Position numbers and translations under genes: made by a program | DNA from: a marine gamma proteobacterium HTCC2080 | Lineage (GTDB): Bacteria; Pseudomonadota; Gammaproteobacteria; Pseudomonadales; Halieaceae | Reading direction: 5' to 3' | Assembly: GCA_000169115.1 (NCBI GenBank) | Contig: AAVV01000005.1 | Coordinates: 124,001-188,000 of the forward strand | DNA: 64,000 bases | Notes under the pieces: generated by a model | The model's database searches: none | What the model saw: the letters and a program-made list of their open reading frames with translations, nothing else | What the model was told of the DNA's origin: nothing | Shown: positions 1-64,000 of the stretch, piece after piece | Layout: each line of letters starts with the position of its first letter | Numbering within the stretch: position 1 is the first letter of the stretch

Positions 1-272
1 TTCATCACCTCGCCGCTGGTATAAATATCCACGGCGACGAAATTGTTTTCGGGCCAGGTGTGCACGCTAAAATGTGACTCGGCGATTAAGATGACCCCGC
101 TGACTCCTGTGGGCGAAAACTGGTGAAAGAAATATTTGATGATTGTCGAGCCGCAACGTTTTGCAGCTGCAAGAAGCGCCTCTTGAGTTGGCTCAACGCT
201 CCCAATAACCGAGGCGTCACACCCATGAAGGTCCACCAGAAAGTGGTCACCGTAGGTTTCTGTCGAGCCCAT
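1..272 (-). CDS. speD: S-adenosylmethionine decarboxylase proenzyme, 3' part outside window
   Basis: Reading the minus strand from the ATG at 272 gives a protein beginning MGSTETYGDHFLVDLHGCD and containing ESHFSVHTWPE, the self-processing region of bacterial SpeD, where the serine becomes the pyruvoyl cofactor. About 90 residues are visible; the frame runs off the left edge, so the gene is partial. SpeD makes decarboxylated SAM, the aminopropyl donor for spermidine synthesis. The two genes just upstream on the same strand (290-3003) belong to the membrane spermidine-synthase type, which fits a shared polyamine role. The start is chosen because the family begins shortly before the HxLxDL stretch. 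Confidence 0.9.
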   Translation of the reverse strand, partial: MGSTETYGDHFLVDLHGCDASVIGSVEPTQEALLAAAKRCGSTIIKYFFHQFSPTGVSGVILIAESHFSVHTWPENNFVAVDIYTSGEVM

Positions 273-289
273 CAATGCGTTCTTCTCCT

Positions 290-967
290 TTAATTTAGAT
301 ATGCTTGCAGAACCAGCTCACTGATGTGATCGGCCATAATCAAATAATAAACGAGCACCAAAGCCATGGTGGATACAACGACTAGCATGCCATGGAAGTG
401 AGGCAGGTCTGACGCGGAAACATGCTTTTTTTGCAGCATTAGCAACATGCCGACGGCCGCGTTAAGTAGAGCTACGATAAATGCCGTAGGTATCAAACCA
501 ACGTATGGGTAAAGGACGAACGCGAAGGTCATGGTGCCCAAAAAAGCGCCCAAATAATTGATGCCAATAATGGCGTTATCACGATATTCGGCGTCCAGAC
601 TTTTTAGCGCGATAAGCAAGGGGATTTCAAAGCCAGATAGGACGCCAATAATTATGATGAGTAAATGCGCGGTTATCGAGAGCGTGATTCCGGTTGCACC
701 GGTGCTGTCGATAAAAAATAGAAGCACCACCGAGCCGCCGCCGAATAAGGTCAATAGCGTTTCGACACGCAGCAAGGCAACAGCGGGACGAGCCACAAAC
801 CGTCCTTCCGCAATCATTGATCCTATGCCGAGAGACATCATGTAAAGGCCGATGGTGACACTGTATCTCAGGACTGTGTTTCCTAAAAAAGCACTGAGTG
901 CCTGCCCCAGCAGAAGCTCGTAGACGATGCTGCAAAAAGCGAGCACAAATGTCAGGGAGTAAATCAT
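290..967 (-). CDS. Membrane protein resembling the N-terminal half of spermidine synthase-like proteins
   Basis: 225 residues, almost entirely hydrophobic, with about six to seven predicted membrane segments starting at residue 1 (MIYSLTFVLAFCSIVYELLLG). The IVYELLLGQAL start and the GLYMMSLGIGS segment resemble the membrane half of the long spermidine synthase-like proteins. No SAM-binding aminopropyltransferase domain follows, so this is either a stand-alone membrane subunit or a truncated paralogue. Its start codon overlaps the stop of the 678-residue gene upstream by one base, so the two are translated from one message, which runs on into speD. Function is inferred from context; no catalytic motif is visible. 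Confidence 0.7.
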   Translation of the reverse strand: MIYSLTFVLAFCSIVYELLLGQALSAFLGNTVLRYSVTIGLYMMSLGIGSMIAEGRFVARPAVALLRVETLLTLFGGGSVVLLFFIDSTGATGITLSITAHLLIIIIGVLSGFEIPLLIALKSLDAEYRDNAIIGINYLGAFLGTMTFAFVLYPYVGLIPTAFIVALLNAAVGMLLMLQKKHVSASDLPHFHGMLVVVSTMALVLVYYLIMADHISELVLQAYLN

Positions 968-3003
968 TACTTTAACAACTGAAAGGGACTTGAGAAATCA
1001 TCGGTCCACAAGCGCACGTCGCTCATGTTGTCGGGCATTTGTTGCTTTTGTAATTGAATAAATTGCTGTGACATAAATCGATCGTTTTTCGTCAAAATCA
1101 TCCAACGGGAGCCCCATTGCTGTGCACTGTTGGAGGCGTTTGTTACCAGTACAGATTGCAAGCCAAGTGTCTTTCCCATTTCCGTGAGTAAAGGCTGAAA
1201 ATCGAAATGCCAGCTTGAAATAAGCACGGCGATAATACCATCAGGTTTAAGGTGTCTCAGGTATAGCTCAAAAGCCTCTCGAGTCAATAAATGAATGGGA
1301 ATTGCATCGCTAGAAAAAGCGTCAAGGACAAAAACATCGAAAGCTTGCGGAAGCTCGTTTTCTAGGGAAAGTCGGGCATCCCCCAAAACAATTTTTACGT
1401 CCGCAGTTGTATCTGCAAGGTAGGTGAAATGGCGTTGAGCGATTTCAACAACATCAGGGTTGATCTCATAGACTTTTACCGAGTCTTGCGCCCCGGCGTA
1501 ACTAATTGCGGTGCCAATACCCAGGCCAATCATCCCTAGGCGCCTTTTGCGCTGTCCTGCGGAAAAGCTCATCGCCATATCGATCCCGCTTCCGGGCGAG
1601 TAGTAGGTAATCGGCAAAGACTTTGCAGGCGCTGTTGTAGCCTGTGCGCCGTGATAGCTATTGCCGTTCCGCAACCACAAAAACTCATCAGAAGTGCCAG
1701 CATTATCTCGCCCGACAGTTAACACCCCATAAAAATTGCGGGCCTGATGAACGATGTCTGGCTCCTCGTCACACGCAGATTGCACGAATACAAAAACAAC
1801 AAACGTAGTGCCAATTGCCAGTGCGAGTTGGATTGGAATGCCTGCAGTCAACGACACTTTGACGTTAACGTGTTTCATTAAAAGGAGAACTACCAATATT
1901 GTTGCCATCGATGCGGCAATTTGTAACTCAATGTAGCGATCACTAATTATTGGCATTAGCACAGATACGAGGGCACTACCTAAGGCCCCTCCCAACGCCA
2001 CCATGAGGTAGTAGCCGGTCAATTGATTTGCTGGGGGCCTTAAACGGTACAACTCTCCGTGGCAGACCATACACAAGACAAATAGCGTGAACATGAAAAC
2101 GATAATCGTCCAAGTGACATTAAGTGCCTCACCAAGCAATAGGTACAGTATCCAGGCAAGACTAAAGGCAAAAAGGGGTAGAAACAGCCTGCGCCGATAC
2201 CAACGCTCGTTGTCGAAGGCAATGATAAAGGTGAGTAAATAAACGCTTAATGGCATTACCCATAAAAAGGGTATCGAAACAAGATCCCGGGTGAGTTGAT
2301 TAGTCACACTCAACAATAACGTTACTGCAGTCGCCGGAAGCATGAGCCAAAGCAGCCACGATACAATGCTCGCGCGGATTTTTTTGTCAACACTTGTTGA
2401 CGGTACTGGGGAATAGGTCTTTGATCGCGTCGCAGTGACGAAAGTGCAGTAGGCGCAGAGTGCAATAAAGACCACAAAGGTAAAGGACCATGCCTGCGCT
2501 TGCAGCTGCCGGTTGAACATGGGTTCGATGACAAAGGGATAGCTGAGCAGCGCCGCCAGTGCCGCGACATTAGACAGTGCGTACAGGCGGTAGGGGTTGG
2601 TCGTTGCTTGAATACTGCTCGCCCAGGCTTGTATCAGCGGTGCCGTGGCCGACAGCACAAAAAATGGAACACCAATGGTGCGAATGAGAAGGCTCAAGAT
2701 TTGCAGCGTTGGGTTTTGTGCCGCATCGAATTCATGGAGCTCTGATGGGGAAATGGGGATTTGTATCAGGGCCAGTAATAAAAAAACGACGTGTAACTGG
2801 GATTGCCGTTGTAGACCTAGATACCTGACCGATAGGTGGGCATAGCCGTAGCCTGCAACGAGACAAGATTGGAAAAACAACATTGAAACTGCCCAGACCG
2901 CGGTGCCACCGCCGAACCAAGGGAGAATGAACTTTGTGATCAGAGGTTGAATCTGAAATAGCAAGAATGCAGAGGTAAATATGGTAAGTGCAAACGGGAG
3001 CAT
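967..3003 (-). CDS. Multi-span membrane protein with C-terminal spermidine synthase-like domain
   Basis: 678 residues. Residues 1 to about 430 form many hydrophobic spans (MLPFALTIFTSAFLLFQIQP at the start). From about residue 480 a Rossmann methyltransferase/aminopropyltransferase fold follows: GMIGLGIGTAISYAG (nucleotide loop), VYEINPDVVEIA (acidic residue ending strand 2), LGDARLSLE and FDVFVLDAFSSDAIPIHLLT, the polyamine-synthase-like signature. Such fusions are widespread in Proteobacteria and often annotated as spermidine synthase, though few have a proven reaction. It is first in a probable operon with the 225-residue membrane protein and speD, which makes an aminopropyl-transfer role likely but unproven. 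Confidence 0.8.
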   Translation of the reverse strand: MLPFALTIFTSAFLLFQIQPLITKFILPWFGGGTAVWAVSMLFFQSCLVAGYGYAHLSVRYLGLQRQSQLHVVFLLLALIQIPISPSELHEFDAAQNPTLQILSLLIRTIGVPFFVLSATAPLIQAWASSIQATTNPYRLYALSNVAALAALLSYPFVIEPMFNRQLQAQAWSFTFVVFIALCAYCTFVTATRSKTYSPVPSTSVDKKIRASIVSWLLWLMLPATAVTLLLSVTNQLTRDLVSIPFLWVMPLSVYLLTFIIAFDNERWYRRRLFLPLFAFSLAWILYLLLGEALNVTWTIIVFMFTLFVLCMVCHGELYRLRPPANQLTGYYLMVALGGALGSALVSVLMPIISDRYIELQIAASMATILVVLLLMKHVNVKVSLTAGIPIQLALAIGTTFVVFVFVQSACDEEPDIVHQARNFYGVLTVGRDNAGTSDEFLWLRNGNSYHGAQATTAPAKSLPITYYSPGSGIDMAMSFSAGQRKRRLGMIGLGIGTAISYAGAQDSVKVYEINPDVVEIAQRHFTYLADTTADVKIVLGDARLSLENELPQAFDVFVLDAFSSDAIPIHLLTREAFELYLRHLKPDGIIAVLISSWHFDFQPLLTEMGKTLGLQSVLVTNASNSAQQWGSRWMILTKNDRFMSQQFIQLQKQQMPDNMSDVRLWTDDFSSPFQLLK

Positions 3004-3143
3004 GACGAGTGAAGTAGCTGAAACAGGGTGCAGCCTAACATGCTCGTGTGCGCTGTGTGGTAAATATCAAATGTCGGCAGCGCAGGTTTTAATTAAAGGA
3101 TGCGGGACAATGGAGGTGAAACAAAAACGCGCCACTCCGTGTA

Positions 3144-3347
3144 CTAAGCTGAAGGTCCCGTTGGCAGCTTCTGTTGTTCGATATCCAGAATCAACTCATG
3201 AATGGCCCCAGTGAGCCATGTCTCGACCGAGTCGACGGTGATGCAATTTTCTAAGGGCGTCTGTCAGGTCCGCACTACTGGATTTTAAGTCAACCTGAGC
3301 TTGATTAAGAAGCGGCGATCGAGGGCCCTCGTGTAAAAAAAAGTCAT
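3144..3347 (-). pseudogene. Possible broken small gene, family unknown
   Basis: Two minus-strand frames here read like pieces of one small protein. From an ATG at 3347 or further upstream, one frame gives LHEGPRSPLLNQAQVDL and SSSADLTDAL; the next frame gives ENCITVDSVETWLTGAIHEL and LDIEQQKLP, ending at a TAG at 3144-3146. Joining them needs the loss of one base near 3252, and a run of eight A at 3335-3342 may hide another slip near the start. No Shine-Dalgarno is visible before 3347. I do not recognise the family. It may be a decayed gene or a sequence error; the rest of 3004-3417 shows nothing else convincing. Confidence 0.3.
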
Positions 3348-3417
3348 AGATGACAATGCAACGTAATCCACGGTTCAGGTGAAAGCTCTATGGAGCGTGG
3401 CTTTTGGTGAGGCGCAG

Positions 3418-3771
3418 CTAAAGATCCAGCAGCCCATGGACATTTTCTGGCGGCCTTCCAATCACAGCCCGGTCATCGTTCATAATGACAGGGCGCTCAA
3501 TAAGAATGGGGTTGTTAACCATCGCGCTGACCCATTCTTGATCTGAACTTTTTTCAGACAACGTCAAGGTTTTAAAAACTGCCTCCCCTCGGCGTACGAG
3601 TTTAGCAGGACTGATTTGGAGTTTTTTCAAGGCCGCTTCAAGTTCAGTCTTTGTCGGTGGATTTTCTAAATACTTCACGACTTCTGGATTGACCCCCGCG
3701 GCCTCAAGCAGCGCGAGGGCTTGCCGCGACTTTGAGCACCTTGGGTTATGCCAAATGGTAATGTTCTTCAT
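3418..3771 (-). CDS. arsC: ArsC-family reductase (glutaredoxin-linked arsenate reductase type)
   Basis: 117 residues, the usual length for this family. The N-terminus ITIWHNPRCSKSRQALALLE carries the single catalytic cysteine in the NPRCSKSR context of thioredoxin-fold ArsC. The conserved arginine-containing part, MVNNPILIERPVI, is also present. The enzyme would reduce arsenate with glutathione and glutaredoxin; the closely related YffB/Spx-like proteins of unknown substrate are an alternative. No arsenic efflux pump or ArsR regulator is nearby, so an arsenic role rests on family alone. Confidence 0.85.
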   Translation of the reverse strand: MKNITIWHNPRCSKSRQALALLEAAGVNPEVVKYLENPPTKTELEAALKKLQISPAKLVRRGEAVFKTLTLSEKSSDQEWVSAMVNNPILIERPVIMNDDRAVIGRPPENVHGLLDL

Positions 3772-3893
3772 AGACGCTGAACCTCTTTAGTCTCGCTATA
3801 GGTATTGCTTCAATGGAGGGGCCGACTGCGCTACTGACTCATTGCTAGCGCTCTGGCAACGGGCGGCCAATCTATTGACGCAAGTGGGTTTTT

Positions 3894-4682
3894 TTAGAGA
3901 ATTCTATGCAGTGCATCCAAAAGCGCATTGGGTGCTTCCATCATGAGCGTGTGTCCCGCACCTTGTATTACGCTGACCTCCGGCTGATGAAACGCTTCTT
4001 GCAACGGGCCTGTACCTCGCACCGGGGTCAGACGATCTTCACTCCCCAACACCATGAGCACGGGGCACTCGACCGCAGATGCACTCTGAAGACCATTTTG
4101 ATATTCGTTACAAGCATTCATGTCGAAATACAGTGCGCCGGGTTGCGATCGCTCATAGAGTCTGAGAGAGCTTCCGACCATCCATATGCCGGAGCTGCGA
4201 TTACCGCCATATTGGTGCCGCTTGCTTAGTCCATACTGTGTCAGCATGTCAAATGCCGCATGATCGTTGTTCTTACAGGCATCGAGGATGGCACCAGAGA
4301 CTGGCATGGGTACGATGGTGCCAACCATAGCCAAGGCTCGTGCACGTTTAGCGTGCCTTGCCGAAAAGTCCAGGGCAATTAAACTCCCCAAGCTGTGGCC
4401 AACCACCGCAGCAGCTTCAACTTCGAGGGCGTCGAGAACTTTCTCTAGCCAGTCTGCCATCGAGGGAATGCTTTGCAGTGGTGCTCCGGTTGAGCGTCCA
4501 TGTCCGGGTAAATCAACCGCAATTACATTGTTACCGTGACGAGCGAAGTGGCGAGCGGCTAAAGTCCAGACGGTGTGATCCATGCCCGACCCATGGATGA
4601 AAACAATCGAGGGCTTGCTGCTGTCGATGTTTCTGGAATTTGTATAGCAGTAGACGCTGCTGTCATCGATAGTGATTTTCAT
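3894..4682 (-). CDS. Alpha/beta hydrolase
   Basis: 262 residues with the full alpha/beta hydrolase layout: oxyanion motif FIHGSGMDHTVW near residue 28, NVIAVDLPGHGRS, nucleophile elbow VVGHSLGSLIALDF with the catalytic serine, VLGSEDRLTPV for the acidic residue, and GAGHTLMMEAP for the histidine near the C-terminus. There is no signal peptide, so it is cytoplasmic. The start overlaps the stop of the upstream sulfhydrylase gene by four bases (ATGA), so the two are translationally coupled. The substrate is unknown; coupling hints at a thioester or acyl ester linked to sulfur amino acid metabolism, but this is inference. Confidence 0.85.
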   Translation of the reverse strand: MKITIDDSSVYCYTNSRNIDSSKPSIVFIHGSGMDHTVWTLAARHFARHGNNVIAVDLPGHGRSTGAPLQSIPSMADWLEKVLDALEVEAAAVVGHSLGSLIALDFSARHAKRARALAMVGTIVPMPVSGAILDACKNNDHAAFDMLTQYGLSKRHQYGGNRSSGIWMVGSSLRLYERSQPGALYFDMNACNEYQNGLQSASAVECPVLMVLGSEDRLTPVRGTGPLQEAFHQPEVSVIQGAGHTLMMEAPNALLDALHRIL

Positions 4683-5998
4683 GGCGTCACCGATTGCTTG
4701 GCAGCAACCTTACCGGCAGCGCGCAATCCTTGTTTTAAATCAGCGATTAAATCTTTTGCATCCTCCAGGCCTATCGACAGGCGAATGGTGCCCTCGCCGA
4801 TGCCTCCGGCAGCCAGTGCTGCGGCATCCATTCGGTGATGTGTTGTACTTGCGGGGTGGATGACCAGCGATTTAGCATCACCCACGTTCGCAAGGTGCGA
4901 AAATAGATTGAGGGCGTCGACAAATGCAATGCCAGCTTCCCGGCCACCCACGAGATCAAAACTGAATACCGCACTGCAGCCTTTAGGTAATAGTGCTGAG
5001 GCCAATGCTTGGTCGGGATGTCCCTCTAACTCGGGGTATCCCACGCGACTAACTTGTTCATGTTGATTGAGAAATTCAACAATCCTTCGGGTATTTTCCA
5101 CATGGCGGTGCATGCGAATACCGAGCGTTTCAACGCCCTGTAAAATATGGAATGCGGTGGTAGGACTCATGCATGCTCCAAAGTCACGTAAGCCCTCTTT
5201 GCGCGCGCGTTGAATGAAAGCGGCGGGGCCAAATTCCTCGCTGAACACCAAATTATGAAATCCGGCATAGGGTTCAGTGAGGGTTGGAAATTTGCCAGAC
5301 GCGTCCCAGTCAAAGCGCCCTCCGTCTACCAGAAGACCGCCAATGACAATGCCGTGACCACTGAGAAATTTAGTGGCGGAATGCATGATGATATCGGCCC
5401 CATGTTCGAAGGGCTTGATTAAATACGGCGTGGTAAAGGTAGAGTCCACCATCAGTGGTAGGCCCGCTTGATGGGCAACAGCTGCCACCTCGGGAATGTT
5501 GAGCACATCAAGTCCAGGGTTGCCCACGGTCTCGGCAAATACCAGTCGGGTATTGTCCTGAATTGCTGCGGCAAAAGCCTGGGGGTCCCTAGCATCGACA
5601 AAGGTCGTTTCAATGCCTAAGCGGGGTAGGGTGTAGGCCAGCAGGTTGTGACTGCCGCCATAGAGCGCTGCGGCAGCGACAATATGAGACCCCGCGCCCA
5701 TGAGCGTCATGATGGCGAGGGTTAGCGCGGCTTGGCCACTCGCGGTAGCAATGGCGCCTACGCCGTCTTCTAAAGCGGCGATTCGTTCCTCTAACACAGC
5801 ATTTGTTGGATTGCTGAGGCGTGAGTAAACGTGACCCGCCCGCTCGATATTAAATAAGGAGGCGGCGTAGTCTGAATCGGGAAAACAAAAAGACGCCGAC
5901 TGATAGATCGGAGTGGCACGGGCCCCCGTAGCCGGATCGGGTTGTGATCCTGCATGCAATGCCAGGGTGTCTAGTCCGGGATATTCTGGTGCTGCCAT
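4679..5998 (-). CDS. metY: O-acetylhomoserine sulfhydrylase-type PLP enzyme
   Basis: A 439-residue Cys/Met-metabolism PLP enzyme. Visible motifs: THALHAG-like start (LDTLALHAGSQPDP), YSRLSNPTNAVLEERIAALE, and SATKFLSGHG, which supplies the PLP-binding lysine. Length and the N-terminal PIYQSASF fit O-acetylhomoserine (thiol)-lyase better than cystathionine enzymes. It would make homocysteine from acetylhomoserine and sulfide. The ATG at 5998 is chosen over one 99 bases upstream because AAGGAG lies six bases before it and the family starts here. The space upstream contains three hairpins, listed separately. Confidence 0.85.
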   Translation of the reverse strand: MAAPEYPGLDTLALHAGSQPDPATGARATPIYQSASFCFPDSDYAASLFNIERAGHVYSRLSNPTNAVLEERIAALEDGVGAIATASGQAALTLAIMTLMGAGSHIVAAAALYGGSHNLLAYTLPRLGIETTFVDARDPQAFAAAIQDNTRLVFAETVGNPGLDVLNIPEVAAVAHQAGLPLMVDSTFTTPYLIKPFEHGADIIMHSATKFLSGHGIVIGGLLVDGGRFDWDASGKFPTLTEPYAGFHNLVFSEEFGPAAFIQRARKEGLRDFGACMSPTTAFHILQGVETLGIRMHRHVENTRRIVEFLNQHEQVSRVGYPELEGHPDQALASALLPKGCSAVFSFDLVGGREAGIAFVDALNLFSHLANVGDAKSLVIHPASTTHHRMDAAALAAGGIGEGTIRLSIGLEDAKDLIADLKQGLRAAGKVAAKQSVTP

Positions 5999-6070
5999 AG
6001 AAGTCTCCTTGGTGCGAAAAGCGGGATGCCCATGCGCCATGTAATGTGTATGCCGTTTCAGGTCAGCCAA

Positions 6071-6133
6071 GGCATCTATCGATGCCATGATTCTCATGGG
6101 CAGGTTGTTGCAGGGTGGGTTGACCGTTTACCC
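6071..6133 (-). promoter_or_regulatory. Structured leader before the sulfhydrylase gene
   Basis: Three inverted repeats follow one another in the presumed 5' leader: GGCATC/GATGCC around a four-base loop (6071-6086), CATGA/TCATG around a three-base loop (6086-6098) and GGGT/ACCC around nine bases (6117-6133). I could not match it to any S-adenosylmethionine or S-adenosylhomocysteine riboswitch consensus by eye. The same stretch can be read as an in-frame N-terminal extension of the enzyme, but that lacks a ribosome binding site. Confidence 0.35.
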
Positions 6134-6262
6134 GAGCATTCTGAGGGCGCAATTGTACTGCTTCAGAAAGAGGGGCGGTAGCGCAGTACAGCAAAATTTA
6201 ACAGCTTTACAGCGGACTCTGTCAAAAATTGAAAGGCGCTATTAAGGGCGAAAAATATCGGA

Positions 6263-6290
6263 CAAAAAAAAGCCGGGGCTTGGCCCCGGC
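6263..6290 (-). terminator. Rho-independent terminator
   Basis: A perfect eight-base-pair GC stem (GCCGGGGC/GCCCCGGC, 6272-6290) with a three-base loop is followed on the minus strand by a run of eight T. It lies about 35 bases after the stop of the secreted-protein gene at 6326-7090 and separates it from the sulfhydrylase transcript. Confidence 0.9.
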
Positions 6291-6325
6291 AGGTGCACGG
6301 TCAGAGTGCCGTAGCGGCTTAAATT

Positions 6326-7090
6326 TTAGTCGCCGGAGCGCACAAGCGTCGCGGTATACATCCTAGGGCTATCACAGGAGACAACGGACCCGATCGTGTC
6401 TTGTTGCACTTTCCAGCCACCTTGGTTCACGTATTTTTCAGAGTTTTCGCCATAGGTGCTCAAATCTGAGACCCAGTTTGATATTTTCATCTGATAGCCA
6501 GCGTCCTGAGGGTTGCCGTGCCCCGGTAGATGATAGACGGTTACGCTGGGAACCTCCTGTTCATCGAGATAAGCGTTGTATTTCGCCTGAGCGGCCATCA
6601 GGTCTTCCATCTCCATGCCTTCACGAAATGTGCAGTCGCTAAAACTGGCATAACCTGAGGAGGATTCGCCGCCGCCACCACGAACAATGAGCGACGCGAA
6701 TTCCATGTGCGCGCTGCAGGTCCAAACCTCATTAAACTTAGCATTGAGCTCTGCGCCCTCGGTAAACCAAGCATCTAGGGTCTTACCCATGGCTTTAAAG
6801 TCGGGAGTAAAGCCAAACCAAAACGCAGTGCGCTCAAAATTAATGTCGGAACCGAATACGGGGGTCAAAACCCAGGCGTAGTAGTCGTTCATTTCTTTTT
6901 CGTCAGACCAATTGTTCCACTCGCCAACCACTGACATAAGGTCGGCAGGGGCTTTGCCTTCGTTCATTTCGCAGCCATACAGTTCAGTGCCCCCGAAGCC
7001 ACTGGGCATATGGTGGTCGGCCACTACGGGTTGTGTGTGAAGTACGCCTACAACTCCTAGAGCAAGCAGGGTTTTGAAGGTATTTTTCAT
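6326..7090 (-). CDS. Secreted protein of unknown function
   Basis: 254 residues beginning with a typical signal peptide (KNTFKTLLALGVVGVLHTQ, cleavage probably after VVA-D at about residue 25). The mature part is acidic, has several cysteines that could form disulfides (YGCEMNEG, WTCSAHM, FSDCTF, VVSCDSP), many tryptophans and two similar segments with W-x-x-W or aromatic clusters. I do not recognise a named domain. It is a single-gene unit with its own terminator. It is probably periplasmic or outside the cell. Real gene status is supported by the signal peptide, codon pattern and terminator. Confidence 0.75.
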   Translation of the reverse strand: MKNTFKTLLALGVVGVLHTQPVVADHHMPSGFGGTELYGCEMNEGKAPADLMSVVGEWNNWSDEKEMNDYYAWVLTPVFGSDINFERTAFWFGFTPDFKAMGKTLDAWFTEGAELNAKFNEVWTCSAHMEFASLIVRGGGGESSSGYASFSDCTFREGMEMEDLMAAQAKYNAYLDEQEVPSVTVYHLPGHGNPQDAGYQMKISNWVSDLSTYGENSEKYVNQGGWKVQQDTIGSVVSCDSPRMYTATLVRSGD

Positions 7091-7348
7091 CGTTATTTTC
7101 CTCGTTTATTTTTGGGTTCTGAACCCTCAAAACAGTACCGAGGCCCTCGCTCGTCTGTCAAATGCTATGCGATGAAGTGTGAGTAGGGCATCAGTAATAG
7201 GGCGAGCGCACGGTATTGGCTGGCTTGTTGGGATTTTGCTCTAGCCCTTGGCTGCCGTTAGCAATGGGTACTTTCTATGTTAAGCCCCAGCCAAGTTATT
7301 CTGCCGGGCGCCTGCAACTTGCGGTCCTTAGCTTAAGTGCAGCGTCGA

Positions 7349-7546
7349 CTAGCCCTCAAATTGGCTACCAACCTGCTGGTTCATGCCTACCAATGTGTGA
7401 GTTAGGCGTTTTTTATAACGACGCTGGCGCCGCCGCGCCTTAGCCGGATTGGCGCGCCAGCCTTGACGCTTGTCATGGACGAGCTCATCAAGGTCGTCGG
7501 CGGTTTGAATGTGTTCACCATCGGACTCGTAGGTTCTTCGTGTCAT
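7349..7546 (-). CDS. Small basic hypothetical protein
   Basis: 65 residues: an acidic start (TYESDGEHIQTADDLDELVH) followed by a strongly basic stretch (NPAKARRRQRRYKKRL). There is no signal peptide or membrane segment. The composition looks like a nucleic-acid- or ribosome-associated small protein, but no family is recognised. The ribosome site is weak (CGGAAA before the ATG at 7546). The composition is unlike a random shadow and no other gene overlaps it. The flanking spaces 7091-7348 and 7547-7790 show no other gene. Confidence 0.45.
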   Translation of the reverse strand: MTRRTYESDGEHIQTADDLDELVHDKRQGWRANPAKARRRQRRYKKRLTHTLVGMNQQVGSQFEG

Positions 7547-7790
7547 CTAAAAATTTCCGTCGCAATTAAGTTAGGTGTACGCGCCAAACCTCACTCCGGC
7601 AACCCTTGACGCAGCATGAGTATTAACGAAACTTGGACGAAAAATTTAGGGGCCCTGGAGTTACGGGTTTGCACCACCTGATAGCGGCTGCTAATTTTTT
7701 CAAATTAACAGCGGGGTTTCTGGCAAAGGCTCCCTCGCTTAGACGCTTAGCGGCTGCGCCGTAATTTTAGGCCGGCAGCCAGTTCACAAT

Positions 7791-10043
7791 TCACGGAAGT
7801 TCTTGCTCGGCAGAGTGCCACTCCCCGGCTGGAACATTGCGAGACAATAACTGCCAGGCTTCGTCGATCAGGTAAGTATGCAAGGCCTCGACCTGATCTG
7901 CATTGAGTAGGTCAGAGAAGTTGCCCATGCCACGTTCTACGAGTGTGCCTTCGAGAACGATCTGTCTAAATGCTCTATGGGTCTCGGCGCTCATGCGCCG
8001 TAAGTCGGGTATTCCAGCGCCACGACCATCGATGTTGGCATGGCACTTGGCGCAGTTTCGAAGAAAAAGCGATTCCCCCTCCATAATTTGTTGTGGGGAG
8101 CCTCGTCGAGCTACTGCCGGAGGTGCAGTGCTGGCCCCTGCGTGAACAACCTCTGGTCGTTTTGGCACAGTTCCTCCGCCCAATTTGAACGCGATCAAGC
8201 GTCCAGCATTACCGTAGGTGTAGGCGGCCATACCTGGAACGTAGTCGTTACCATTGCCACCACCAACACCTGTCAATATTGCAACGTACTGAATGCCGTC
8301 AACGCTATAACTCATTGGTGCAGCCATCATGCTCGCGCCGACTGCGATTTGATGCAGTGTTTCACCTGTATAGGCGTCAAGAGCTGCTAATTCGCCCGTG
8401 CCACGTCCTTGAAAAACGAGATTACCCGCAGTGCTGAGCACGCCACCACCGTTCCAGAAGGCGTTCATGTTGCCTATCCAAGGTCCCGAGGTTTCGCGTT
8501 CCCAAGCGAGTGTTTGGGTTACCGGGTTCCAAGCCCTTAAAAATCCGCGGATGGTGGTGTCGGGTTGTCCTGCACCCAAAACCTTTAAAGGGGGAAGTGT
8601 TTTGGCCAGTGCGCTGTCTAAACCCCACTCACCAGGGGTCGTAAAAATATATTGCGAGTGGCTATTCAACCCACCTTCTTGGTAGGTAAAGGCTTCTTCC
8701 GGCATAGTCCAAATAGCACCGGCCTCTTTTGCGGGTATGTAGACCAGCCCAGTTTGTGGGCTATACGACATCGGCTGCCAGTTGTGAGCACCTTGGGGGC
8801 CTGGAAAAATTAGCTTTGGTTCGTCAAAATATTCAGCCTGCGCCGTTTCTACCGGGCGTCCCGTGTCAAGATCAATATGACTTGCCCAGCTGACCTGTGC
8901 GTAGGGTTCCGCAGAAATCAGCTCGCCGGTGACACGATCTAATACGTAGAAAAATCCATTTTTAGGGGCCTGCATGAGAACCTGGCGGCTTTTACCTTCA
9001 ATGGTCAAGTCGGCCAGAATCATCTTTTGAGTGGCGGTAAAGTCCCAGTTGTCTCCGGGGGTGGTTTGGTAGTGCCAAACCAATCGCCCGTCGTCAGGAT
9101 TAATAGCAAGAATTGAAGCTAGGTACAGATTATCGCCGCCAACTGGACTCCTTAATTTGCGCGGGTAGGGAGCGGCGTTTCCAGTGCCCACGTAAAGTAA
9201 ATTGAGCTGTGGGTCAAAGGCCATAGCATCCCAAACCGTGCCCCCCAATCCGACCTGCCACAAACTGTCCGGGTCCCAAGTGGCGGCTGCGACTTCCAGC
9301 TCTGGGTGTTCAAAGGGTGGGTTGGGACTATTTGGAACGGTAAAAAATCGCCAGCGTTGCTCGCCTGTATGCCTATCGTAGGCGGTGATATAGCCCCGCG
9401 CGTCGAATTCGGCGCCGGCATTACCAATAATCACCAGATCGCCCGCAATGTAGGGTGCGCCGGTAATGGTATAACCCCGCTTGCGATCCATAAATGTATC
9501 AGCACGCCACACCACCGTGCCGTCAATTTTATCGAGGGCAAAAAGGTGGCCATCGAGGGCGGCGACGAATACCGTTTCCCCAGATAGTGCAACGCCTCGA
9601 TTAACCACACCGCAACAAACTTTACGCATGAATTGCGGGTCTATTTCAGGGTTAAACTGCCACAGAGAGCGCCCGTTTGAGGCGTCCACGGCAAAGGCTA
9701 TGCCTTGGGGGCCGCTGCCGTAGAGTACGCCATCGACCATTAATGGAGTGGCTTCATAGCCATGTTCAGAGGGGAGATCGATGTGCCATGCGTAGCCAAG
9801 CTCAGTGACATTGCTACGATTAATATGCTTAAGCGGGGAAAAGTAGGCTTGCCGATAATCGCCGCCGCCGGTTAGCCAACTCCCCGACTGAAGTGGGTTG
9901 TTGTTGGGTTGCTGATCAGTGACGTTATTATTTGAGATCGAGTTAGTGTTACTGGACCCATTTCCAGCTTCAGATTTGGTGTCGCAGGCGCCAATAATTG
10001 CAAAAATAAGTAGGCATAAAGAGACCTTGAAAGCGCTTCTCAA
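7791..10043 (-). CDS. PQQ-dependent quinohaemoprotein alcohol dehydrogenase, lipoprotein
   Basis: 750 residues. The N-terminus has a lipoprotein signal (LLIFAIIGAC, lipid on Cys20). The body is an eight-blade quinoprotein propeller with repeated tryptophan-docking segments (GRSLWQFNP, GTVVWRAD, GRLVWHYQ), the vicinal cysteine pair KVCCGVVNRG that stacks on PQQ, and GDNWDF, which carries the catalytic aspartate. Near residue 660 a cytochrome c domain appears with CAKCH. Family members oxidise alcohols or aldehydes in the periplasm and pass electrons to cytochrome c or quinone. Its start overlaps the stop of the upstream hydrolase by four bases. No PQQ synthesis genes are in view. Confidence 0.92.
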   Translation of the reverse strand: MRSAFKVSLCLLIFAIIGACDTKSEAGNGSSNTNSISNNNVTDQQPNNNPLQSGSWLTGGGDYRQAYFSPLKHINRSNVTELGYAWHIDLPSEHGYEATPLMVDGVLYGSGPQGIAFAVDASNGRSLWQFNPEIDPQFMRKVCCGVVNRGVALSGETVFVAALDGHLFALDKIDGTVVWRADTFMDRKRGYTITGAPYIAGDLVIIGNAGAEFDARGYITAYDRHTGEQRWRFFTVPNSPNPPFEHPELEVAAATWDPDSLWQVGLGGTVWDAMAFDPQLNLLYVGTGNAAPYPRKLRSPVGGDNLYLASILAINPDDGRLVWHYQTTPGDNWDFTATQKMILADLTIEGKSRQVLMQAPKNGFFYVLDRVTGELISAEPYAQVSWASHIDLDTGRPVETAQAEYFDEPKLIFPGPQGAHNWQPMSYSPQTGLVYIPAKEAGAIWTMPEEAFTYQEGGLNSHSQYIFTTPGEWGLDSALAKTLPPLKVLGAGQPDTTIRGFLRAWNPVTQTLAWERETSGPWIGNMNAFWNGGGVLSTAGNLVFQGRGTGELAALDAYTGETLHQIAVGASMMAAPMSYSVDGIQYVAILTGVGGGNGNDYVPGMAAYTYGNAGRLIAFKLGGGTVPKRPEVVHAGASTAPPAVARRGSPQQIMEGESLFLRNCAKCHANIDGRGAGIPDLRRMSAETHRAFRQIVLEGTLVERGMGNFSDLLNADQVEALHTYLIDEAWQLLSRNVPAGEWHSAEQELP

Positions 10044-10930
10044 TGACTCTCTCCAGAGTCACCAAAGATAAACGTTTTGGATTCGGGTCGATGATAAGTC
10101 CCCCCCATGAAGCGCTCGACGGTTGCGTTAAATAGGCCAGGGTCAGTTGCCGGGGTAAAGTGGGTCTCTCCAGGAAAAATGGCCAAGTGCGCCTTGGTCA
10201 GCGTTTGATAAATGAGCACCGTGTGTTCTTCACGGATAATGTCCTTATCACCAGCCATCACCAATACCGGTGCTTTGATACTGGCTAGTTCGGCCAAGGA
10301 CATATCGGGCAATTCCCTCAAAAGATAAAATTGCTGCTTGAGGGCGACCCAGTTTTGGTCGGTGTTGCCTGCTGCGATCTGACGGTCTATTTCCTGAGAA
10401 AAATCCGTCACCCAGTCTACGGCCCAGCCATGAACGGCGCTGCGATCTGGACTTAGGTTAGCGCCCATGACGGCAAGTCGGTCGACGCTATCGGGATACG
10501 TGCGAGCGATCTCAAGACTGATATTGCCGCCATCGCTCCACCCCACCAGCCGCACTGGTGGCAGTTGGAGGTGCTTGATCAGCGCTACCCAGTCTGCCGC
10601 CATGATTTTGTAGGTCATCTGCTCTTCAGTCATACCTGACTTGCCGTGGGCCCGACTGTCAGCGACGATAATCTGATAGCGCGGTGCAAAATGGCTGATC
10701 TGCGCCGACATGTCAGCAATGCTCTGACCGCTGCCATGAATCAGCACGAGGGGCTCTCCGTCGCCATAGGTCTCGTAATACATTTCGATGCCATTGATCG
10801 ACAAGTATTCACCGACTTCAGCATTGTTACCATATTCTGGCGAAGCCGCGGTAACCGTTGTCGGAAGGAGTAGGGCAGCAACAGCGAAAATAAGTATTGC
10901 CACGTTGAAAACTCGTTGGGCGCTGCGCAT
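10040..10930 (-). CDS. Exported alpha/beta hydrolase
   Basis: 296 residues from the ATG at 10930, which has AAAGGAG seven bases upstream; a longer frame to 10996 lacks such a site. A signal peptide is visible (AILIFAVAALLLPTTVTAA). Then come VLIHGSGQSIADM (oxyanion hole), IIVADSRAHGKS, LVGWSDGGNISLE (nucleophile elbow with Ser), VMAGDKDIIRE (acid) and FPGETHFTP (histidine). It is first in a two-gene operon with the PQQ dehydrogenase, so it may release an alcohol from an ester in the periplasm for that enzyme to oxidise; this pairing is inference. Confidence 0.85.
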   Translation of the reverse strand: MRSAQRVFNVAILIFAVAALLLPTTVTAASPEYGNNAEVGEYLSINGIEMYYETYGDGEPLVLIHGSGQSIADMSAQISHFAPRYQIIVADSRAHGKSGMTEEQMTYKIMAADWVALIKHLQLPPVRLVGWSDGGNISLEIARTYPDSVDRLAVMGANLSPDRSAVHGWAVDWVTDFSQEIDRQIAAGNTDQNWVALKQQFYLLRELPDMSLAELASIKAPVLVMAGDKDIIREEHTVLIYQTLTKAHLAIFPGETHFTPATDPGLFNATVERFMGGTYHRPESKTFIFGDSGESH

Positions 10931-11306
10931 ATTAAACTCCTTTGAGCAGGTTATGGACTGCTCCTTTTGTGTGTAGGTCTTCGAGCGCGTTCCCACGCTG
11001 CAGTGGCCATGTTGAGGTAATATACAGTCCTTTGTAGCACATGACGGCGGTTCAAGCAGCTGGTGAAATACGAGGACCAGAGCGAGCGGGTGTTGCTAAG
11101 GTGCTGGCTTAATTGTCAGATGGGGATTGCAACGAGAGCGCTAATGCGGCGGGTAATTTTTGTGCATAAACGCCCGTCGTAATTTTGTGCTCATGCAAAG
11201 AATTTTAAAGCACGTTGTAAGCTTGGCCTCTCGCAAAGGAGTTGAGCTAAAGGTCTTGTAGCCTCCGATTGCATTGCGAGACGTTAACCCCCTAGATGCC
11301 TTTTGT
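10931..11306. other. Intergenic stretch without recognisable gene
   Basis: This 376-base gap separates the hydrolase/PQQ operon from the peptidase gene, both on the minus strand. It must hold the promoter of the hydrolase operon, but I could not single out convincing -35/-10 boxes, and no repeat or hairpin with a T-run was seen. Confidence 0.5.
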
Positions 11307-12791
11307 CTAAAGACCGTCCCCAGCCCCTTTCAGCATGCCACGTGCCACAGCGATAGCGTTGTTATAACTACGTTCTGAAATATATTCATTGGTACCGTGC
11401 ACTGAGCGAGCCTGGCTTGCATCGATGGAGTTGCCGTGAAACCGATACTGATCTTTGGCGAGATTGACGTAATGTCGTGTGTCGGTGGTTGCTTGAAGCA
11501 GTGAGGGTATTGCGAGTGCATTAGGATATACGGTCGCTGTAGCTGCGCTGATCACTGCAAAGCCGTTGCCATTGGCATCCGCCACACCAGGGCGATCCAT
11601 CCACCTATCGTTGGTGATCACCACGCTTGGATCGTCGACAATTTCGGTGATCGTGGCGATCAACATGTCTACAGTGTCCCCGGGTAGCAGTCGAAAATTC
11701 ACCTTGGCCTCAGCACGCTGGGGTATCACATTTTCTTTAATGCCCGCGTTAATCATGGTGAGGGCTGTGGTTGTCCTTACCATGGGCTGGGTGGTGGTGT
11801 CCTTTGCCATTTGCCCAGCGATGAGGCTGTCGAATAGCCATAGATTGTTGAATAGAAATCGCTCTGGCTGAGACATTTCGGCAGCCATCATAGTGAGAGC
11901 ACTGCGCATAGGCTCAACTAGCTTCGGCTCGAAAGGGTTGCTCTCGATGCGATCAAGTGCCCTAGCGAGGGTTCCTATGGCGCCTGTCTTGGCTGGGCTC
12001 GATGAGTGACCTCCGGGTGCCTGTGTTGTAAGTGTCAGCGTGACATAACCTTTTTCCGCCACATTAATCATTGCGAGGTCTCGTCCAGGTAGCAAAGGGG
12101 TGTCGCGCACAACAAAACCGCCTTCGTCGACCATCCAGTCAAAGGAGAGATTAAGTTCCCTCATGCGCTCGGCAAGTGCGGCTGCGCCATTCCCACCTCC
12201 GATTTCCTCGTCGTGACCAAAGCCAAAGACTAAAGTCCTGCGGGGCTGATAACCCTCTTCCAGAAGAGTTTCGGTGGCTTCTAGAAGGCTCAGAACGCCT
12301 TGCTTGTCATCTAAAGTGCCGCGACCGTATAGATTATTATTTTCGATGACGCCAGCAAATGGCGGGTGCTGCCAGCCGTCTTCTGTACCGATCTCAATGG
12401 GCACGACATCGGTGTGAGCGGTAAATAAAACAGGGTTTTGGCTCGGATCACTACCGGCCCAGCGTAACAAGATGCTGTAGGTGTTGATGTATTCCACATC
12501 GAGTTGTTCGAAGGTCTTGGGATAGGTGCTTGCTAGAAATTCGTTAAGTTCTGCGAAGGCGCGGTAGTCAATTTTTGAAGTGTCCTGAGAGCTTACCGTC
12601 TTAAAGCGAACAGCTGTCGCAAGGCGGTCAAGGGGAGACGCGCCAAAGCTTAAGTGGATTGGCAAAATAATAAGACCGACCAGAACTGCCCACCAAGTAA
12701 CGCTCTGCAGTCTTTTGGCAGCTCCTTGGCTTGGGGTATTGCGCTGCTGGATCTTAGATTTTTTGTTTTTCAACGCATTGCTTTTCAACAT
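11307..12791 (-). CDS. M20 family metallopeptidase (carboxypeptidase S-like)
   Basis: 494 residues. A basic N-terminus and one membrane segment (WWAVLVGLIILPIHLSFGA, about residues 33-51) point to membrane anchoring or export. Zinc and catalytic motifs follow in order: FTAHTDVVPIE, GRGTLDDKQGV with the bridging aspartate, GHDEEIGGGNG with the catalytic glutamate pair, then the dimerisation domain and a late histidine in SVHGTNEYI. The length and the order of motifs fit the carboxypeptidase S/PM20D1 branch, which cleaves or forms N-acyl amino acids or dipeptides. It appears to be a single-gene unit. Confidence 0.88.
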   Translation of the reverse strand: MLKSNALKNKKSKIQQRNTPSQGAAKRLQSVTWWAVLVGLIILPIHLSFGASPLDRLATAVRFKTVSSQDTSKIDYRAFAELNEFLASTYPKTFEQLDVEYINTYSILLRWAGSDPSQNPVLFTAHTDVVPIEIGTEDGWQHPPFAGVIENNNLYGRGTLDDKQGVLSLLEATETLLEEGYQPRRTLVFGFGHDEEIGGGNGAAALAERMRELNLSFDWMVDEGGFVVRDTPLLPGRDLAMINVAEKGYVTLTLTTQAPGGHSSSPAKTGAIGTLARALDRIESNPFEPKLVEPMRSALTMMAAEMSQPERFLFNNLWLFDSLIAGQMAKDTTTQPMVRTTTALTMINAGIKENVIPQRAEAKVNFRLLPGDTVDMLIATITEIVDDPSVVITNDRWMDRPGVADANGNGFAVISAATATVYPNALAIPSLLQATTDTRHYVNLAKDQYRFHGNSIDASQARSVHGTNEYISERSYNNAIAVARGMLKGAGDGL

Positions 12792-12924
12792 TGATTCTTA
12801 CTCCTAATGAGCGTCGAGCGTGCCACATGGTCAGAACTTCGGCCTCACCCCTGATCAGTTGGCTGGTCAATGAGCCAGCAGCGACCTAAATAAGCAATTT
12901 TACTGCAGTAACCAGCAAATAACG

Positions 12925-13437
12925 TTACCAATGTCCCGTTCCAGGTTCACCCTTAAATGGACCAACGACCCGACTAGTTATCCAGCCTCCATAAAATATA
13001 CCTGGCTGTGGTATCACCCTTTCACCATTCACGCAGCAGTCGGTTAAGCTGGGATAAAAGGAAACATGTCCATCGAGCTGTGCGAAACTCGCGACGGGTG
13101 AGCGATATTGCCAGGCAATCGCACCCTGCTGACTATTGCGCTGCATTGAAAAATAATTTGCTGTTCCCTTCCATTCGCAGAAGCTACTCCTGGCGATCGC
13201 AGCCAAAAACTCCCAGTTAACATCGTCTTCGGGAATATAGTAGGTGGGGGGGTGAGCGGTCTCTAACACGCGCAATGTGCGACGACTGCTTGCGAGTTTA
13301 AGATCATTGAACGCGACATCGACCTGATCATCACTAGGGACAAGTGCTGGAGGACGTGGGTAGTCCCAGACTGACTCTTGGCCGTCTCGAGGTACAAGAG
13401 CGAACTCGGGCCGCGTTTTGCCTGTAAATTCCCACAT
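12925..13437 (-). CDS. DUF427 domain protein
   Basis: 170 residues from the ATG at 13437, preceded by GGAGGT; a GTG start 15 bases upstream is possible but has no site. The central segment (LETAHPPTYYIPEDDVNWEF, then EWKGTANYFS) and the later IAWQYRSPVASFAQLDGHVSFYP are recognisable DUF427 features. Proteins of this type are small beta-rich folds of unknown biochemical role. It is soluble, with no signal peptide. It runs in the same direction as the RidA gene upstream but about 100 bases apart, so co-transcription is only possible. Confidence 0.8.
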   Translation of the reverse strand: MWEFTGKTRPEFALVPRDGQESVWDYPRPPALVPSDDQVDVAFNDLKLASSRRTLRVLETAHPPTYYIPEDDVNWEFLAAIARSSFCEWKGTANYFSMQRNSQQGAIAWQYRSPVASFAQLDGHVSFYPSLTDCCVNGERVIPQPGIFYGGWITSRVVGPFKGEPGTGHW

Positions 13438-13535
13438 GATACCTCCGGTCACTATTCAGTTTTTATAGATCTCAGCCATTATTGATTTGGCTTATGTTGC
13501 TATGATTCACCCATGGGCAGTTTGCACAGCACAGC

Positions 13536-13922
13536 CTAATCGGTGGTCGCAATAGCTTCTATTTCGATCATGAGCTCCGGCAAGGCTAGTGCTTTTACCT
13601 CGACAATGGTATCCGCGGGATACGGGGCAGAGAACCATTGCTGTCTCAGCGCAACGATACGTTCAAAATAGCTCATGTCCGTCAGATAAATGGTGACCTT
13701 GACCACCTTAGATAAATTCGAGCCTCCTGCTTGCAGCGTCCGCTGTAGAGATTGAAAGGTGGCCTCTGCTTGTGCATCGAAGTCACCTATGCCCACCAGT
13801 TCACCAGTTTCACTGATGGCAGCATGGCCGGAGAGAAATAGTACGCCGTTGACGTTAAAGCCCGGTGAGATACGAAAAGGGGCCAGCGGGTCTGGTGTTA
13901 GTTGGATGGGGGTTGCGCTCAT
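13536..13922 (-). CDS. RidA (YjgF/UK114) family protein
   Basis: 128 residues from the ATG at 13922, which has AGGAG eight bases upstream; a longer frame to 13973 adds an unrelated tail. The sequence shows the RidA core: GVLFLSGHAAIS, QAEATFQSLQRTLQAGGSNLSKVVKVTIYLTD and the C-terminal IEIEAIA. Typical RidA enzymes hydrolyse reactive 2-aminoacrylate-type imines; they carry an arginine in the loop near residue 105, whereas here that region reads PADTIVEVKALALPEL with no obvious arginine, so it may belong to a non-deaminase subgroup. Confidence 0.82.
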   Translation of the reverse strand: MSATPIQLTPDPLAPFRISPGFNVNGVLFLSGHAAISETGELVGIGDFDAQAEATFQSLQRTLQAGGSNLSKVVKVTIYLTDMSYFERIVALRQQWFSAPYPADTIVEVKALALPELMIEIEAIATTD

Positions 13923-14393
13923 GGAATTTACTCCTATTGGCAGAAATGCCTGTCGTAACGCAGTGGTTGGCAAGTTCGCTTACATATTGGTTGTTTGTGC
14001 CGCGGAGGACACTAGGTCTGCATAGGAATAAAACCACACTGGAGTTGGATAGGCTAACCGGAGTGGATTAATGGCTTTTGCACATGGGGGCTTAGGCCAG
14101 ATTGCAGTGAAGCTGCCATGCTAATCCTCCCGTACTGTGCGCAGGGGTATATTGTTGGGGGTAGCAGTCTTTTGGTCGTTTCCCACGAAGGTCTATCAAC
14201 GCCATCACGGCGAACTGTGACCAAGAACTGTCTTGGCTTAAGTGTTCTTGGCAAGTGGCGTATAACGGTACCTCAGATCAGATTTTTGGCGACTGCCGTG
14301 AAAAATAACCTGTAATGCCTCACGTTGACGGGCTCGCATTCCACAAAGATGTGGTCACAAGTGTTGGGAGTTAGGGGGGAGAGCGCCAGGGCA
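13923..14393. other. Intergenic stretch with two competing hairpins
   Basis: No convincing gene is seen in these 470 bases. At 14221-14228 the sequence CCAAGAAC can pair with GTTCTTGG at 14244-14251 (eight pairs), or its first six bases can pair with TCTTGG at 14231-14236 around a four-base loop. The two foldings exclude each other. No T-run follows either one. The stretch lies beyond the 3' end of the minus-strand ppc gene. Confidence 0.35.
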
Positions 14394-17013
14394 CTATCCG
14401 GTATTGCGCATACCAGCGGCAACGCCGGCAATAGTCACCATCAGCGCCCGCTCTGTAGCCTCCTCGGGATTGGCTCGTTGTCGCCGCAATAGTTCAGCCT
14501 GCAATAAATTTAGAGGTGCGGTGTAGATATCTCTCAGGTTAATTGATTCGCGTCCCCAGTTGTCCCTCTCAAGCTCTGAGCCTGTCTCCAGTATTGCTAA
14601 CAGCGCGGCCCTATCGTTGCTGAGCTGCTGACGCAACGCCGCACCCAAATCGGCTAGCTCTGGGCTAACCAGTAAGTGGTCGTAAAGCTCGGCAATGGTG
14701 AGATCCGATTTCGCGAACACCATCTCCAACATAGACAGTCGAGCACCAAAAAAAGGCCACTCTCTAGCCATACTTTTGAGAACTACCTCGTGTCCATCTG
14801 CAGCTGCCCTCGCAAGCGCAGAGCCCGCACCCAGCCAGGCGGGCAGCATTAACCGGTTTTGAGACCAGGCAAATATCCAGGGTATAGCGCGTAAGCTGGC
14901 GATGCCGCCATCAGACCGACGGCGCGTGGGCCGAGATCCCAGGGGCAAGCTGGCAAGTTCCTGCTCCGGGGTCGCCTGTCGGAAGTAAGGCACAAAGTTT
15001 GGCTCATCCCGTACCCAACGACGATAGTCCTCGCAGGAATGTTGTGCCAACCGATTCATAAGGACGCGCCACTCGCCGGCAGGTTCCGGGGGTGGTGTTA
15101 AATTTGCTTGTAAATCGCGCTGGCATAGCGGCTTAAAGTATCACGGCAAGGGGGGTGAGCCCCAGTTTGGTCCGTATCATCTCGCCTTGCTCGGTGACTC
15201 GAAGTCCATTTTCAAGTGATCCGGGAGGCTGCGATAACAGCGCATCGTGAGCGGGAGCGCCGCCGCGGCCAATGCTACCCCCGCGCCCGTGGAATAATTG
15301 CAATTTAACAGCGAACTTTTTGCAGACGCTCAGTAAGGATTCTTGAGCGCGGTATTGGGCCCAGCCTGCGGCCAACATGCCGGCGTCCTTGGCACTATCG
15401 GAGTAGCCAATCATCACCATAATTTGATGGTCGCAGCGATCGCGATAGGCATTGTCTGATAGCAGCTCTTCAACAACTCGAGGCGCACTTTCTAGATCGT
15501 CAAGCGTTTCAAACAGTGGCGCGACGAGCATATTAGTAGTACAGCCCGTGGCCTTTAATAACACCTGCACCGCCAGCACATCAGAGGCCTCAGCGGCCAT
15601 AGAGATAACATAACTGCCCAAAGCCGATTGCGGGGTTTCGGCGATTACAAGAAAGGTATCAATGACCTCTTGGGTCTCAGGTGTTGGCTTCCAGCCAGCA
15701 GGTATTAGTGGTCGGGGGTTGTCGAGCTCACCTCGCAGCCAGTCGCAGCGCTGGCCCTCATTCCAATCCCGATAGTCGCCCAGTGCCAAAGCTTCGGTGA
15801 GTTCGGCTATGGCCTGTGTGTGTCGCGCACTTTCCTGACGGATATCTAGCTGGATGAGGTATGGGCCAAAACAATGGACCCTGCGCAGGGTATCCAATAA
15901 ATAGCCCCGAGCAAGCACATCGAGGTTTACCGCCTGCAGCGATTCATAGCAGGCCTCTAGTGGGTCAACAATCTCGCTCAGCGTTAATGGTGCCGGCGCT
16001 AGACTCTGGTCGTTCAGTGCTTTCTCAATGTTCAGGCGCTGTCCTTGTAGGCGGTCTCGCAGCGGCTTTAATAAGAATCGATAGGGCTCTAGGGCGCCTT
16101 CTGTGGCTTCCTCCAATGCTGTTGAAGCGGTTGTGACCGATAATTCTTCGTATAGTGTCACGATGTCATTTTCAAGCAGGGTGCAGGCTTGCCACTGTGC
16201 TAGCAGTAAAACTTCCCGAGTAACCTTGGCGGTCACATTAGGATTGCCGTCCCGATCGCCGCCAATCCAACTCGATATCCTTATCGGGCTCCAGTTAGGC
16301 GGAGGGATGGGTAGGGCATATCGCTCACAAATATCGTCGACGACTCTGAGAAATTGGGGCACTGCATCCCACAAAGAGTTTTCGATCACGGCAAATGCCC
16401 AGCGTGCTTCATCAATGGGTTTGGGACGATCGGATCGAAACTCTTCGGTATGCCAAATTTGGGAAATAAGCTCTTTCAAGCGGCTGTGGTCTTTGGACGA
16501 CGCAGCGGCCTTGTCATTCAGTATTTCAAGTCTGGTGAGGCAATCATTAATTTCGCCGTGTTTGTGAATAAGCGTTCTACGTGTGATTTCAGTGGGATGG
16601 GCGGTTAGCACCAGATCGATAGATAAATTTTTCAGCACTGTGTTAAGACAATTGTGCTCGTGATCTTTTAAAAGCTGTTGAAAAGCACTTTCGAGACTGG
16701 CCGTCGCGGAAAAAAGTGATTGACTGTAGTCGGCCAGCGTATGGTGCTGCTCAGCGATGTTAGCGAGGTTTAAGAAATGGCTAAATGCTCTGGCGACATC
16801 TAAAATTTGCTTTTCATTGAGCTGGGTTAGCAGAGCGCGCAGTGCCTCTTGATCATCATCATCTCGACTTTGTTTAGATTGCAACCGGATGGCTTCGACT
16901 GCCTCAAACAGGCCCGCGTCTCCTTGACTTTGGATAACTTGGCCAAGGATCTCGCCAAGGTGTCGAACATTTTGGCGGAGCTGTGCGGTATTGCTTGTTG
17001 ATGACGGCGTCAT
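14394..17013 (-). pseudogene. ppc: Phosphoenolpyruvate carboxylase, interrupted by two frameshifts
   Basis: Two minus-strand frames (17013-15133 and a second one ending at 14394) together cover a whole PEP carboxylase of about 870 residues, close to the 883 of E. coli. Visible motifs: LTAHPTEITRRTL, IGGDRDGNPNVTAKVT, HGRGGSIGRGGAPAH in the first frame, then [43 protein letters not shown] and the terminal IAAGMRNTG-like [11 protein letters not shown]. Between them, near 15140 and 15111, a base is missing twice; the third frame supplies TLSRYASAI in between. As written the protein would stop before its C-terminal third. Its ATG overlaps the hexR stop by four bases, so it follows hexR in one operon. 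Sequence error is possible. Confidence 0.85.
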
Positions 17014-17885
17014 GTTTTTGTTCGCTTTCGGTTAAGTGGCAGGCGCGTTGGAAGCAGGCTTTCTTTTATTCGAGCAAGGTGTTCAATACAGGGTTCCCCA
17101 CGCTTTAATGTCACCCCAGTTACCAGAATGTCGATGATTACCAGGTGCACGATTCGTGATGTCATGGGTAGATAGTCTTCGGTGTTTTCAGGGGCCTCGA
17201 GGCCAATGACACAATGGCTCACCTGCGCTAACGGTGAATCTTGGGCGGTTAGTGATATGACAGTCGCGCCACTGGCAGAGGCTAGGGCTGCTGCATCGAC
17301 GATGGCCTCGGTACGGCCAGTGTGGGAAATAAAAACAAAAACATCACCTTGGCTGCCACCGGCGGCTAGCATGCGCAACATTAATGGATCGGTGTGGGTG
17401 GTCACGGGGGTCTGAAAGCGAAAAAATTTGTGCTCTGCGTCTTGAGCCACTGCAGCGGAAGTGCCCATTCCAAAGAAATAAATTCGACCCGCGGCATCGA
17501 GATGCTCTACAGCTACTTCTAACGTTTTTAGAGGCAACTGTTCCCGGGCTAACAGCAGGGCATTAACGGTGTTATCGACCAATTTTCCCGGGTAGGTTGT
17601 CACTGTGTCTTCAGGGTCTACGACTTGGCTGATGTAGCGCACCCCAGCAACTAAAGAGCGGGCCAACCAAATTTTGAAGTCAGGATATCCTGTTGCGCCC
17701 AAGCGCTTGCAAAATCGATTAACTGAGGGCTCGCTCACGTTCGCCTGTTGGGCGAGTAAGGCGATGCTTGCATGTGTGGCTGCCTCGGGATCGGCGAGAA
17801 CCACGTGTGCAATTTTGGTATCTGATTTGCTCAGCCCGGGAAGCGCTGCCTGAATTTGCGTCAATACATTAGTGTCATTAGCCAT
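17010..17885 (-). CDS. hexR: HexR-type transcriptional regulator (RpiR family)
   Basis: 291 residues. Residues 1-80 form the RpiR helix-turn-helix (LAQQANVSEPSVNRFCKRLG, then YPDFKIWLARSL). From about residue 120 a SIS sugar-phosphate-binding domain follows (GRIYFFGMGTSAAVAQDAEHKF, VFVFISHTGRTEAIVDAA). HexR represses Entner-Doudoroff and central carbon genes and is released by 2-keto-3-deoxy-6-phosphogluconate. The location, divergent from gap and close to edd, eda and zwf, fits this exactly. It is first in an operon with ppc. Confidence 0.9.
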   Translation of the reverse strand: MANDTNVLTQIQAALPGLSKSDTKIAHVVLADPEAATHASIALLAQQANVSEPSVNRFCKRLGATGYPDFKIWLARSLVAGVRYISQVVDPEDTVTTYPGKLVDNTVNALLLAREQLPLKTLEVAVEHLDAAGRIYFFGMGTSAAVAQDAEHKFFRFQTPVTTHTDPLMLRMLAAGGSQGDVFVFISHTGRTEAIVDAAALASASGATVISLTAQDSPLAQVSHCVIGLEAPENTEDYLPMTSRIVHLVIIDILVTGVTLKRGEPCIEHLARIKESLLPTRLPLNRKRTKT

Positions 17886-17943
17886 TGGGAACCTTGTCGC
17901 ACTGAGGGTTTGGTGTATGACCGCTAGTGTGGCAGCAATATAA

Positions 17944-18009
17944 TGTAATCATAACAAAATAATAGGTTGCAAAACCACATAAAATGACTAAATATGTAAT
18001 AAAGCTTCA
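17944..18009. promoter_or_regulatory. Candidate HexR operators between hexR and gap
   Basis: Two half-conserved sites occur in the divergent space: TGTAATCATAACAAA (17944-17958) and TGTAATAAAGCTTCA (17995-18009). Each keeps the left TGTAAT arm of the reported HexR consensus TGTAAT-www-ATTACA (consensus from memory) and departs from it in the right arm by three bases. The second lies 45 bases before the gap start, over a likely promoter. The assignment is by position and partial match only. Confidence 0.35.
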
Positions 18010-18053
18010 TATTGAACTTTACGTTTGTTCACAGATAGCACGAGGGACAGGTC

Positions 18054-19085
18054 ATGATAAGAGTTGCCATTAACGGATTTGGTCGTATCGGTCGCAATAT
18101 ATTGCGCGCCTACTACGATCGTCCCGAATTGTCTCAGGCCATTGATATAGTGGCCATTAACGATCTGGGTGAACCCGCTATTAATGCGCACCTGCTAGAG
18201 TTTGATACTGCCCACGGCCGCTTCGGTCATGAAGTAACGTCTGGAGAAGATTATCTTGCCGTCGATGGTCGTCGGATAGCGGTACTTAATGAGCGTTCAC
18301 CCAGTGCTTTGCCCTGGGCAGAGTTGAATATTGACCTTGTTTTGGAGTGTACCGGCCTGTTTACGACTCGCGTCTCAGCGGCTGCGCACCTTGATGCCGG
18401 CGCGCAACGTGTTCTAGTCTCGGCGCCCACCAAGGACGCAGACGCAACGATTGTTTATGGGGTCAACCATGGCACCCTAACGAACGAACATCGCGTGATC
18501 TCAAATGCCTCATGCACCACAAACTGCTTAGCACCAGTGGTGCAGCCATTGCACGCGGAGATCGGTTTGGTGAGTGGTCTGATGACGACTATCCATGCCT
18601 ATACCAATGACCAGAACTTAAATGATGTTTACCACAAGGACTTGTTCAGAGCTCGGGCCGCCGGACAAAGCATGATCCCCACAGCAACTGGCGCGGCTAA
18701 TGCCATTGGTCTGGTGTTGCCTGAGTTACAAGGTCGGCTTGATGGTTTGGCCGTTCGTGTTCCTACACTGAACGTTTCGCTTGTTGATCTGAGCTTTACT
18801 GCTGCACGTGAAACGTCGGTCGAGGAGATAAACAGCCTGATGTCAAAAGCCGCGACGGAAGATGCTTTTGGCATTCTGGGCTATAACGAGCGGCCTCTGG
18901 TGTCGGTTGATTTCAACCACGATAGCCACTCAGCTAATTTCGACGCCAACCATACCCGGGTAGCAGGGAGTTTGGTGAAGGTGCTGGCTTGGTACGACAA
19001 CGAATGGGGATTTTCTAACCGCATGTTAGATAACGCTCTGGAGTTGAGTGCTATAGCAGGTCTGTCGGCAAAAAAAGCGGCTTAA
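18054..19085 (+). CDS. gap: Glyceraldehyde-3-phosphate dehydrogenase
   Basis: 343 residues, class I GAPDH. The NAD-binding start [19 protein letters not shown] and the active-site [13 protein letters not shown] with the catalytic cysteine are intact, as is the later [14 protein letters not shown]. It converts glyceraldehyde 3-phosphate to 1,3-bisphosphoglycerate in the cytoplasm. The aspartate in VAINDLGE favours NAD over NADP. It is a single plus-strand gene, divergent from hexR and convergent with pgl; being on the opposite strand to the other sugar genes it has its own promoter, probably under HexR. Epd (erythrose-4-phosphate dehydrogenase) is a less likely alternative. Confidence 0.92.
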
Positions 19086-19198
19086 TCGCACTCGGTAAAC
19101 GGCGTTTTCTCTCGATAAAACCAATACATCTTTAATCGGCCGGTGAGCCTGCGTGCAACCGACAGATTGATAAAGAGAGGGGCCTTGGATTCGTACCT

Positions 19199-19879
19199 CT
19201 ACGGCGCGTGCCAGAGTTCAAAGCGACCCTTTGGCGCCAAAAACACTGCCACGGGCGACTCGGCAGCAGCGCTGATCGTCATAGCCCGATAAGCCACTTC
19301 AAGCTTTTTCTGCCCTACGATATGAACAGCACCCCAGTGACAATCCTCCAAGCGCCTCCTAGACAGTGAAATTCGAGTGTGAGGCGCGGTGCGAGGATGC
19401 GTCATCAGCGCGGCATCTAGCGTGCTAAGCCCCGTATCAATTTCTTCAGCGCAGGGAAATAATGATGCGGTATGGCGGTCACCGCCCATACCCAGTATCA
19501 CCACGTCAAAAGTACCGAGCTGGTCAAGCTGCGAACAAACTTCTTGTAAATTGCTTGCCTCATCGGAAAGTTCAGGGATCAAGCTCATAAACTGCGCCTT
19601 AGCGGCTTGGTCTTGAAGCAGGTTTTGTCGAACCATTGCTTCATTAGATGCGTCGTGATCTCTGGGAACCCAGCGCTCATCGGCCAAGAGAATAGTAACG
19701 TGTTCCCAAGGGATCTTTGCTGTTGCAAGTTGGGCGAATAGAGGGCGCGGCGTAGAGCCTCCGGAAACCACGAGGGTTGCCTTGCCTCTCGCATTGATTC
19801 CGTCCTGTAGTCGCCGGCAGATGTTCTGGGCCAATGCCGTATTAAGTGCATCCGCTGATGCAAAGCCGTGCTCAGACAT
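19199..19879 (-). CDS. pgl: 6-phosphogluconolactonase
   Basis: 226 residues from the ATG at 19879, eight bases inside the end of zwf; starts at 19903 or in between are also possible and AAAAGG lies near them. The DevB-type motifs are visible: LVVSGGSTPRPLFAQLA, WEHVTILLADERWVP, FDVVILGMGGDRHTASLFP, and HIVGQKKLEVA. It hydrolyses 6-phosphogluconolactone made by Zwf. It is the last gene of the edd-glk-eda-zwf-pgl operon. Confidence 0.92.
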   Translation of the reverse strand: MSEHGFASADALNTALAQNICRRLQDGINARGKATLVVSGGSTPRPLFAQLATAKIPWEHVTILLADERWVPRDHDASNEAMVRQNLLQDQAAKAQFMSLIPELSDEASNLQEVCSQLDQLGTFDVVILGMGGDRHTASLFPCAEEIDTGLSTLDAALMTHPRTAPHTRISLSRRRLEDCHWGAVHIVGQKKLEVAYRAMTISAAAESPVAVFLAPKGRFELWHAP

Positions 19880-21317
19880 GCCAGCTACGCCCATCCTTTT
19901 CAATTAAAAGCTCGGCTTTAGGTGGGCCCCAAGATCCAGCGTGATAGGGCTTGGTCTCTATGTTCTTTTGGTTGCAGGCGTCAATCAGTTCATCACACCA
20001 GCGCCAGCTTTCTTCGATCTCCTCTCGACCTACAAACAGCGACTGATCGCCATTAATTGCATCAAGAAATAATCGTTCGTAGGCGTCGGGAATTCGATTC
20101 ATGCCGGTGGTTTCCCGAAAATCTAAATCCAAGGTATGGTTCTGTAAGGACAGTTTTTCTCGCAGCGTCTGGCGTTTCGATGCCATTGTTAGCTCGATGC
20201 CTTCCCTGGGCTGTAACCGAATGATTAACTTGTTCGCGCTGGTGCCGCCGCTAAAAATGTTGTGGGGAAGGTCTTTGTACTGAATGATGATTTCAGTTAA
20301 TTTTTCAGGAACGCGTTTTCCTGTTCGCAGGTAAAATGGAACGCCGGCCCAGCGCCAGTTGTCTACATGAGCTTTGATCGCGATAAACGTCTCGGTATCG
20401 CTGTCAGGGCGCTCGCAACCGGGCTCCTCAAGGTACCCAGGCACGGCCGCACCTGAAGACCAACCCTGGCTGTATTGCCCTTTAATCACGTGCTCAGAGA
20501 CCTGATCAGAGTCGATGCGTCTCAAGGCCTTGACGATTTTGACTTTTTCGTCGCGGATGCTATCGGCTTCTAGGCTATTGGGGGGCTCCATAGCAACGAG
20601 ACAGAGTAACTGCATAAGGTGGTTTTGAACCATGTCGCGGAGCTGGCCGACGCGGTCATAGTAAGACCAGCGACCCTCAATACCGACGATTTCGCCAACG
20701 GTGATTTGAACATGGTCGATACAGTTGGCATCCCACTGACTATTAATAAATCGGTTTGCAAAGCGCAGCGCGAGTAAGTTTTGAACGGTCTCCTTTCCCA
20801 GGTAGTGATCTATGCGATAAATAGATTCCTCGTCAAAGTAGCGAGCCAGCGTTTCATTGACCTCCTTTGACGAGGCTAGACATTCGCCAATGGGCTTTTC
20901 GAGTACGATTCGGCAGTCGCCGGTGAGGCAATTGTTAGTGGCCAGATTGTTGCAAATTAGGGCGAAGATGCTGGGTGGTGTAGCCAAGTAAAATAAGCTG
21001 ATACGGGTATCATCTAGAGTTGCCCTGATACTGGAATAGCTGTCAGCGTTGGCGAAGTCGGCGCCCACATATTGAAAATGTCGTGAGTAGTGCTGCCACT
21101 CGGCATGGGAAGGCGACTCAGAGCCCATGTAGGCATGCATTCGCTGTCTTAGGCCTTCCAAAAAAGTATTTACGTCGACCTGATCTCTAGCAATTGCTGT
21201 GATGCGCAGGTCGCTGGGCAGTAATTCGGCGCGATCGAGTTGAAACAGTGCGGGAAAGAGCTTTCTTGCTGAAAGGTCTCCGGAAGCGCCAAAAATAATT
21301 AGGTCAACTCCGGTCAT
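19872..21317 (-). CDS. zwf: Glucose-6-phosphate 1-dehydrogenase
   Basis: 481 residues, close to the usual 490. The NADP-binding start DLIIFGASGDLSARKLFPAL, the substrate site RIDHYLGKETVQNLLALRFAN with its conserved lysine, EKPIGE and the C-terminal FLDAINGDQSLFVGREEIEESW are all intact. It oxidises glucose 6-phosphate to the lactone and makes NADPH. The start overlaps the end of eda by four bases and its end overlaps pgl, so translation is coupled along the operon. Confidence 0.96.
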   Translation of the reverse strand: MTGVDLIIFGASGDLSARKLFPALFQLDRAELLPSDLRITAIARDQVDVNTFLEGLRQRMHAYMGSESPSHAEWQHYSRHFQYVGADFANADSYSSIRATLDDTRISLFYLATPPSIFALICNNLATNNCLTGDCRIVLEKPIGECLASSKEVNETLARYFDEESIYRIDHYLGKETVQNLLALRFANRFINSQWDANCIDHVQITVGEIVGIEGRWSYYDRVGQLRDMVQNHLMQLLCLVAMEPPNSLEADSIRDEKVKIVKALRRIDSDQVSEHVIKGQYSQGWSSGAAVPGYLEEPGCERPDSDTETFIAIKAHVDNWRWAGVPFYLRTGKRVPEKLTEIIIQYKDLPHNIFSGGTSANKLIIRLQPREGIELTMASKRQTLREKLSLQNHTLDLDFRETTGMNRIPDAYERLFLDAINGDQSLFVGREEIEESWRWCDELIDACNQKNIETKPYHAGSWGPPKAELLIEKDGRSWHV

Positions 21318-21961
21318 TGGGTAAGCTCCTTCATATTCGACAATTCTGATGCCTCACGGCACAGCTGTGTCACCGCCTGCCAGTCACCCGCTTGCACTTT
21401 GCTTTTAGGTAGCATCCAAGAGCCTCCAGCCGCTTGGACATTTGGCAGTTCGAGATACTCCAGTAAATTTTTCGGGCCAATACCGCCTGTGGGCACAAAG
21501 CTAACGCTTGCGAAAGGGCCGGAAAAAGCCTTAATCGCTGCCGCGCCTCCTGAGGTGCTGGCGGGGAAGAACTTTAATACTTTAAAGCCTGCCTCAGCTG
21601 CGCGCATGACCTCAGTTGCGGTGACTGCTCCTGGCAGTAGGGGGGTCTTTGATGTAATGCTTTTATCAAACAACGAATCACTTTGGCCCGGAGATACGAT
21701 AAAACGGGCGCCGGCGTCGATGGCGGCAGAGAAGTCATCGCTATTACAAACGGTGCCGGCCCCGACGTGTGCATCAGGAACCGCTTTGCTAATGGCTTTG
21801 ATGGCTGCAAGGGCGCAGGGTGTCCGCAGGGTGATCTCGAGAACCTTGATGCCTCCGGCCACGAGTGCTTCGGCCATTGGTATGGCGTCAGCTTCGCGCT
21901 CGATGACCATGACGGGAATGACAGATGTGGACGCTAAAAAATCGTAGGCTTGAGGAAGCAC
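21314..21961 (-). CDS. eda: 2-keto-3-deoxy-6-phosphogluconate aldolase
   Basis: 215 residues. Class I aldolase motifs are intact: VMVIEREADAIPMAEALVAGGI with the catalytic glutamate, LEITLRTPCALAAI, GAGTVCNSDDF and FKVLKFFPAS with the Schiff-base lysine, followed by SFVPTGGIG. It splits KDPG to pyruvate and glyceraldehyde 3-phosphate. The start lies two bases after the glk stop and the end overlaps zwf by four bases. Confidence 0.95.
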   Translation of the reverse strand: MLPQAYDFLASTSVIPVMVIEREADAIPMAEALVAGGIKVLEITLRTPCALAAIKAISKAVPDAHVGAGTVCNSDDFSAAIDAGARFIVSPGQSDSLFDKSITSKTPLLPGAVTATEVMRAAEAGFKVLKFFPASTSGGAAAIKAFSGPFASVSFVPTGGIGPKNLLEYLELPNVQAAGGSWMLPKSKVQAGDWQAVTQLCREASELSNMKELTQ

Positions 21962-21963
21962 AA

Positions 21964-22950
21964 TTAACCTCTAATATGGGGATCATTGAGTGACGCGGAG
22001 GCCCCCAATAAGCCGAGTTGGCTATGGGTGACCACAAATGTGGGAATGTCTGAAAGATAGTCAGCAAAACGACCCTTGGCGAGAAAGCGGGCCCTGAAAT
22101 CACTGCGCCGCAGAAGGTCTAGGTATCGCGGGACAATACCGCCTGCGATGTAGATACCACCTTTAGCTCCAAGTGTTAGGGCGAAATTACCCGCAGCTGC
22201 GCCAAGTACTGCAAAAAACATCGCCATAGTTTCTTTTGATAGCGCGTCATCGGCACTTAGAGCCGCGGCCCCAATTTCAGCGGCGCTGCTGTACTTGATT
22301 TTCAGGTTGCGGTAGTCGGCCAAAGCTTGATAAATGTTATTGATACCTTCGCCACAGCAAAGCCTTTCTATCGAGACGCGACCGAAGCGGGCCCTTAAGA
22401 AATCGAGTACCGCCGCTTCTACGTTGGTGACAGGAGCAAAGTCGACATGTCCACCCTCTCCGCTGATGACTAACGGCTCTCCTGAATGGGTAGTAGCAAG
22501 AGTCGCTACACCAAGTCCCGTGCCCGGGCCTAAAGCAACACAAGGGGAACCTGGTTCAGCGCGGCCGCCACCCACTTTTTCCAGATGGTTTTCTGATAGC
22601 AGTGGTAGGGCCCTAGCAGCCGCGGCAAAGTCGTTAATAATACTTACGGACTGCAGCCCCAGTGTGCTCATGACGAGCTCTCGATCAAAACGCCACGCAC
22701 TATTGGTAAAGCTGACGGGTTGTACATCGGGTCGTCCTGCCACTGCGAGGCAAGATTCTCCAGCGTCGGCCATGGATAGCCCCGCTTTAATGAGGTCGCT
22801 TTGAAGCTGCTCCAAGACATTGCTAAAGGTCGGAAAAGCCGCTACTTCGTAAGAGCCGATAAGTTGGTAGGGTTCTTTTTGATCGTCACAGATACCAAAG
22901 CGCGCATTGGTGCCGCCAATATCACCTAGCAAATGCCACTTCGTTTTCAC
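21964..22950 (-). CDS. glk: Glucokinase
   Basis: 328 residues from a GTG at 22950, which directly follows the edd stop codon and has GAGGT upstream; the frame stays open into edd but those upstream starts are unlikely. The bacterial Glk nucleotide-binding start WHLLGDIGGTNARFGIC is present, as are LGPGTGLGVATL and SGEGGHVDFAP. It phosphorylates intracellular glucose, feeding Zwf in the same operon. Length is close to the 321 residues of the E. coli enzyme. Confidence 0.92.
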   Translation of the reverse strand: MKTKWHLLGDIGGTNARFGICDDQKEPYQLIGSYEVAAFPTFSNVLEQLQSDLIKAGLSMADAGESCLAVAGRPDVQPVSFTNSAWRFDRELVMSTLGLQSVSIINDFAAAARALPLLSENHLEKVGGGRAEPGSPCVALGPGTGLGVATLATTHSGEPLVISGEGGHVDFAPVTNVEAAVLDFLRARFGRVSIERLCCGEGINNIYQALADYRNLKIKYSSAAEIGAAALSADDALSKETMAMFFAVLGAAAGNFALTLGAKGGIYIAGGIVPRYLDLLRRSDFRARFLAKGRFADYLSDIPTFVVTHSQLGLLGASASLNDPHIRG

Positions 22951-22951
22951 C

Positions 22952-24817
22952 TCAGGCGACCTCGACTCGCGCCGTTTGGTGAGTGAAATGGGTGTCGGCA
23001 TTAAAAAGGAAGCTGGCACCCTGCTCAGCATTACTCACTTGGTTTCGAGCAGCAGAAAATAGATTTCTTCCCACAGTATATTGATCGGCATTAGGCGAGA
23101 TAGCCCGGTCTCTGCTAGCAAGTTCAGATTCTGATAGTGCAACTTTAAGCTCCCCGGTGTTGGCGTTAAGGGTGATTTTATCGCCATCTCGCAGGCGAGA
23201 TAGAGGTCCATCCGCAGCAGCTTCGGGGGTGATGTGAATGGCGGCGGGCACCTTGCCTGAGGCGCCGCTCATGCGCCCATCGGTAATCAATGCCACGGCA
23301 TAACCCTTATCCTGAAGGCTGCTTAACAGCGGCGTGAGCTTATGTAACTCAGGCATCCCATTTGCGATCGGTCCCTGGAATCTGACCACGACGACGCAGT
23401 CGCGATTGAGTTCGCCGGAGTCGTAAAGTCCCTGAAGGGCATGCTGTGAGTCTATGACTACAGCTGGGGCTTCAACGATGCGGTGTTCAGCGCTTACGGC
23501 GGAAACCTTGATAACGCTGCGTCCCAGATTGCCCTCCAGCAACCTGAGTCCCCCTTCTTCTGCAAAGGGCGCGTTGGTACCTCGGATAACACTGTCGTCA
23601 AGGCTTGACGATGGCGGCTTTACCCAGTGAATGTCCTCGTTGACGAGGCTGGGTTCCCTGACGAAATCAGAAAAGGGAAGGCCAAGGCACGTCAGAGCGT
23701 CGCTGTGCATCAGCCCATCTGAAAGTAGATTTTGAAACAACACACCCGTACCCCCAGCGGCGTGGAAATGGTTAATGTCGGCCTGCCCGTTGGGGTATAC
23801 CCGGGCGAGTAGGGGGGTGGCTTTTGATATCGCGTCAAAGTCGGACCAGGTCATGATATACCCTGCTGAGCGGGCTATCGCGATGAGATGAATGCAGTGG
23901 TTTGTGGATCCTCCTGATGCAACCAGCGCTACTAAGGCGTTGACTAATGCTCGTGCGTCGACCTGCTCTCCAAGCGGCGTGTATTGATTACTCTTGGCGG
24001 TGAGACGCGTGACTTGCTGGGCTGCATGGGCGGTCAAAGCATCGCGCAACGGCAGATCCGGATTGACAAATGAAGCGCCAGGCAGCTGAAGTCCCATGGC
24101 CTCCAGCAATAATTGGTTGGTATTTGCTGTGCCATAAAAGGTGCAAGTGCCTGCGCTGTGGTAGGACGCGCTCTCGGCGTGCAGCAATTCTTCCCGGGTG
24201 GCGTTGCCCTCGGCAAAGCGCTGGCGCACTGCTGCTTTTTCTTTATTGGGTAGGCCTGTAGGCATAGGGCCCGCGGGTACAAATAGAGCCGGCAGATGAC
24301 CAAATTGAAGTGCGCCGATCAACAGCCCCGGTACGATTTTATCGCAGATGCCTAAGAGCAATACCGCGTCAAACATTTGGTGAGACAGAGAAACTGCAGT
24401 TGCTTGCGCAATGACGTCGCGGCTAAAAAGCGACAGTTCCATTCCCGCTTGGCCTTGGGTGACGCCATCGCACATTGCGGGCACACCACCGGCCACCTGT
24501 GCGGTACTACCCACTGCCCGCAGCGCTGCCTTTATTTGCTCGGGATAGGTTTCGTAGGGCTGATGCGCCGATAACATATCGTTAAACGCTGTCACAATGC
24601 CCACATGGGCGGCGTCCATAAGCTTAATCGCCGATTTGTCTGTCTCGTTACACGCGGCAAAACCGTGTGCCAGGTTGCCACAACTTAGTTGCTCTCTCCC
24701 TGGAGCCTGCCGGGCCATGGCGTCGATCATTGTCAAATATTCGGCGCGTAAGGGGCCACTGCGGTGCTCTATATCGGCCGTAACTTTTGCAATTATGGGG
24801 GAGGTAATGGTACTCAC
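22952..24817 (-). CDS. edd: 6-phosphogluconate dehydratase
   Basis: 621 residues. IlvD/Edd family hallmarks are present: FNDMLSAHQPYETYPE, MCDGVTQGQAGMELSLFSRD with an iron-sulfur cysteine, GICDKIVPG, ASGGSTNHCIHL and ALITDGRMSGASGKVPAAIH. Length and the 6-phosphogluconate-type wording separate it from dihydroxy-acid dehydratase. It converts 6-phosphogluconate to KDPG and needs a [4Fe-4S] cluster. It is the first gene of edd-glk-eda-zwf-pgl and has candidate HexR sites upstream. Confidence 0.95.
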   Translation of the reverse strand: MSTITSPIIAKVTADIEHRSGPLRAEYLTMIDAMARQAPGREQLSCGNLAHGFAACNETDKSAIKLMDAAHVGIVTAFNDMLSAHQPYETYPEQIKAALRAVGSTAQVAGGVPAMCDGVTQGQAGMELSLFSRDVIAQATAVSLSHQMFDAVLLLGICDKIVPGLLIGALQFGHLPALFVPAGPMPTGLPNKEKAAVRQRFAEGNATREELLHAESASYHSAGTCTFYGTANTNQLLLEAMGLQLPGASFVNPDLPLRDALTAHAAQQVTRLTAKSNQYTPLGEQVDARALVNALVALVASGGSTNHCIHLIAIARSAGYIMTWSDFDAISKATPLLARVYPNGQADINHFHAAGGTGVLFQNLLSDGLMHSDALTCLGLPFSDFVREPSLVNEDIHWVKPPSSSLDDSVIRGTNAPFAEEGGLRLLEGNLGRSVIKVSAVSAEHRIVEAPAVVIDSQHALQGLYDSGELNRDCVVVVRFQGPIANGMPELHKLTPLLSSLQDKGYAVALITDGRMSGASGKVPAAIHITPEAAADGPLSRLRDGDKITLNANTGELKVALSESELASRDRAISPNADQYTVGRNLFSAARNQVSNAEQGASFLFNADTHFTHQTARVEVA

Positions 24818-24840
24818 AGACGCTTCACCAAAAATAAATT

Positions 24841-24909
24841 AGAGTAATAAAATAACATATTTTATGGATATAATGCATTTTATACCGCCAAAAATGTAAC
24901 TTAAGCACA
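24841..24909 (-). promoter_or_regulatory. Candidate HexR operators and AT-rich promoter region of edd
   Basis: Read on the minus strand, TGTTATTTTATTACT (complement of 24843-24857) matches the HexR palindrome TGTAAT-www-ATTACA at all but two of its fixed positions. A second site, TGTAACTTAAGCACA at 24895-24909 on the plus strand, keeps TGTAA and ACA arms. Both lie in a very AT-rich stretch 25-90 bases before the edd start, where a promoter is expected. Nothing else was found in 24818-25018. Confidence 0.45.
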
Positions 24910-25018
24910 AAATGGTAAGCCCAATTCCTTCATTTACCACCTTGAGCCAGCTTGGGCCACAGTAACGCCTCAAGCTAGCAGGAGCCTAATCTATGCCCTA
25001 GCGTTCATGAGGCGGTGC

Positions 25019-28000
25019 TCAGTGGCGCCAGTGATGCCGGGCTCTTTTGGCCTCTAGTGCCTCCAGGGTACCTGCCGGTAATTGCTGACCTCCGGTCTGA
25101 TGGAAAAAGAGAGGTGCGCTAGTCCGTCCTCCCGTTACAATTTCATCCATCGTATCCGTCGAAAATAAGCGGCCGTTAAGCACGGTGTGGGAGACGTACT
25201 CGGACAAACGGATGTCCTCGAGTACATTTCCATCGATGATGGCTAAGTCAGCCAGCTTGCCTTCGGCAATTGTGCCGACATCTGCGTCCATTCCCAGGTG
25301 AATAGCGGCATCGTAGGTAGCGCCTCGCAGAGCTTCCCAAGGGGTAAATCCACCTTGCACCATCATCCACATTTCCCAGTGGGGGGCTAGTCCTTCCCGT
25401 TGTCCATGTGCCCCGATCATGACCCTTACGCCATTGTCACGGAGCTTTTTCGCAGTCTTAGCTACGTTGATGTGATTGTAGTGGTGGTCAGGCGCCTTTG
25501 GTCTACGCATGCTTCTAGGTTCTACAAACTGCTTGGGCGAATACCGCATAAGCCGCTCATTGAGCCAAACATCGGTCCGGTCGTACCAATACTCTTCACC
25601 CATGAGGCCTCCGTAGGACACAACGAAGGTCGGTACGTAGCCTGTGCCTACCTGAGACCAAAGTTGGACAACGTCATCGTAGATGTCAGCAATAGGCAGT
25701 GAATGCTCAATACTGGTATGACCATCGATGAGATGATTCATATTGTGTTGAAATTTCATGCCTCCTTCAGGGACGACCATAATGCCCTGTTGATCAGCAG
25801 CTTCAATAATCTGTTGTCGCGCGCTTCTGGCGAGTTGGTTGTAGCTTTTTACCGAGATCGCGCCCGATGATCGCAGTCGCTCAACATGAAATTCGGCATC
25901 TTCAAGGCTGTGCACTTCGGTCGTGGCGCCGGGTGCATTGGCGCCGTAAAGAATGGTTCCCGTAGACCAGGTTCTGGGACCTAAAATGAGGCCAGCCCGT
26001 TGCATTTCGGCATGGGTAAATATCTCGCTGGTGTCGTTGGAGGGGTCGTGAATACTAGTGACGCCGAAAGCCAGATTAGAGAGTTGCATCCAATTTTGTT
26101 GGGGGATAATTTCTTCGCTACCCATGCCGCCGTGGGCGTGCGCATCGATCAGTCCGGGAATCACAGTTTTACCACTGACGTCGACAATTTTCGCGTTGCT
26201 GGGAATGTTGATTTCACCGCGAACCCCCACTGCGGTAATGCGATTTTCCTTGATGAGGATAACCCCATCTGACAGTACCTGTTGCTGACTGTCTGCCTCC
26301 TGCATGGTCACAACTGTAGCGCCAACAAGCGCGAGCAAAGTGTTTGGTTTGTCGGCGGCAACTGAAAAACTGAGGTCAATCGACTGAATTTTAGGCTCTG
26401 CTATGGCAGTGTCATCGGCTTCCTGATCAACGGGTGCTAGGGAGGTAAAGGCATCAGTTAGGTTTCGAGTAAATAGAGCGGGCCCATTTGACCAGTGCAA
26501 TGCTTGACTGTCTGCAGACCAATGAAGGAATTCTCCAGCGCGCTCAGAAACGCCGCGAACAGGAACCGCGCCACCCGCTCGCTGTGCCACCATAGGCTTC
26601 CCCGTGATTGTTAGGGGCATAACATAAACCCGAAAGTGTTCAGTAAACGCTAGCCAGTTGCCATCGGGTGATACGGCATAACTGGTCACCTTCTCGCCCT
26701 GTGCAATTACACGCTTGTCGAGACCCATGTGGTCAACGCTATGAAGTTCGAGTCCTTTCTCGCCTCGGGTGGTGAACAGTACACGGCTACCATCGGCGCT
26801 AAAGGTGGGATGGTGTCCAGCGCTACTGATTTTGATGGGCGTGCCACCCTCGGTTTTGACCAGATAAATACCCGGCTCCACAGACCACAGCGGAGAGAGT
26901 AAATAACCCCCCGTTGTTTTGCGATAAACCACCATTTCACCGTCCGGTGAAAATTTAGGCTGCACGTAATGGCCGGGAGTTTTGACTAAGGTTTTGCTGG
27001 GGCCTCCTTTGGCGCTGACGACTTTTACGCGCCCAAGATCTTGGTCATTCCAGGAGGTATAGACCACCTGTTGACCATCTGCAGATAGAGCAGGCCAGTA
27101 TTCAAAATGGTCGCGCTGCTCTGTGAGTCGCGCGGGTTTTTGAGCACCATCTTCCCTAATGGTTGAGTGGTACAAGTGGCCCATACTGCCAAAGATGGCG
27201 GAGTTACCCGCAGGTGTTAGCTGTGCCCAGCGAAGCATTTTGCTGTCAACCGAATCGGGAGCAACCTCGACGGGAAATCGGACCGTATCGCGGACTTTTT
27301 TCGTTACTGACAATTGAATGGGCAGTATTTTTGTATCGCCAGTCTCAGTGTTTAGACGATGAATTCGTCCTGCCGTCCAAAACACAAGATCTCGGCCATT
27401 GGGAAGCCACTCGAAGGCAGTTGTGTTGCCATGGCTGCCAGCGGTCTCTTGCTCATCGCGCTCTAGGCTGTCGTAAACAGTAGTTTCCATGCCTGACGTG
27501 AGATCTCGAATGACAATCGCACTATTAAAATCAGGCAGTCGTTTTACAAATGCCAGTTTGCTGCCATCTGGCGATGGGGTAGGGCGAACGGCGCCCCCCG
27601 GGCCTCCCGTGATGGTATCTATTTCACCAGTCGTCAAATCAAGTCGCCGAATGGCGAATATCTCTCCGGTGGAGTCCTTGTTGTATTGCCACACCCAGCC
27701 TGATGTGGTGTCTTGACTGTAATAAAGGTAGTCGCCATCGGGAGAGAAAGCGGGTTCCGCAATGGATTTTTGAGCACGTGTACCGTCGGTATTATCGACG
27801 ACTTCGATACCGCTGCCACCATTGACGTGGTACATCCAGATTTCCCCTGAGGGAATGCTGCGTCCTGAGACGGTGCCTTTGCGGACTGCTATCCACTGGC
27901 TGTCCGGCGACCAAGCTGGGTTGTGAAGGTTGTGCTTACGTTCACTGGTGACCTGTGTGACATTGCTTCCATCGATATCCATAACCCAAATATTGTCATT

Positions 28001-28324
28001 GCCGTCTCTATCAGAGACGAAGGCGATGCGTTTACCATCTGGGCTAAAAGTGGGTTGGAAATTCCATTCAATGCCTTCGGTAAGCGCAGTAACGCTGCCG
28101 CCCGATAGCGGCACACTGTACAGATCACCCAGCATGTCAAAAATCACTCGGGTCCCGTCGGGACTTACGTCCACGAATGACCAGGTCGTGGTCTCTGTTT
28201 CAATCGTGATGTCCCGCCACGGGCCGGGCGGGTTTAAAACGTCCCAGCTCTCTAGATTATCGGAAGCCCCATAGGTTTCCAATGCGAGTAGCACCGTGAC
28301 TAAAGTGAGTATATGTCGGTACAT
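25019..28324 (-). CDS. Exported TolB-like beta-propeller protein with C-terminal amidohydrolase domain
   Basis: 1101 residues with a signal peptide (YRHILTLVTVLLALETYGAS). Residues 50 to about 650 hold propeller repeats of the TolB/PD40 kind, marked by SPDG motifs (VSPDGTRVIF, FSPDGKRIAF, WSPDSQWIAV, PSPDGSKLAF, FSPDGEMVVY). From about 690 an amidohydrolase fold begins, with the metal-binding PGLIDAHAHGGMG, SIEHSLPI and IGAHGQREG, ending in GTIAEGKLADLAIIDG. The family is usually annotated as amidohydrolase with unknown substrate, possibly periplasmic peptides or cyclic amides. It appears as a single-gene unit. Confidence 0.88.
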   Translation of the reverse strand: MYRHILTLVTVLLALETYGASDNLESWDVLNPPGPWRDITIETETTTWSFVDVSPDGTRVIFDMLGDLYSVPLSGGSVTALTEGIEWNFQPTFSPDGKRIAFVSDRDGNDNIWVMDIDGSNVTQVTSERKHNLHNPAWSPDSQWIAVRKGTVSGRSIPSGEIWMYHVNGGSGIEVVDNTDGTRAQKSIAEPAFSPDGDYLYYSQDTTSGWVWQYNKDSTGEIFAIRRLDLTTGEIDTITGGPGGAVRPTPSPDGSKLAFVKRLPDFNSAIVIRDLTSGMETTVYDSLERDEQETAGSHGNTTAFEWLPNGRDLVFWTAGRIHRLNTETGDTKILPIQLSVTKKVRDTVRFPVEVAPDSVDSKMLRWAQLTPAGNSAIFGSMGHLYHSTIREDGAQKPARLTEQRDHFEYWPALSADGQQVVYTSWNDQDLGRVKVVSAKGGPSKTLVKTPGHYVQPKFSPDGEMVVYRKTTGGYLLSPLWSVEPGIYLVKTEGGTPIKISSAGHHPTFSADGSRVLFTTRGEKGLELHSVDHMGLDKRVIAQGEKVTSYAVSPDGNWLAFTEHFRVYVMPLTITGKPMVAQRAGGAVPVRGVSERAGEFLHWSADSQALHWSNGPALFTRNLTDAFTSLAPVDQEADDTAIAEPKIQSIDLSFSVAADKPNTLLALVGATVVTMQEADSQQQVLSDGVILIKENRITAVGVRGEINIPSNAKIVDVSGKTVIPGLIDAHAHGGMGSEEIIPQQNWMQLSNLAFGVTSIHDPSNDTSEIFTHAEMQRAGLILGPRTWSTGTILYGANAPGATTEVHSLEDAEFHVERLRSSGAISVKSYNQLARSARQQIIEAADQQGIMVVPEGGMKFQHNMNHLIDGHTSIEHSLPIADIYDDVVQLWSQVGTGYVPTFVVSYGGLMGEEYWYDRTDVWLNERLMRYSPKQFVEPRSMRRPKAPDHHYNHINVAKTAKKLRDNGVRVMIGAHGQREGLAPHWEMWMMVQGGFTPWEALRGATYDAAIHLGMDADVGTIAEGKLADLAIIDGNVLEDIRLSEYVSHTVLNGRLFSTDTMDEIVTGGRTSAPLFFHQTGGQQLPAGTLEALEAKRARHHWRH

Positions 28325-28550
28325 GAGATGACTCCGGGCAACATTTCGATGCTGGTTAGTTGGGCAAGAATAATATCGATGGTGCTTGCTTTAGCAAGGG
28401 CTATGAGTAAACGTTTTTTTAACGGTTTTGGGTGCATTCATGATCTATGTCACGTCGTCTCTTTGGTCTTGCTATGCGGCGGTCTGCAAGTGATGCGGCG
28501 AATTAGGGTTTCAATAAAATTGAGACGATTATCGCACGCAGTCGCAAGCT

Positions 28551-30173
28551 CTAGGAGGTGCTCCTGGCATTTGCTGAGCGCCAAGCCTCGACAGCTATTG
28601 CGGTTGCTGGGTCAATGACCTCCAAGCCCTCACCGTGCTCCAGCATCGTCAAAATTTGTCGGCCGATAACCTTACCCAATTCAACACCCCATTGGTCAAA
28701 GGCATTAATGCCAAGTAAGCGCGAGAGAAAAAATGTTTTGTGTTCATAAGCCGCGATCAGCGCCCCCAAAATTTCGGGGGTGAGAGATTCAAAGTAGATC
28801 AGCGAGTGGGAATGGTTGCCAGGCATTTCGTAATGTGGAGCAAAGCTTTCGGGTTGCCCCCTCTCCGCAGCAAGTTGCTGTGCCGCCGATTTATCTCGGC
28901 CTACCAATAAGGCTCGGCTCTGGGCCAAAGCATTGGCGGCTAGTTTACGCTGAGCATCGAGGTCCTTTTCTTTGTGACTGAGGGGCAAAATAATGTCGGC
29001 GGTAAAGCGACGATTTCCCTGGTGCAACAGTTGGTAGTAACTGTGTTGGCCAATGGTTCCTGCAGATCCCCAGAGAACCGGGGCGCTGGGTAGGGTTAAG
29101 GCAGAGCCAGAGAGATCGACGCGTTTGCCATTGCTCTCCATCGATAGCTGTTGCAAGAAGTCGGGGAGTTTTTCGAGAGCTTGAGCGTAAGGTAAAACGA
29201 CATGGGTGTCGGTCTTCAGATAAACAGTGTTCCAGAATTCGAGTAGCGCCATCATTAGAGGCAGGTTGTTTTTGTCATGGCTGCCGAGAGTGTGAATATC
29301 CATTTCGTGAGCACCGGTGAGCAGGCGCAGAAATGTTTCCCACCCAGACTGAAGTGCTATCGAGAGTCCAACGGCAGACCAAAGGGAGTAGCGGCCGCCG
29401 ACCCAATCCCACATAGGAAAACAATTTTCGGGGCTGATACCAAAACGGCTGGCGCCTTCGAGGTTTGTCGTAACGGCAACCATATGTTTATTGACGTCAG
29501 TGTCTTTCGCGCCGGCGGCCAGCAACCAGGCCCTCGCCCTCAAGGCGTTGGTGAGGGTTTCTTCTGTCGTGAAGGATTTCGAGCAAATAATGAAGAGTGT
29601 CGATTGGGGGTCTAAGCTAGCTAGGGTTTCATCAAGATCTTGGGGGTCCACATTGGCGACAAAATGGCTCTTCATAAGATCGGTCTCAGTACGCAGTGCT
29701 CGACATACCACTTTGGGACCAAAATCCGAGCCCCCGATTCCAATGTTGACCACATCGGTGAATCGATTCGCACCAAAGCCACTCCAGGCCCCGCTATGAA
29801 TTTTTGCTACTAGCTGTGCCAGTTTGCTATTTGTTGCATGCACCTCAGCATATAGCTCAGGACTTTCCTCCTTGCGGGTGCCGCGTAGAAGCGTATGTAA
29901 GGCGGCACGTTCCTCGGTAATGTTAATAGCGTCACCTCGGGTTAACGCCTCGAAGTCTGCAGCGAGTGCCGATTGCTGCGCGATCTCCAGCAGTCGCTGG
30001 CGGCTTGGTGCGTCGATATGATGTTTGCTGTAATCCAACACGAGCCCGTTAGAGGTACATCGAAAGTCAGACGCGCGGTTAGCGTCACCCTCAAAGCACT
30101 CGGTGACACGGCGGGTAGCTATTTGATTGGCCAAACTTTGAAGTTCAGGGTCAATGTTCATGATGCTCGACAT
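28551..30173 (-). CDS. pgi: Glucose-6-phosphate isomerase
   Basis: 540 residues, the usual length. Signatures present: NIGIGGSDFGPKVV, ICSKSFTTEETLTNA, FPMWDWVGGRYSLWSAVGLSIAL, HQGNRRFTAD and the C-terminal FDQWGVELGKVIGRQI. It interconverts glucose 6-phosphate and fructose 6-phosphate. The start is five bases after the stop of the ROK kinase, so the kinase's fructose 6-phosphate could be passed directly to Pgi and on into the Entner-Doudoroff pathway. Genes 28325-28550 are absent; that 226-base gap shows nothing. Confidence 0.95.
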   Translation of the reverse strand: MSSIMNIDPELQSLANQIATRRVTECFEGDANRASDFRCTSNGLVLDYSKHHIDAPSRQRLLEIAQQSALAADFEALTRGDAINITEERAALHTLLRGTRKEESPELYAEVHATNSKLAQLVAKIHSGAWSGFGANRFTDVVNIGIGGSDFGPKVVCRALRTETDLMKSHFVANVDPQDLDETLASLDPQSTLFIICSKSFTTEETLTNALRARAWLLAAGAKDTDVNKHMVAVTTNLEGASRFGISPENCFPMWDWVGGRYSLWSAVGLSIALQSGWETFLRLLTGAHEMDIHTLGSHDKNNLPLMMALLEFWNTVYLKTDTHVVLPYAQALEKLPDFLQQLSMESNGKRVDLSGSALTLPSAPVLWGSAGTIGQHSYYQLLHQGNRRFTADIILPLSHKEKDLDAQRKLAANALAQSRALLVGRDKSAAQQLAAERGQPESFAPHYEMPGNHSHSLIYFESLTPEILGALIAAYEHKTFFLSRLLGINAFDQWGVELGKVIGRQILTMLEHGEGLEVIDPATAIAVEAWRSANARSTS

Positions 30174-30178
30174 GGAAT

Positions 30179-31081
30179 TTATTCCTTGGAATATTGTTTT
30201 TGGTGAAAGCCCTGAGCCAGTAGGGCGGCGCCGACGAGCCCGGAGGAAAAGGGGTATGCGGGGGCTCTAATGAGCTGTTTTATTGCGGCTTCAGATTCAA
30301 ATCGTGGCAGGTAGTGGTTGATCATTGTTCGCAACTCTAGTCTTACCTTGGCCAAAAGCGATGGGGTTTGCATTACGCCGCCCCCTAGTATGATGGTATC
30401 GGGAGTAATTGTCAGAAGCAGATTCATGCACATTTGTGCTAAGTAATTCGCCTGCAATTTTTGCCCAGAATGGTTTTCTCCAAGCGTACTTAAATTGCTT
30501 CCCCAGCGCTGTTCAATGGCTGGGCCAGAAGCTAAACCCTCCAGACAGTTACCGTGAAAAGAACATGAACCATTTGGCATTGGGTCATTGGGATTGACCG
30601 TGATTCTCATGTGACCTATTTCCGGATGAAATTGCCCTTGCTCTATCTGATTATTGATAACGATACCGCCGCCAATACCTGTGCCGATGGTGACATAAAT
30701 GACGCGCTCACAGCCTCGGGCTGAACCCAAAATTGACTCTGCAAGAGCAGCTGCGTTGACATCAGTGGTTACCGCTACTGGAACTTGAAATTCAGCAAAT
30801 TCTTCTGTGAAATTTACGTTCTCCCAATGGGGCTTCGTTGTCGGGCCAATCACGCCATAAGTATTGTTATTCGGATCTATGCCTAGCGGGCCGAATGAGC
30901 CTATTCCAATAGCGCTAAAGGCATTTTTTTTATGCTCGGCGCGCAGGTAGTCGAGAAGCTGGGGGAGGGTTTCATCTGGAGTAGTAGTTGCAATGCGGGT
31001 GTATTGCTCGGTAATCGACGCTGGACTACCGACGGCGGCAAAAAACTTAGTGCCGCCCCCTTCAATGGCGGCTACGCGCAT
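30179..31081 (-). CDS. ROK family sugar kinase, probably fructokinase
   Basis: 300 residues. The phosphate-binding start VAAIEGGGTKFFAAVGSP, TIGTGIGGGIVINNQI and the ROK signature with zinc ligands HPEIGHMRI then CSFHGNCLEGLASGPAIEQRWG are all visible. Proteins with this pattern are mostly fructokinases of the Mak/ScrK-like kind, though glucose or mannose is possible. It is the first gene of a pair with pgi, which favours fructose as substrate. The next gene upstream is divergent, 102 bases away. Confidence 0.88.
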   Translation of the reverse strand: MRVAAIEGGGTKFFAAVGSPASITEQYTRIATTTPDETLPQLLDYLRAEHKKNAFSAIGIGSFGPLGIDPNNNTYGVIGPTTKPHWENVNFTEEFAEFQVPVAVTTDVNAAALAESILGSARGCERVIYVTIGTGIGGGIVINNQIEQGQFHPEIGHMRITVNPNDPMPNGSCSFHGNCLEGLASGPAIEQRWGSNLSTLGENHSGQKLQANYLAQMCMNLLLTITPDTIILGGGVMQTPSLLAKVRLELRTMINHYLPRFESEAAIKQLIRAPAYPFSSGLVGAALLAQGFHQKQYSKE

Positions 31082-31183
31082 ATGTTTTGGTGCGGGCAGC
31101 GATAAATAGTCATTCAGGCTTGCTCATATACTCTAAAAGCTCCATCGTTCATTAATAGAATAACAAAACAGGTTCACCAAGGT

Positions 31184-31945
31184 ATGAAAGCTATTTTTAT
31201 CACGGGTGCTGCACAGGGTATTGGGTTGGCTATTGCCCGACTATTCGCTGAGAAGGGCTGGCTGGTAGGGTTGTACGATATTAACGAAAATCTCTGCAAG
31301 GATCATTTACGAGACCCTTTGCTTCACCGTGCGGTCGCGGGTTTCTGTGATGTGACCGATTCCGACTCTGTTGCTGCGGCATTGGCAGCATTTACGGACG
31401 CTAGTGGTGGAAAACTTGATGTCTTGGTTAACAATGCCGGAGTGTTATCAGCCGGTGATTTTTCGGAAATGTCCTCATCCAATATCAACGCCATGATCGC
31501 AGTCAACATTGGTGGTCTGACCACGGTTTCCCATCAAGCGTTCCCTTATTTGCGGGATACCGAAGATGCGGTAGTGCTCAATCTATGTTCCGCGAGCAGC
31601 ATTCACGGTATCCCTTGGTTGGGTGTGTATAGCGCGAGTAAATTTTATGTGGACGGCTTAACACAGGCTCTTGCTATTGAGTGGCAGGATCACGATATAC
31701 ACGTGACTTGTCTCAAACCACCTCCAATTAACACGGCCATGGGGCATCAGCTCGACAGCCGTCATACAAAAAAAATGCCCATCAATATGCAGGTAGAGCA
31801 AGTTGCGGATGAAGCTTTCGCTGCAATTGTTGAGCGTAAGCCCCATCGAATTTTGGGTCGCAACACAAAGGCCTGGTACGTTGTTAACGGTTTACTGCCC
31901 GCGTCATTGCGAAGTCGATTGACTCGTTACATCACGGGTGCGTAA
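31184..31945 (+). CDS. Short-chain dehydrogenase/reductase
   Basis: 253 residues, classical SDR length. Visible: FITGAAQGIGLAIARLFAEKG (TGxxxGIG cofactor loop), VLVNNAGVLSAG, LNLCSASSIHG with the catalytic serine and VYSASKFYVDGLTQAL with the YxxxK pair. The aspartate in GLYDINENL suggests NAD(H) as cofactor. The substrate is unknown. A membrane protein of the DUF2269 kind follows 35 bases downstream, so both are probably co-transcribed. This pair sits at the left flank of the photosynthesis genes. Confidence 0.88.
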   Translation: MKAIFITGAAQGIGLAIARLFAEKGWLVGLYDINENLCKDHLRDPLLHRAVAGFCDVTDSDSVAAALAAFTDASGGKLDVLVNNAGVLSAGDFSEMSSSNINAMIAVNIGGLTTVSHQAFPYLRDTEDAVVLNLCSASSIHGIPWLGVYSASKFYVDGLTQALAIEWQDHDIHVTCLKPPPINTAMGHQLDSRHTKKMPINMQVEQVADEAFAAIVERKPHRILGRNTKAWYVVNGLLPASLRSRLTRYITGA

Positions 31946-31980
31946 AGCGAATTTTTTAAAATGAAAAGAGGACGGAGCCT

Positions 31981-32487
31981 ATGCGTAAAGCCCTGAAATT
32001 TTTGCATACCCTGGGCGGCGTTGGCCTGCTGGGAACTTTTATGACCTTAGTCATTGTTCTAGCGCTCTTGCCAGACCCCTTACAAGATATTCATGGCTAC
32101 GCAGCGCTGACTGAGCTTGTCGACCGATTGGCTCGCTGGGTTCTATTGCCGTCTCTTGCAATCACCCTAGTGTCCGGTTTGCTGTCTATTGGCGCGGTCA
32201 CAGCGTTTCACAGCGCCGGCTGGGCCTGGCTGAAATTAGCCACTGGAGTCGTAATGTTTGAAGGTACGCTGCTTGCCGTTCAAGGCCCCATTCAGCGGGA
32301 GGCGAATCTTACACGCCAGTTTTTAAACGGTGATCTTGAGGCGACTGTAATGGCGACTAGCTTTGACACCATTAGTTACTCGATTATTGTGTTGGGGAGT
32401 GTTGCTTTAGCCAACGTGGTTCTCGGAATTTGGCGCCCCAGGTTGGGCAGGCGCAAACTGGTATCAGCCCAAGTCGCGGAAGAGTAG
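31981..32487 (+). CDS. DUF2269-like integral membrane protein
   Basis: 168 residues with four hydrophobic stretches (around 12-32, 50-72, 82-100 and 128-150). The start RKALKFLHTLGGVGLLGTF looks like the DUF2269 family, whose function is unknown. A ribosome site (GAGGACGGAG) precedes the ATG. Its last 24 bases overlap the 3' end of the BLUF gene on the other strand (convergent). It follows the SDR gene. Confidence 0.7.
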   Translation: MRKALKFLHTLGGVGLLGTFMTLVIVLALLPDPLQDIHGYAALTELVDRLARWVLLPSLAITLVSGLLSIGAVTAFHSAGWAWLKLATGVVMFEGTLLAVQGPIQREANLTRQFLNGDLEATVMATSFDTISYSIIVLGSVALANVVLGIWRPRLGRRKLVSAQVAEE

Positions 32488-32943
32488 GGCGAGTCGTTCG
32501 CCGCGGCTCAGTGCCTTCAAAAACGCTCTGGGCTCCTCGTCACTGTCGAAAAAATTGGAGTAGCCTCTGAGCATTGATACGTCAATGCCATCGAGGTCTA
32601 AAAACCCCATTTGCCAGTTGCTGAATTCTCTTGCTTCAAGGGGCTCATCAAAAAGGACTTCCACACCTTCGTGCCGCTGGTCCCTCATAATATTGTTAAA
32701 CGTTTCCTGAACTCTGGCGCGGGACCCCTCGATCACCTGAAAAAATGATTGGTTTTTGTGCAACAGTAATCCTGAGATATTGCGGCTTTCGTTCAGCCCT
32801 CGGACTTCGGTGAGCAGGCTAATGAGGTCGGCGGCCTTCATGTCGCGAGTCTGTGTGCTGACGTAGGCGAGGTGGATGAGCTCGTCATCAGAAGTGCCTG
32901 AGACTTCGTTCTCTGGACGGATGTTTATGCTGTCGCTGCACAT
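32464..32943 (-). CDS. BLUF-domain blue-light sensor
   Basis: 159 residues from the ATG at 32943, which has GGAGG eight bases upstream; a GTG at 32958 is the alternative. A single BLUF domain fills residues 25 to about 125: LIHLAYVSTQTRDM contains the photoactive tyrosine, SGLLLHKNQSFFQVIEG the key glutamine, and FSNWQMGFLDLD the tryptophan/methionine segment. It binds FAD and would signal through protein contacts, having no attached output domain except a short C-terminal helix region. It is divergent from acsF with about 220 bases between; in Rhodobacter the BLUF protein AppA antagonises PpsR, and a ppsR gene is present 9 kb away. Confidence 0.92.
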   Translation of the reverse strand: MCSDSINIRPENEVSGTSDDELIHLAYVSTQTRDMKAADLISLLTEVRGLNESRNISGLLLHKNQSFFQVIEGSRARVQETFNNIMRDQRHEGVEVLFDEPLEAREFSNWQMGFLDLDGIDVSMLRGYSNFFDSDEEPRAFLKALSRGERLALLFRDLG

Positions 32944-33083
32944 GGGTGAAGCCTCCACAAAAATTGGATTTGACCCCGGCTTGGGATTAACCGTTGGTCA
33001 ACTGTCTTCCCCCCACCCGATTAAAGGCAGCAATTTCCCCCTTGAAGACACTACGCAAGTAAACTAAACTAGACAAGTCTTTT

Positions 33084-33107
33084 TGTAATAAAAAAGTGAC
33101 ATATAAT
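33084..33107 (+). promoter_or_regulatory. Probable PpsR operator and -10 box of acsF
   Basis: TGTAATAAAAAAGTGACA at 33084-33101 fits the PpsR/CrtJ palindrome TGT-N12-ACA exactly. It is followed immediately by TATAAT (33102-33107), a perfect -10 hexamer, 56 bases before the acsF start. A repressor bound here would cover the promoter. The core is nearly the same as the site before bchF. The BLUF gene lies on the other side, so the site could also act on it. Confidence 0.7.
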
Positions 33108-33162
33108 GTGGGAAGCAGCTTTTCTCACGCCATCGTGGCCTCGGGGGGCCAAAGGAGCGCAC

Positions 33163-34218
33163 ATGGCAACTACAACCGCAGTAAATGAATCGACGCAACA
33201 GGCGTTGGAGAACCGACTATTGGCGCCGAAATTCTATCGGACCGATTACAAAGCCATGAATACGTTAGATGTTTCGCCGGTGCGGCGAGAATGGGACGTG
33301 ATGATGGCGAATTTTGAGGAAGACAAAAATCGCGCGCACTTTAAGCAAAGTATCGAGTTTGATCCGGAATCACTCGATGTAGACATGGATCTCAAACGAG
33401 ACTTTCTTGATTTCCTGGTCAGCTCAATCACATCTGAATATTCAGGCTGTGTCTTGTATCAAGAGATTGAGAAGAATGTAGACAACCCAGATGTTTCCAA
33501 ACTAATGCGATATATGGCCAGGGACGAGTCGCGGCATGCTGGCTTTATAAACCGAGCACTCAAGCAGCTGGGTGTCGCGGTAGACCTTAGTGTTTTGAAG
33601 CAAACCAAGGAATACCATTATTTTCGCCCTAAGTTCATTTACTACGCTACATACCTCTCAGAAAAAATTGGGTATGCGCGTTACATAACGATTTATCGTC
33701 ATTTACAGCGCAACCCACAAAATCAGTTTCACCCCATTTTTAATTGGTTTGAACGTTGGTGTAATGATGAGTACGCCCACGGTGAGGCCTTCGCCTTGTT
33801 GATGCGCTCTGATCCGAAGCTACTGCGAGGTCATAACAAGCTGTGGATACGCTTTTTCCTACTGGCCGTTTATTCGACAATGTATGTGCGCGATCATTCT
33901 CGCCCGAAGTTGTATCAGGCGTTCGGTATGGACCCCACCAAGTTCGACTATCAGGTATTTGATATTACGAGCGAAATTTCTCAACAAGTATTTCCTATGA
34001 CGTTGAACACCGACGATCCTCGGTTTCGACGTGGTATGGAGCGCCTGCTATTCCTCAGTGAAAAAGCCGAGGGCTTGCGGGCCAAAGGTGGTCTTATTAA
34101 CAAGTGTCTCAGATTGGGTGTTATGGCCCAGTCAGGCCTCACCTTTGCGCGGCTGTACTGTTTGCCAACAAAGCCAAATACGCTACCCGACCAGGTTTGT
34201 ATGACTCCCGCCTGGTAG
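33163..34218 (+). CDS. acsF: Magnesium-protoporphyrin IX monomethyl ester oxidative cyclase, aerobic
   Basis: 351 residues from the ATG at 33163, preceded by AAAGGAG. The di-iron ligand motifs are visible: DESRHAGF (residues about 124-131) and CNDEYAHGEAF (about 203-213), with the first ligand in SSITSEYSG. It forms ring E of bacteriochlorophyll using molecular oxygen, consistent with an aerobic phototroph. A five-pair hairpin (TGGCC/GGCCA, 33136-33151) ends exactly where the ribosome site begins and might affect translation. It appears to be the only gene on its transcript, driven by the promoter above. Confidence 0.95.
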   Translation: MATTTAVNESTQQALENRLLAPKFYRTDYKAMNTLDVSPVRREWDVMMANFEEDKNRAHFKQSIEFDPESLDVDMDLKRDFLDFLVSSITSEYSGCVLYQEIEKNVDNPDVSKLMRYMARDESRHAGFINRALKQLGVAVDLSVLKQTKEYHYFRPKFIYYATYLSEKIGYARYITIYRHLQRNPQNQFHPIFNWFERWCNDEYAHGEAFALLMRSDPKLLRGHNKLWIRFFLLAVYSTMYVRDHSRPKLYQAFGMDPTKFDYQVFDITSEISQQVFPMTLNTDDPRFRRGMERLLFLSEKAEGLRAKGGLINKCLRLGVMAQSGLTFARLYCLPTKPNTLPDQVCMTPAW

Positions 34219-34340
34219 GCAGAGTATTGCTATCGAACGCATTATCATCGCTTATATCAGTGCAGCGGCCTTGCCTCGTTGATGGTTCGTTCGGTAATGA
34301 TGTTAAATCGCTTCAAAGCAAAACCGATTATCGGTAGCTA

Positions 34341-34369
34341 GAGGCCTGAGGCAGAATGCCTTAGGTCTC
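34341..34369 (+). terminator. Strong hairpin after acsF, possible terminator
   Basis: Two 13-base arms (34341-34353 and 34357-34369) pair along their whole length around a three-base loop, with two G-T pairs. No T-run follows, so intrinsic termination is uncertain; it may instead protect the acsF mRNA end. It lies 122 bases after the acsF stop. Confidence 0.45.
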
Positions 34370-35179
34370 AGATTGTTCATGCGCGGATCCCTTTCAGGGG
34401 ATTGTTATGCGGCTGCTGATTGGATTTGTGAGTGATCGGGTTTGTAAGCGATCGGAGCCGGTTCTTGCCTAAATTCTTGAAATCAATTCTGCACGCGCAT
34501 TGCGGCTTGGCCTGTGTGGACGCACCATGACGGTGGCATTCTCCATGCTGTAATTTTGCTGGGCTGGCACTGTCTTCGCTTGTCAATAGGTCTAACATTT
34601 ACGGATTATCCTGTTGCCTTGAGAGCATCGTCACAGCCCCGATGCACACATGTCCGGCGGCCCAAGATTTTGTGACTGTATTGCCGCGTCCTCTCCTTGG
34701 ATTGGGCTGCTCAAGCGGGAGTTACCGACACGGTTTTGTTAGTTTCCAACACTGACAAAGGACGCTGGTCGTTCCCATTTGTATCCTCCGCAACAAGTTG
34801 CGAACAACTTCAAGGGTGCCTGTCACGCTGAAAACTGGCAGCGTTTTGACAAACGCATTATAGTTAACCTGTTACCTAATTTTGGCCGATTGTCGGAAAC
34901 GTTAGGTTGGCAACAGGGTGCTTGTTAGTAGGATCTACGATAAAACCCTAGGTGCTGTCTCGGCAGCGCTCGCGGAGGAACAGTTGGCAGTGCGGGGCCT
35001 GGTGGCAAAAGGCGACTGCGGATTAGTAACATATAAAGCCACCGAGTCGCGTATGAATCAGGCCGCTGGGAGAACAGCGATCAACCCAGTGCCCTTGCCG
35101 GTCCGTCGGGTCTGGAGCAACAAGCCATTCTTACCGTACAAAAGTAGCACGTAGCGCAGATAGCGGAGATTAGTGTCCT
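34370..35179. other. Gene-free stretch with repeats before the flavoprotein gene
   Basis: About 810 bases without a convincing gene between acsF and the flavin hydroxylase. It holds a 16-base tandem repeat (TTTGTGAGTGATCGGG then TTTGTAAGCGATCGGA, 34425-34456), a small hairpin AAGTTG/CAACTT with a CGAA loop near 34795, and a nested stem-loop at 34868-34917. Short frames such as 34918-35154 have no recognisable content. The stretch may be debris of a past insertion. Confidence 0.5.
34868..34917 (+). other. Nested stem-loop element
   Basis: Outer arms CCTGTT (34868-34873) and AACAGG (34912-34917), then ACCTAA (34874-34879) with TTAGGT (34902-34907) after a four-base bulge, and an inner CCGA/TCGG hairpin (34886-34896). 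In total 16 base pairs form in 50 bases. It lies 262 bases before the flavoprotein gene. It could be an RNA leader element, an operator or a terminal repeat of a lost mobile element; the sequence alone does not decide. Confidence 0.4.
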
Positions 35180-37123
35180 ATGCAGTACCACCGGAATGGC
35201 TTCAACCCCGGTAACTACCAAATTCCCGATGAGGTTCGAAAGCCCTATCCTAATCCGCCGGTAACTGATCTGCCTGCCGTGGTTGATGTGCTTATCGTGG
35301 GTTGCGGTCCAGCGGGGCTGACCATGGCTAGGCAGATGGCTGAGTTCGCTGATATTTCTACCTGCATCGTTGATCTCGAGCCCGGACCGCTGCTGTTTGG
35401 ACGGGCCGATGGCATTTCCTGTCGAACCATAGAAATTATGGAGGCGTTCAACAGCAGCGAGATGGTGGTTAAAGAAACTTACCAACTGCGCCAGAATAGC
35501 TTCTGGGAACCCGACAGCGATAATTTTAAGAATATAAAGCGCAGCCACAAGATCTCCGATGCCCGAATCGGTCTGTCAGAATTCACCCACGGCATTGTCA
35601 ATCAGGCACGGCTGCACGAACTGTTGCTTGAGGGCATGAAGCACTCGGTTACCGGACTTGAGCCTCATTACAGCCGCAAATTGGTGAAGCTCGACGTTGA
35701 CTCCAACCTCACTCAGGACCTAGATGCCTATCCCATCACCGCGACCTTCGAGCGCAGCGACACCGAGCAGCAGGATAAGCAGGAAGTCATCAAGGCACGC
35801 TACGTGGTGGGTACCGACGGGGCTAGAAGCGTCGTGCGAAAGAGCCTTGGTATCGAACTTAAAGGTGATTCGGCGAATAAAACTTGGGGAGTTATGGACG
35901 TACTGGTAGTGACCGATTTCCCGGATATCCGCGTCAAAAGCTTCATTCAGTCGAAAGACCACGGTGCGGTGATGCTCATTCCCCGAGAAGGCGGCTACCT
36001 AGTCAGAATGTACGTAGAGCTCGATCTTTTGGAACAGGGCCAGCGCGCTGCCAACGTCAAGCTCACAGAGAAGGATCTCATTGCCAAAATGCAGCAGATC
36101 TACCATCCGTATACCGTTGACGTCAAAGAGGTCGCCTGGTGGTCGATCTATGAAGTGGGGCAGCGGGTGGCTGAGCGCTTCGATGACCGACCCCTTGATG
36201 CCCCGGAAAACCAGATTCCCCGAGCTTTTCTTGCCGGCGACGCCTGCCATACTCACAGCCCCAAGGGCGGCTGGGGTTTGAATACCTCTCTTCCAGATAC
36301 CTTTAATTTGGGCTGGAAGATGGCGGCAGTACTGCAGGGAAAGTGTCATCCCAAGCTATTGCAGACCTATGCGCCTGAAAGATGCAAAGTCGCCGAGCAG
36401 CTCATTGATGCCGACCGGCAACTGTCGCGCCTGGTTGCGACCCAGCCATCGGCGAAACAGCTGTCGACGGACCAACGCAAAACCGATACTGCCGATATCG
36501 AGGCATTTATGGCCCGGCAAAACGGCTTCATCGCCGGAACCGCGATCGGCTATTACCCGTCATACATCTGCAGAAGCCACGAGAATCAGGAACTGGCAAC
36601 CGGCTTAAATATTGGCCAGCGCTTCCACTCCGCTATTGCCGTTCGGGTGGCCGATGGGCGTCAGCAACATCTGGGGCATCTCGTAAAGGCGGATGGCCGT
36701 TGGCGCATCTTTATCTTCGGTAGTACCCAGAATCCCCGTGACGCGGTTTCCGATTCTCGCCAACTTATCGAATTTTTGATCAACGATCCCGCATCGCCTG
36801 TGGTCCGATATACCGCCCAGGATTCCGATATCGATTCAGTGATCGATGTGTACGGTATCTTCCAGCAACACGACCTTGCGATTGAGGACATACCCGATTT
36901 TCTGTGGCCTCCCGGAGGGAAATACGGACTCAGGGACTATGAGAAGGTTTTCTATGGGGAAAAGAATAATGATGTCTTCGATATGCGCGGTATAGACCGT
37001 TCTCGAGGTTGCATGGTGGTAGTACGTCCGGACCAGCACATTGCCACAATTCTGCCACTCACTGCCCACGCCGAGCTCGCGGCTTTCTTTGATGAGTTTC
37101 TGCTGGTACCCGACGAAACTTGA
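35180..37123 (+). CDS. Phenol 2-monooxygenase-type FAD hydroxylase
   Basis: 647 residues. The FAD-binding start VLIVGCGPAGLTMARQMAEF is at about residue 38, RADGISCRTIEIM near 78, the DG motif VGTDGARSVVRKSLGI near 212 and the GD motif LAGDACHTHSPKGGWGLNT near 350, followed by a C-terminal thioredoxin-like domain from about 460. This is the layout of phenol hydroxylase and 3-hydroxybenzoate 4-hydroxylase. The usual GQGMN segment reads GWGLN, which may change flavin movement or substrate. It uses NADPH and oxygen on an aromatic ring. No aromatic pathway neighbours exist; it sits inside the photosynthesis cluster, probably by transfer. Confidence 0.88.
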   Translation: MQYHRNGFNPGNYQIPDEVRKPYPNPPVTDLPAVVDVLIVGCGPAGLTMARQMAEFADISTCIVDLEPGPLLFGRADGISCRTIEIMEAFNSSEMVVKETYQLRQNSFWEPDSDNFKNIKRSHKISDARIGLSEFTHGIVNQARLHELLLEGMKHSVTGLEPHYSRKLVKLDVDSNLTQDLDAYPITATFERSDTEQQDKQEVIKARYVVGTDGARSVVRKSLGIELKGDSANKTWGVMDVLVVTDFPDIRVKSFIQSKDHGAVMLIPREGGYLVRMYVELDLLEQGQRAANVKLTEKDLIAKMQQIYHPYTVDVKEVAWWSIYEVGQRVAERFDDRPLDAPENQIPRAFLAGDACHTHSPKGGWGLNTSLPDTFNLGWKMAAVLQGKCHPKLLQTYAPERCKVAEQLIDADRQLSRLVATQPSAKQLSTDQRKTDTADIEAFMARQNGFIAGTAIGYYPSYICRSHENQELATGLNIGQRFHSAIAVRVADGRQQHLGHLVKADGRWRIFIFGSTQNPRDAVSDSRQLIEFLINDPASPVVRYTAQDSDIDSVIDVYGIFQQHDLAIEDIPDFLWPPGGKYGLRDYEKVFYGEKNNDVFDMRGIDRSRGCMVVVRPDQHIATILPLTAHAELAAFFDEFLLVPDET

Positions 37124-37222
37124 ATTCGCGGGAAGCGATAATCCACCAAAATGCAAGGCAGTAAGTTGATTAAGGGCGAATTCTACTGACTCAATGTGCG
37201 GCTTTTGCTGCGATAGGGCCCA

Positions 37223-37489
37223 CTAGATCTCGCTAACTGTGTGCCGGCGCCAGTATTTCCACAGACCAATTATTGAAGCCCCTATCCAGAAAACTTCAAT
37301 CACCAAGCTGGCAAGATTAAAGTTAAAGCATAGACTGAAAAAAAGAAAAACGGCGCCCACTAAATTCATCACATTGTAGCCGAGGCTTCTAGGGTCGATT
37401 CGTTCAAGCTGCAATAGATAATAGGCCACAATCACCATCAGTGTGCCAAGCATGCCGATAGCGTCAATGATGTTGTTATGCATAGCCAT
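37223..37489 (-). CDS. Small membrane protein of the CBU_0592 type
   Basis: 88 residues with three hydrophobic segments (IDAIGMLGTLMVIVAYYLLQ, MNLVGAVFLFFSLCF and SLVIEVFWIGASIIGLWKYW). The pattern GxxGxxxxxxAYxLLQ followed by a second segment with NLVGA and a third with EVFWIG is the common small inner-membrane family often labelled CBU_0592; its function is unknown. It lies between the flavin hydroxylase and the transposase remnant with no co-directional neighbour close by. Confidence 0.7.
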   Translation of the reverse strand: MAMHNNIIDAIGMLGTLMVIVAYYLLQLERIDPRSLGYNVMNLVGAVFLFFSLCFNFNLASLVIEVFWIGASIIGLWKYWRRHTVSEI

Positions 37490-37833
37490 TCACCCAAAGC
37501 GAGCTGATAAAACGAGTGCCTCAGTATAAGAAGTATCAGGGGAGTGTCGAGCACCATTGCCTGCTCTGGATTTGAGCGTGGGTCCCGAGATTGTTGACGC
37601 ACACTCACACATTGTTTGCCGCCAGTACCTGCGCTCAGTGGCGTCACTGTAAGTTCTACCGGTCACTCTCTCTTAGATGCTAAATCCGAGGCCAGCAACG
37701 CGACATTAGTGAAGTCTTCTCAGGTGTGCTTGCTGATTGCGTGTGGTTGAGCGGAAGCCCTTGCCAGCAAAAACCCGCGACGTCTCACCTGGCACCGGCA
37801 ATGGTGCTTCCACTAGCCCGAGTAAAGTGGTGA

Positions 37834-37977
37834 TCAGCACCTAATCGTTTTGGCCCACGCGTTTATGTCGAGTGTCTCTTGCTTCTCAGTGCAAACGATA
37901 ATGCTGACTGAGCCTCTGCATTGGTTACAGCTTCTGATATCGATGTTGTCAGCCTGTCTTGAGGGGTTGATACACCT
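37834..37977 (-). pseudogene. Transposase C-terminal remnant, IS91-like
   Basis: A 47-codon open stretch on the minus strand, bounded by stops, reads NIDIRSCNQCRGSVSIIVC and then TEKQETLDINAWAKTI. This closely resembles the C-terminal zinc-type end of Y2/IS91-type transposases, which commonly read (F)NIDIxxCxxCGGxxxIIAxIEDPxVIxxIL. No upstream part of the gene is left, so it is a decayed fragment. It marks past mobile-element activity between the flavin hydroxylase and bchP. The rest of 37490-37989 shows no gene. Confidence 0.5.
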
Positions 37978-37989
37978 CTAATTCTGATC

Positions 37990-38268
37990 TTAGGTACGCC
38001 CTTGTGGGCGGTATCGTAAGGTGAGATCCGTTAGATGGGCGAGTAGTGAGGCGCTTAGACATAGTGCTAACCAGTACCACGCGGCCTGGGATAGCGCTAG
38101 GCGGATGCCCAGCATGAGGGCGGCCCCAGAAATAAGATTGGGTATGAGGGTCGCAGGGCTTGGTCTAGCCTTGTTGTGGCGATGGGCCACAACGATAACG
38201 ATGCCCTCGATAACGATCAAGCAGAGGATACCGTCGAGAAGCCTTCCCGATATCAGCAGAGCCTCCAT
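37990..38268 (-). CDS. Small membrane protein downstream of bchP
   Basis: 92 residues with about three membrane segments (LLDGILCLIVIEGIVIVVAH, NLISGAALMLGIRLALS and WYWLALCLSASLLAHLTDL). The ATG is three bases after the bchP stop, so it is the last gene of the bchG-pucC-bchP message. No family is recognised. The position suggests a helper role in pigment or light-harvesting assembly, but a fortuitous neighbour is possible. Confidence 0.65.
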   Translation of the reverse strand: MEALLISGRLLDGILCLIVIEGIVIVVAHRHNKARPSPATLIPNLISGAALMLGIRLALSQAAWYWLALCLSASLLAHLTDLTLRYRPQGRT

Positions 38269-38271
38269 CGC

Positions 38272-39465
38272 TTAGGACGCTCGCGTGAGGCCTATAAGAT
38301 TACCAATGTCCTTCAGGGCAACCCTTAAGTGCGCAGTTTTACGTCGTTTAACCAGCTGTTTTTGAGTGTAGGCCTGCCAAGTCAGCTCTTGCACATCTTT
38401 GTCCTGACACATGCTCACGAATTTCTCACGGCGCTTGTCCGATCGGTACCAAATACGTTGCAGCAGACCCAGCGCCCAGAAAGTTTTGCCGTGCAGCTTC
38501 ATAAATTGGCGGCGTGCGTCACCAAGAATTCGGGCATCGCCCACCTGCAAAAATTCATCAATAGTTTGCGCTGCAATTTTGCCACAAAGCATGGCGTAAT
38601 AAATGCCTTCCCCTGATGCTGGTGCAACGACACCGGCTGCATCGCCAGATAATAAAACCCCTTTTCCGTCGTCCCATCGTTTTAGAGGCTTCATTGGTAT
38701 CGGTGCACCCTCTCGGCGAACTGTCTGGCAGGTATCTAGTCCTGTTTTAGCTCGTAAGGTCGCCACCGAGTTCCGCGCTGAGAAGCCATCGGTCTCACTG
38801 CCAACACCAATGCTGGCGTGACGACCATGGGGGAAGACCCAAGCATAAAAATCTGGAGAAAGGTCACCCTGGTACCACACATCGCAGCGATCACCATCAT
38901 AAAGCTCATCGTTTGCGGCAGGTGCCTCCACGATTTCGTGATAGGCGAGAACCCATCGCGCGTTTTTACTACAGGGAATGGCCTGCCGGGCTACGTTCGA
39001 GCGTGCGCCATCGGCACCAATCACACTGCGAGTGGTAACGCTTACGTTCTCAAGCCCTGCTTCTTTGCTCTGAAAATCAATGTGTAAGACGCCGTCGTCA
39101 TCGTAGTGCAGTGCTTTGAAAGCGCCGATACGGAGTTCGGCACCCGCTGTGACTGCTCGCTCACGCAACCAAGGGTCAAAGACATCGCGATCAACCATAC
39201 CCACAAAAGTTTCACCGACAGGCATGTCCACCTTTTTTTCGGTGGGCGATATCATTCGTGCCGAGCGTATGCGGGCGACTAAAAGATCTTCAGGTATTTC
39301 AAACTCGTCGATTAAGCAGGGTGGAATAGCGCCTCCACAAGGCTTTATTCGAAACGCCCGTTCTAGCAGGAGTACACGATAGTTTTGTTTTGCTAAGTGC
39401 TCTGCAGCGCTAGCGCCTGATGGACCTCCGCCGATAACCACTACGTCATAATCTGTATTGGACAT
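38272..39465 (-). CDS. bchP: Geranylgeranyl reductase for bacteriochlorophyll
   Basis: 397 residues from the ATG at 39465, with GGGGGT upstream; a 20-residue longer frame looks non-native. FAD motif DVVVIGGGPSGASAAEHLAK, then LLERAFRIKPCGGAIPP (the CGG motif of ChlP/BchP), VIGADGARSNVARQAI and LLSGDAAGVVAPASGEGIYYAM. It reduces the geranylgeranyl tail to phytyl with NADPH. It lies downstream of the PucC-type gene and bchG in one minus-strand operon. Confidence 0.93.
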   Translation of the reverse strand: MSNTDYDVVVIGGGPSGASAAEHLAKQNYRVLLLERAFRIKPCGGAIPPCLIDEFEIPEDLLVARIRSARMISPTEKKVDMPVGETFVGMVDRDVFDPWLRERAVTAGAELRIGAFKALHYDDDGVLHIDFQSKEAGLENVSVTTRSVIGADGARSNVARQAIPCSKNARWVLAYHEIVEAPAANDELYDGDRCDVWYQGDLSPDFYAWVFPHGRHASIGVGSETDGFSARNSVATLRAKTGLDTCQTVRREGAPIPMKPLKRWDDGKGVLLSGDAAGVVAPASGEGIYYAMLCGKIAAQTIDEFLQVGDARILGDARRQFMKLHGKTFWALGLLQRIWYRSDKRREKFVSMCQDKDVQELTWQAYTQKQLVKRRKTAHLRVALKDIGNLIGLTRAS

Positions 39466-39481
39466 TATTTGATACCCCCGG

Positions 39482-40840
39482 TTAATTGCGACTCGCCATA
39501 ACTTCCTGCATAGCGATTTCCCCAAAACTTGGGGCGGACTTTTCTAGGTCTTCTTGTTGTTCAGCTTTTCCAATACCCAGCCCCAGCCAAGCAGCCACGA
39601 GGAACATGAACGCCTCAAAGCTGAAGACCAGACCATAAGCATGCGCGGGTACATCGACCCAAATTTGACAAACATCAACCGCGACGGTGCCTAAAAAACC
39701 ACCTAATGCAAATGCGATGGCCTGAGCCGCTCCCCAGAGACCCATACGCAAACCCTCGCGACCTGACTGGCCGGCACTGGCGAGGGTCATCATGGTTGCA
39801 ATGGCCGCGACGGCGAACGCACCGTTGGCGAAGCCAAGCAGAAAAACATTGCCTGAGAGGTGCCACGTTTCTGGATTCAACCCACCGCTGGCCAGTGCCA
39901 AAAGTACCAGCCCTGATGCGATACACCCGCCTACTGTCCAGGCCCGAAGTAGACGCACACCGTGTCGACTGAATAGCGAGCCGCTGGCCGCAACTGCGAT
40001 CATGCCTAACAGAACGCCGGCATGTTGTGTGCCCGCAAGCTGCGTCGATGCCCCGGGTGATAAACCGAAAACAAGCCCTGCATAGGGTTCCAGTATCAGG
40101 TCTTGAAAGGAGTAGGCGAACATTGAGAAAAATACAAACATGGTGAACTGTCTAGCTTGGCGTTCTTGCCATATTTTTTTTAGCGCCACGCTAAATGCCG
40201 GTTTTTCCGTATTGGCCGTTGGCTGTGAGATGTAGGAGCTGGGCTCCACATTTCGGATAGCGAGCATAGTCACGATCATGGCCAGCGCCGATACGGTGGC
40301 GGTTACTGTCAGCAGGCGACTAGGGGAAAAGGGATCTAGATAGTGCCCTGCAATCCCAGCGGTAACAGCAAAGCCAGCGATCATCATAAACCACACAAGT
40401 GTGGCTGCCGCAGGTTTACGTTCAGGCGCTACGACTTTAGCCAGTAGCACAAGTAACGAGGTGCCGGTTGCTCCGGATCCCAATCCAATGCCAAAAAAAC
40501 CAAAGAACGACACGATCGACCCAGTGATGACACTCGTTGCCATCAATACGGTGCCAAAGGCTGCAACGACGCCGCTCATCGCGAGGAGCGCCATGCCACC
40601 AAGAATCCAAGGTGTACGACGCCCACCAATATCTGAACCGTAGCCAATTCGTGGGCGCGCGAGTTGTACGAAATGATGTACGGCCACAAGAAAGCCTGGA
40701 AGCATGGCTGGCAGGGCCATTTCTACTACCATCACGCGATTGAGTGTGGATGTCGTGAGTACGATGATCGCACCCAGTGACGTTTGTATGAGACCAAGTC
40801 GCGCAATACCTAGCCAGCTAAGATTTTGCAGCGTCGTCAT
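39482..40840 (-). CDS. pucC: PucC/Bch2-type light-harvesting MFS protein
   Basis: 452 residues, about 12 membrane segments. The family-specific start LGLIQTSLGAIIVLTTSTLNRVMVVEMALP, and the loop RPRIGYGSDIGGRRTPWILGG after the second pair of helices, are typical of the BCD/PucC branch of the major facilitator superfamily. Such proteins help bacteriochlorophyll delivery or LH assembly. The start overlaps bchG by four bases and bchP follows, the common bchG-bch2-bchP order. A second family member, lhaA, is at 52148-53581. Confidence 0.88.
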   Translation of the reverse strand: MTTLQNLSWLGIARLGLIQTSLGAIIVLTTSTLNRVMVVEMALPAMLPGFLVAVHHFVQLARPRIGYGSDIGGRRTPWILGGMALLAMSGVVAAFGTVLMATSVITGSIVSFFGFFGIGLGSGATGTSLLVLLAKVVAPERKPAAATLVWFMMIAGFAVTAGIAGHYLDPFSPSRLLTVTATVSALAMIVTMLAIRNVEPSSYISQPTANTEKPAFSVALKKIWQERQARQFTMFVFFSMFAYSFQDLILEPYAGLVFGLSPGASTQLAGTQHAGVLLGMIAVAASGSLFSRHGVRLLRAWTVGGCIASGLVLLALASGGLNPETWHLSGNVFLLGFANGAFAVAAIATMMTLASAGQSGREGLRMGLWGAAQAIAFALGGFLGTVAVDVCQIWVDVPAHAYGLVFSFEAFMFLVAAWLGLGIGKAEQQEDLEKSAPSFGEIAMQEVMASRN

Positions 40841-41745
40841 ACGACCATGCTCGGCAATGCTGTTGCAGCGACCATCATGCCGCTAACGTACGCCGTGACA
40901 CCTGTAGCGTTGTACCAAGGTGCTAGCTCCTCTGGCTTTTTGAGTAGTTTCACCATTGCGAAAAGTTGCGCAATGATTAGCAGGGAGACGGCCAGCGCTT
41001 GCCAGTTGGCGCCTGATGTGGCCAAAAGGGCAACGATGAAAAGTTGGGGTACCGCCATGAACCAGCAGGCGATAACGGCGGCTTTGTGTAATCCATACTC
41101 TGCAGGAAGCGAGCGTAGGCCCAGTGCGCGGTCACCCTGGACTGATTTAAAATCATTAAGTGTCATGATGCCATGGGCGCCAATACTATAAAGACCTGCA
41201 ACAGCAAGTATCTGCCAAGGTGGCAGAACCCCGCCCAAAAAGACGGCGGCCCCAGTGAGCCACGCTAGGCCTTCATAACTCAGACCTACTGCGGCGGCAC
41301 CCCACCAGCCATTTCGCTTTAACCGCAAGGGAGGGGCGCTGTAAGCCCAAGCTAATGCCAGCCCCACAAGAGTGGCTATGCCTACCCAAAACCCAAGGGC
41401 TGCGCCCCAAGCTGCGGCTAACCCAGTCCATAAGACGGCAAAAATTAGCCCCCAGTTACCGGGAACTCTGCCCGAGGGAATAGCGCGCTGGGGTTCATTA
41501 ATGGCATCTACTTCGCGGTCAAACCAATCATTAACGACTTGACTGGCGCCACAGACCATGGGGCCGGCAAGCAATATGCCTGCGATTAACAGGGCCGGGT
41601 TCTCAAATAAACCTACACCACTCGATACGGCACCACAAAGGAACGCCCACATTGGTGGAAACCAGGTAATGGGCTTGAGTAATTCAAGCAGAGCTCCCGC
41701 CTGGGGGCGAGTGGCGCGCATAGCAAAAGACGTGGTTCTTTCCAT
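40837..41745 (-). CDS. bchG: Bacteriochlorophyll synthase
   Basis: 302 residues, UbiA-type prenyltransferase with eight to nine membrane segments. The first aspartate-rich motif reads QVVNDWFDREVDAINEPQR, and AIPSGRVPG follows it, as in BchG/ChlG. The second is in HGIMTLNDFKSVQGD. It attaches the geranylgeranyl or phytyl tail to bacteriochlorophyllide a. It is the first gene after ppsR and has a candidate PpsR site in the 70-base gap upstream. Confidence 0.95.
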   Translation of the reverse strand: MERTTSFAMRATRPQAGALLELLKPITWFPPMWAFLCGAVSSGVGLFENPALLIAGILLAGPMVCGASQVVNDWFDREVDAINEPQRAIPSGRVPGNWGLIFAVLWTGLAAAWGAALGFWVGIATLVGLALAWAYSAPPLRLKRNGWWGAAAVGLSYEGLAWLTGAAVFLGGVLPPWQILAVAGLYSIGAHGIMTLNDFKSVQGDRALGLRSLPAEYGLHKAAVIACWFMAVPQLFIVALLATSGANWQALAVSLLIIAQLFAMVKLLKKPEELAPWYNATGVTAYVSGMMVAATALPSMVV

Positions 41746-41775
41746 AACTGGAAGCTAAACAGCCCGTCTCTCTGG

Positions 41776-41793
41776 CGTCAAACTTTATTTACA
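41776..41793 (-). promoter_or_regulatory. Candidate PpsR operator before bchG
   Basis: On the minus strand the sequence is TGTAAATAAAGTTTGACG: TGT, twelve bases, then ACG instead of ACA. It shares the TGTAA start and the TTGAC end with the sites before acsF and bchF. Its TTGACG could serve as the -35 box of bchG, with a weak -10 about 16-17 bases on. It overlaps one arm of an inverted repeat TTATTTAC-N9-GTAAATAA (41786-41810). Confidence 0.5.
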
Positions 41794-41815
41794 CATTATG
41801 CGTAAATAATATTGG

Positions 41816-43204
41816 TCAAATTGGGTCGTCAGAGCCAGACTCACCAATACCGTAGCGGCGCAGTTTGGTGTAAAGGCTCTGGCGGCTTAGACCTAAAATT
41901 TCGGCGGCAGAGGCGCGGTTATCACGAGTCAGTTTAAGCGCAGCTTCTATACACAGTGCTTCAATAACATCGGTGGATTCGCGAACGAGTTCTTTGAGTG
42001 GGTGGCGACCCACACGTTCGGTGATTTGCTCTATTGAGCGCGGCAGTCGCTCGGTAAGGGGGTGGTCGGCCGTCAGGCGGCGACTAATATCTCGAATGAA
42101 GAAGACAATTTTTGGGTTATCGCCTCGCTGAACTGTCGCAGCTGAAATTTCAATCTCTGACGTCGCTCCGACACTGTTCTTAAGCACCGAGGCATACAGT
42201 TTAATGGGGCGATCCTGTTTGAGGTTGTTTAATATGACGGTCAGATCGACGGTCGAGCGCCCAATCCAGTTGTCGAGAGTTCTTCCAGTGACTTGATCGG
42301 GTGCAGATACGGCAATCCATTCAAGAAAAATTGAATTGACGTGTTCGATGCGCCCGTCACTGTCAACCTGAACAATCGCGTCTGGAGCGAGTTCAAACGT
42401 ATCTGCGAAATGCATACCTTGCAGGTTGCCGTCTTCGCCAGCGTTTGAGAGCCGGATCAAATAGCGAGATTCTGAGTTTTGACGTTGGAAGCTCACCAAG
42501 ATATCGCTGCCGTGGGGGACATTAGGCAGGACGATGCGCCGCTGGCTAGTTGCTCCCGTCTCTCTGGCTGAATCGAGCAGGCTTTGAATTTCTGTAGAGT
42601 TGAGAGGCAGGGGTCGCCCGATAATGCTTTGGCCCTCGGCGCTTAACATCGCGTTGGCCTGGGAGTTTGCTTCGAGCACCCGGCCAGTTGCCTCATCGAC
42701 CACGAGGATGCCGTCACTAGTTAGCTCCAACAGGCGGCGGTACCGATTTTCCATTTGGCGAAGCGCCCAATAGTCCTGCTCCATTGCGTGCTGGGCGTTA
42801 AGAACTTGTTGTCTTAGGTCGCTCACCACTCTCAGATCCCGACCTACTGCGATCACGCCTTCACCGTCTGCCGGTTGAATGAGTCTAAAACTCATAGGCA
42901 ACTCATCATTTGAGTCCGAGGCGCAGATGTTCAAATCGACACGATTTGGTGTGTTGGGAGTACGAGTAGCCGCATCTAGGGCGTTTTTTGCGCGCTCTTT
43001 GTGCTCTTCAATACAGAGTTCATGCCAGCGCTGCCCGCGCCATGGAATCCGCATGAGGTCGGTAAGTTCCGCATTGGTAATGGCTACGTCAAGGCAGAAA
43101 CCTTCGGCGTCTAGATGTAATTGCACGTCTGCTACGGCTTCTAGCACCGAGGCGACAGCAGATGGGTCGAGTTTCTTTAGCAACACCTGTTCCTTTGTCA
43201 GCAT
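41816..43204 (-). CDS. ppsR: PpsR/CrtJ-type photosynthesis repressor
   Basis: 462 residues from the ATG at 43204; a GTG at 43243 is the alternative, and neither has a clear ribosome site. An N-terminal domain (DVQLHLDAEGFCLDV), two PAS domains (LELTSDGILVVDEATGRVLEAN; FELAPDAIVQVDSDGRIEHVN) and a C-terminal Fis-type helix-turn-helix (NRASAAEILGLSRQSLYTKLRRYGIG) are visible in that order. A cysteine just before the HTH (IEALCIEAALKL) sits where the redox-active C-terminal cysteine of Rhodobacter PpsR lies, as I recall it. It represses pigment genes under oxygen or light; operator sites near acsF, bchF and bchG fit. Confidence 0.92.
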   Translation of the reverse strand: MLTKEQVLLKKLDPSAVASVLEAVADVQLHLDAEGFCLDVAITNAELTDLMRIPWRGQRWHELCIEEHKERAKNALDAATRTPNTPNRVDLNICASDSNDELPMSFRLIQPADGEGVIAVGRDLRVVSDLRQQVLNAQHAMEQDYWALRQMENRYRRLLELTSDGILVVDEATGRVLEANSQANAMLSAEGQSIIGRPLPLNSTEIQSLLDSARETGATSQRRIVLPNVPHGSDILVSFQRQNSESRYLIRLSNAGEDGNLQGMHFADTFELAPDAIVQVDSDGRIEHVNSIFLEWIAVSAPDQVTGRTLDNWIGRSTVDLTVILNNLKQDRPIKLYASVLKNSVGATSEIEISAATVQRGDNPKIVFFIRDISRRLTADHPLTERLPRSIEQITERVGRHPLKELVRESTDVIEALCIEAALKLTRDNRASAAEILGLSRQSLYTKLRRYGIGESGSDDPI

Positions 43205-43302
43205 TGATTGGGTAACTAATCCGATAGTTTGCGCTACCGGCACGCGAAATTTAAGCGAGGTTTACACTAGCGGACACAAAAACGCACCTAAAGTGGACAT
43301 AT

Positions 43303-43324
43303 TTGTAGTATTTAACCCTACAAA
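43303..43324. promoter_or_regulatory. Palindrome in the ppsR-bchF gap
   Basis: TTGTAG (43303-43308) and CTACAA (43318-43323 region) form a perfect inverted repeat around nine bases. The TGT to ACA distance is thirteen, one more than the PpsR spacing, so it may be a variant PpsR site or the operator of another factor. It is between ppsR and bchF and could act on both. Confidence 0.4.
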
Positions 43325-43357
43325 GCCCTGTTACGTCACTTTTTTTAGCCTTATATC

Positions 43358-43379
43358 GGTGTAATAAGAAGTTGACACC
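43358..43379 (+). promoter_or_regulatory. Probable PpsR operator and -35 box of the bchF operon
   Basis: TGTAATAAGAAGTTGACA (43360-43377) is an exact TGT-N12-ACA site; the palindrome extends to GGTGT and ACACC. Its right arm contains TTGACA (43372-43377), a perfect -35 hexamer, with GATAAC sixteen bases on as a possible -10. Repressor binding would block the promoter of the long bchF-to-puhE operon. It differs from the acsF site at only three of eighteen positions. Confidence 0.72.
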
Positions 43380-43445
43380 TTGGGAGGGGGAGGGATAACC
43401 TCAGTTAAAACTACCCGTGGAGCGCACATCGCGCTGGAGGTCATC

Positions 43446-51435
<7,990 letters not shown>

Positions 51436-51455
51436 TTAGAGATGGTGGACTAGAC

Positions 51456-52151
51456 GTGGTGAGTTACGAACAGCGCCGACAGGAAATCGAGCATTATTTT
51501 GATCGTACTGCGGCCGACACTTGGGCGAAGTTAACCTCGGAAGCTCCCGTTGGACGCATTCGTCAGACGGTTCGCGAGGGGCGGGATACCATGCGGGCGC
51601 AGCTCTTAGATTGGCTGCCTGAGGATCTCTCCGGGAAGCGAGTCTTAGATGCGGGATGCGGTACCGGTGCATTTTCGGTTGAGGCAAGCCGCAGGGGGGC
51701 AGACGTTGTTGCTGTAGACCTGTCGCCCACGTTAATCACTCTTGCTCAAGAGCGCGTGGGTAGCGCGGAGATGCGCGGCACAATAGATTTTAGGGTCGGA
51801 GATATGGGCCACCTTGACCTGGGCACCTTTGATCATATCGTTGCGATGGATTCCTTGATTCATTATGAGTCGGAAGATGGGCTGCGAACACTTGCGGCGA
51901 TGGCTGAGACAGTCACAACGAGTATTGTGTTTACATTTGCACCAAAAACTCCGCTGCTAGCGGCGATGCATAGTGTTGGTCAGTTGTTTCCTCGAGGCAA
52001 TAGATCACCTGCTATAGCACCGATGGCTTTATCGCAGCTTCAGCGTGCCGTAGCCTCTCAGACGGAGTTCACGGAATGGGAAATGGCCCGAGATTTTCGG
52101 GTGTCTAGAGGGTTTTATATTTCTCATGCCATGGAATTGACCCGCAAATGA
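51456..52151 (+). CDS. bchM: Magnesium-protoporphyrin IX methyltransferase
   Basis: 231 residues from the GTG at 51456 or the next GTG at 51459; a TTG at 51432 overlapping bchL is also open. The start SYEQRRQEIEHYFDRTAADTW is typical, the SAM-binding loop reads VLDAGCGTGAFSVEASRRGA and VGDMGHLDLGTFDHIVAMDS follows. It methylates magnesium protoporphyrin IX made by BchHDI, giving the substrate of AcsF. The end overlaps lhaA by four bases. Confidence 0.94.
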   Translation: MVSYEQRRQEIEHYFDRTAADTWAKLTSEAPVGRIRQTVREGRDTMRAQLLDWLPEDLSGKRVLDAGCGTGAFSVEASRRGADVVAVDLSPTLITLAQERVGSAEMRGTIDFRVGDMGHLDLGTFDHIVAMDSLIHYESEDGLRTLAAMAETVTTSIVFTFAPKTPLLAAMHSVGQLFPRGNRSPAIAPMALSQLQRAVASQTEFTEWEMARDFRVSRGFYISHAMELTRK

Positions 52152-53581
52152 TTATTTCCCGCCAAAATTTCGGTGAATTCATTCAGGGTTTAGGCACTCG
52201 CTGGTTGCCCTTTGCTGATGCTGTTAGCGAGAATTTGGCGTTAAGCCGCCTGCTGCGGTTGGCTTTGTTCCAGGTCTCTGTCGGAATGGCGGCGGTCATG
52301 CTAACCGGGACACTCAATCGTATAATGGTGGTGGAGTTAGGACAGCCGGCCTGGATGGTTGCACTCATGGTTGCTATTCCCTTACTGCTCGCGCCGGCCC
52401 GCGCTCTGGTTGGGTTTCGCTCTGATTTTCATCGATCCTATTTGGGATGGCGTCGAGTTCCCTATCTTTGGATGGGCACACTGTTACAGTTTGGTGGTTT
52501 TGCCATCATGCCCTTTGCGCTGATCGTGATGACCGAGGCGCATAACGGTCCAGAGTTGTTGGGCCCTGCTGCCGCAATGCTCGCGTTTATTCTCGTGGGC
52601 ACAGGCATGCATACGACGCAAACCGCGGGCCTAGCGCTAGCTACCGATCTCGCCAGCGAGGAATCAAGGCCTCGTGTCGTCGCCTTACTCTATGTCATGT
52701 TGCTGGTTGGAACGGTTGTTGCGAGTCTTGGATTTGCCCACCTACTCACTGATTTCACCTATCTTCGTTTGATTCAAGTGCTACAGGGGGTGGCGATAGT
52801 AACGGTGCTTCTCAACTTTGTTGCTTTATGGAAGCAAGAAGCCAGACAGCCTCATCTGACGCGTCATGATCGAGTTCGCCCGCGGTTTAGAGAAGTCTGG
52901 CGCCAATTTGATGAACAGCCCAAAGCACGACGACTCTTAGTGGCTGTTGCGTTGGGAACCGTTGGTTTCACAATGCAAGATATTTTGTTGGAGCCCTATG
53001 GTGCCCAAATTCTCGATATGTCGGTCAGTGAAACAACACAGTTAACAGCCATTTTAGGCATCGGCATGTTGTTAGCGTTTTTCGTCGCCGCTCGCTTATT
53101 GGCGCGTGGCGCCGATCCTATTCGTATTTCAGCGGTTGGCGCGATGATCGGAGTCTTCGCCTTTTCTGCCGTGGTGTTCGCAGCGCCCCTAGCCTCAGAA
53201 ACTTTATTTAGGATCGGAACTTTTGCAATCGGCGTCGGTAATGGCCTATTTGCGGTGGGCACCCTGACCGCGATTATGACCTTGGATCGAACCGATCAGC
53301 TCACGGGTCTGACTTTAGGTGTATGGGGCGCAGTGCAGGTGACCGCCACAGGGATCGCCATTTTTGCCGGTGGCGCTATCCGTGATGTGGTCGAAGGCTG
53401 GGTCAGTCTAGGCCTCATGGGTACGGCACTTAATATGCCCACTACGGCCTATGCCGTCGTCTATCACATAGAAGTTTTCGTTCTGTTTGCCGCGCTGATA
53501 GCACTGGGACCATTAGTGCGCCAGCCAGGTGAGCAGTCACAGCAACCACGGGATCTGCGCCTCGCAGATTTTCCCGGATAA
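52148..53581 (+). CDS. lhaA: LH1 assembly protein (PucC/LhaA family MFS protein)
   Basis: 477 residues with about twelve membrane segments. It begins with a longer cytoplasmic head than the other family member here, then LFQVSVGMAAVMLTGTLNRIMVVELGQP and LVGFRSDFHRSYLGWRRVPY. The position just before puhA is the standard place of lhaA in proteobacterial photosynthesis clusters. It is thought to supply pigment during LH1 assembly around the reaction centre. It overlaps bchM by four bases. Confidence 0.92.
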   Translation: MIISRQNFGEFIQGLGTRWLPFADAVSENLALSRLLRLALFQVSVGMAAVMLTGTLNRIMVVELGQPAWMVALMVAIPLLLAPARALVGFRSDFHRSYLGWRRVPYLWMGTLLQFGGFAIMPFALIVMTEAHNGPELLGPAAAMLAFILVGTGMHTTQTAGLALATDLASEESRPRVVALLYVMLLVGTVVASLGFAHLLTDFTYLRLIQVLQGVAIVTVLLNFVALWKQEARQPHLTRHDRVRPRFREVWRQFDEQPKARRLLVAVALGTVGFTMQDILLEPYGAQILDMSVSETTQLTAILGIGMLLAFFVAARLLARGADPIRISAVGAMIGVFAFSAVVFAAPLASETLFRIGTFAIGVGNGLFAVGTLTAIMTLDRTDQLTGLTLGVWGAVQVTATGIAIFAGGAIRDVVEGWVSLGLMGTALNMPTTAYAVVYHIEVFVLFAALIALGPLVRQPGEQSQQPRDLRLADFPG

Positions 53582-53606
53582 CAAGTAAAAACAGAGGAGC
53601 AATACA

Positions 53607-54371
53607 ATGGGTACTGGAGCCATAACCGGTTACATTGATGTCGCACAGGTAGCGTTATACGTCTTTTGGATTTTCTTTTTCTTTCTGGTGTTCCATTTAC
53701 ACCGTGAAGGCAAGCGTGAGGGCTGGCCCCTTGAGCTTGATGGAAAAGGGGATACCTTAGTCGACGGTGTGGGCGGCATGCCCATTCCAAAAACCTATGA
53801 ACTAGCCAATGGCCAGGGCAGTAGAACGCTACCCGGTCCTGCGCCGGCAAGCTACGAGCTTAAAGCTAACTCAACGGGTCCATCGGCGGGCTATCCTGTC
53901 GAGCCTACCGGCGATCCAATGGTCGATGGGGTAGGGCCTGCAGCATGGGCCACCCGCCCAGAAAAGCCCGACCTGACCATTGATGGTGAGCCGCGAATTG
54001 TCCCGCTAAGAGTCGATAGCGATCACAAAGTGAATAGCCGTGATCCTGATCCCAGGGGTTGTGCGGTTATAGCCTGCGATGGAAAACAAGGCGGAACGGT
54101 TACTGATTTGTGGGTTGATCGAGCTGAGCCGCTTTTCCGTTACGCAGAAGTTGATGTCGGCGACGGGACACGCCTCCTGCCAATGACGATGGCGCGGGTC
54201 TCGAAAGATGGCACGGTTCAGGTTAAATCGATTCGTAGCGATCAGTTTATTCAGGTGCCGAAGTTAGCCAATCCGGATCAAGTTACTCTGCAAGAAGAAG
54301 ATAAAATCACGGCTTTTTATGGTGGCGGCACGCTCTATGCAACCCCTGAAAGAAAGGAGCCTTGGCTGTGA
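53607..54371 (+). CDS. puhA: Photosynthetic reaction centre subunit H
   Basis: 254 residues, usual for the H subunit. One membrane helix near the start (IDVAQVALYVFWIFFFFLVFHLHREGKREGWPLE), then the cytoplasmic PRC-barrel domain with IVPLRVDSDHKVNSRDPDPRG and VTDLWVDRAEPLFRYAEV. It caps the L and M subunits and helps proton delivery to QB. AGAGGAG precedes the ATG. It is 25 bases after lhaA. Confidence 0.96.
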   Translation: MGTGAITGYIDVAQVALYVFWIFFFFLVFHLHREGKREGWPLELDGKGDTLVDGVGGMPIPKTYELANGQGSRTLPGPAPASYELKANSTGPSAGYPVEPTGDPMVDGVGPAAWATRPEKPDLTIDGEPRIVPLRVDSDHKVNSRDPDPRGCAVIACDGKQGGTVTDLWVDRAEPLFRYAEVDVGDGTRLLPMTMARVSKDGTVQVKSIRSDQFIQVPKLANPDQVTLQEEDKITAFYGGGTLYATPERKEPWL

Positions 54372-55039
54372 GAGAGTACGAATACGAGCCCATTAATGGA
54401 CTGCCCGAAAATTTGCCAGAAGGCGAATCGATCGTCTGGCAGGGAGCACCACGATGGACTGCACTCGCTAATCGCGTCTTCCAAGTGCGAACCCTGGCTT
54501 TATATTTTGCAGCTCTGATTGGTATTCATGTTGTTTACAAGCTTATGGATGGCGCTAGCAGTAGTCACGTTTGGGGCGGTGTCTCTTGGCAGCTAACTTT
54601 GGCAACAGTGTCGTTGGGGCTCTTGTCTGGGGCTGCTTGGTTGTATGCCAGAAGTACGGTGTACACATTAACCAATAAAAGGCTGGTGCTTCGATCCGGT
54701 GTGGCGACACCTATGATGGTCAACCTGCCTCTGGAGAAATTGGAGAGTGCAGGTCTGCGTTTGTGCAGTGATGGCACAGGTGACATGTTATTTACGCCAA
54801 CATCTGATACCAAGTTGTACTACATGCTGCTCTGGCCTCATGTCCGACTGCTGGGTTTTCGGAAGATTCAACCGCTTTTTCGAGGCATACCGGACGCGCA
54901 AAATGTGGCGCGTTTGCTAGCGGAAACTGTTCGATCTGAAGGCATGCCAGCTTTAGACGGAGACTTGAGCGCCATGGAAAAGGTTCAAGCAACGCACCAT
55001 GAGAGTTTTGCAAGTGGTCAGCCCGTTGCCGCAGGTTGA
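54368..55039 (+). CDS. puhB: Photosynthetic complex assembly protein PuhB
   Basis: 223 residues from a GTG at 54368, which overlaps the puhA stop and has AAGGAG eight bases upstream; a TTG at 54362 is too near that site. Two or three membrane segments (VRTLALYFAALIGIHVVYKL, WQLTLATVSLGLLSGAAWLY) and a PH-like domain (VYTLTNKRLVLRSGVA, then NLPLEKLESAGLRL) are visible. PuhB promotes reaction-centre assembly in Rhodobacter. Confidence 0.92.
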   Translation: MREYEYEPINGLPENLPEGESIVWQGAPRWTALANRVFQVRTLALYFAALIGIHVVYKLMDGASSSHVWGGVSWQLTLATVSLGLLSGAAWLYARSTVYTLTNKRLVLRSGVATPMMVNLPLEKLESAGLRLCSDGTGDMLFTPTSDTKLYYMLLWPHVRLLGFRKIQPLFRGIPDAQNVARLLAETVRSEGMPALDGDLSAMEKVQATHHESFASGQPVAAG

Positions 55040-55040
55040 A

Positions 55041-55523
55041 ATGTCGGGTGAAGTAAGGCACATCCGTCGCGTGAGCGATCGGCTTATGGCGCTGATCGCT
55101 CTCGGTCTTTTTTTTGTTGTGGCTGCGGTTTTGTTGGCACGGACAACCGACAACATCATTGTGGCGGAACCTCCTGTCGGTTCATTGCTGCAGGGAAAAA
55201 CTTTACTGTTCAATGATGGCTCCAATGGCGAGGTTGCGATCTCAGATGAGGCTACAGGTGCTGTTGTTCGTACGCTCTATGCGGGTGAGGGCAGCTTCAT
55301 TCGTGGTGTGGTTAGGAGTTTGGTTCGCACGCGCCACCAGCAAGGGTTGTTTGCTCAGACCGGATTTCATTTGAACCTTTACGAAGACGGCCGCCTTCAG
55401 TTAGTTGACCCTTTAACGAGTCAAGTAATCGACCTCGTCGCCTTTGGTCCCACAAATATGGCGGAATTTTCGGGTTTGCTCACCCTGGAGCCGGGCGGGG
55501 CATTGATGGCTGATGGTACATGA
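55041..55523 (+). CDS. puhC: Photosynthetic complex assembly protein PuhC
   Basis: 160 residues from the ATG at 55041, one base after puhB; an ATG at 54999 inside puhB would add 14 residues. A single N-terminal membrane segment (LMALIALGLFFVVAAVLLAR) is followed by a periplasmic domain (LLFNDGSNGEVAISDEATG). PuhC-type proteins are needed for normal LH1-reaction-centre organisation. The end overlaps puhE by four bases. Confidence 0.9.
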   Translation: MSGEVRHIRRVSDRLMALIALGLFFVVAAVLLARTTDNIIVAEPPVGSLLQGKTLLFNDGSNGEVAISDEATGAVVRTLYAGEGSFIRGVVRSLVRTRHQQGLFAQTGFHLNLYEDGRLQLVDPLTSQVIDLVAFGPTNMAEFSGLLTLEPGGALMADGT

Positions 55524-56308
55524 GCGAGTTTGCTCTGGCTTTAATCGTTGCGTTAACTGGGTGGTGGTTTTCCACGGGTGTTATTTTGTGGCTAGTGCAT
55601 CGTAACGAGCGGCATCACCGTACGATATTCGCCCTGGCCACTGCGACCATGCTGTTGGCTTACTACGGTGTGGGAACCTCCGTTCACCAATCTACGCCTC
55701 AAAGTGTGGTGCTAGCTTTTTGTTTGGCACTGCTCTTATGGGGTTGGTTGGAAATGGGGTACCTCATGGGTTTCGTCACTGGCCCCAGCAAGGAGGCATG
55801 TCCACTGGGTGCCAGTACAGCGTCGAGGATGCGACTCGGCCTTCGTACATGTCTTTGGCATGAGCTCACCCTTCTGTTAATGGTGGCGGTTTTGGCATGG
55901 CTTAGTTGGCAGCAGCCCAATCAGACTGCACTGTGGACATTCACGGTTTTGTGGTTGATGCGTTGGAGCAGCAAGCTCAATTTAGTGCTGGGTGTCCGTA
56001 ATTATAATCAGAGCTGGTTACCAGACCGATTGGCTTACGTTCATTCGTATATTCCTCGCCGCTTGCTAAACCCGCTGTTCCCCGTCTCTGTCATCTTGGG
56101 GGTTTTTGTGACCTACTCACTGATAGATTCAGCGATGCAAGCTGCTGATATGGGCCCAATGATTGCTTTGACCCTTGCGGGGACTATTGCTGCTCTTGGC
56201 ACTTTGGAGCACCTCTTCTTAATGGCGCCTTTAAGGGACGCGGCGCTTTGGGATTGGGCCGCACCTGATCGAGGACCTGCTGTGAGCAAATCGGGCTCCC
56301 AGCCGTAG
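55520..56308 (+). CDS. puhE: Putative photosynthetic complex assembly protein PuhE
   Basis: 262 residues with about seven membrane segments. It shows the DUF3623 pattern, with WSTGVILWLVHR-like start (WWFSTGVILWLVHRNERHH), WGWLEMGYLMGFVTGP and SKLNLVLGVRNYNQSWLP. The function is not well defined, but it follows puhABC in many phototrophs. It is the last gene of the compact operon from bchF; a separate promoter for hemN follows. Confidence 0.9.
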   Translation: MSEFALALIVALTGWWFSTGVILWLVHRNERHHRTIFALATATMLLAYYGVGTSVHQSTPQSVVLAFCLALLLWGWLEMGYLMGFVTGPSKEACPLGASTASRMRLGLRTCLWHELTLLLMVAVLAWLSWQQPNQTALWTFTVLWLMRWSSKLNLVLGVRNYNQSWLPDRLAYVHSYIPRRLLNPLFPVSVILGVFVTYSLIDSAMQAADMGPMIALTLAGTIAALGTLEHLFLMAPLRDAALWDWAAPDRGPAVSKSGSQP

Positions 56309-56357
56309 CAATTTGTTTGAACTCTGTCGCTAGATTGGAAAAGCGGCATGAACATCC

Positions 56358-56386
56358 TTGACGGCAACAAGTTCGAGGTCTAATGT
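56358..56386 (+). promoter_or_regulatory. Candidate sigma-70 promoter of hemN
   Basis: TTGACG (56358-56363) is followed after 17 bases by TAATGT (56381-56386). Both are good matches to -35 and -10 boxes with the ideal spacing. It is located 49 bases after puhE and about 135 before hemN. No PpsR-type site overlaps it. Confidence 0.5.
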
Positions 56387-56399
56387 ACGAAGGAGATCC

Positions 56400-56472
56400 G
56401 GCTCTCCTCGAGAGTGGGGTCAGGAGCCTAGCCCTTCGGGCGCTGCTGCGATCTCTATCTATTAATAGAGAT
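56400..56472 (+). promoter_or_regulatory. Structured leader of hemN
   Basis: The presumed leader contains three stems: CTCTC/GAGAG with a three-base loop (56402-56414), GCCC/GGGC with a three-base loop (56431-56441), and a perfect eight-pair stem ATCTCTAT/ATAGAGAT with a six-base loop (56451-56472). GGCTC (56400-56404) can also pair with GAGCC (56424-56428), excluding the first stem. No known riboswitch box was recognised. Confidence 0.4.
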
Positions 56473-56521
56473 ACCGGTAGTTGTAAGGCTCACCAGATCT
56501 GCTACGCAGACGGAGGGTGTA

Positions 56522-57850
56522 ATGAAGCAAAGCGAAACCCCGGCCAACTCGGCACCTGTATTAGCCTCGTCACGACCGCCAGCTGTGCCCGTTTTTGGGG
56601 ATCGTGAACAAGCCATTACCCCGGGTGGTTTCTCCGACGCTCTTGACACCGCTGCCATGCGCGGCGATTTCGACAAGGGTCTTAGCCTGCAGGTGTATCT
56701 ACCTTTTTGTACTACCCGGTGCATTAGTTGTGACAGGGTCGCCGAAGTTGCTACCGATTCATCGGTTATTGACCGTTACCTCAACAATCTGGGCTCAGAG
56801 CTGGCGTTAATTACTGATCGTATTGGAAGAGGGCGCCCACTCGCTCAACTGCATGTTGGAGGCGGAACCCCCAGCCTATTGAACAGTTCACAACTAGCGC
56901 TGTTAGCAGCTTTGATCGATGAACATTTTTATATTGGCAGCGACTGCGAAACTGTATTCGAAATAACCCCCGATCGGACGTCACTGACGCAGCTAGAGTT
57001 GATTAAGGGCTTGGGCTTTCGCAATCTCCGAATTGAGTTACGCGAGATCGAGTCAAGCGCGCCATTAGGTCTGGGCAGAAGTTATTCTCCAGAGCTGTTG
57101 CAGGACATGCTCAGCAACGCCAAGCAAGTCAATTTTGAAGCCATAACTTTTGACGTTGTTTATGGATTACCCGGTCAAACCGTCAGCGCAGTGCGAGATG
57201 GAATCCGCCTCATTACTGAGATGAGTCCTACTCGTGTGCTGTGTAGGCCTTTCGAACGCGATGAGCAACGGTTCGAACATCAGCGCGGGATTGACTCTCA
57301 TACAATGCCTTCTGTCCCAGAAAAAATGTCGATGTTTGCCGCCATTGTTGATCAGTTGGAATCTTCTGGATTTGAGTGGATTGGAATTAACAGTTTTGCT
57401 AAACCCGATGACGCGTTAAGCCACGCCCAATCAGAGGGTCGTTTAGTTCGCAATCGGTTAGGTTATTCAGATAAACCCACGCGAATCGTTCTTGGTGTAG
57501 GTCTGGGTGCTGTCTCTGAACTTCCCAACCTGCTGTCCAGAAATCACACGAGTCTGGATGCATGGCACGAGTCCCTAGATAACAAAATGTCCCCAACCTG
57601 TGCAGGGGTTATTTTTACTACAGTAGAGGCGAAGCAGCGTCGCTTGGTGCATCGGTTGAGTGAAACGCTGCGCGCACCGCTCACTGAGTTCCAGGGCGCT
57701 GAGCAGCGGGGCTTGCTCGACCAGTTGCAGGCAGAAGGTTTAGTCACTGCAGAATCAGAGTGGGTACAAGTGACCGATTCTGGCAGGTTCAGGCTGTTGC
57801 AGCTTTGGGATCCTGATTCAGGTGATCTAAAAATCGCGAAGTCTGCTTAA
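56522..57850 (+). CDS. hemN: Oxygen-independent coproporphyrinogen III oxidase-like radical SAM protein
   Basis: 442 residues. The radical SAM cluster motif is C-x3-C-x2-C in LQVYLPFCTTRCISCDR, followed by LHVGGGTPSLLNSSQLALL, which is typical of HemN. The motif is followed by D rather than the GC of E. coli HemN (CYFCGCN), so it may be a paralogue such as HemW or HutW. A HemN enzyme would make protoporphyrinogen IX without oxygen, feeding the bacteriochlorophyll pathway. The context, between puhE and idi, supports a pigment role. Confidence 0.82.
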   Translation: MKQSETPANSAPVLASSRPPAVPVFGDREQAITPGGFSDALDTAAMRGDFDKGLSLQVYLPFCTTRCISCDRVAEVATDSSVIDRYLNNLGSELALITDRIGRGRPLAQLHVGGGTPSLLNSSQLALLAALIDEHFYIGSDCETVFEITPDRTSLTQLELIKGLGFRNLRIELREIESSAPLGLGRSYSPELLQDMLSNAKQVNFEAITFDVVYGLPGQTVSAVRDGIRLITEMSPTRVLCRPFERDEQRFEHQRGIDSHTMPSVPEKMSMFAAIVDQLESSGFEWIGINSFAKPDDALSHAQSEGRLVRNRLGYSDKPTRIVLGVGLGAVSELPNLLSRNHTSLDAWHESLDNKMSPTCAGVIFTTVEAKQRRLVHRLSETLRAPLTEFQGAEQRGLLDQLQAEGLVTAESEWVQVTDSGRFRLLQLWDPDSGDLKIAKSA

Positions 57851-57963
57851 GCAGTCGGGAATCTTTGTTACCTTTGCCTTTTGCAGATGAAGTGTCCTGA
57901 GGGACCTTTGTCATTTACGCTTGCCTAGGCTTAATTACGATTGTCCCAAACCTATAGTCCGGT

Positions 57964-58557
57964 TTAAACAACTAATGCTCGCTTTGACGTTAGCATCGCT
58001 ACCTTGTCTGAATGCTCATCCCTCAAGGTTCGCCATTCCATTAAGAACCAAGGCGTAAATTCCTCTGGGGCTTTTGCTATCCAATCATCAACGTCTTCTA
58101 AATCAAACCAACCCCATTGAGAAATCTCATTAGGGTGGGGGGTGATTTCGACAGGTTCCTTCAGATGTCCTACATAGACGCTACAAAGCTCATGCTCTGA
58201 TCCAATTGACCCGAAGTGGGCCTGGTACTCGAATTGGTAAATGCGAGTTAGGGGCGTTTCTATGCCAAGCTCTTCCTTGAGACGGCGATGTACAGCGTCC
58301 TCATAGGATTCACCAGTCCTAGGATGACTACAGCAACTATTGGTCCAGAAATTGGGCCACAGTGGCTTCTCCAAACTGCGTTTGTGCAGCATGACCTGCT
58401 GATTATTTGCATAGAGGAAGATTGAGAAAGCTCGGTGTAATTGCCCGCCGGGCAGGTGCACCCGTTTTTTAGAGGCGTTTCCTATCACCTGATCCAGTGA
58501 GTCGACCAGTATTAGGTCCTCGGAGTCAAAAGAGACCTGACCGAGTACATCGCTCAT
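57964..58557 (-). CDS. idi: Isopentenyl-diphosphate delta-isomerase, type I
   Basis: 197 residues, Nudix-like. The catalytic cysteine lies in FWTNSCCSHPRTGESYEDAV, the Nudix-like glutamates in RRLKEELGI, and the catalytic glutamate in YQFEYQAHFGS. It interconverts IPP and DMAPP, supplying the C20 tail of bacteriochlorophyll and carotenoids. It is convergent with hemN and 150 bases downstream of the terminator that follows pufA, so it is separately transcribed. AGGAA is a fair ribosome site for the ATG at 58557. Confidence 0.95.
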   Translation of the reverse strand: MSDVLGQVSFDSEDLILVDSLDQVIGNASKKRVHLPGGQLHRAFSIFLYANNQQVMLHKRSLEKPLWPNFWTNSCCSHPRTGESYEDAVHRRLKEELGIETPLTRIYQFEYQAHFGSIGSEHELCSVYVGHLKEPVEITPHPNEISQWGWFDLEDVDDWIAKAPEEFTPWFLMEWRTLRDEHSDKVAMLTSKRALVV

Positions 58558-58709
58558 AAGGAATTCCTACACAATGAATAGTAAAGTGACCCGCCCCGAA
58601 GGGTGCCTCAGAGATTTCACACTAGAGTGAGCGAGTTGGCACTGGGGGAAGCGCATGTTAACTCGTGTCTCTGTGGTCTAAGAGAAGATCGGTGTCTTCT
58701 CTCCGGGTC

Positions 58710-58740
58710 AAAAAAGTCCTGGCCCCATTCAGAGGCCAGG
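58710..58740 (-). terminator. Terminator after pufA
   Basis: A perfect seven-pair GC-rich stem (CCTGGCC/GGCCAGG, 58718-58740) with a nine-base loop is followed on the minus strand by AC and six T. It lies twelve bases after the pufA stop and ends the puf transcript. Confidence 0.88.
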
Positions 58741-58752
58741 GTAACTACCGCG

Positions 58753-58935
58753 TCACTTACGTTCTGCGGGTAGGGCTTCCATGTGGCTCGCTGCTGCCAT
58801 TACTTCGCCGTCGAGCCAGTTATACTTACCAGAGCTCAAAAGAACGAAGTGAATGAACAATGCGAGAACAAACAGGAACGCAGCATTTGCTACGAGCACC
58901 CGACGTGGATCAAATAGCATCCATACTCTGTGCAT
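58753..58935 (-). CDS. pufA: Light-harvesting complex 1 alpha polypeptide
   Basis: 60 residues. It reads [20 protein letters not shown] at the start, with the helix carrying the bacteriochlorophyll-ligand histidine ([16 protein letters not shown]) as in LH1 alpha chains. It is the last gene of the puf operon, 70 bases after pufB and before a strong terminator. Confidence 0.95.
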
Positions 58936-59005
58936 AGTTTTTCTCCGTTATTAGTGGTTAGACCCCTATTAGGGGACGTCCACAGGGTTTACGTTGACTT
59001 CCTGA

Positions 59006-59155
59006 TCAATAGAACCAGGGTTTCCACATGAACATCAGTACATGTGCTGTCACCGCGATAGCAACGAAACCAACCCATCCCTGTACATAAGCACTATGGA
59101 ACTCCTTGGCCTCATTGCTGGTTAGCCCTGATGGGCTACCGCCTTGCTCGCTCAT
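59006..59155 (-). CDS. pufB: Light-harvesting complex 1 beta polypeptide
   Basis: A 49-residue frame from the ATG at 59155, preceded by GGGAGGT. It reads LTSNEAKEFHSAYVQGWVGF with the N-terminal histidine, then VAIAVTAHVLMFMWKPWFY, in which the histidine of TAHVL binds bacteriochlorophyll and the WKPW end is typical of LH1 beta. It follows pufC by 174 bases, not the usual position before pufL. The gap holds a short hairpin CGTCG-GTG-CGACG (59208-59220) and TTGACA near 59175-59180 on the minus strand, which might be a separate pufBA promoter. Confidence 0.95.
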   Translation of the reverse strand: MSEQGGSPSGLTSNEAKEFHSAYVQGWVGFVAIAVTAHVLMFMWKPWFY

Positions 59156-59329
59156 GGTTTTACCTCCCATGTTTTGTCAAGCAGATGCCGCGTAGATGCC
59201 AAGAAGGCGTCGGTGCGACGTTTGTTTGAGAGCTATTACCACTAGGTGGCGCCTTCTCTCATCCCCCTGCACTAGGAGAAACCTCCCGGTGCAAAGATAG
59301 GTGCCGACCCTAAGGCCGGCGTGAGATGT

Positions 59330-60478
59330 CTAACTTCCAGCAGTCATCCCTTGATCATTACTGCCCGCATTTGCCTGTGCAGGCATTTCTTCGGCCATTT
59401 CTTCTGCAGCTGCCTCTACCTCAGCTGCCGGGGCCGTCTCTTCTTTCGGTTCTAGCAACGTTGTGCGGGCTAGATTCGGATAGTCTTTAACCATATTGGC
59501 GCCCAGCATGGGTTTGTAGGCCCCTTGGTGGCAGGTGGCGCAGTTCACCTTCAGGGGATCACCCATAGGACCTTTACGGTGATCGGGTAGCCAGTCGGTG
59601 GTCTGGTTGACGTACTTCGTGTTCATCTCCCTTACCATGCGGATCCCGTGCCATGCCCGTACCCTTGCAGGCGAGCTTTGTTCCCAGTCGTAAAAGGCGC
59701 GAGTGTTATGACAGTGCGTGCAGTTCACGCCTAGGGAGTCAGAAAAATGCATCATTAAGCTGTAGATGTATTCGGTTTGCTTGACCGATGACCTGTTGCC
59801 ATTGGGTAGGGCCGTTTGTCCAGCAACTCGCCAGGGCAGGGTGGCTGCCTCTTCCTCATCACCCTCAAGGTAAGGCGTTAATGGATCATTTGGCAGAGAG
59901 CTATAGGCCGCTGTAACAGAGGCAATATTCTGGCCCGCCGTCATAACGCCTGCGGCGTGCGGCTGACCGGGATCGGTTGCCCACACATACTCCGGAATAT
60001 TCTTTCCACGGTGGCAGGTGTAACAAGTCACACCGGCTCCGCCGACATGGGCACCCCACTCAACGTTAGCTTGCTGAGTCATCGCAGTCATGACCCGGGC
60101 AACACGCTTGGTGTACTTAGTGTCGTACTGAAAGCCTTCGGCCACGTGGCAGTAGTTGCATCCCTCTTCAGGAGAGATCCACTCGGTCATGGCAGCCATC
60201 AGGCGGGTGAATTCCCCGACACTGAGGTCACCCAGAACCTGCACGTTTTGGTAGATATCCCCGGCTTTCGGTCCAACTGAAGGGACCGCGGGCTGTGGCG
60301 TAGGGACCTGATTCGCCGCAACGGTGGCTGCAAGTGTCTTGGGGTTGACAACCAACTCCTGACCCAGGCCACGATTGCCTAGCTGCACAGTTTCTGGTGG
60401 TGGCATTTCACAGCCGGCCAGCAACAAGCTGCCAGCAATAACCACTACAGTGGCGCGAATAAACTGAGGTAATTTCAT
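59330..60478 (-). CDS. pufC: Reaction-centre tetrahaem cytochrome c subunit
   Basis: 382 residues. The lipoprotein signal ends in LLLAGC (Cys23). Four CxxCH haem sites are present: CNYCH, CYTCH, CTHCH and CATCH, and methionine ligands occur in the helices before them (for example LMAAMTEW). It donates electrons to the special pair from the periplasm. The tail after about residue 340 is rich in alanine and glutamate ([16 protein letters not shown]), an unusual acidic end. Its ATG overlaps pufM by four bases. Confidence 0.95.
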
Positions 60479-61449
60479 TGGTTCGCCTCCATCATAGGAT
60501 CAACGACAGGTACCGCGTCGATAACTGGGTAGGCCGGCGCAATACCGTGTTTCACACCCCAGAGATACCAGTTTTCTACAACTGTTCCAGTTAGCAGAAT
60601 GCCTATGCCACCGGTTATCACGGTCAGTACTGCAAACCACCATGCCCAGCGGTGAATGGATTCCATTGAGGCGTTAAACCCCATGCACCAGCGCCAGTAG
60701 AGCATCGACCGTTCGCCCGCGGTGCCGATATCGGTAACCTGGTCGATCTCGCGATCGCCGCCATAACGACTCACCGCCAAAATGGTTGCCCCGTGCATGG
60801 CGAACAAAATAGCTGACCCGTAAAGGAAAGCGATTGAAAGCATGTGGAAGGGGTTGTAGAACAAGTTGCCGTAGCGCATCGAGAAAGCAGCGGTCCAGTC
60901 TAAGTGCGGGAAGATGCCAAAGGGTACAGCCTCGCTCCAGCTACCCATGAGGATGGGTCGGATAAAACCGAGTACCAGGTATAACCAAATAGCCGCAGCA
61001 AATGCCCAAGCAAGATAGTTGCTCATGCCTAGGTTTCTGGAGATGGTAAATGTTCTCCACCACCACAGTAATATCGACGCGGTCAGGAAAAATCCGGCCA
61101 TCAACCACCAGCCACCATCATTTAGCGGAGGAATACCCAGGCCATACTCTGGGGGTGGTGGCTCTAATGCGAGCCAGGGTAATTGACGAATGAATTCGAT
61201 GGGGTCCCAGTTGACTGATGCCCACATATTTAGACCAATGATCTCAAAGGCTATGAAGCCGCACAGGAAGGCGAGAAAGCCTGATGGTCCTAAATAAATA
61301 GGCCCAATTTGTGCATCACCGAGCTTACCGGCAATCCAGCTGTGAATGGGTCCGCCCATTCGGTGCTCTTCATCCTTGCCGATGGGTACCCCAGGATAAT
61401 CCGGAGCGTCGGCCTGAACCTGTGTGAAAATATTCTGATATTCAATCAT
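60475..61449 (-). CDS. pufM: Reaction-centre subunit M
   Basis: 324 residues with five membrane segments. Conserved stretches include [20 protein letters not shown], carrying ligands near the special pair, and [20 protein letters not shown], in which the histidines belong to the iron site and quinone pocket. It forms the core of the type II reaction centre with PufL. It starts 14 bases after pufL and overlaps pufC. Confidence 0.97.
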
Positions 61450-61463
61450 GATTCAGTCTCTCC

Positions 61464-62288
61464 TCAGTTCCAGATGGGCAGTTCAAGCCACCAGTTCCAC
61501 CATTCCGGCCATCCTCTAGTCCAGAAGGGCCCGCTGATGACAATGCACACTGCGCTCCAGAATGCTGCGCCTAGCGCCACGAACAGGCCTAAACGGTGAA
61601 TGCCTAGAGCGCCGATTGAGTAGCCAATATCATCCCGAAAAAATGTATTTTCATGCTCGCCCGTCTTTACCTTTTCGCCATCCCGAGGGTCGGTGGCCAT
61701 AAGGATCAGTGAGCCGTGCATCGATAGCGCCATTGCGGTGGTGAAGAAGAAGGTAATGGCGATCATATGGGCGGGGTTGTAATGAAAGTGCAAGAACTGA
61801 TAGCCAACGTTCGACACCCAGTCAAGATGGCTTAGGATGCCGTAGGGGAAGCCATGCCCCCATGCACCGAGTAGCATGGGGCGGATAACAACTAAGGTCA
61901 CGTAGGCGAGAACGGCGTAGCTGAAGGCAAAGGGTATGTGTAAGCCCATGCCCAATTTCCGTGCAATCTCGACTTGTCTGAGTATCCAAGATACAAATGC
62001 ACCGATAGCGCAAATAGTGATTAACTGCCACGCGCCCCCCTCGGCAAAGGGAGCAACTCCCAGGCCATACGATAGGTCTGGCGGCGCTATGTTAATGCGC
62101 CAAACATTCCAGGTGTCACCCATGGACGCTCCGACTAAAATCAGCGCAGTCCCAAGCAGGGCGAAGAATGCGGTACTGACCCCGAAGAAGCCGACGTAAA
62201 ACGGCCCCACCCAGAAGTCAAAGAGGTCTCCTCCAACCAGCGTGCCACCCCTGACACGGTACTTCCTCTCAAAACTCAGTAATGACAT
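61464..62288 (-). CDS. pufL: Reaction-centre subunit L
   Basis: 274 residues. It begins [20 protein letters not shown], the canonical PufL start, and contains [26 protein letters not shown] with the special-pair and iron-ligand histidines and [27 protein letters not shown] precedes the ATG. Here it is the first structural gene of the puf group, right after the pufQ-like gene and its hairpin. Confidence 0.97.
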
Positions 62289-62351
62289 GTCATGTCCCTC
62301 AATCCCTGTGCGTCGCTATCGATAGCGTGCCGCGGGTTATTACTTCTCGGT

Positions 62352-62374
62352 AGGTACGACTCTCGGTCGTGCCT
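62352..62374 (-). other. Hairpin between the pufQ-like gene and pufL
   Basis: Two nine-base arms (AGGTACGAC at 62352-62360 and GTCGTGCCT at 62366-62374) pair around a five-base loop with one G-T pair. No T-run follows on the minus strand. It starts five bases after the stop of the pufQ-like gene. In Rhodobacter, hairpins between puf genes adjust mRNA stability; a similar role is possible. Confidence 0.5.
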
Positions 62375-62379
62375 GTTGT

Positions 62380-62601
62380 TCAGACGTGCATGAAAGCGTA
62401 GGGAACCACGCCATATGCCGCCTTTTTCGCTGCTTGAAAACAGCTTTCACCTGGTGAAGCGTGCGCGACCGACTGAAACGTCAGACGACACATCACTGCA
62501 CCGATGAAAAACCAGCAGAACGCTACGCTTAGCAACAGTCGAAATTGCAGTTGCTCGCCTAGCGATTGCTGATGTCCTTTTTGCCCTGATGAATGATTCA
62601 T
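62380..62601 (-). CDS. pufQ: PufQ-like small membrane protein
   Basis: 73 residues from the ATG at 62601, with AGGGAG upstream. One membrane segment (LLLSVAFCWFFIGAVMCRL) follows EQLQF, and the end reads FQAAKKAAYGVVPYAFMHV. PufQ of purple bacteria has the same size, a similar E-F-x-L-Y-F entry to its helix and a comparable FARAW-like end, and lies between bchZ and pufB. Here the same slot, between bchZ and pufL, is filled. Similarity is by eye and modest. PufQ helps carry pigment precursors. Confidence 0.6.
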   Translation of the reverse strand: MNHSSGQKGHQQSLGEQLQFRLLLSVAFCWFFIGAVMCRLTFQSVAHASPGESCFQAAKKAAYGVVPYAFMHV

Positions 62602-62619
62602 CACACTTCTCCCTCGCGG

Positions 62620-64000
62620 TCAGGCTGCGGTGCCGGTCTTTACCTCAAGACCTGCACGCAACACATGTTCTTTGCTAACAGCATCGACGCCCTGATGCCG
62701 AGCCGAGTGCTCGGCGGCATCACGAATTCGTTTTGCTGCTGAAATTCGTACCAATATCGGTTGCTTGGCAACCAATGTTTCTAGTGTTTTTTCTGCATCA
62801 TCGGCCCAGCGCAGTGCCATACGTGCAGGTGTTGCCTCAACGGCATCCATTTCGGTGCCAAGCGGTAGAATGTGGAACAAGGCGTCGAATAGAGCGTTAC
62901 AAACTTCCTGTAATAAATAGGTGGCTCCGCTATAACCCATGAAGGGGGTTCCCGTATGGCGTCGAATAATCGTGCCCGGTAGGGAGGCTGGAATGTAAAT
63001 GCTCTTGCCGCCTAATTCTGCGAGGTACATGCGTTCGTTATAGCTACCAAACAGGATAAGGGGTGAGGTCTCTGCAATTGTCTGACGAATCGTTTCGTTG
63101 TCAGGTTTTACACCGGGTTTGCGTGAGAAGTGAAAAGCGCAGGGAAGTCCCAGCTCATCTTCTAAAAAATGTCTCACGCCACGGGTATATGTTTCCGTGG
63201 CGGCGATACCAAAGTTGGCAGTTCCAAAGAAATCTTGGGTTACCGAGCGCCACAAATCCCAGACGGGTTTCAGCGTTGTGTGGCGTTCTTGTTCGATAAA
63301 GGGTTCGGGGTCTAAACCGAGCTCTTCGCCCAGTGCGCGTAAAAACTTGGTGGTGCTGTGTAGCCCAAAGGGTGCCTGAAACCACGGCTTTTCTAGTGCC
63401 TGACAGAGCTTGGAGCCAAATTCTCTGTACATACACACGTTGGCGTCAGCGTCTCCCAGAGAGGGGATGTCATCGAGATGGCAGCCCAAAGGAAAAACCC
63501 GATTGACTCGCGCGCCCATACCCTCGACTAATCTAACAATCTCTGCTTGGTCTGATGCTGTGTTGAAATAACCGTAAGCGGGTCCGATGATATTGACCAA
63601 AGGTACGGCATTTTCCTTAGCGGCTTTACGCTTTTTCTTTTTCCCGCCGTACTGATCCCACAGCCAGACTAGAGCGCGATCTGCACTCTGCCATTGATCC
63701 TCGTCTATGGTTCTGGGCAGAAAACGCTTTATGTTGGTATCTGCGGGGGTGACGCCTCCGCCAATCATTTCTGCAATCGATCCGGTTACAACGACGCTTG
63801 GGCGCTCTGCATCTAGAGTCTGATGGGCACGGCGCAGCGCGCCTTCCGTTCCTTTCTGTCCTAGCTCTTCCTCAGCAAGCCCGGTAACAACGATAGGGAG
63901 CTCGTGGGGTGGCAAGCCATCGGTGTAGTGAAGTACCGAGGTAACGGGCAGGTTTTCGCAGCCCACGGGGCCATCAATGATTACTTGCAGTCCTTTCACT
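62620..64000 (-). CDS. bchZ: Chlorophyllide reductase subunit Z, start outside window
   Basis: About 460 residues are visible. [20 protein letters not shown] is the cluster-binding segment that in BchZ comes after about 25 residues, so the true start lies just beyond the right edge. Further motifs: [37 protein letters not shown] and [15 protein letters not shown]. With BchX and BchY it reduces ring B of chlorophyllide a. The stop is 18 bases before the pufQ-like gene, so bchZ is probably co-transcribed with puf. Confidence 0.95.

Follow-up and report, generated by a model that had tools for sequence, protein, structure and literature searches.

Control of photosynthesis genes by a BLUF sensor paired with the repressor PpsR is known from Rhodobacter sphaeroides, where the sensor, AppA, docks on PpsR via its SCHIC domain (PMC4477167). 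The Halieaceae (OM60/NOR5) are gammaproteobacteria abundant in coastal seas (PMC10100682), and their phototrophs cut pigment synthesis in blue light. In particular, blue light lowers the pigment of Congregibacter litoralis, in which no appA was found, and it has been proposed that a single-domain BLUF protein encoded near ppsR modulates PpsR in this species (Spring 2009, PMC2654016). The same work described 15 putative PpsR sites in C. litoralis, 12 of them arranged in tandem 7 or 8 bp apart, with the pattern TGTcaN8tgACA. The idea of a single-domain BLUF protein acting on PpsR was later restated (Spring 2013, PMC3666943). The pigment of two relatives, Luminiphilus syltensis and Pseudohaliea rubra, likewise falls in blue light; green light represses it too, and oxidative stress has been offered as another cause (PMC3666943). 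The position of acsF near a BLUF gene in this clade was reported from a study of strains KT71 and HTCC2080 (Zheng 2011, PMC3176799). Both the acsF/BLUF layout and the BLUF-PpsR idea are therefore already published (PMC2654016, PMC3666943, PMC3176799), and no experimental test of the proposal was found among the matches listed in the literature searched.

The locus described here, from HTCC2080, belongs to the same bacterial group as that of C. litoralis KT71 (BLUF gene KT71_19323), and in both the BLUF gene lies near ppsR or acsF (PMC2654016, PMC3176799). It shares with the AppA-PpsR system the combination of a BLUF sensor and a PpsR repressor of photosynthesis genes; unlike AppA, its sensor consists of a BLUF domain and a short tail. 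In Dinoroseobacter shibae, the lone blue-light receptor LdaP antirepresses PpsR in the dark (PMC10890935); LdaP differs in having a LOV rather than a BLUF domain, and the locus number of its gene, Dshi_1135, is remote from those of the cluster (Dshi_3501-3547). BlsA of Acinetobacter is a short BLUF protein that binds and antagonises transcriptional repressors, but its targets are Fur and AcoN (PMC6712483). Relative to the text of the two papers on the C. litoralis and HTCC2080 loci (PMC2654016, PMC3176799), their supplementary site tables apart, the present analysis adds a putative tandem operator that is shared by the two genes and lies across the likely acsF promoter, a survey of the gene pair throughout the clade, a conserved BLUF tail, and an informative exception, locus L190.

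The window analysed is a stretch of 64,000 nucleotides from a host genome of 3,576,081 bases. At its left end, the photosynthesis gene cluster of this genome comprises the BLUF gene (reverse strand), acsF and a flavin monooxygenase gene (both forward), and bchP, pucC, bchG and ppsR (all reverse), followed by bchF, N, B, H, L, M and puhA (all forward). A preliminary description had recognised a 159-residue BLUF protein whose gene shares its upstream region with acsF and lies about 9 kb from ppsR, and this layout was borne out by the family matches and the start sites (Table 1). The BLUF open reading frame (32464-32958, reverse) encodes 164 amino acids, with the PF04940 match over frame residues 27-118; an ATG at 32943, with GGAGG 8 bases upstream, gives the 159-residue protein. 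For acsF, the ATG at 33163 behind GGAG is a likelier start than position 33106. The two genes stand head to head across an intergenic gap of 204 bp, and ppsR lies 8.9 kb from the BLUF frame.

Table 1. Features of the acsF/BLUF locus and of the neighbouring cluster genes (window positions)
Feature	Position	Strand	Evidence
Single-domain BLUF protein, 159 aa	32464..32943	-	PF04940, 99 bits (cut-off 25)
Conserved C-terminal tail of BLUF, residues 138-159; clade consensus LSRGKRLALMFR, here LSRGERLALLFR	32467..32532	-	column entropy
Likely acsF promoter: TTGAAG (33042-33047), 17 bp, TAAACT (33065-33070)	33042..33070	+	conserved pair in gap comparison
Putative operator site 1, AGT-N12-ACA, covering the acsF -10-like hexamer	33058..33075	+	21.0 bits, matrix scan
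Putative operator site 2, TGT-N12-ACA, 8 bp after site 1	33084..33101	+	tandem score 30.0; alone only 9.0 bits
acsF, aerobic Mg-protoporphyrin monomethyl ester cyclase	33163..34218	+	TIGR02029, 581 bits (cut-off 192.5)
Putative tandem operator between bchG and ppsR: 41776-41793, 41801-41818, 7-bp gap	41776..41818	-	score 24.6, second of 464 kb
ppsR (crtJ), photosynthesis repressor	41816..43243	-	TIGR02040, 681 bits (cut-off 275.4)
Putative tandem operator before bchF: 43334-43351, 43360-43377, 8-bp gap	43334..43377	+	score 17.2, third of 464 kb

Two neighbouring genes deserve mention. A PRK08294-type phenol 2-monooxygenase-like flavoprotein is encoded at 35180-37123 (forward), in the interval between acsF and bchP (window 34219-38271). 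The distance from acsF to ppsR is 7.7 kb here; of the 28 other genomes that have both genes on one contig, 27 show 3.9-4.8 kb, so the flavoprotein gene looks like an insertion into the cluster of this strain. On the other side, a 168-residue protein (31981-32487) with a weak, sub-threshold UPF0093 match is encoded convergently with the BLUF frame, their ends overlapping; it adjoins many, but not all, of the acsF-linked BLUF genes.

In BLUF domains, a tyrosine and a glutamine are photoactive, and asparagine, tryptophan and methionine residues lie in the flavin pocket. Not only are the two photoactive residues intact, as had been noted from the single sequence, but Y27, N51, Q69, W110 and M112 are all invariant in 54 of 54 full-length acsF-linked homologues (column counts use 54 of the 56 linked homologues, leaving out the fragment in G076 and the frameshifted gene in G110). 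From the domain start to the stop, the protein measures 138 residues in 54 of the 56. Residues 138-159 form a conserved tail: its mean column entropy among linked homologues is 0.95 bits, versus 1.34 for the BLUF domain, and close to the 0.86 bits of the domain's best-conserved run of 22 columns. In 16 unlinked paralogues, taken as one set, the order is reversed, with 1.02 for the tail and 0.64 for the domain. A similar tail pattern occurs in L192 and L195, relatives seen outside photosynthesis clusters, and the tail alone is thus no PpsR signature. The best solved-structure match of the BLUF profile is 6w6z, a 156-residue BLUF chain that we take to be BlsA. For none of the 23 matched chains does the alignment extend beyond profile position 128 (of 138), and the tail end therefore lacks structural cover.

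An AppA-type C-terminal SCHIC (haem/B12) domain and cysteine-rich end were not found in the protein: a domain search of its 159 residues gives PF04940 only, and there is a single cysteine, in keeping with the earlier statement that it has no haem-binding or cysteine-rich output part. A split AppA, in which the BLUF protein would work with a separate SCHIC/B12 protein, was considered and tentatively set aside. The genome has three PF02310 proteins; two look metabolic, one resembling the partner of a corrinoid methyltransferase and the other being of MetH type, and the third is L238, a 719-aa frame.

The gene pair is a stable feature of the family. In a sample of 140 Halieaceae genomes, 61 have some acsF match and 57 have one over the curated cut-off; with the fragment in G072 these make up 58 acsF-bearing genomes, the weak sub-cut-off matches in G028, G073 and G088 being left out. 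A BLUF gene is divergent from acsF within 1.5 kb in 56 of the 58. In the other two it could not appear, because the contig ends 238 bp before acsF (G071) or inside it (G082); hence no acsF genome of the sample in which the pair could be seen lacks it (56/56). In G088, a linked BLUF gene accompanies a scrap of acsF at a contig end (L137), and this genome is counted among 57 linked-BLUF genomes. The preliminary description had named absence of the pair from OM60/NOR5 relatives as a reason to abandon its proposal, and its presence there answers that doubt. A scan of named relatives, one genome per species (80 of 106 kept), found acsF beside BLUF in 54 of the 55 closest loci (L137-L191), including those of L. 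syltensis and P. rubra, although these loci are not independent of the family sample since many of the contigs match in length. Outside the family, no BLUF gene lies within 1.5 kb of acsF in any of the four other acsF genomes of a class sample of 369, three of which have BLUF genes elsewhere; the notion that the pairing is a general feature of phototrophs was dropped on this count (0/4).

The linked BLUF proteins also group together. In a tree of 116 BLUF domains, for which 22 of the 80 named loci were used, 55 linked sequences fall into one clade (support 100/99), which also takes in five sequences from beyond the family sample (L164, L165, L182, L189 and L190), and 39 paralogues fall outside it. 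Identity of linked BLUF proteins to that of the window ranges from 41 to 93% (G057, with one unknown residue, was left out of this alignment). The truncated paralogue L004 (G000:C19:248251-248403) was omitted from the tree. It is a fourth BLUF match in the host genome, covers profile positions 43-92 only and lacks the half bearing the photoactive tyrosine; since it resembles the intact paralogue L003, it may be a decayed copy.

The region shared by the two genes had been described as holding a PpsR-type operator in the form of a TGT-N12-ACA site abutting a perfect TATAAT. A PpsR-type operator sequence is there, but the TGT-N12-ACA site turns out to be only the second half of a tandem (site 2 in Table 1). 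An exact TGT-N12-ACA is expected about 0.05 times in a 204-bp gap; the whole window holds 9 versus about 14 expected, so that a single such motif is weak evidence. Comparison across homologous gaps makes the motif evidence strong: the exact motif occurs in 24 of 56 gaps, whereas 100 Markov resamplings gave 3.8 on average and never more than 8 (one of the 24, in G100, lies away from the operator). Nine of the 56 gaps combine an exact site with another at a distance of 7-8 bp that may have one mismatch, versus 0.08 in resampling. Subgroup alignments and the individual sites of all 56 gaps reveal that two 18-base sites in tandem, with 6-8 bp between them, are conserved. The exact motif misses over half of the gaps and was given up for a matrix, which does better.

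The matrix was built from 97 sites of 50 genomes, with the window genome and five near relatives held out, and was applied to 464 kb, that is, the window plus 400 kb of control sequence from the same genome (20 stretches from 4 of 25 contigs, without the part of the cluster that continues past the window edge). Site 1 is the best single site of the 464 kb, the next scoring 15.8 bits. Scoring of single sites was nevertheless rejected: 5 sites of at least 12 bits lie in the window versus 1.9 expected, some of them inside genes outside the regulon. As this enrichment is small and site 2 scores low by itself, only the tandem discriminates. The tandem in the acsF-BLUF gap scores highest of the 464 kb, versus a control maximum of 16.9 (L221:7216, between ORFs read as ATP-grasp-like and RND-type proteins). 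In the six held-out genomes the gap tandem scores 25-31, versus a maximum of 16.4 in 40 resampling rounds; the gap scores of the other 50 of 56 genomes are not independent, since those genomes trained the matrix. Three of the 56 gaps scored under 12 because the 6-bp spacings of one subgroup fall outside the 25/26-bp scan. The conserved divergent region is thus predicted to carry a tandem PpsR-type operator, the first half of which lies over an acsF -10-like hexamer, and bchG and, less strongly, bchF are preceded by putative operators of the same tandem type; that before bchF is marginal, being barely over the control maximum.

A tandem TGT-N12-ACA-like operator overlapping a promoter, the arrangement expected of the PpsR/CrtJ regulon, was found at 33058/33084. 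No consensus promoter was recognised in the 204-bp gap for acsF or for BLUF, TTGAAG-17-TAAACT being below threshold. Comparison of the gaps nevertheless points to that pair: in 54 of 56 gaps, site 1 reads TAnnnT from its position 8 to 13, and a TTG-type -35 element stands 16-18 bp upstream (mean hexamer matches 4.4 and 4.0 of 6, taken as the best of three spacings, without a control run). A repressor on site 1 would cover the acsF -10-like hexamer. The TATAAT at 33102-33107, right after site 2, is present as described but looks unconserved, being common only to the window genome and G108 among the 10 genomes of the subgroup alignment; it was rejected as the acsF promoter for this reason and because no promoter was recognised there by consensus.

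The reading preferred here, to which an even chance is given, is that, in aerobic phototrophs of the gammaproteobacteria, the pair feeds light signals into the PpsR regulon, with the BLUF protein as a light-labile antirepressor of PpsR and its own gene repressed by PpsR. As in the known families, PpsR would bind the tandem and block acsF. The dark-state BLUF protein would bind PpsR, perhaps through its conserved tail, and lift repression; blue light would end this binding and hence antirepression, so that the pigment genes would be shut off in the light, as reported for relatives. Moreover, should the BLUF gene be repressed by the same operator, antirepressor and repressor would form a double-negative, self-reinforcing loop. 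Support comes from the pair in 56 of 58 genomes, from the rank of its tandem, and from the placement of the next two tandems in the same cluster; the single BLUF clade, the conserved tail and a second PpsR near BLUF in L164 and L190 also count in favour, as do the blue-light response of L. syltensis and P. rubra, in both of which the pair occurs, and the tandem kept in front of BLUF in L190. By analogy, LdaP and BlsA may be regarded as precedents for a lone receptor and a short BLUF protein that act on repressors (PMC10890935, PMC6712483). Against the preferred reading, the SCHIC domain that AppA uses for PpsR (PMC4477167) is absent from the BLUF protein, and the green-light repression reported for L. 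syltensis and P. rubra (PMC3666943) is unexplained by a BLUF sensor alone. The locus is real, conserved and well placed, and the predicted mechanism is plausible.

A latching light switch is possible, though doubtful. In such a switch, the minimal BLUF antirepressor would dock on PpsR by its tail instead of a SCHIC domain, and its own gene would be repressed by PpsR; in the dark, a little BLUF protein would free its own promoter and lock the photosynthesis regulon on, and blue light would collapse the loop. Since the cassette is kept beside the oxygen-dependent cyclase gene (56/56), signals for light and for oxygen could converge on a single divergent promoter.

The link of the pair to ppsR is looser than the pair itself. 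Among the 56 pair genomes, ppsR is on the acsF contig in 29 and on another contig in 26, and one genome gave no ppsR match. Nine genomes lack ppsR over the 31-187 kb of contig that follow acsF downstream, and BLUF still stands beside acsF; ppsR is on another contig in eight of these, and none was found in G066. BLUF and acsF thus stay together even where ppsR is elsewhere, and this apparently tighter tie to acsF speaks against the preferred reading. It favours instead a BLUF protein that belongs to the PpsR regulon and acts on some other partner (a different regulator, or an enzyme of second-messenger or pigment metabolism), as do the several partners used by BlsA (PMC6712483) and the L192 relative, whose gene lies between those of a MerR-type B12-binding regulator and a CheB-CheR-PAS-GGDEF-EAL protein. 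However, no other conserved regulator was seen beside the pair when 13 window proteins were traced, and linked BLUF and ppsR do occur together: ppsR is over the cut-off in 55 of 57 linked-BLUF genomes, and a linked BLUF is present in 55 of 59 ppsR genomes. Such co-occurrence is expected anyway, because both genes belong to the photosynthesis cluster. The outlying clusters L164 and L190 appear more telling, each genome having two PpsR proteins over the cut-off, one of them near BLUF. On balance, a partner other than PpsR is considered rather unlikely.

Control of the sensor gene by the repressor, which the preliminary description had suggested, is only hinted at. Upstream of BLUF, the operator occupies positions 115-158 bp from the start codon; it overlaps the conserved acsF promoter-like pair. 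This overlap, the lack of a recognised BLUF promoter in the gap, and the four acsF genomes of the class sample without a BLUF gene within 1.5 kb agree with an operator that serves acsF only, BLUF having remained at the cluster edge by descent with no functional link to acsF or PpsR. Set against this are the survival of the pair where ppsR is elsewhere and across 41-93% BLUF identity, and the one direct hint, L190. In that 12.4-kb locus no acsF was found; BLUF faces a haem oxygenase gene, near those of a bacteriophytochrome and PpsR, and a tandem still stands in front of BLUF (score 22.5, its halves being the two best sites of the locus). The L190 operator, a single case, may serve the haem oxygenase instead. 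An operator for acsF alone is judged improbable. Binding of the tandem by some other regulator than PpsR, one whose AT-rich palindrome is similar, as half-sites that are often AGT or GGT rather than TGT and spacings of 6 to 8 bp might suggest, is very improbable, given that the same tandem precedes bchG and bchF, that Rubrivivax PpsR binds degenerate half-sites (PMC4452267), and that the putative PpsR sites of C. litoralis have the same tandem form (PMC2654016).

If the preferred reading is true, one small domain suffices for an antirepressor, and light sensing can be subject to its own feedback. Three features, namely the tandem operator, the conserved BLUF tail and the L190 exception, sharpen the 2009 proposal into bench-ready questions: whether PpsR binds at 33058-33101, whether the tail docks on PpsR, and whether PpsR controls the BLUF gene.

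Three outlying loci show further arrangements. L190 is a cluster from a gammaproteobacterial MAG in which genes for PpsR, a phytochrome-type protein, haem oxygenase and BLUF stand in a row, which places red- and blue-light receptors near one repressor. In the 12 kb of L192 (Ca. Thiodiazotropha), none of the 13 query proteins matches except BLUF, and no such tandem precedes the BLUF relative (7.8). In L165, BLUF lies between acsF, for the oxygen-dependent cyclase, and bchE, for the oxygen-independent one, a layout that was discarded as a general one since the L165 bchE is without match in the other 54 loci. A 110-residue frame near the L165 BLUF matches the C-terminal end of PpsR, and bchE has a strong operator-like site upstream (19.7 bits at 6535).
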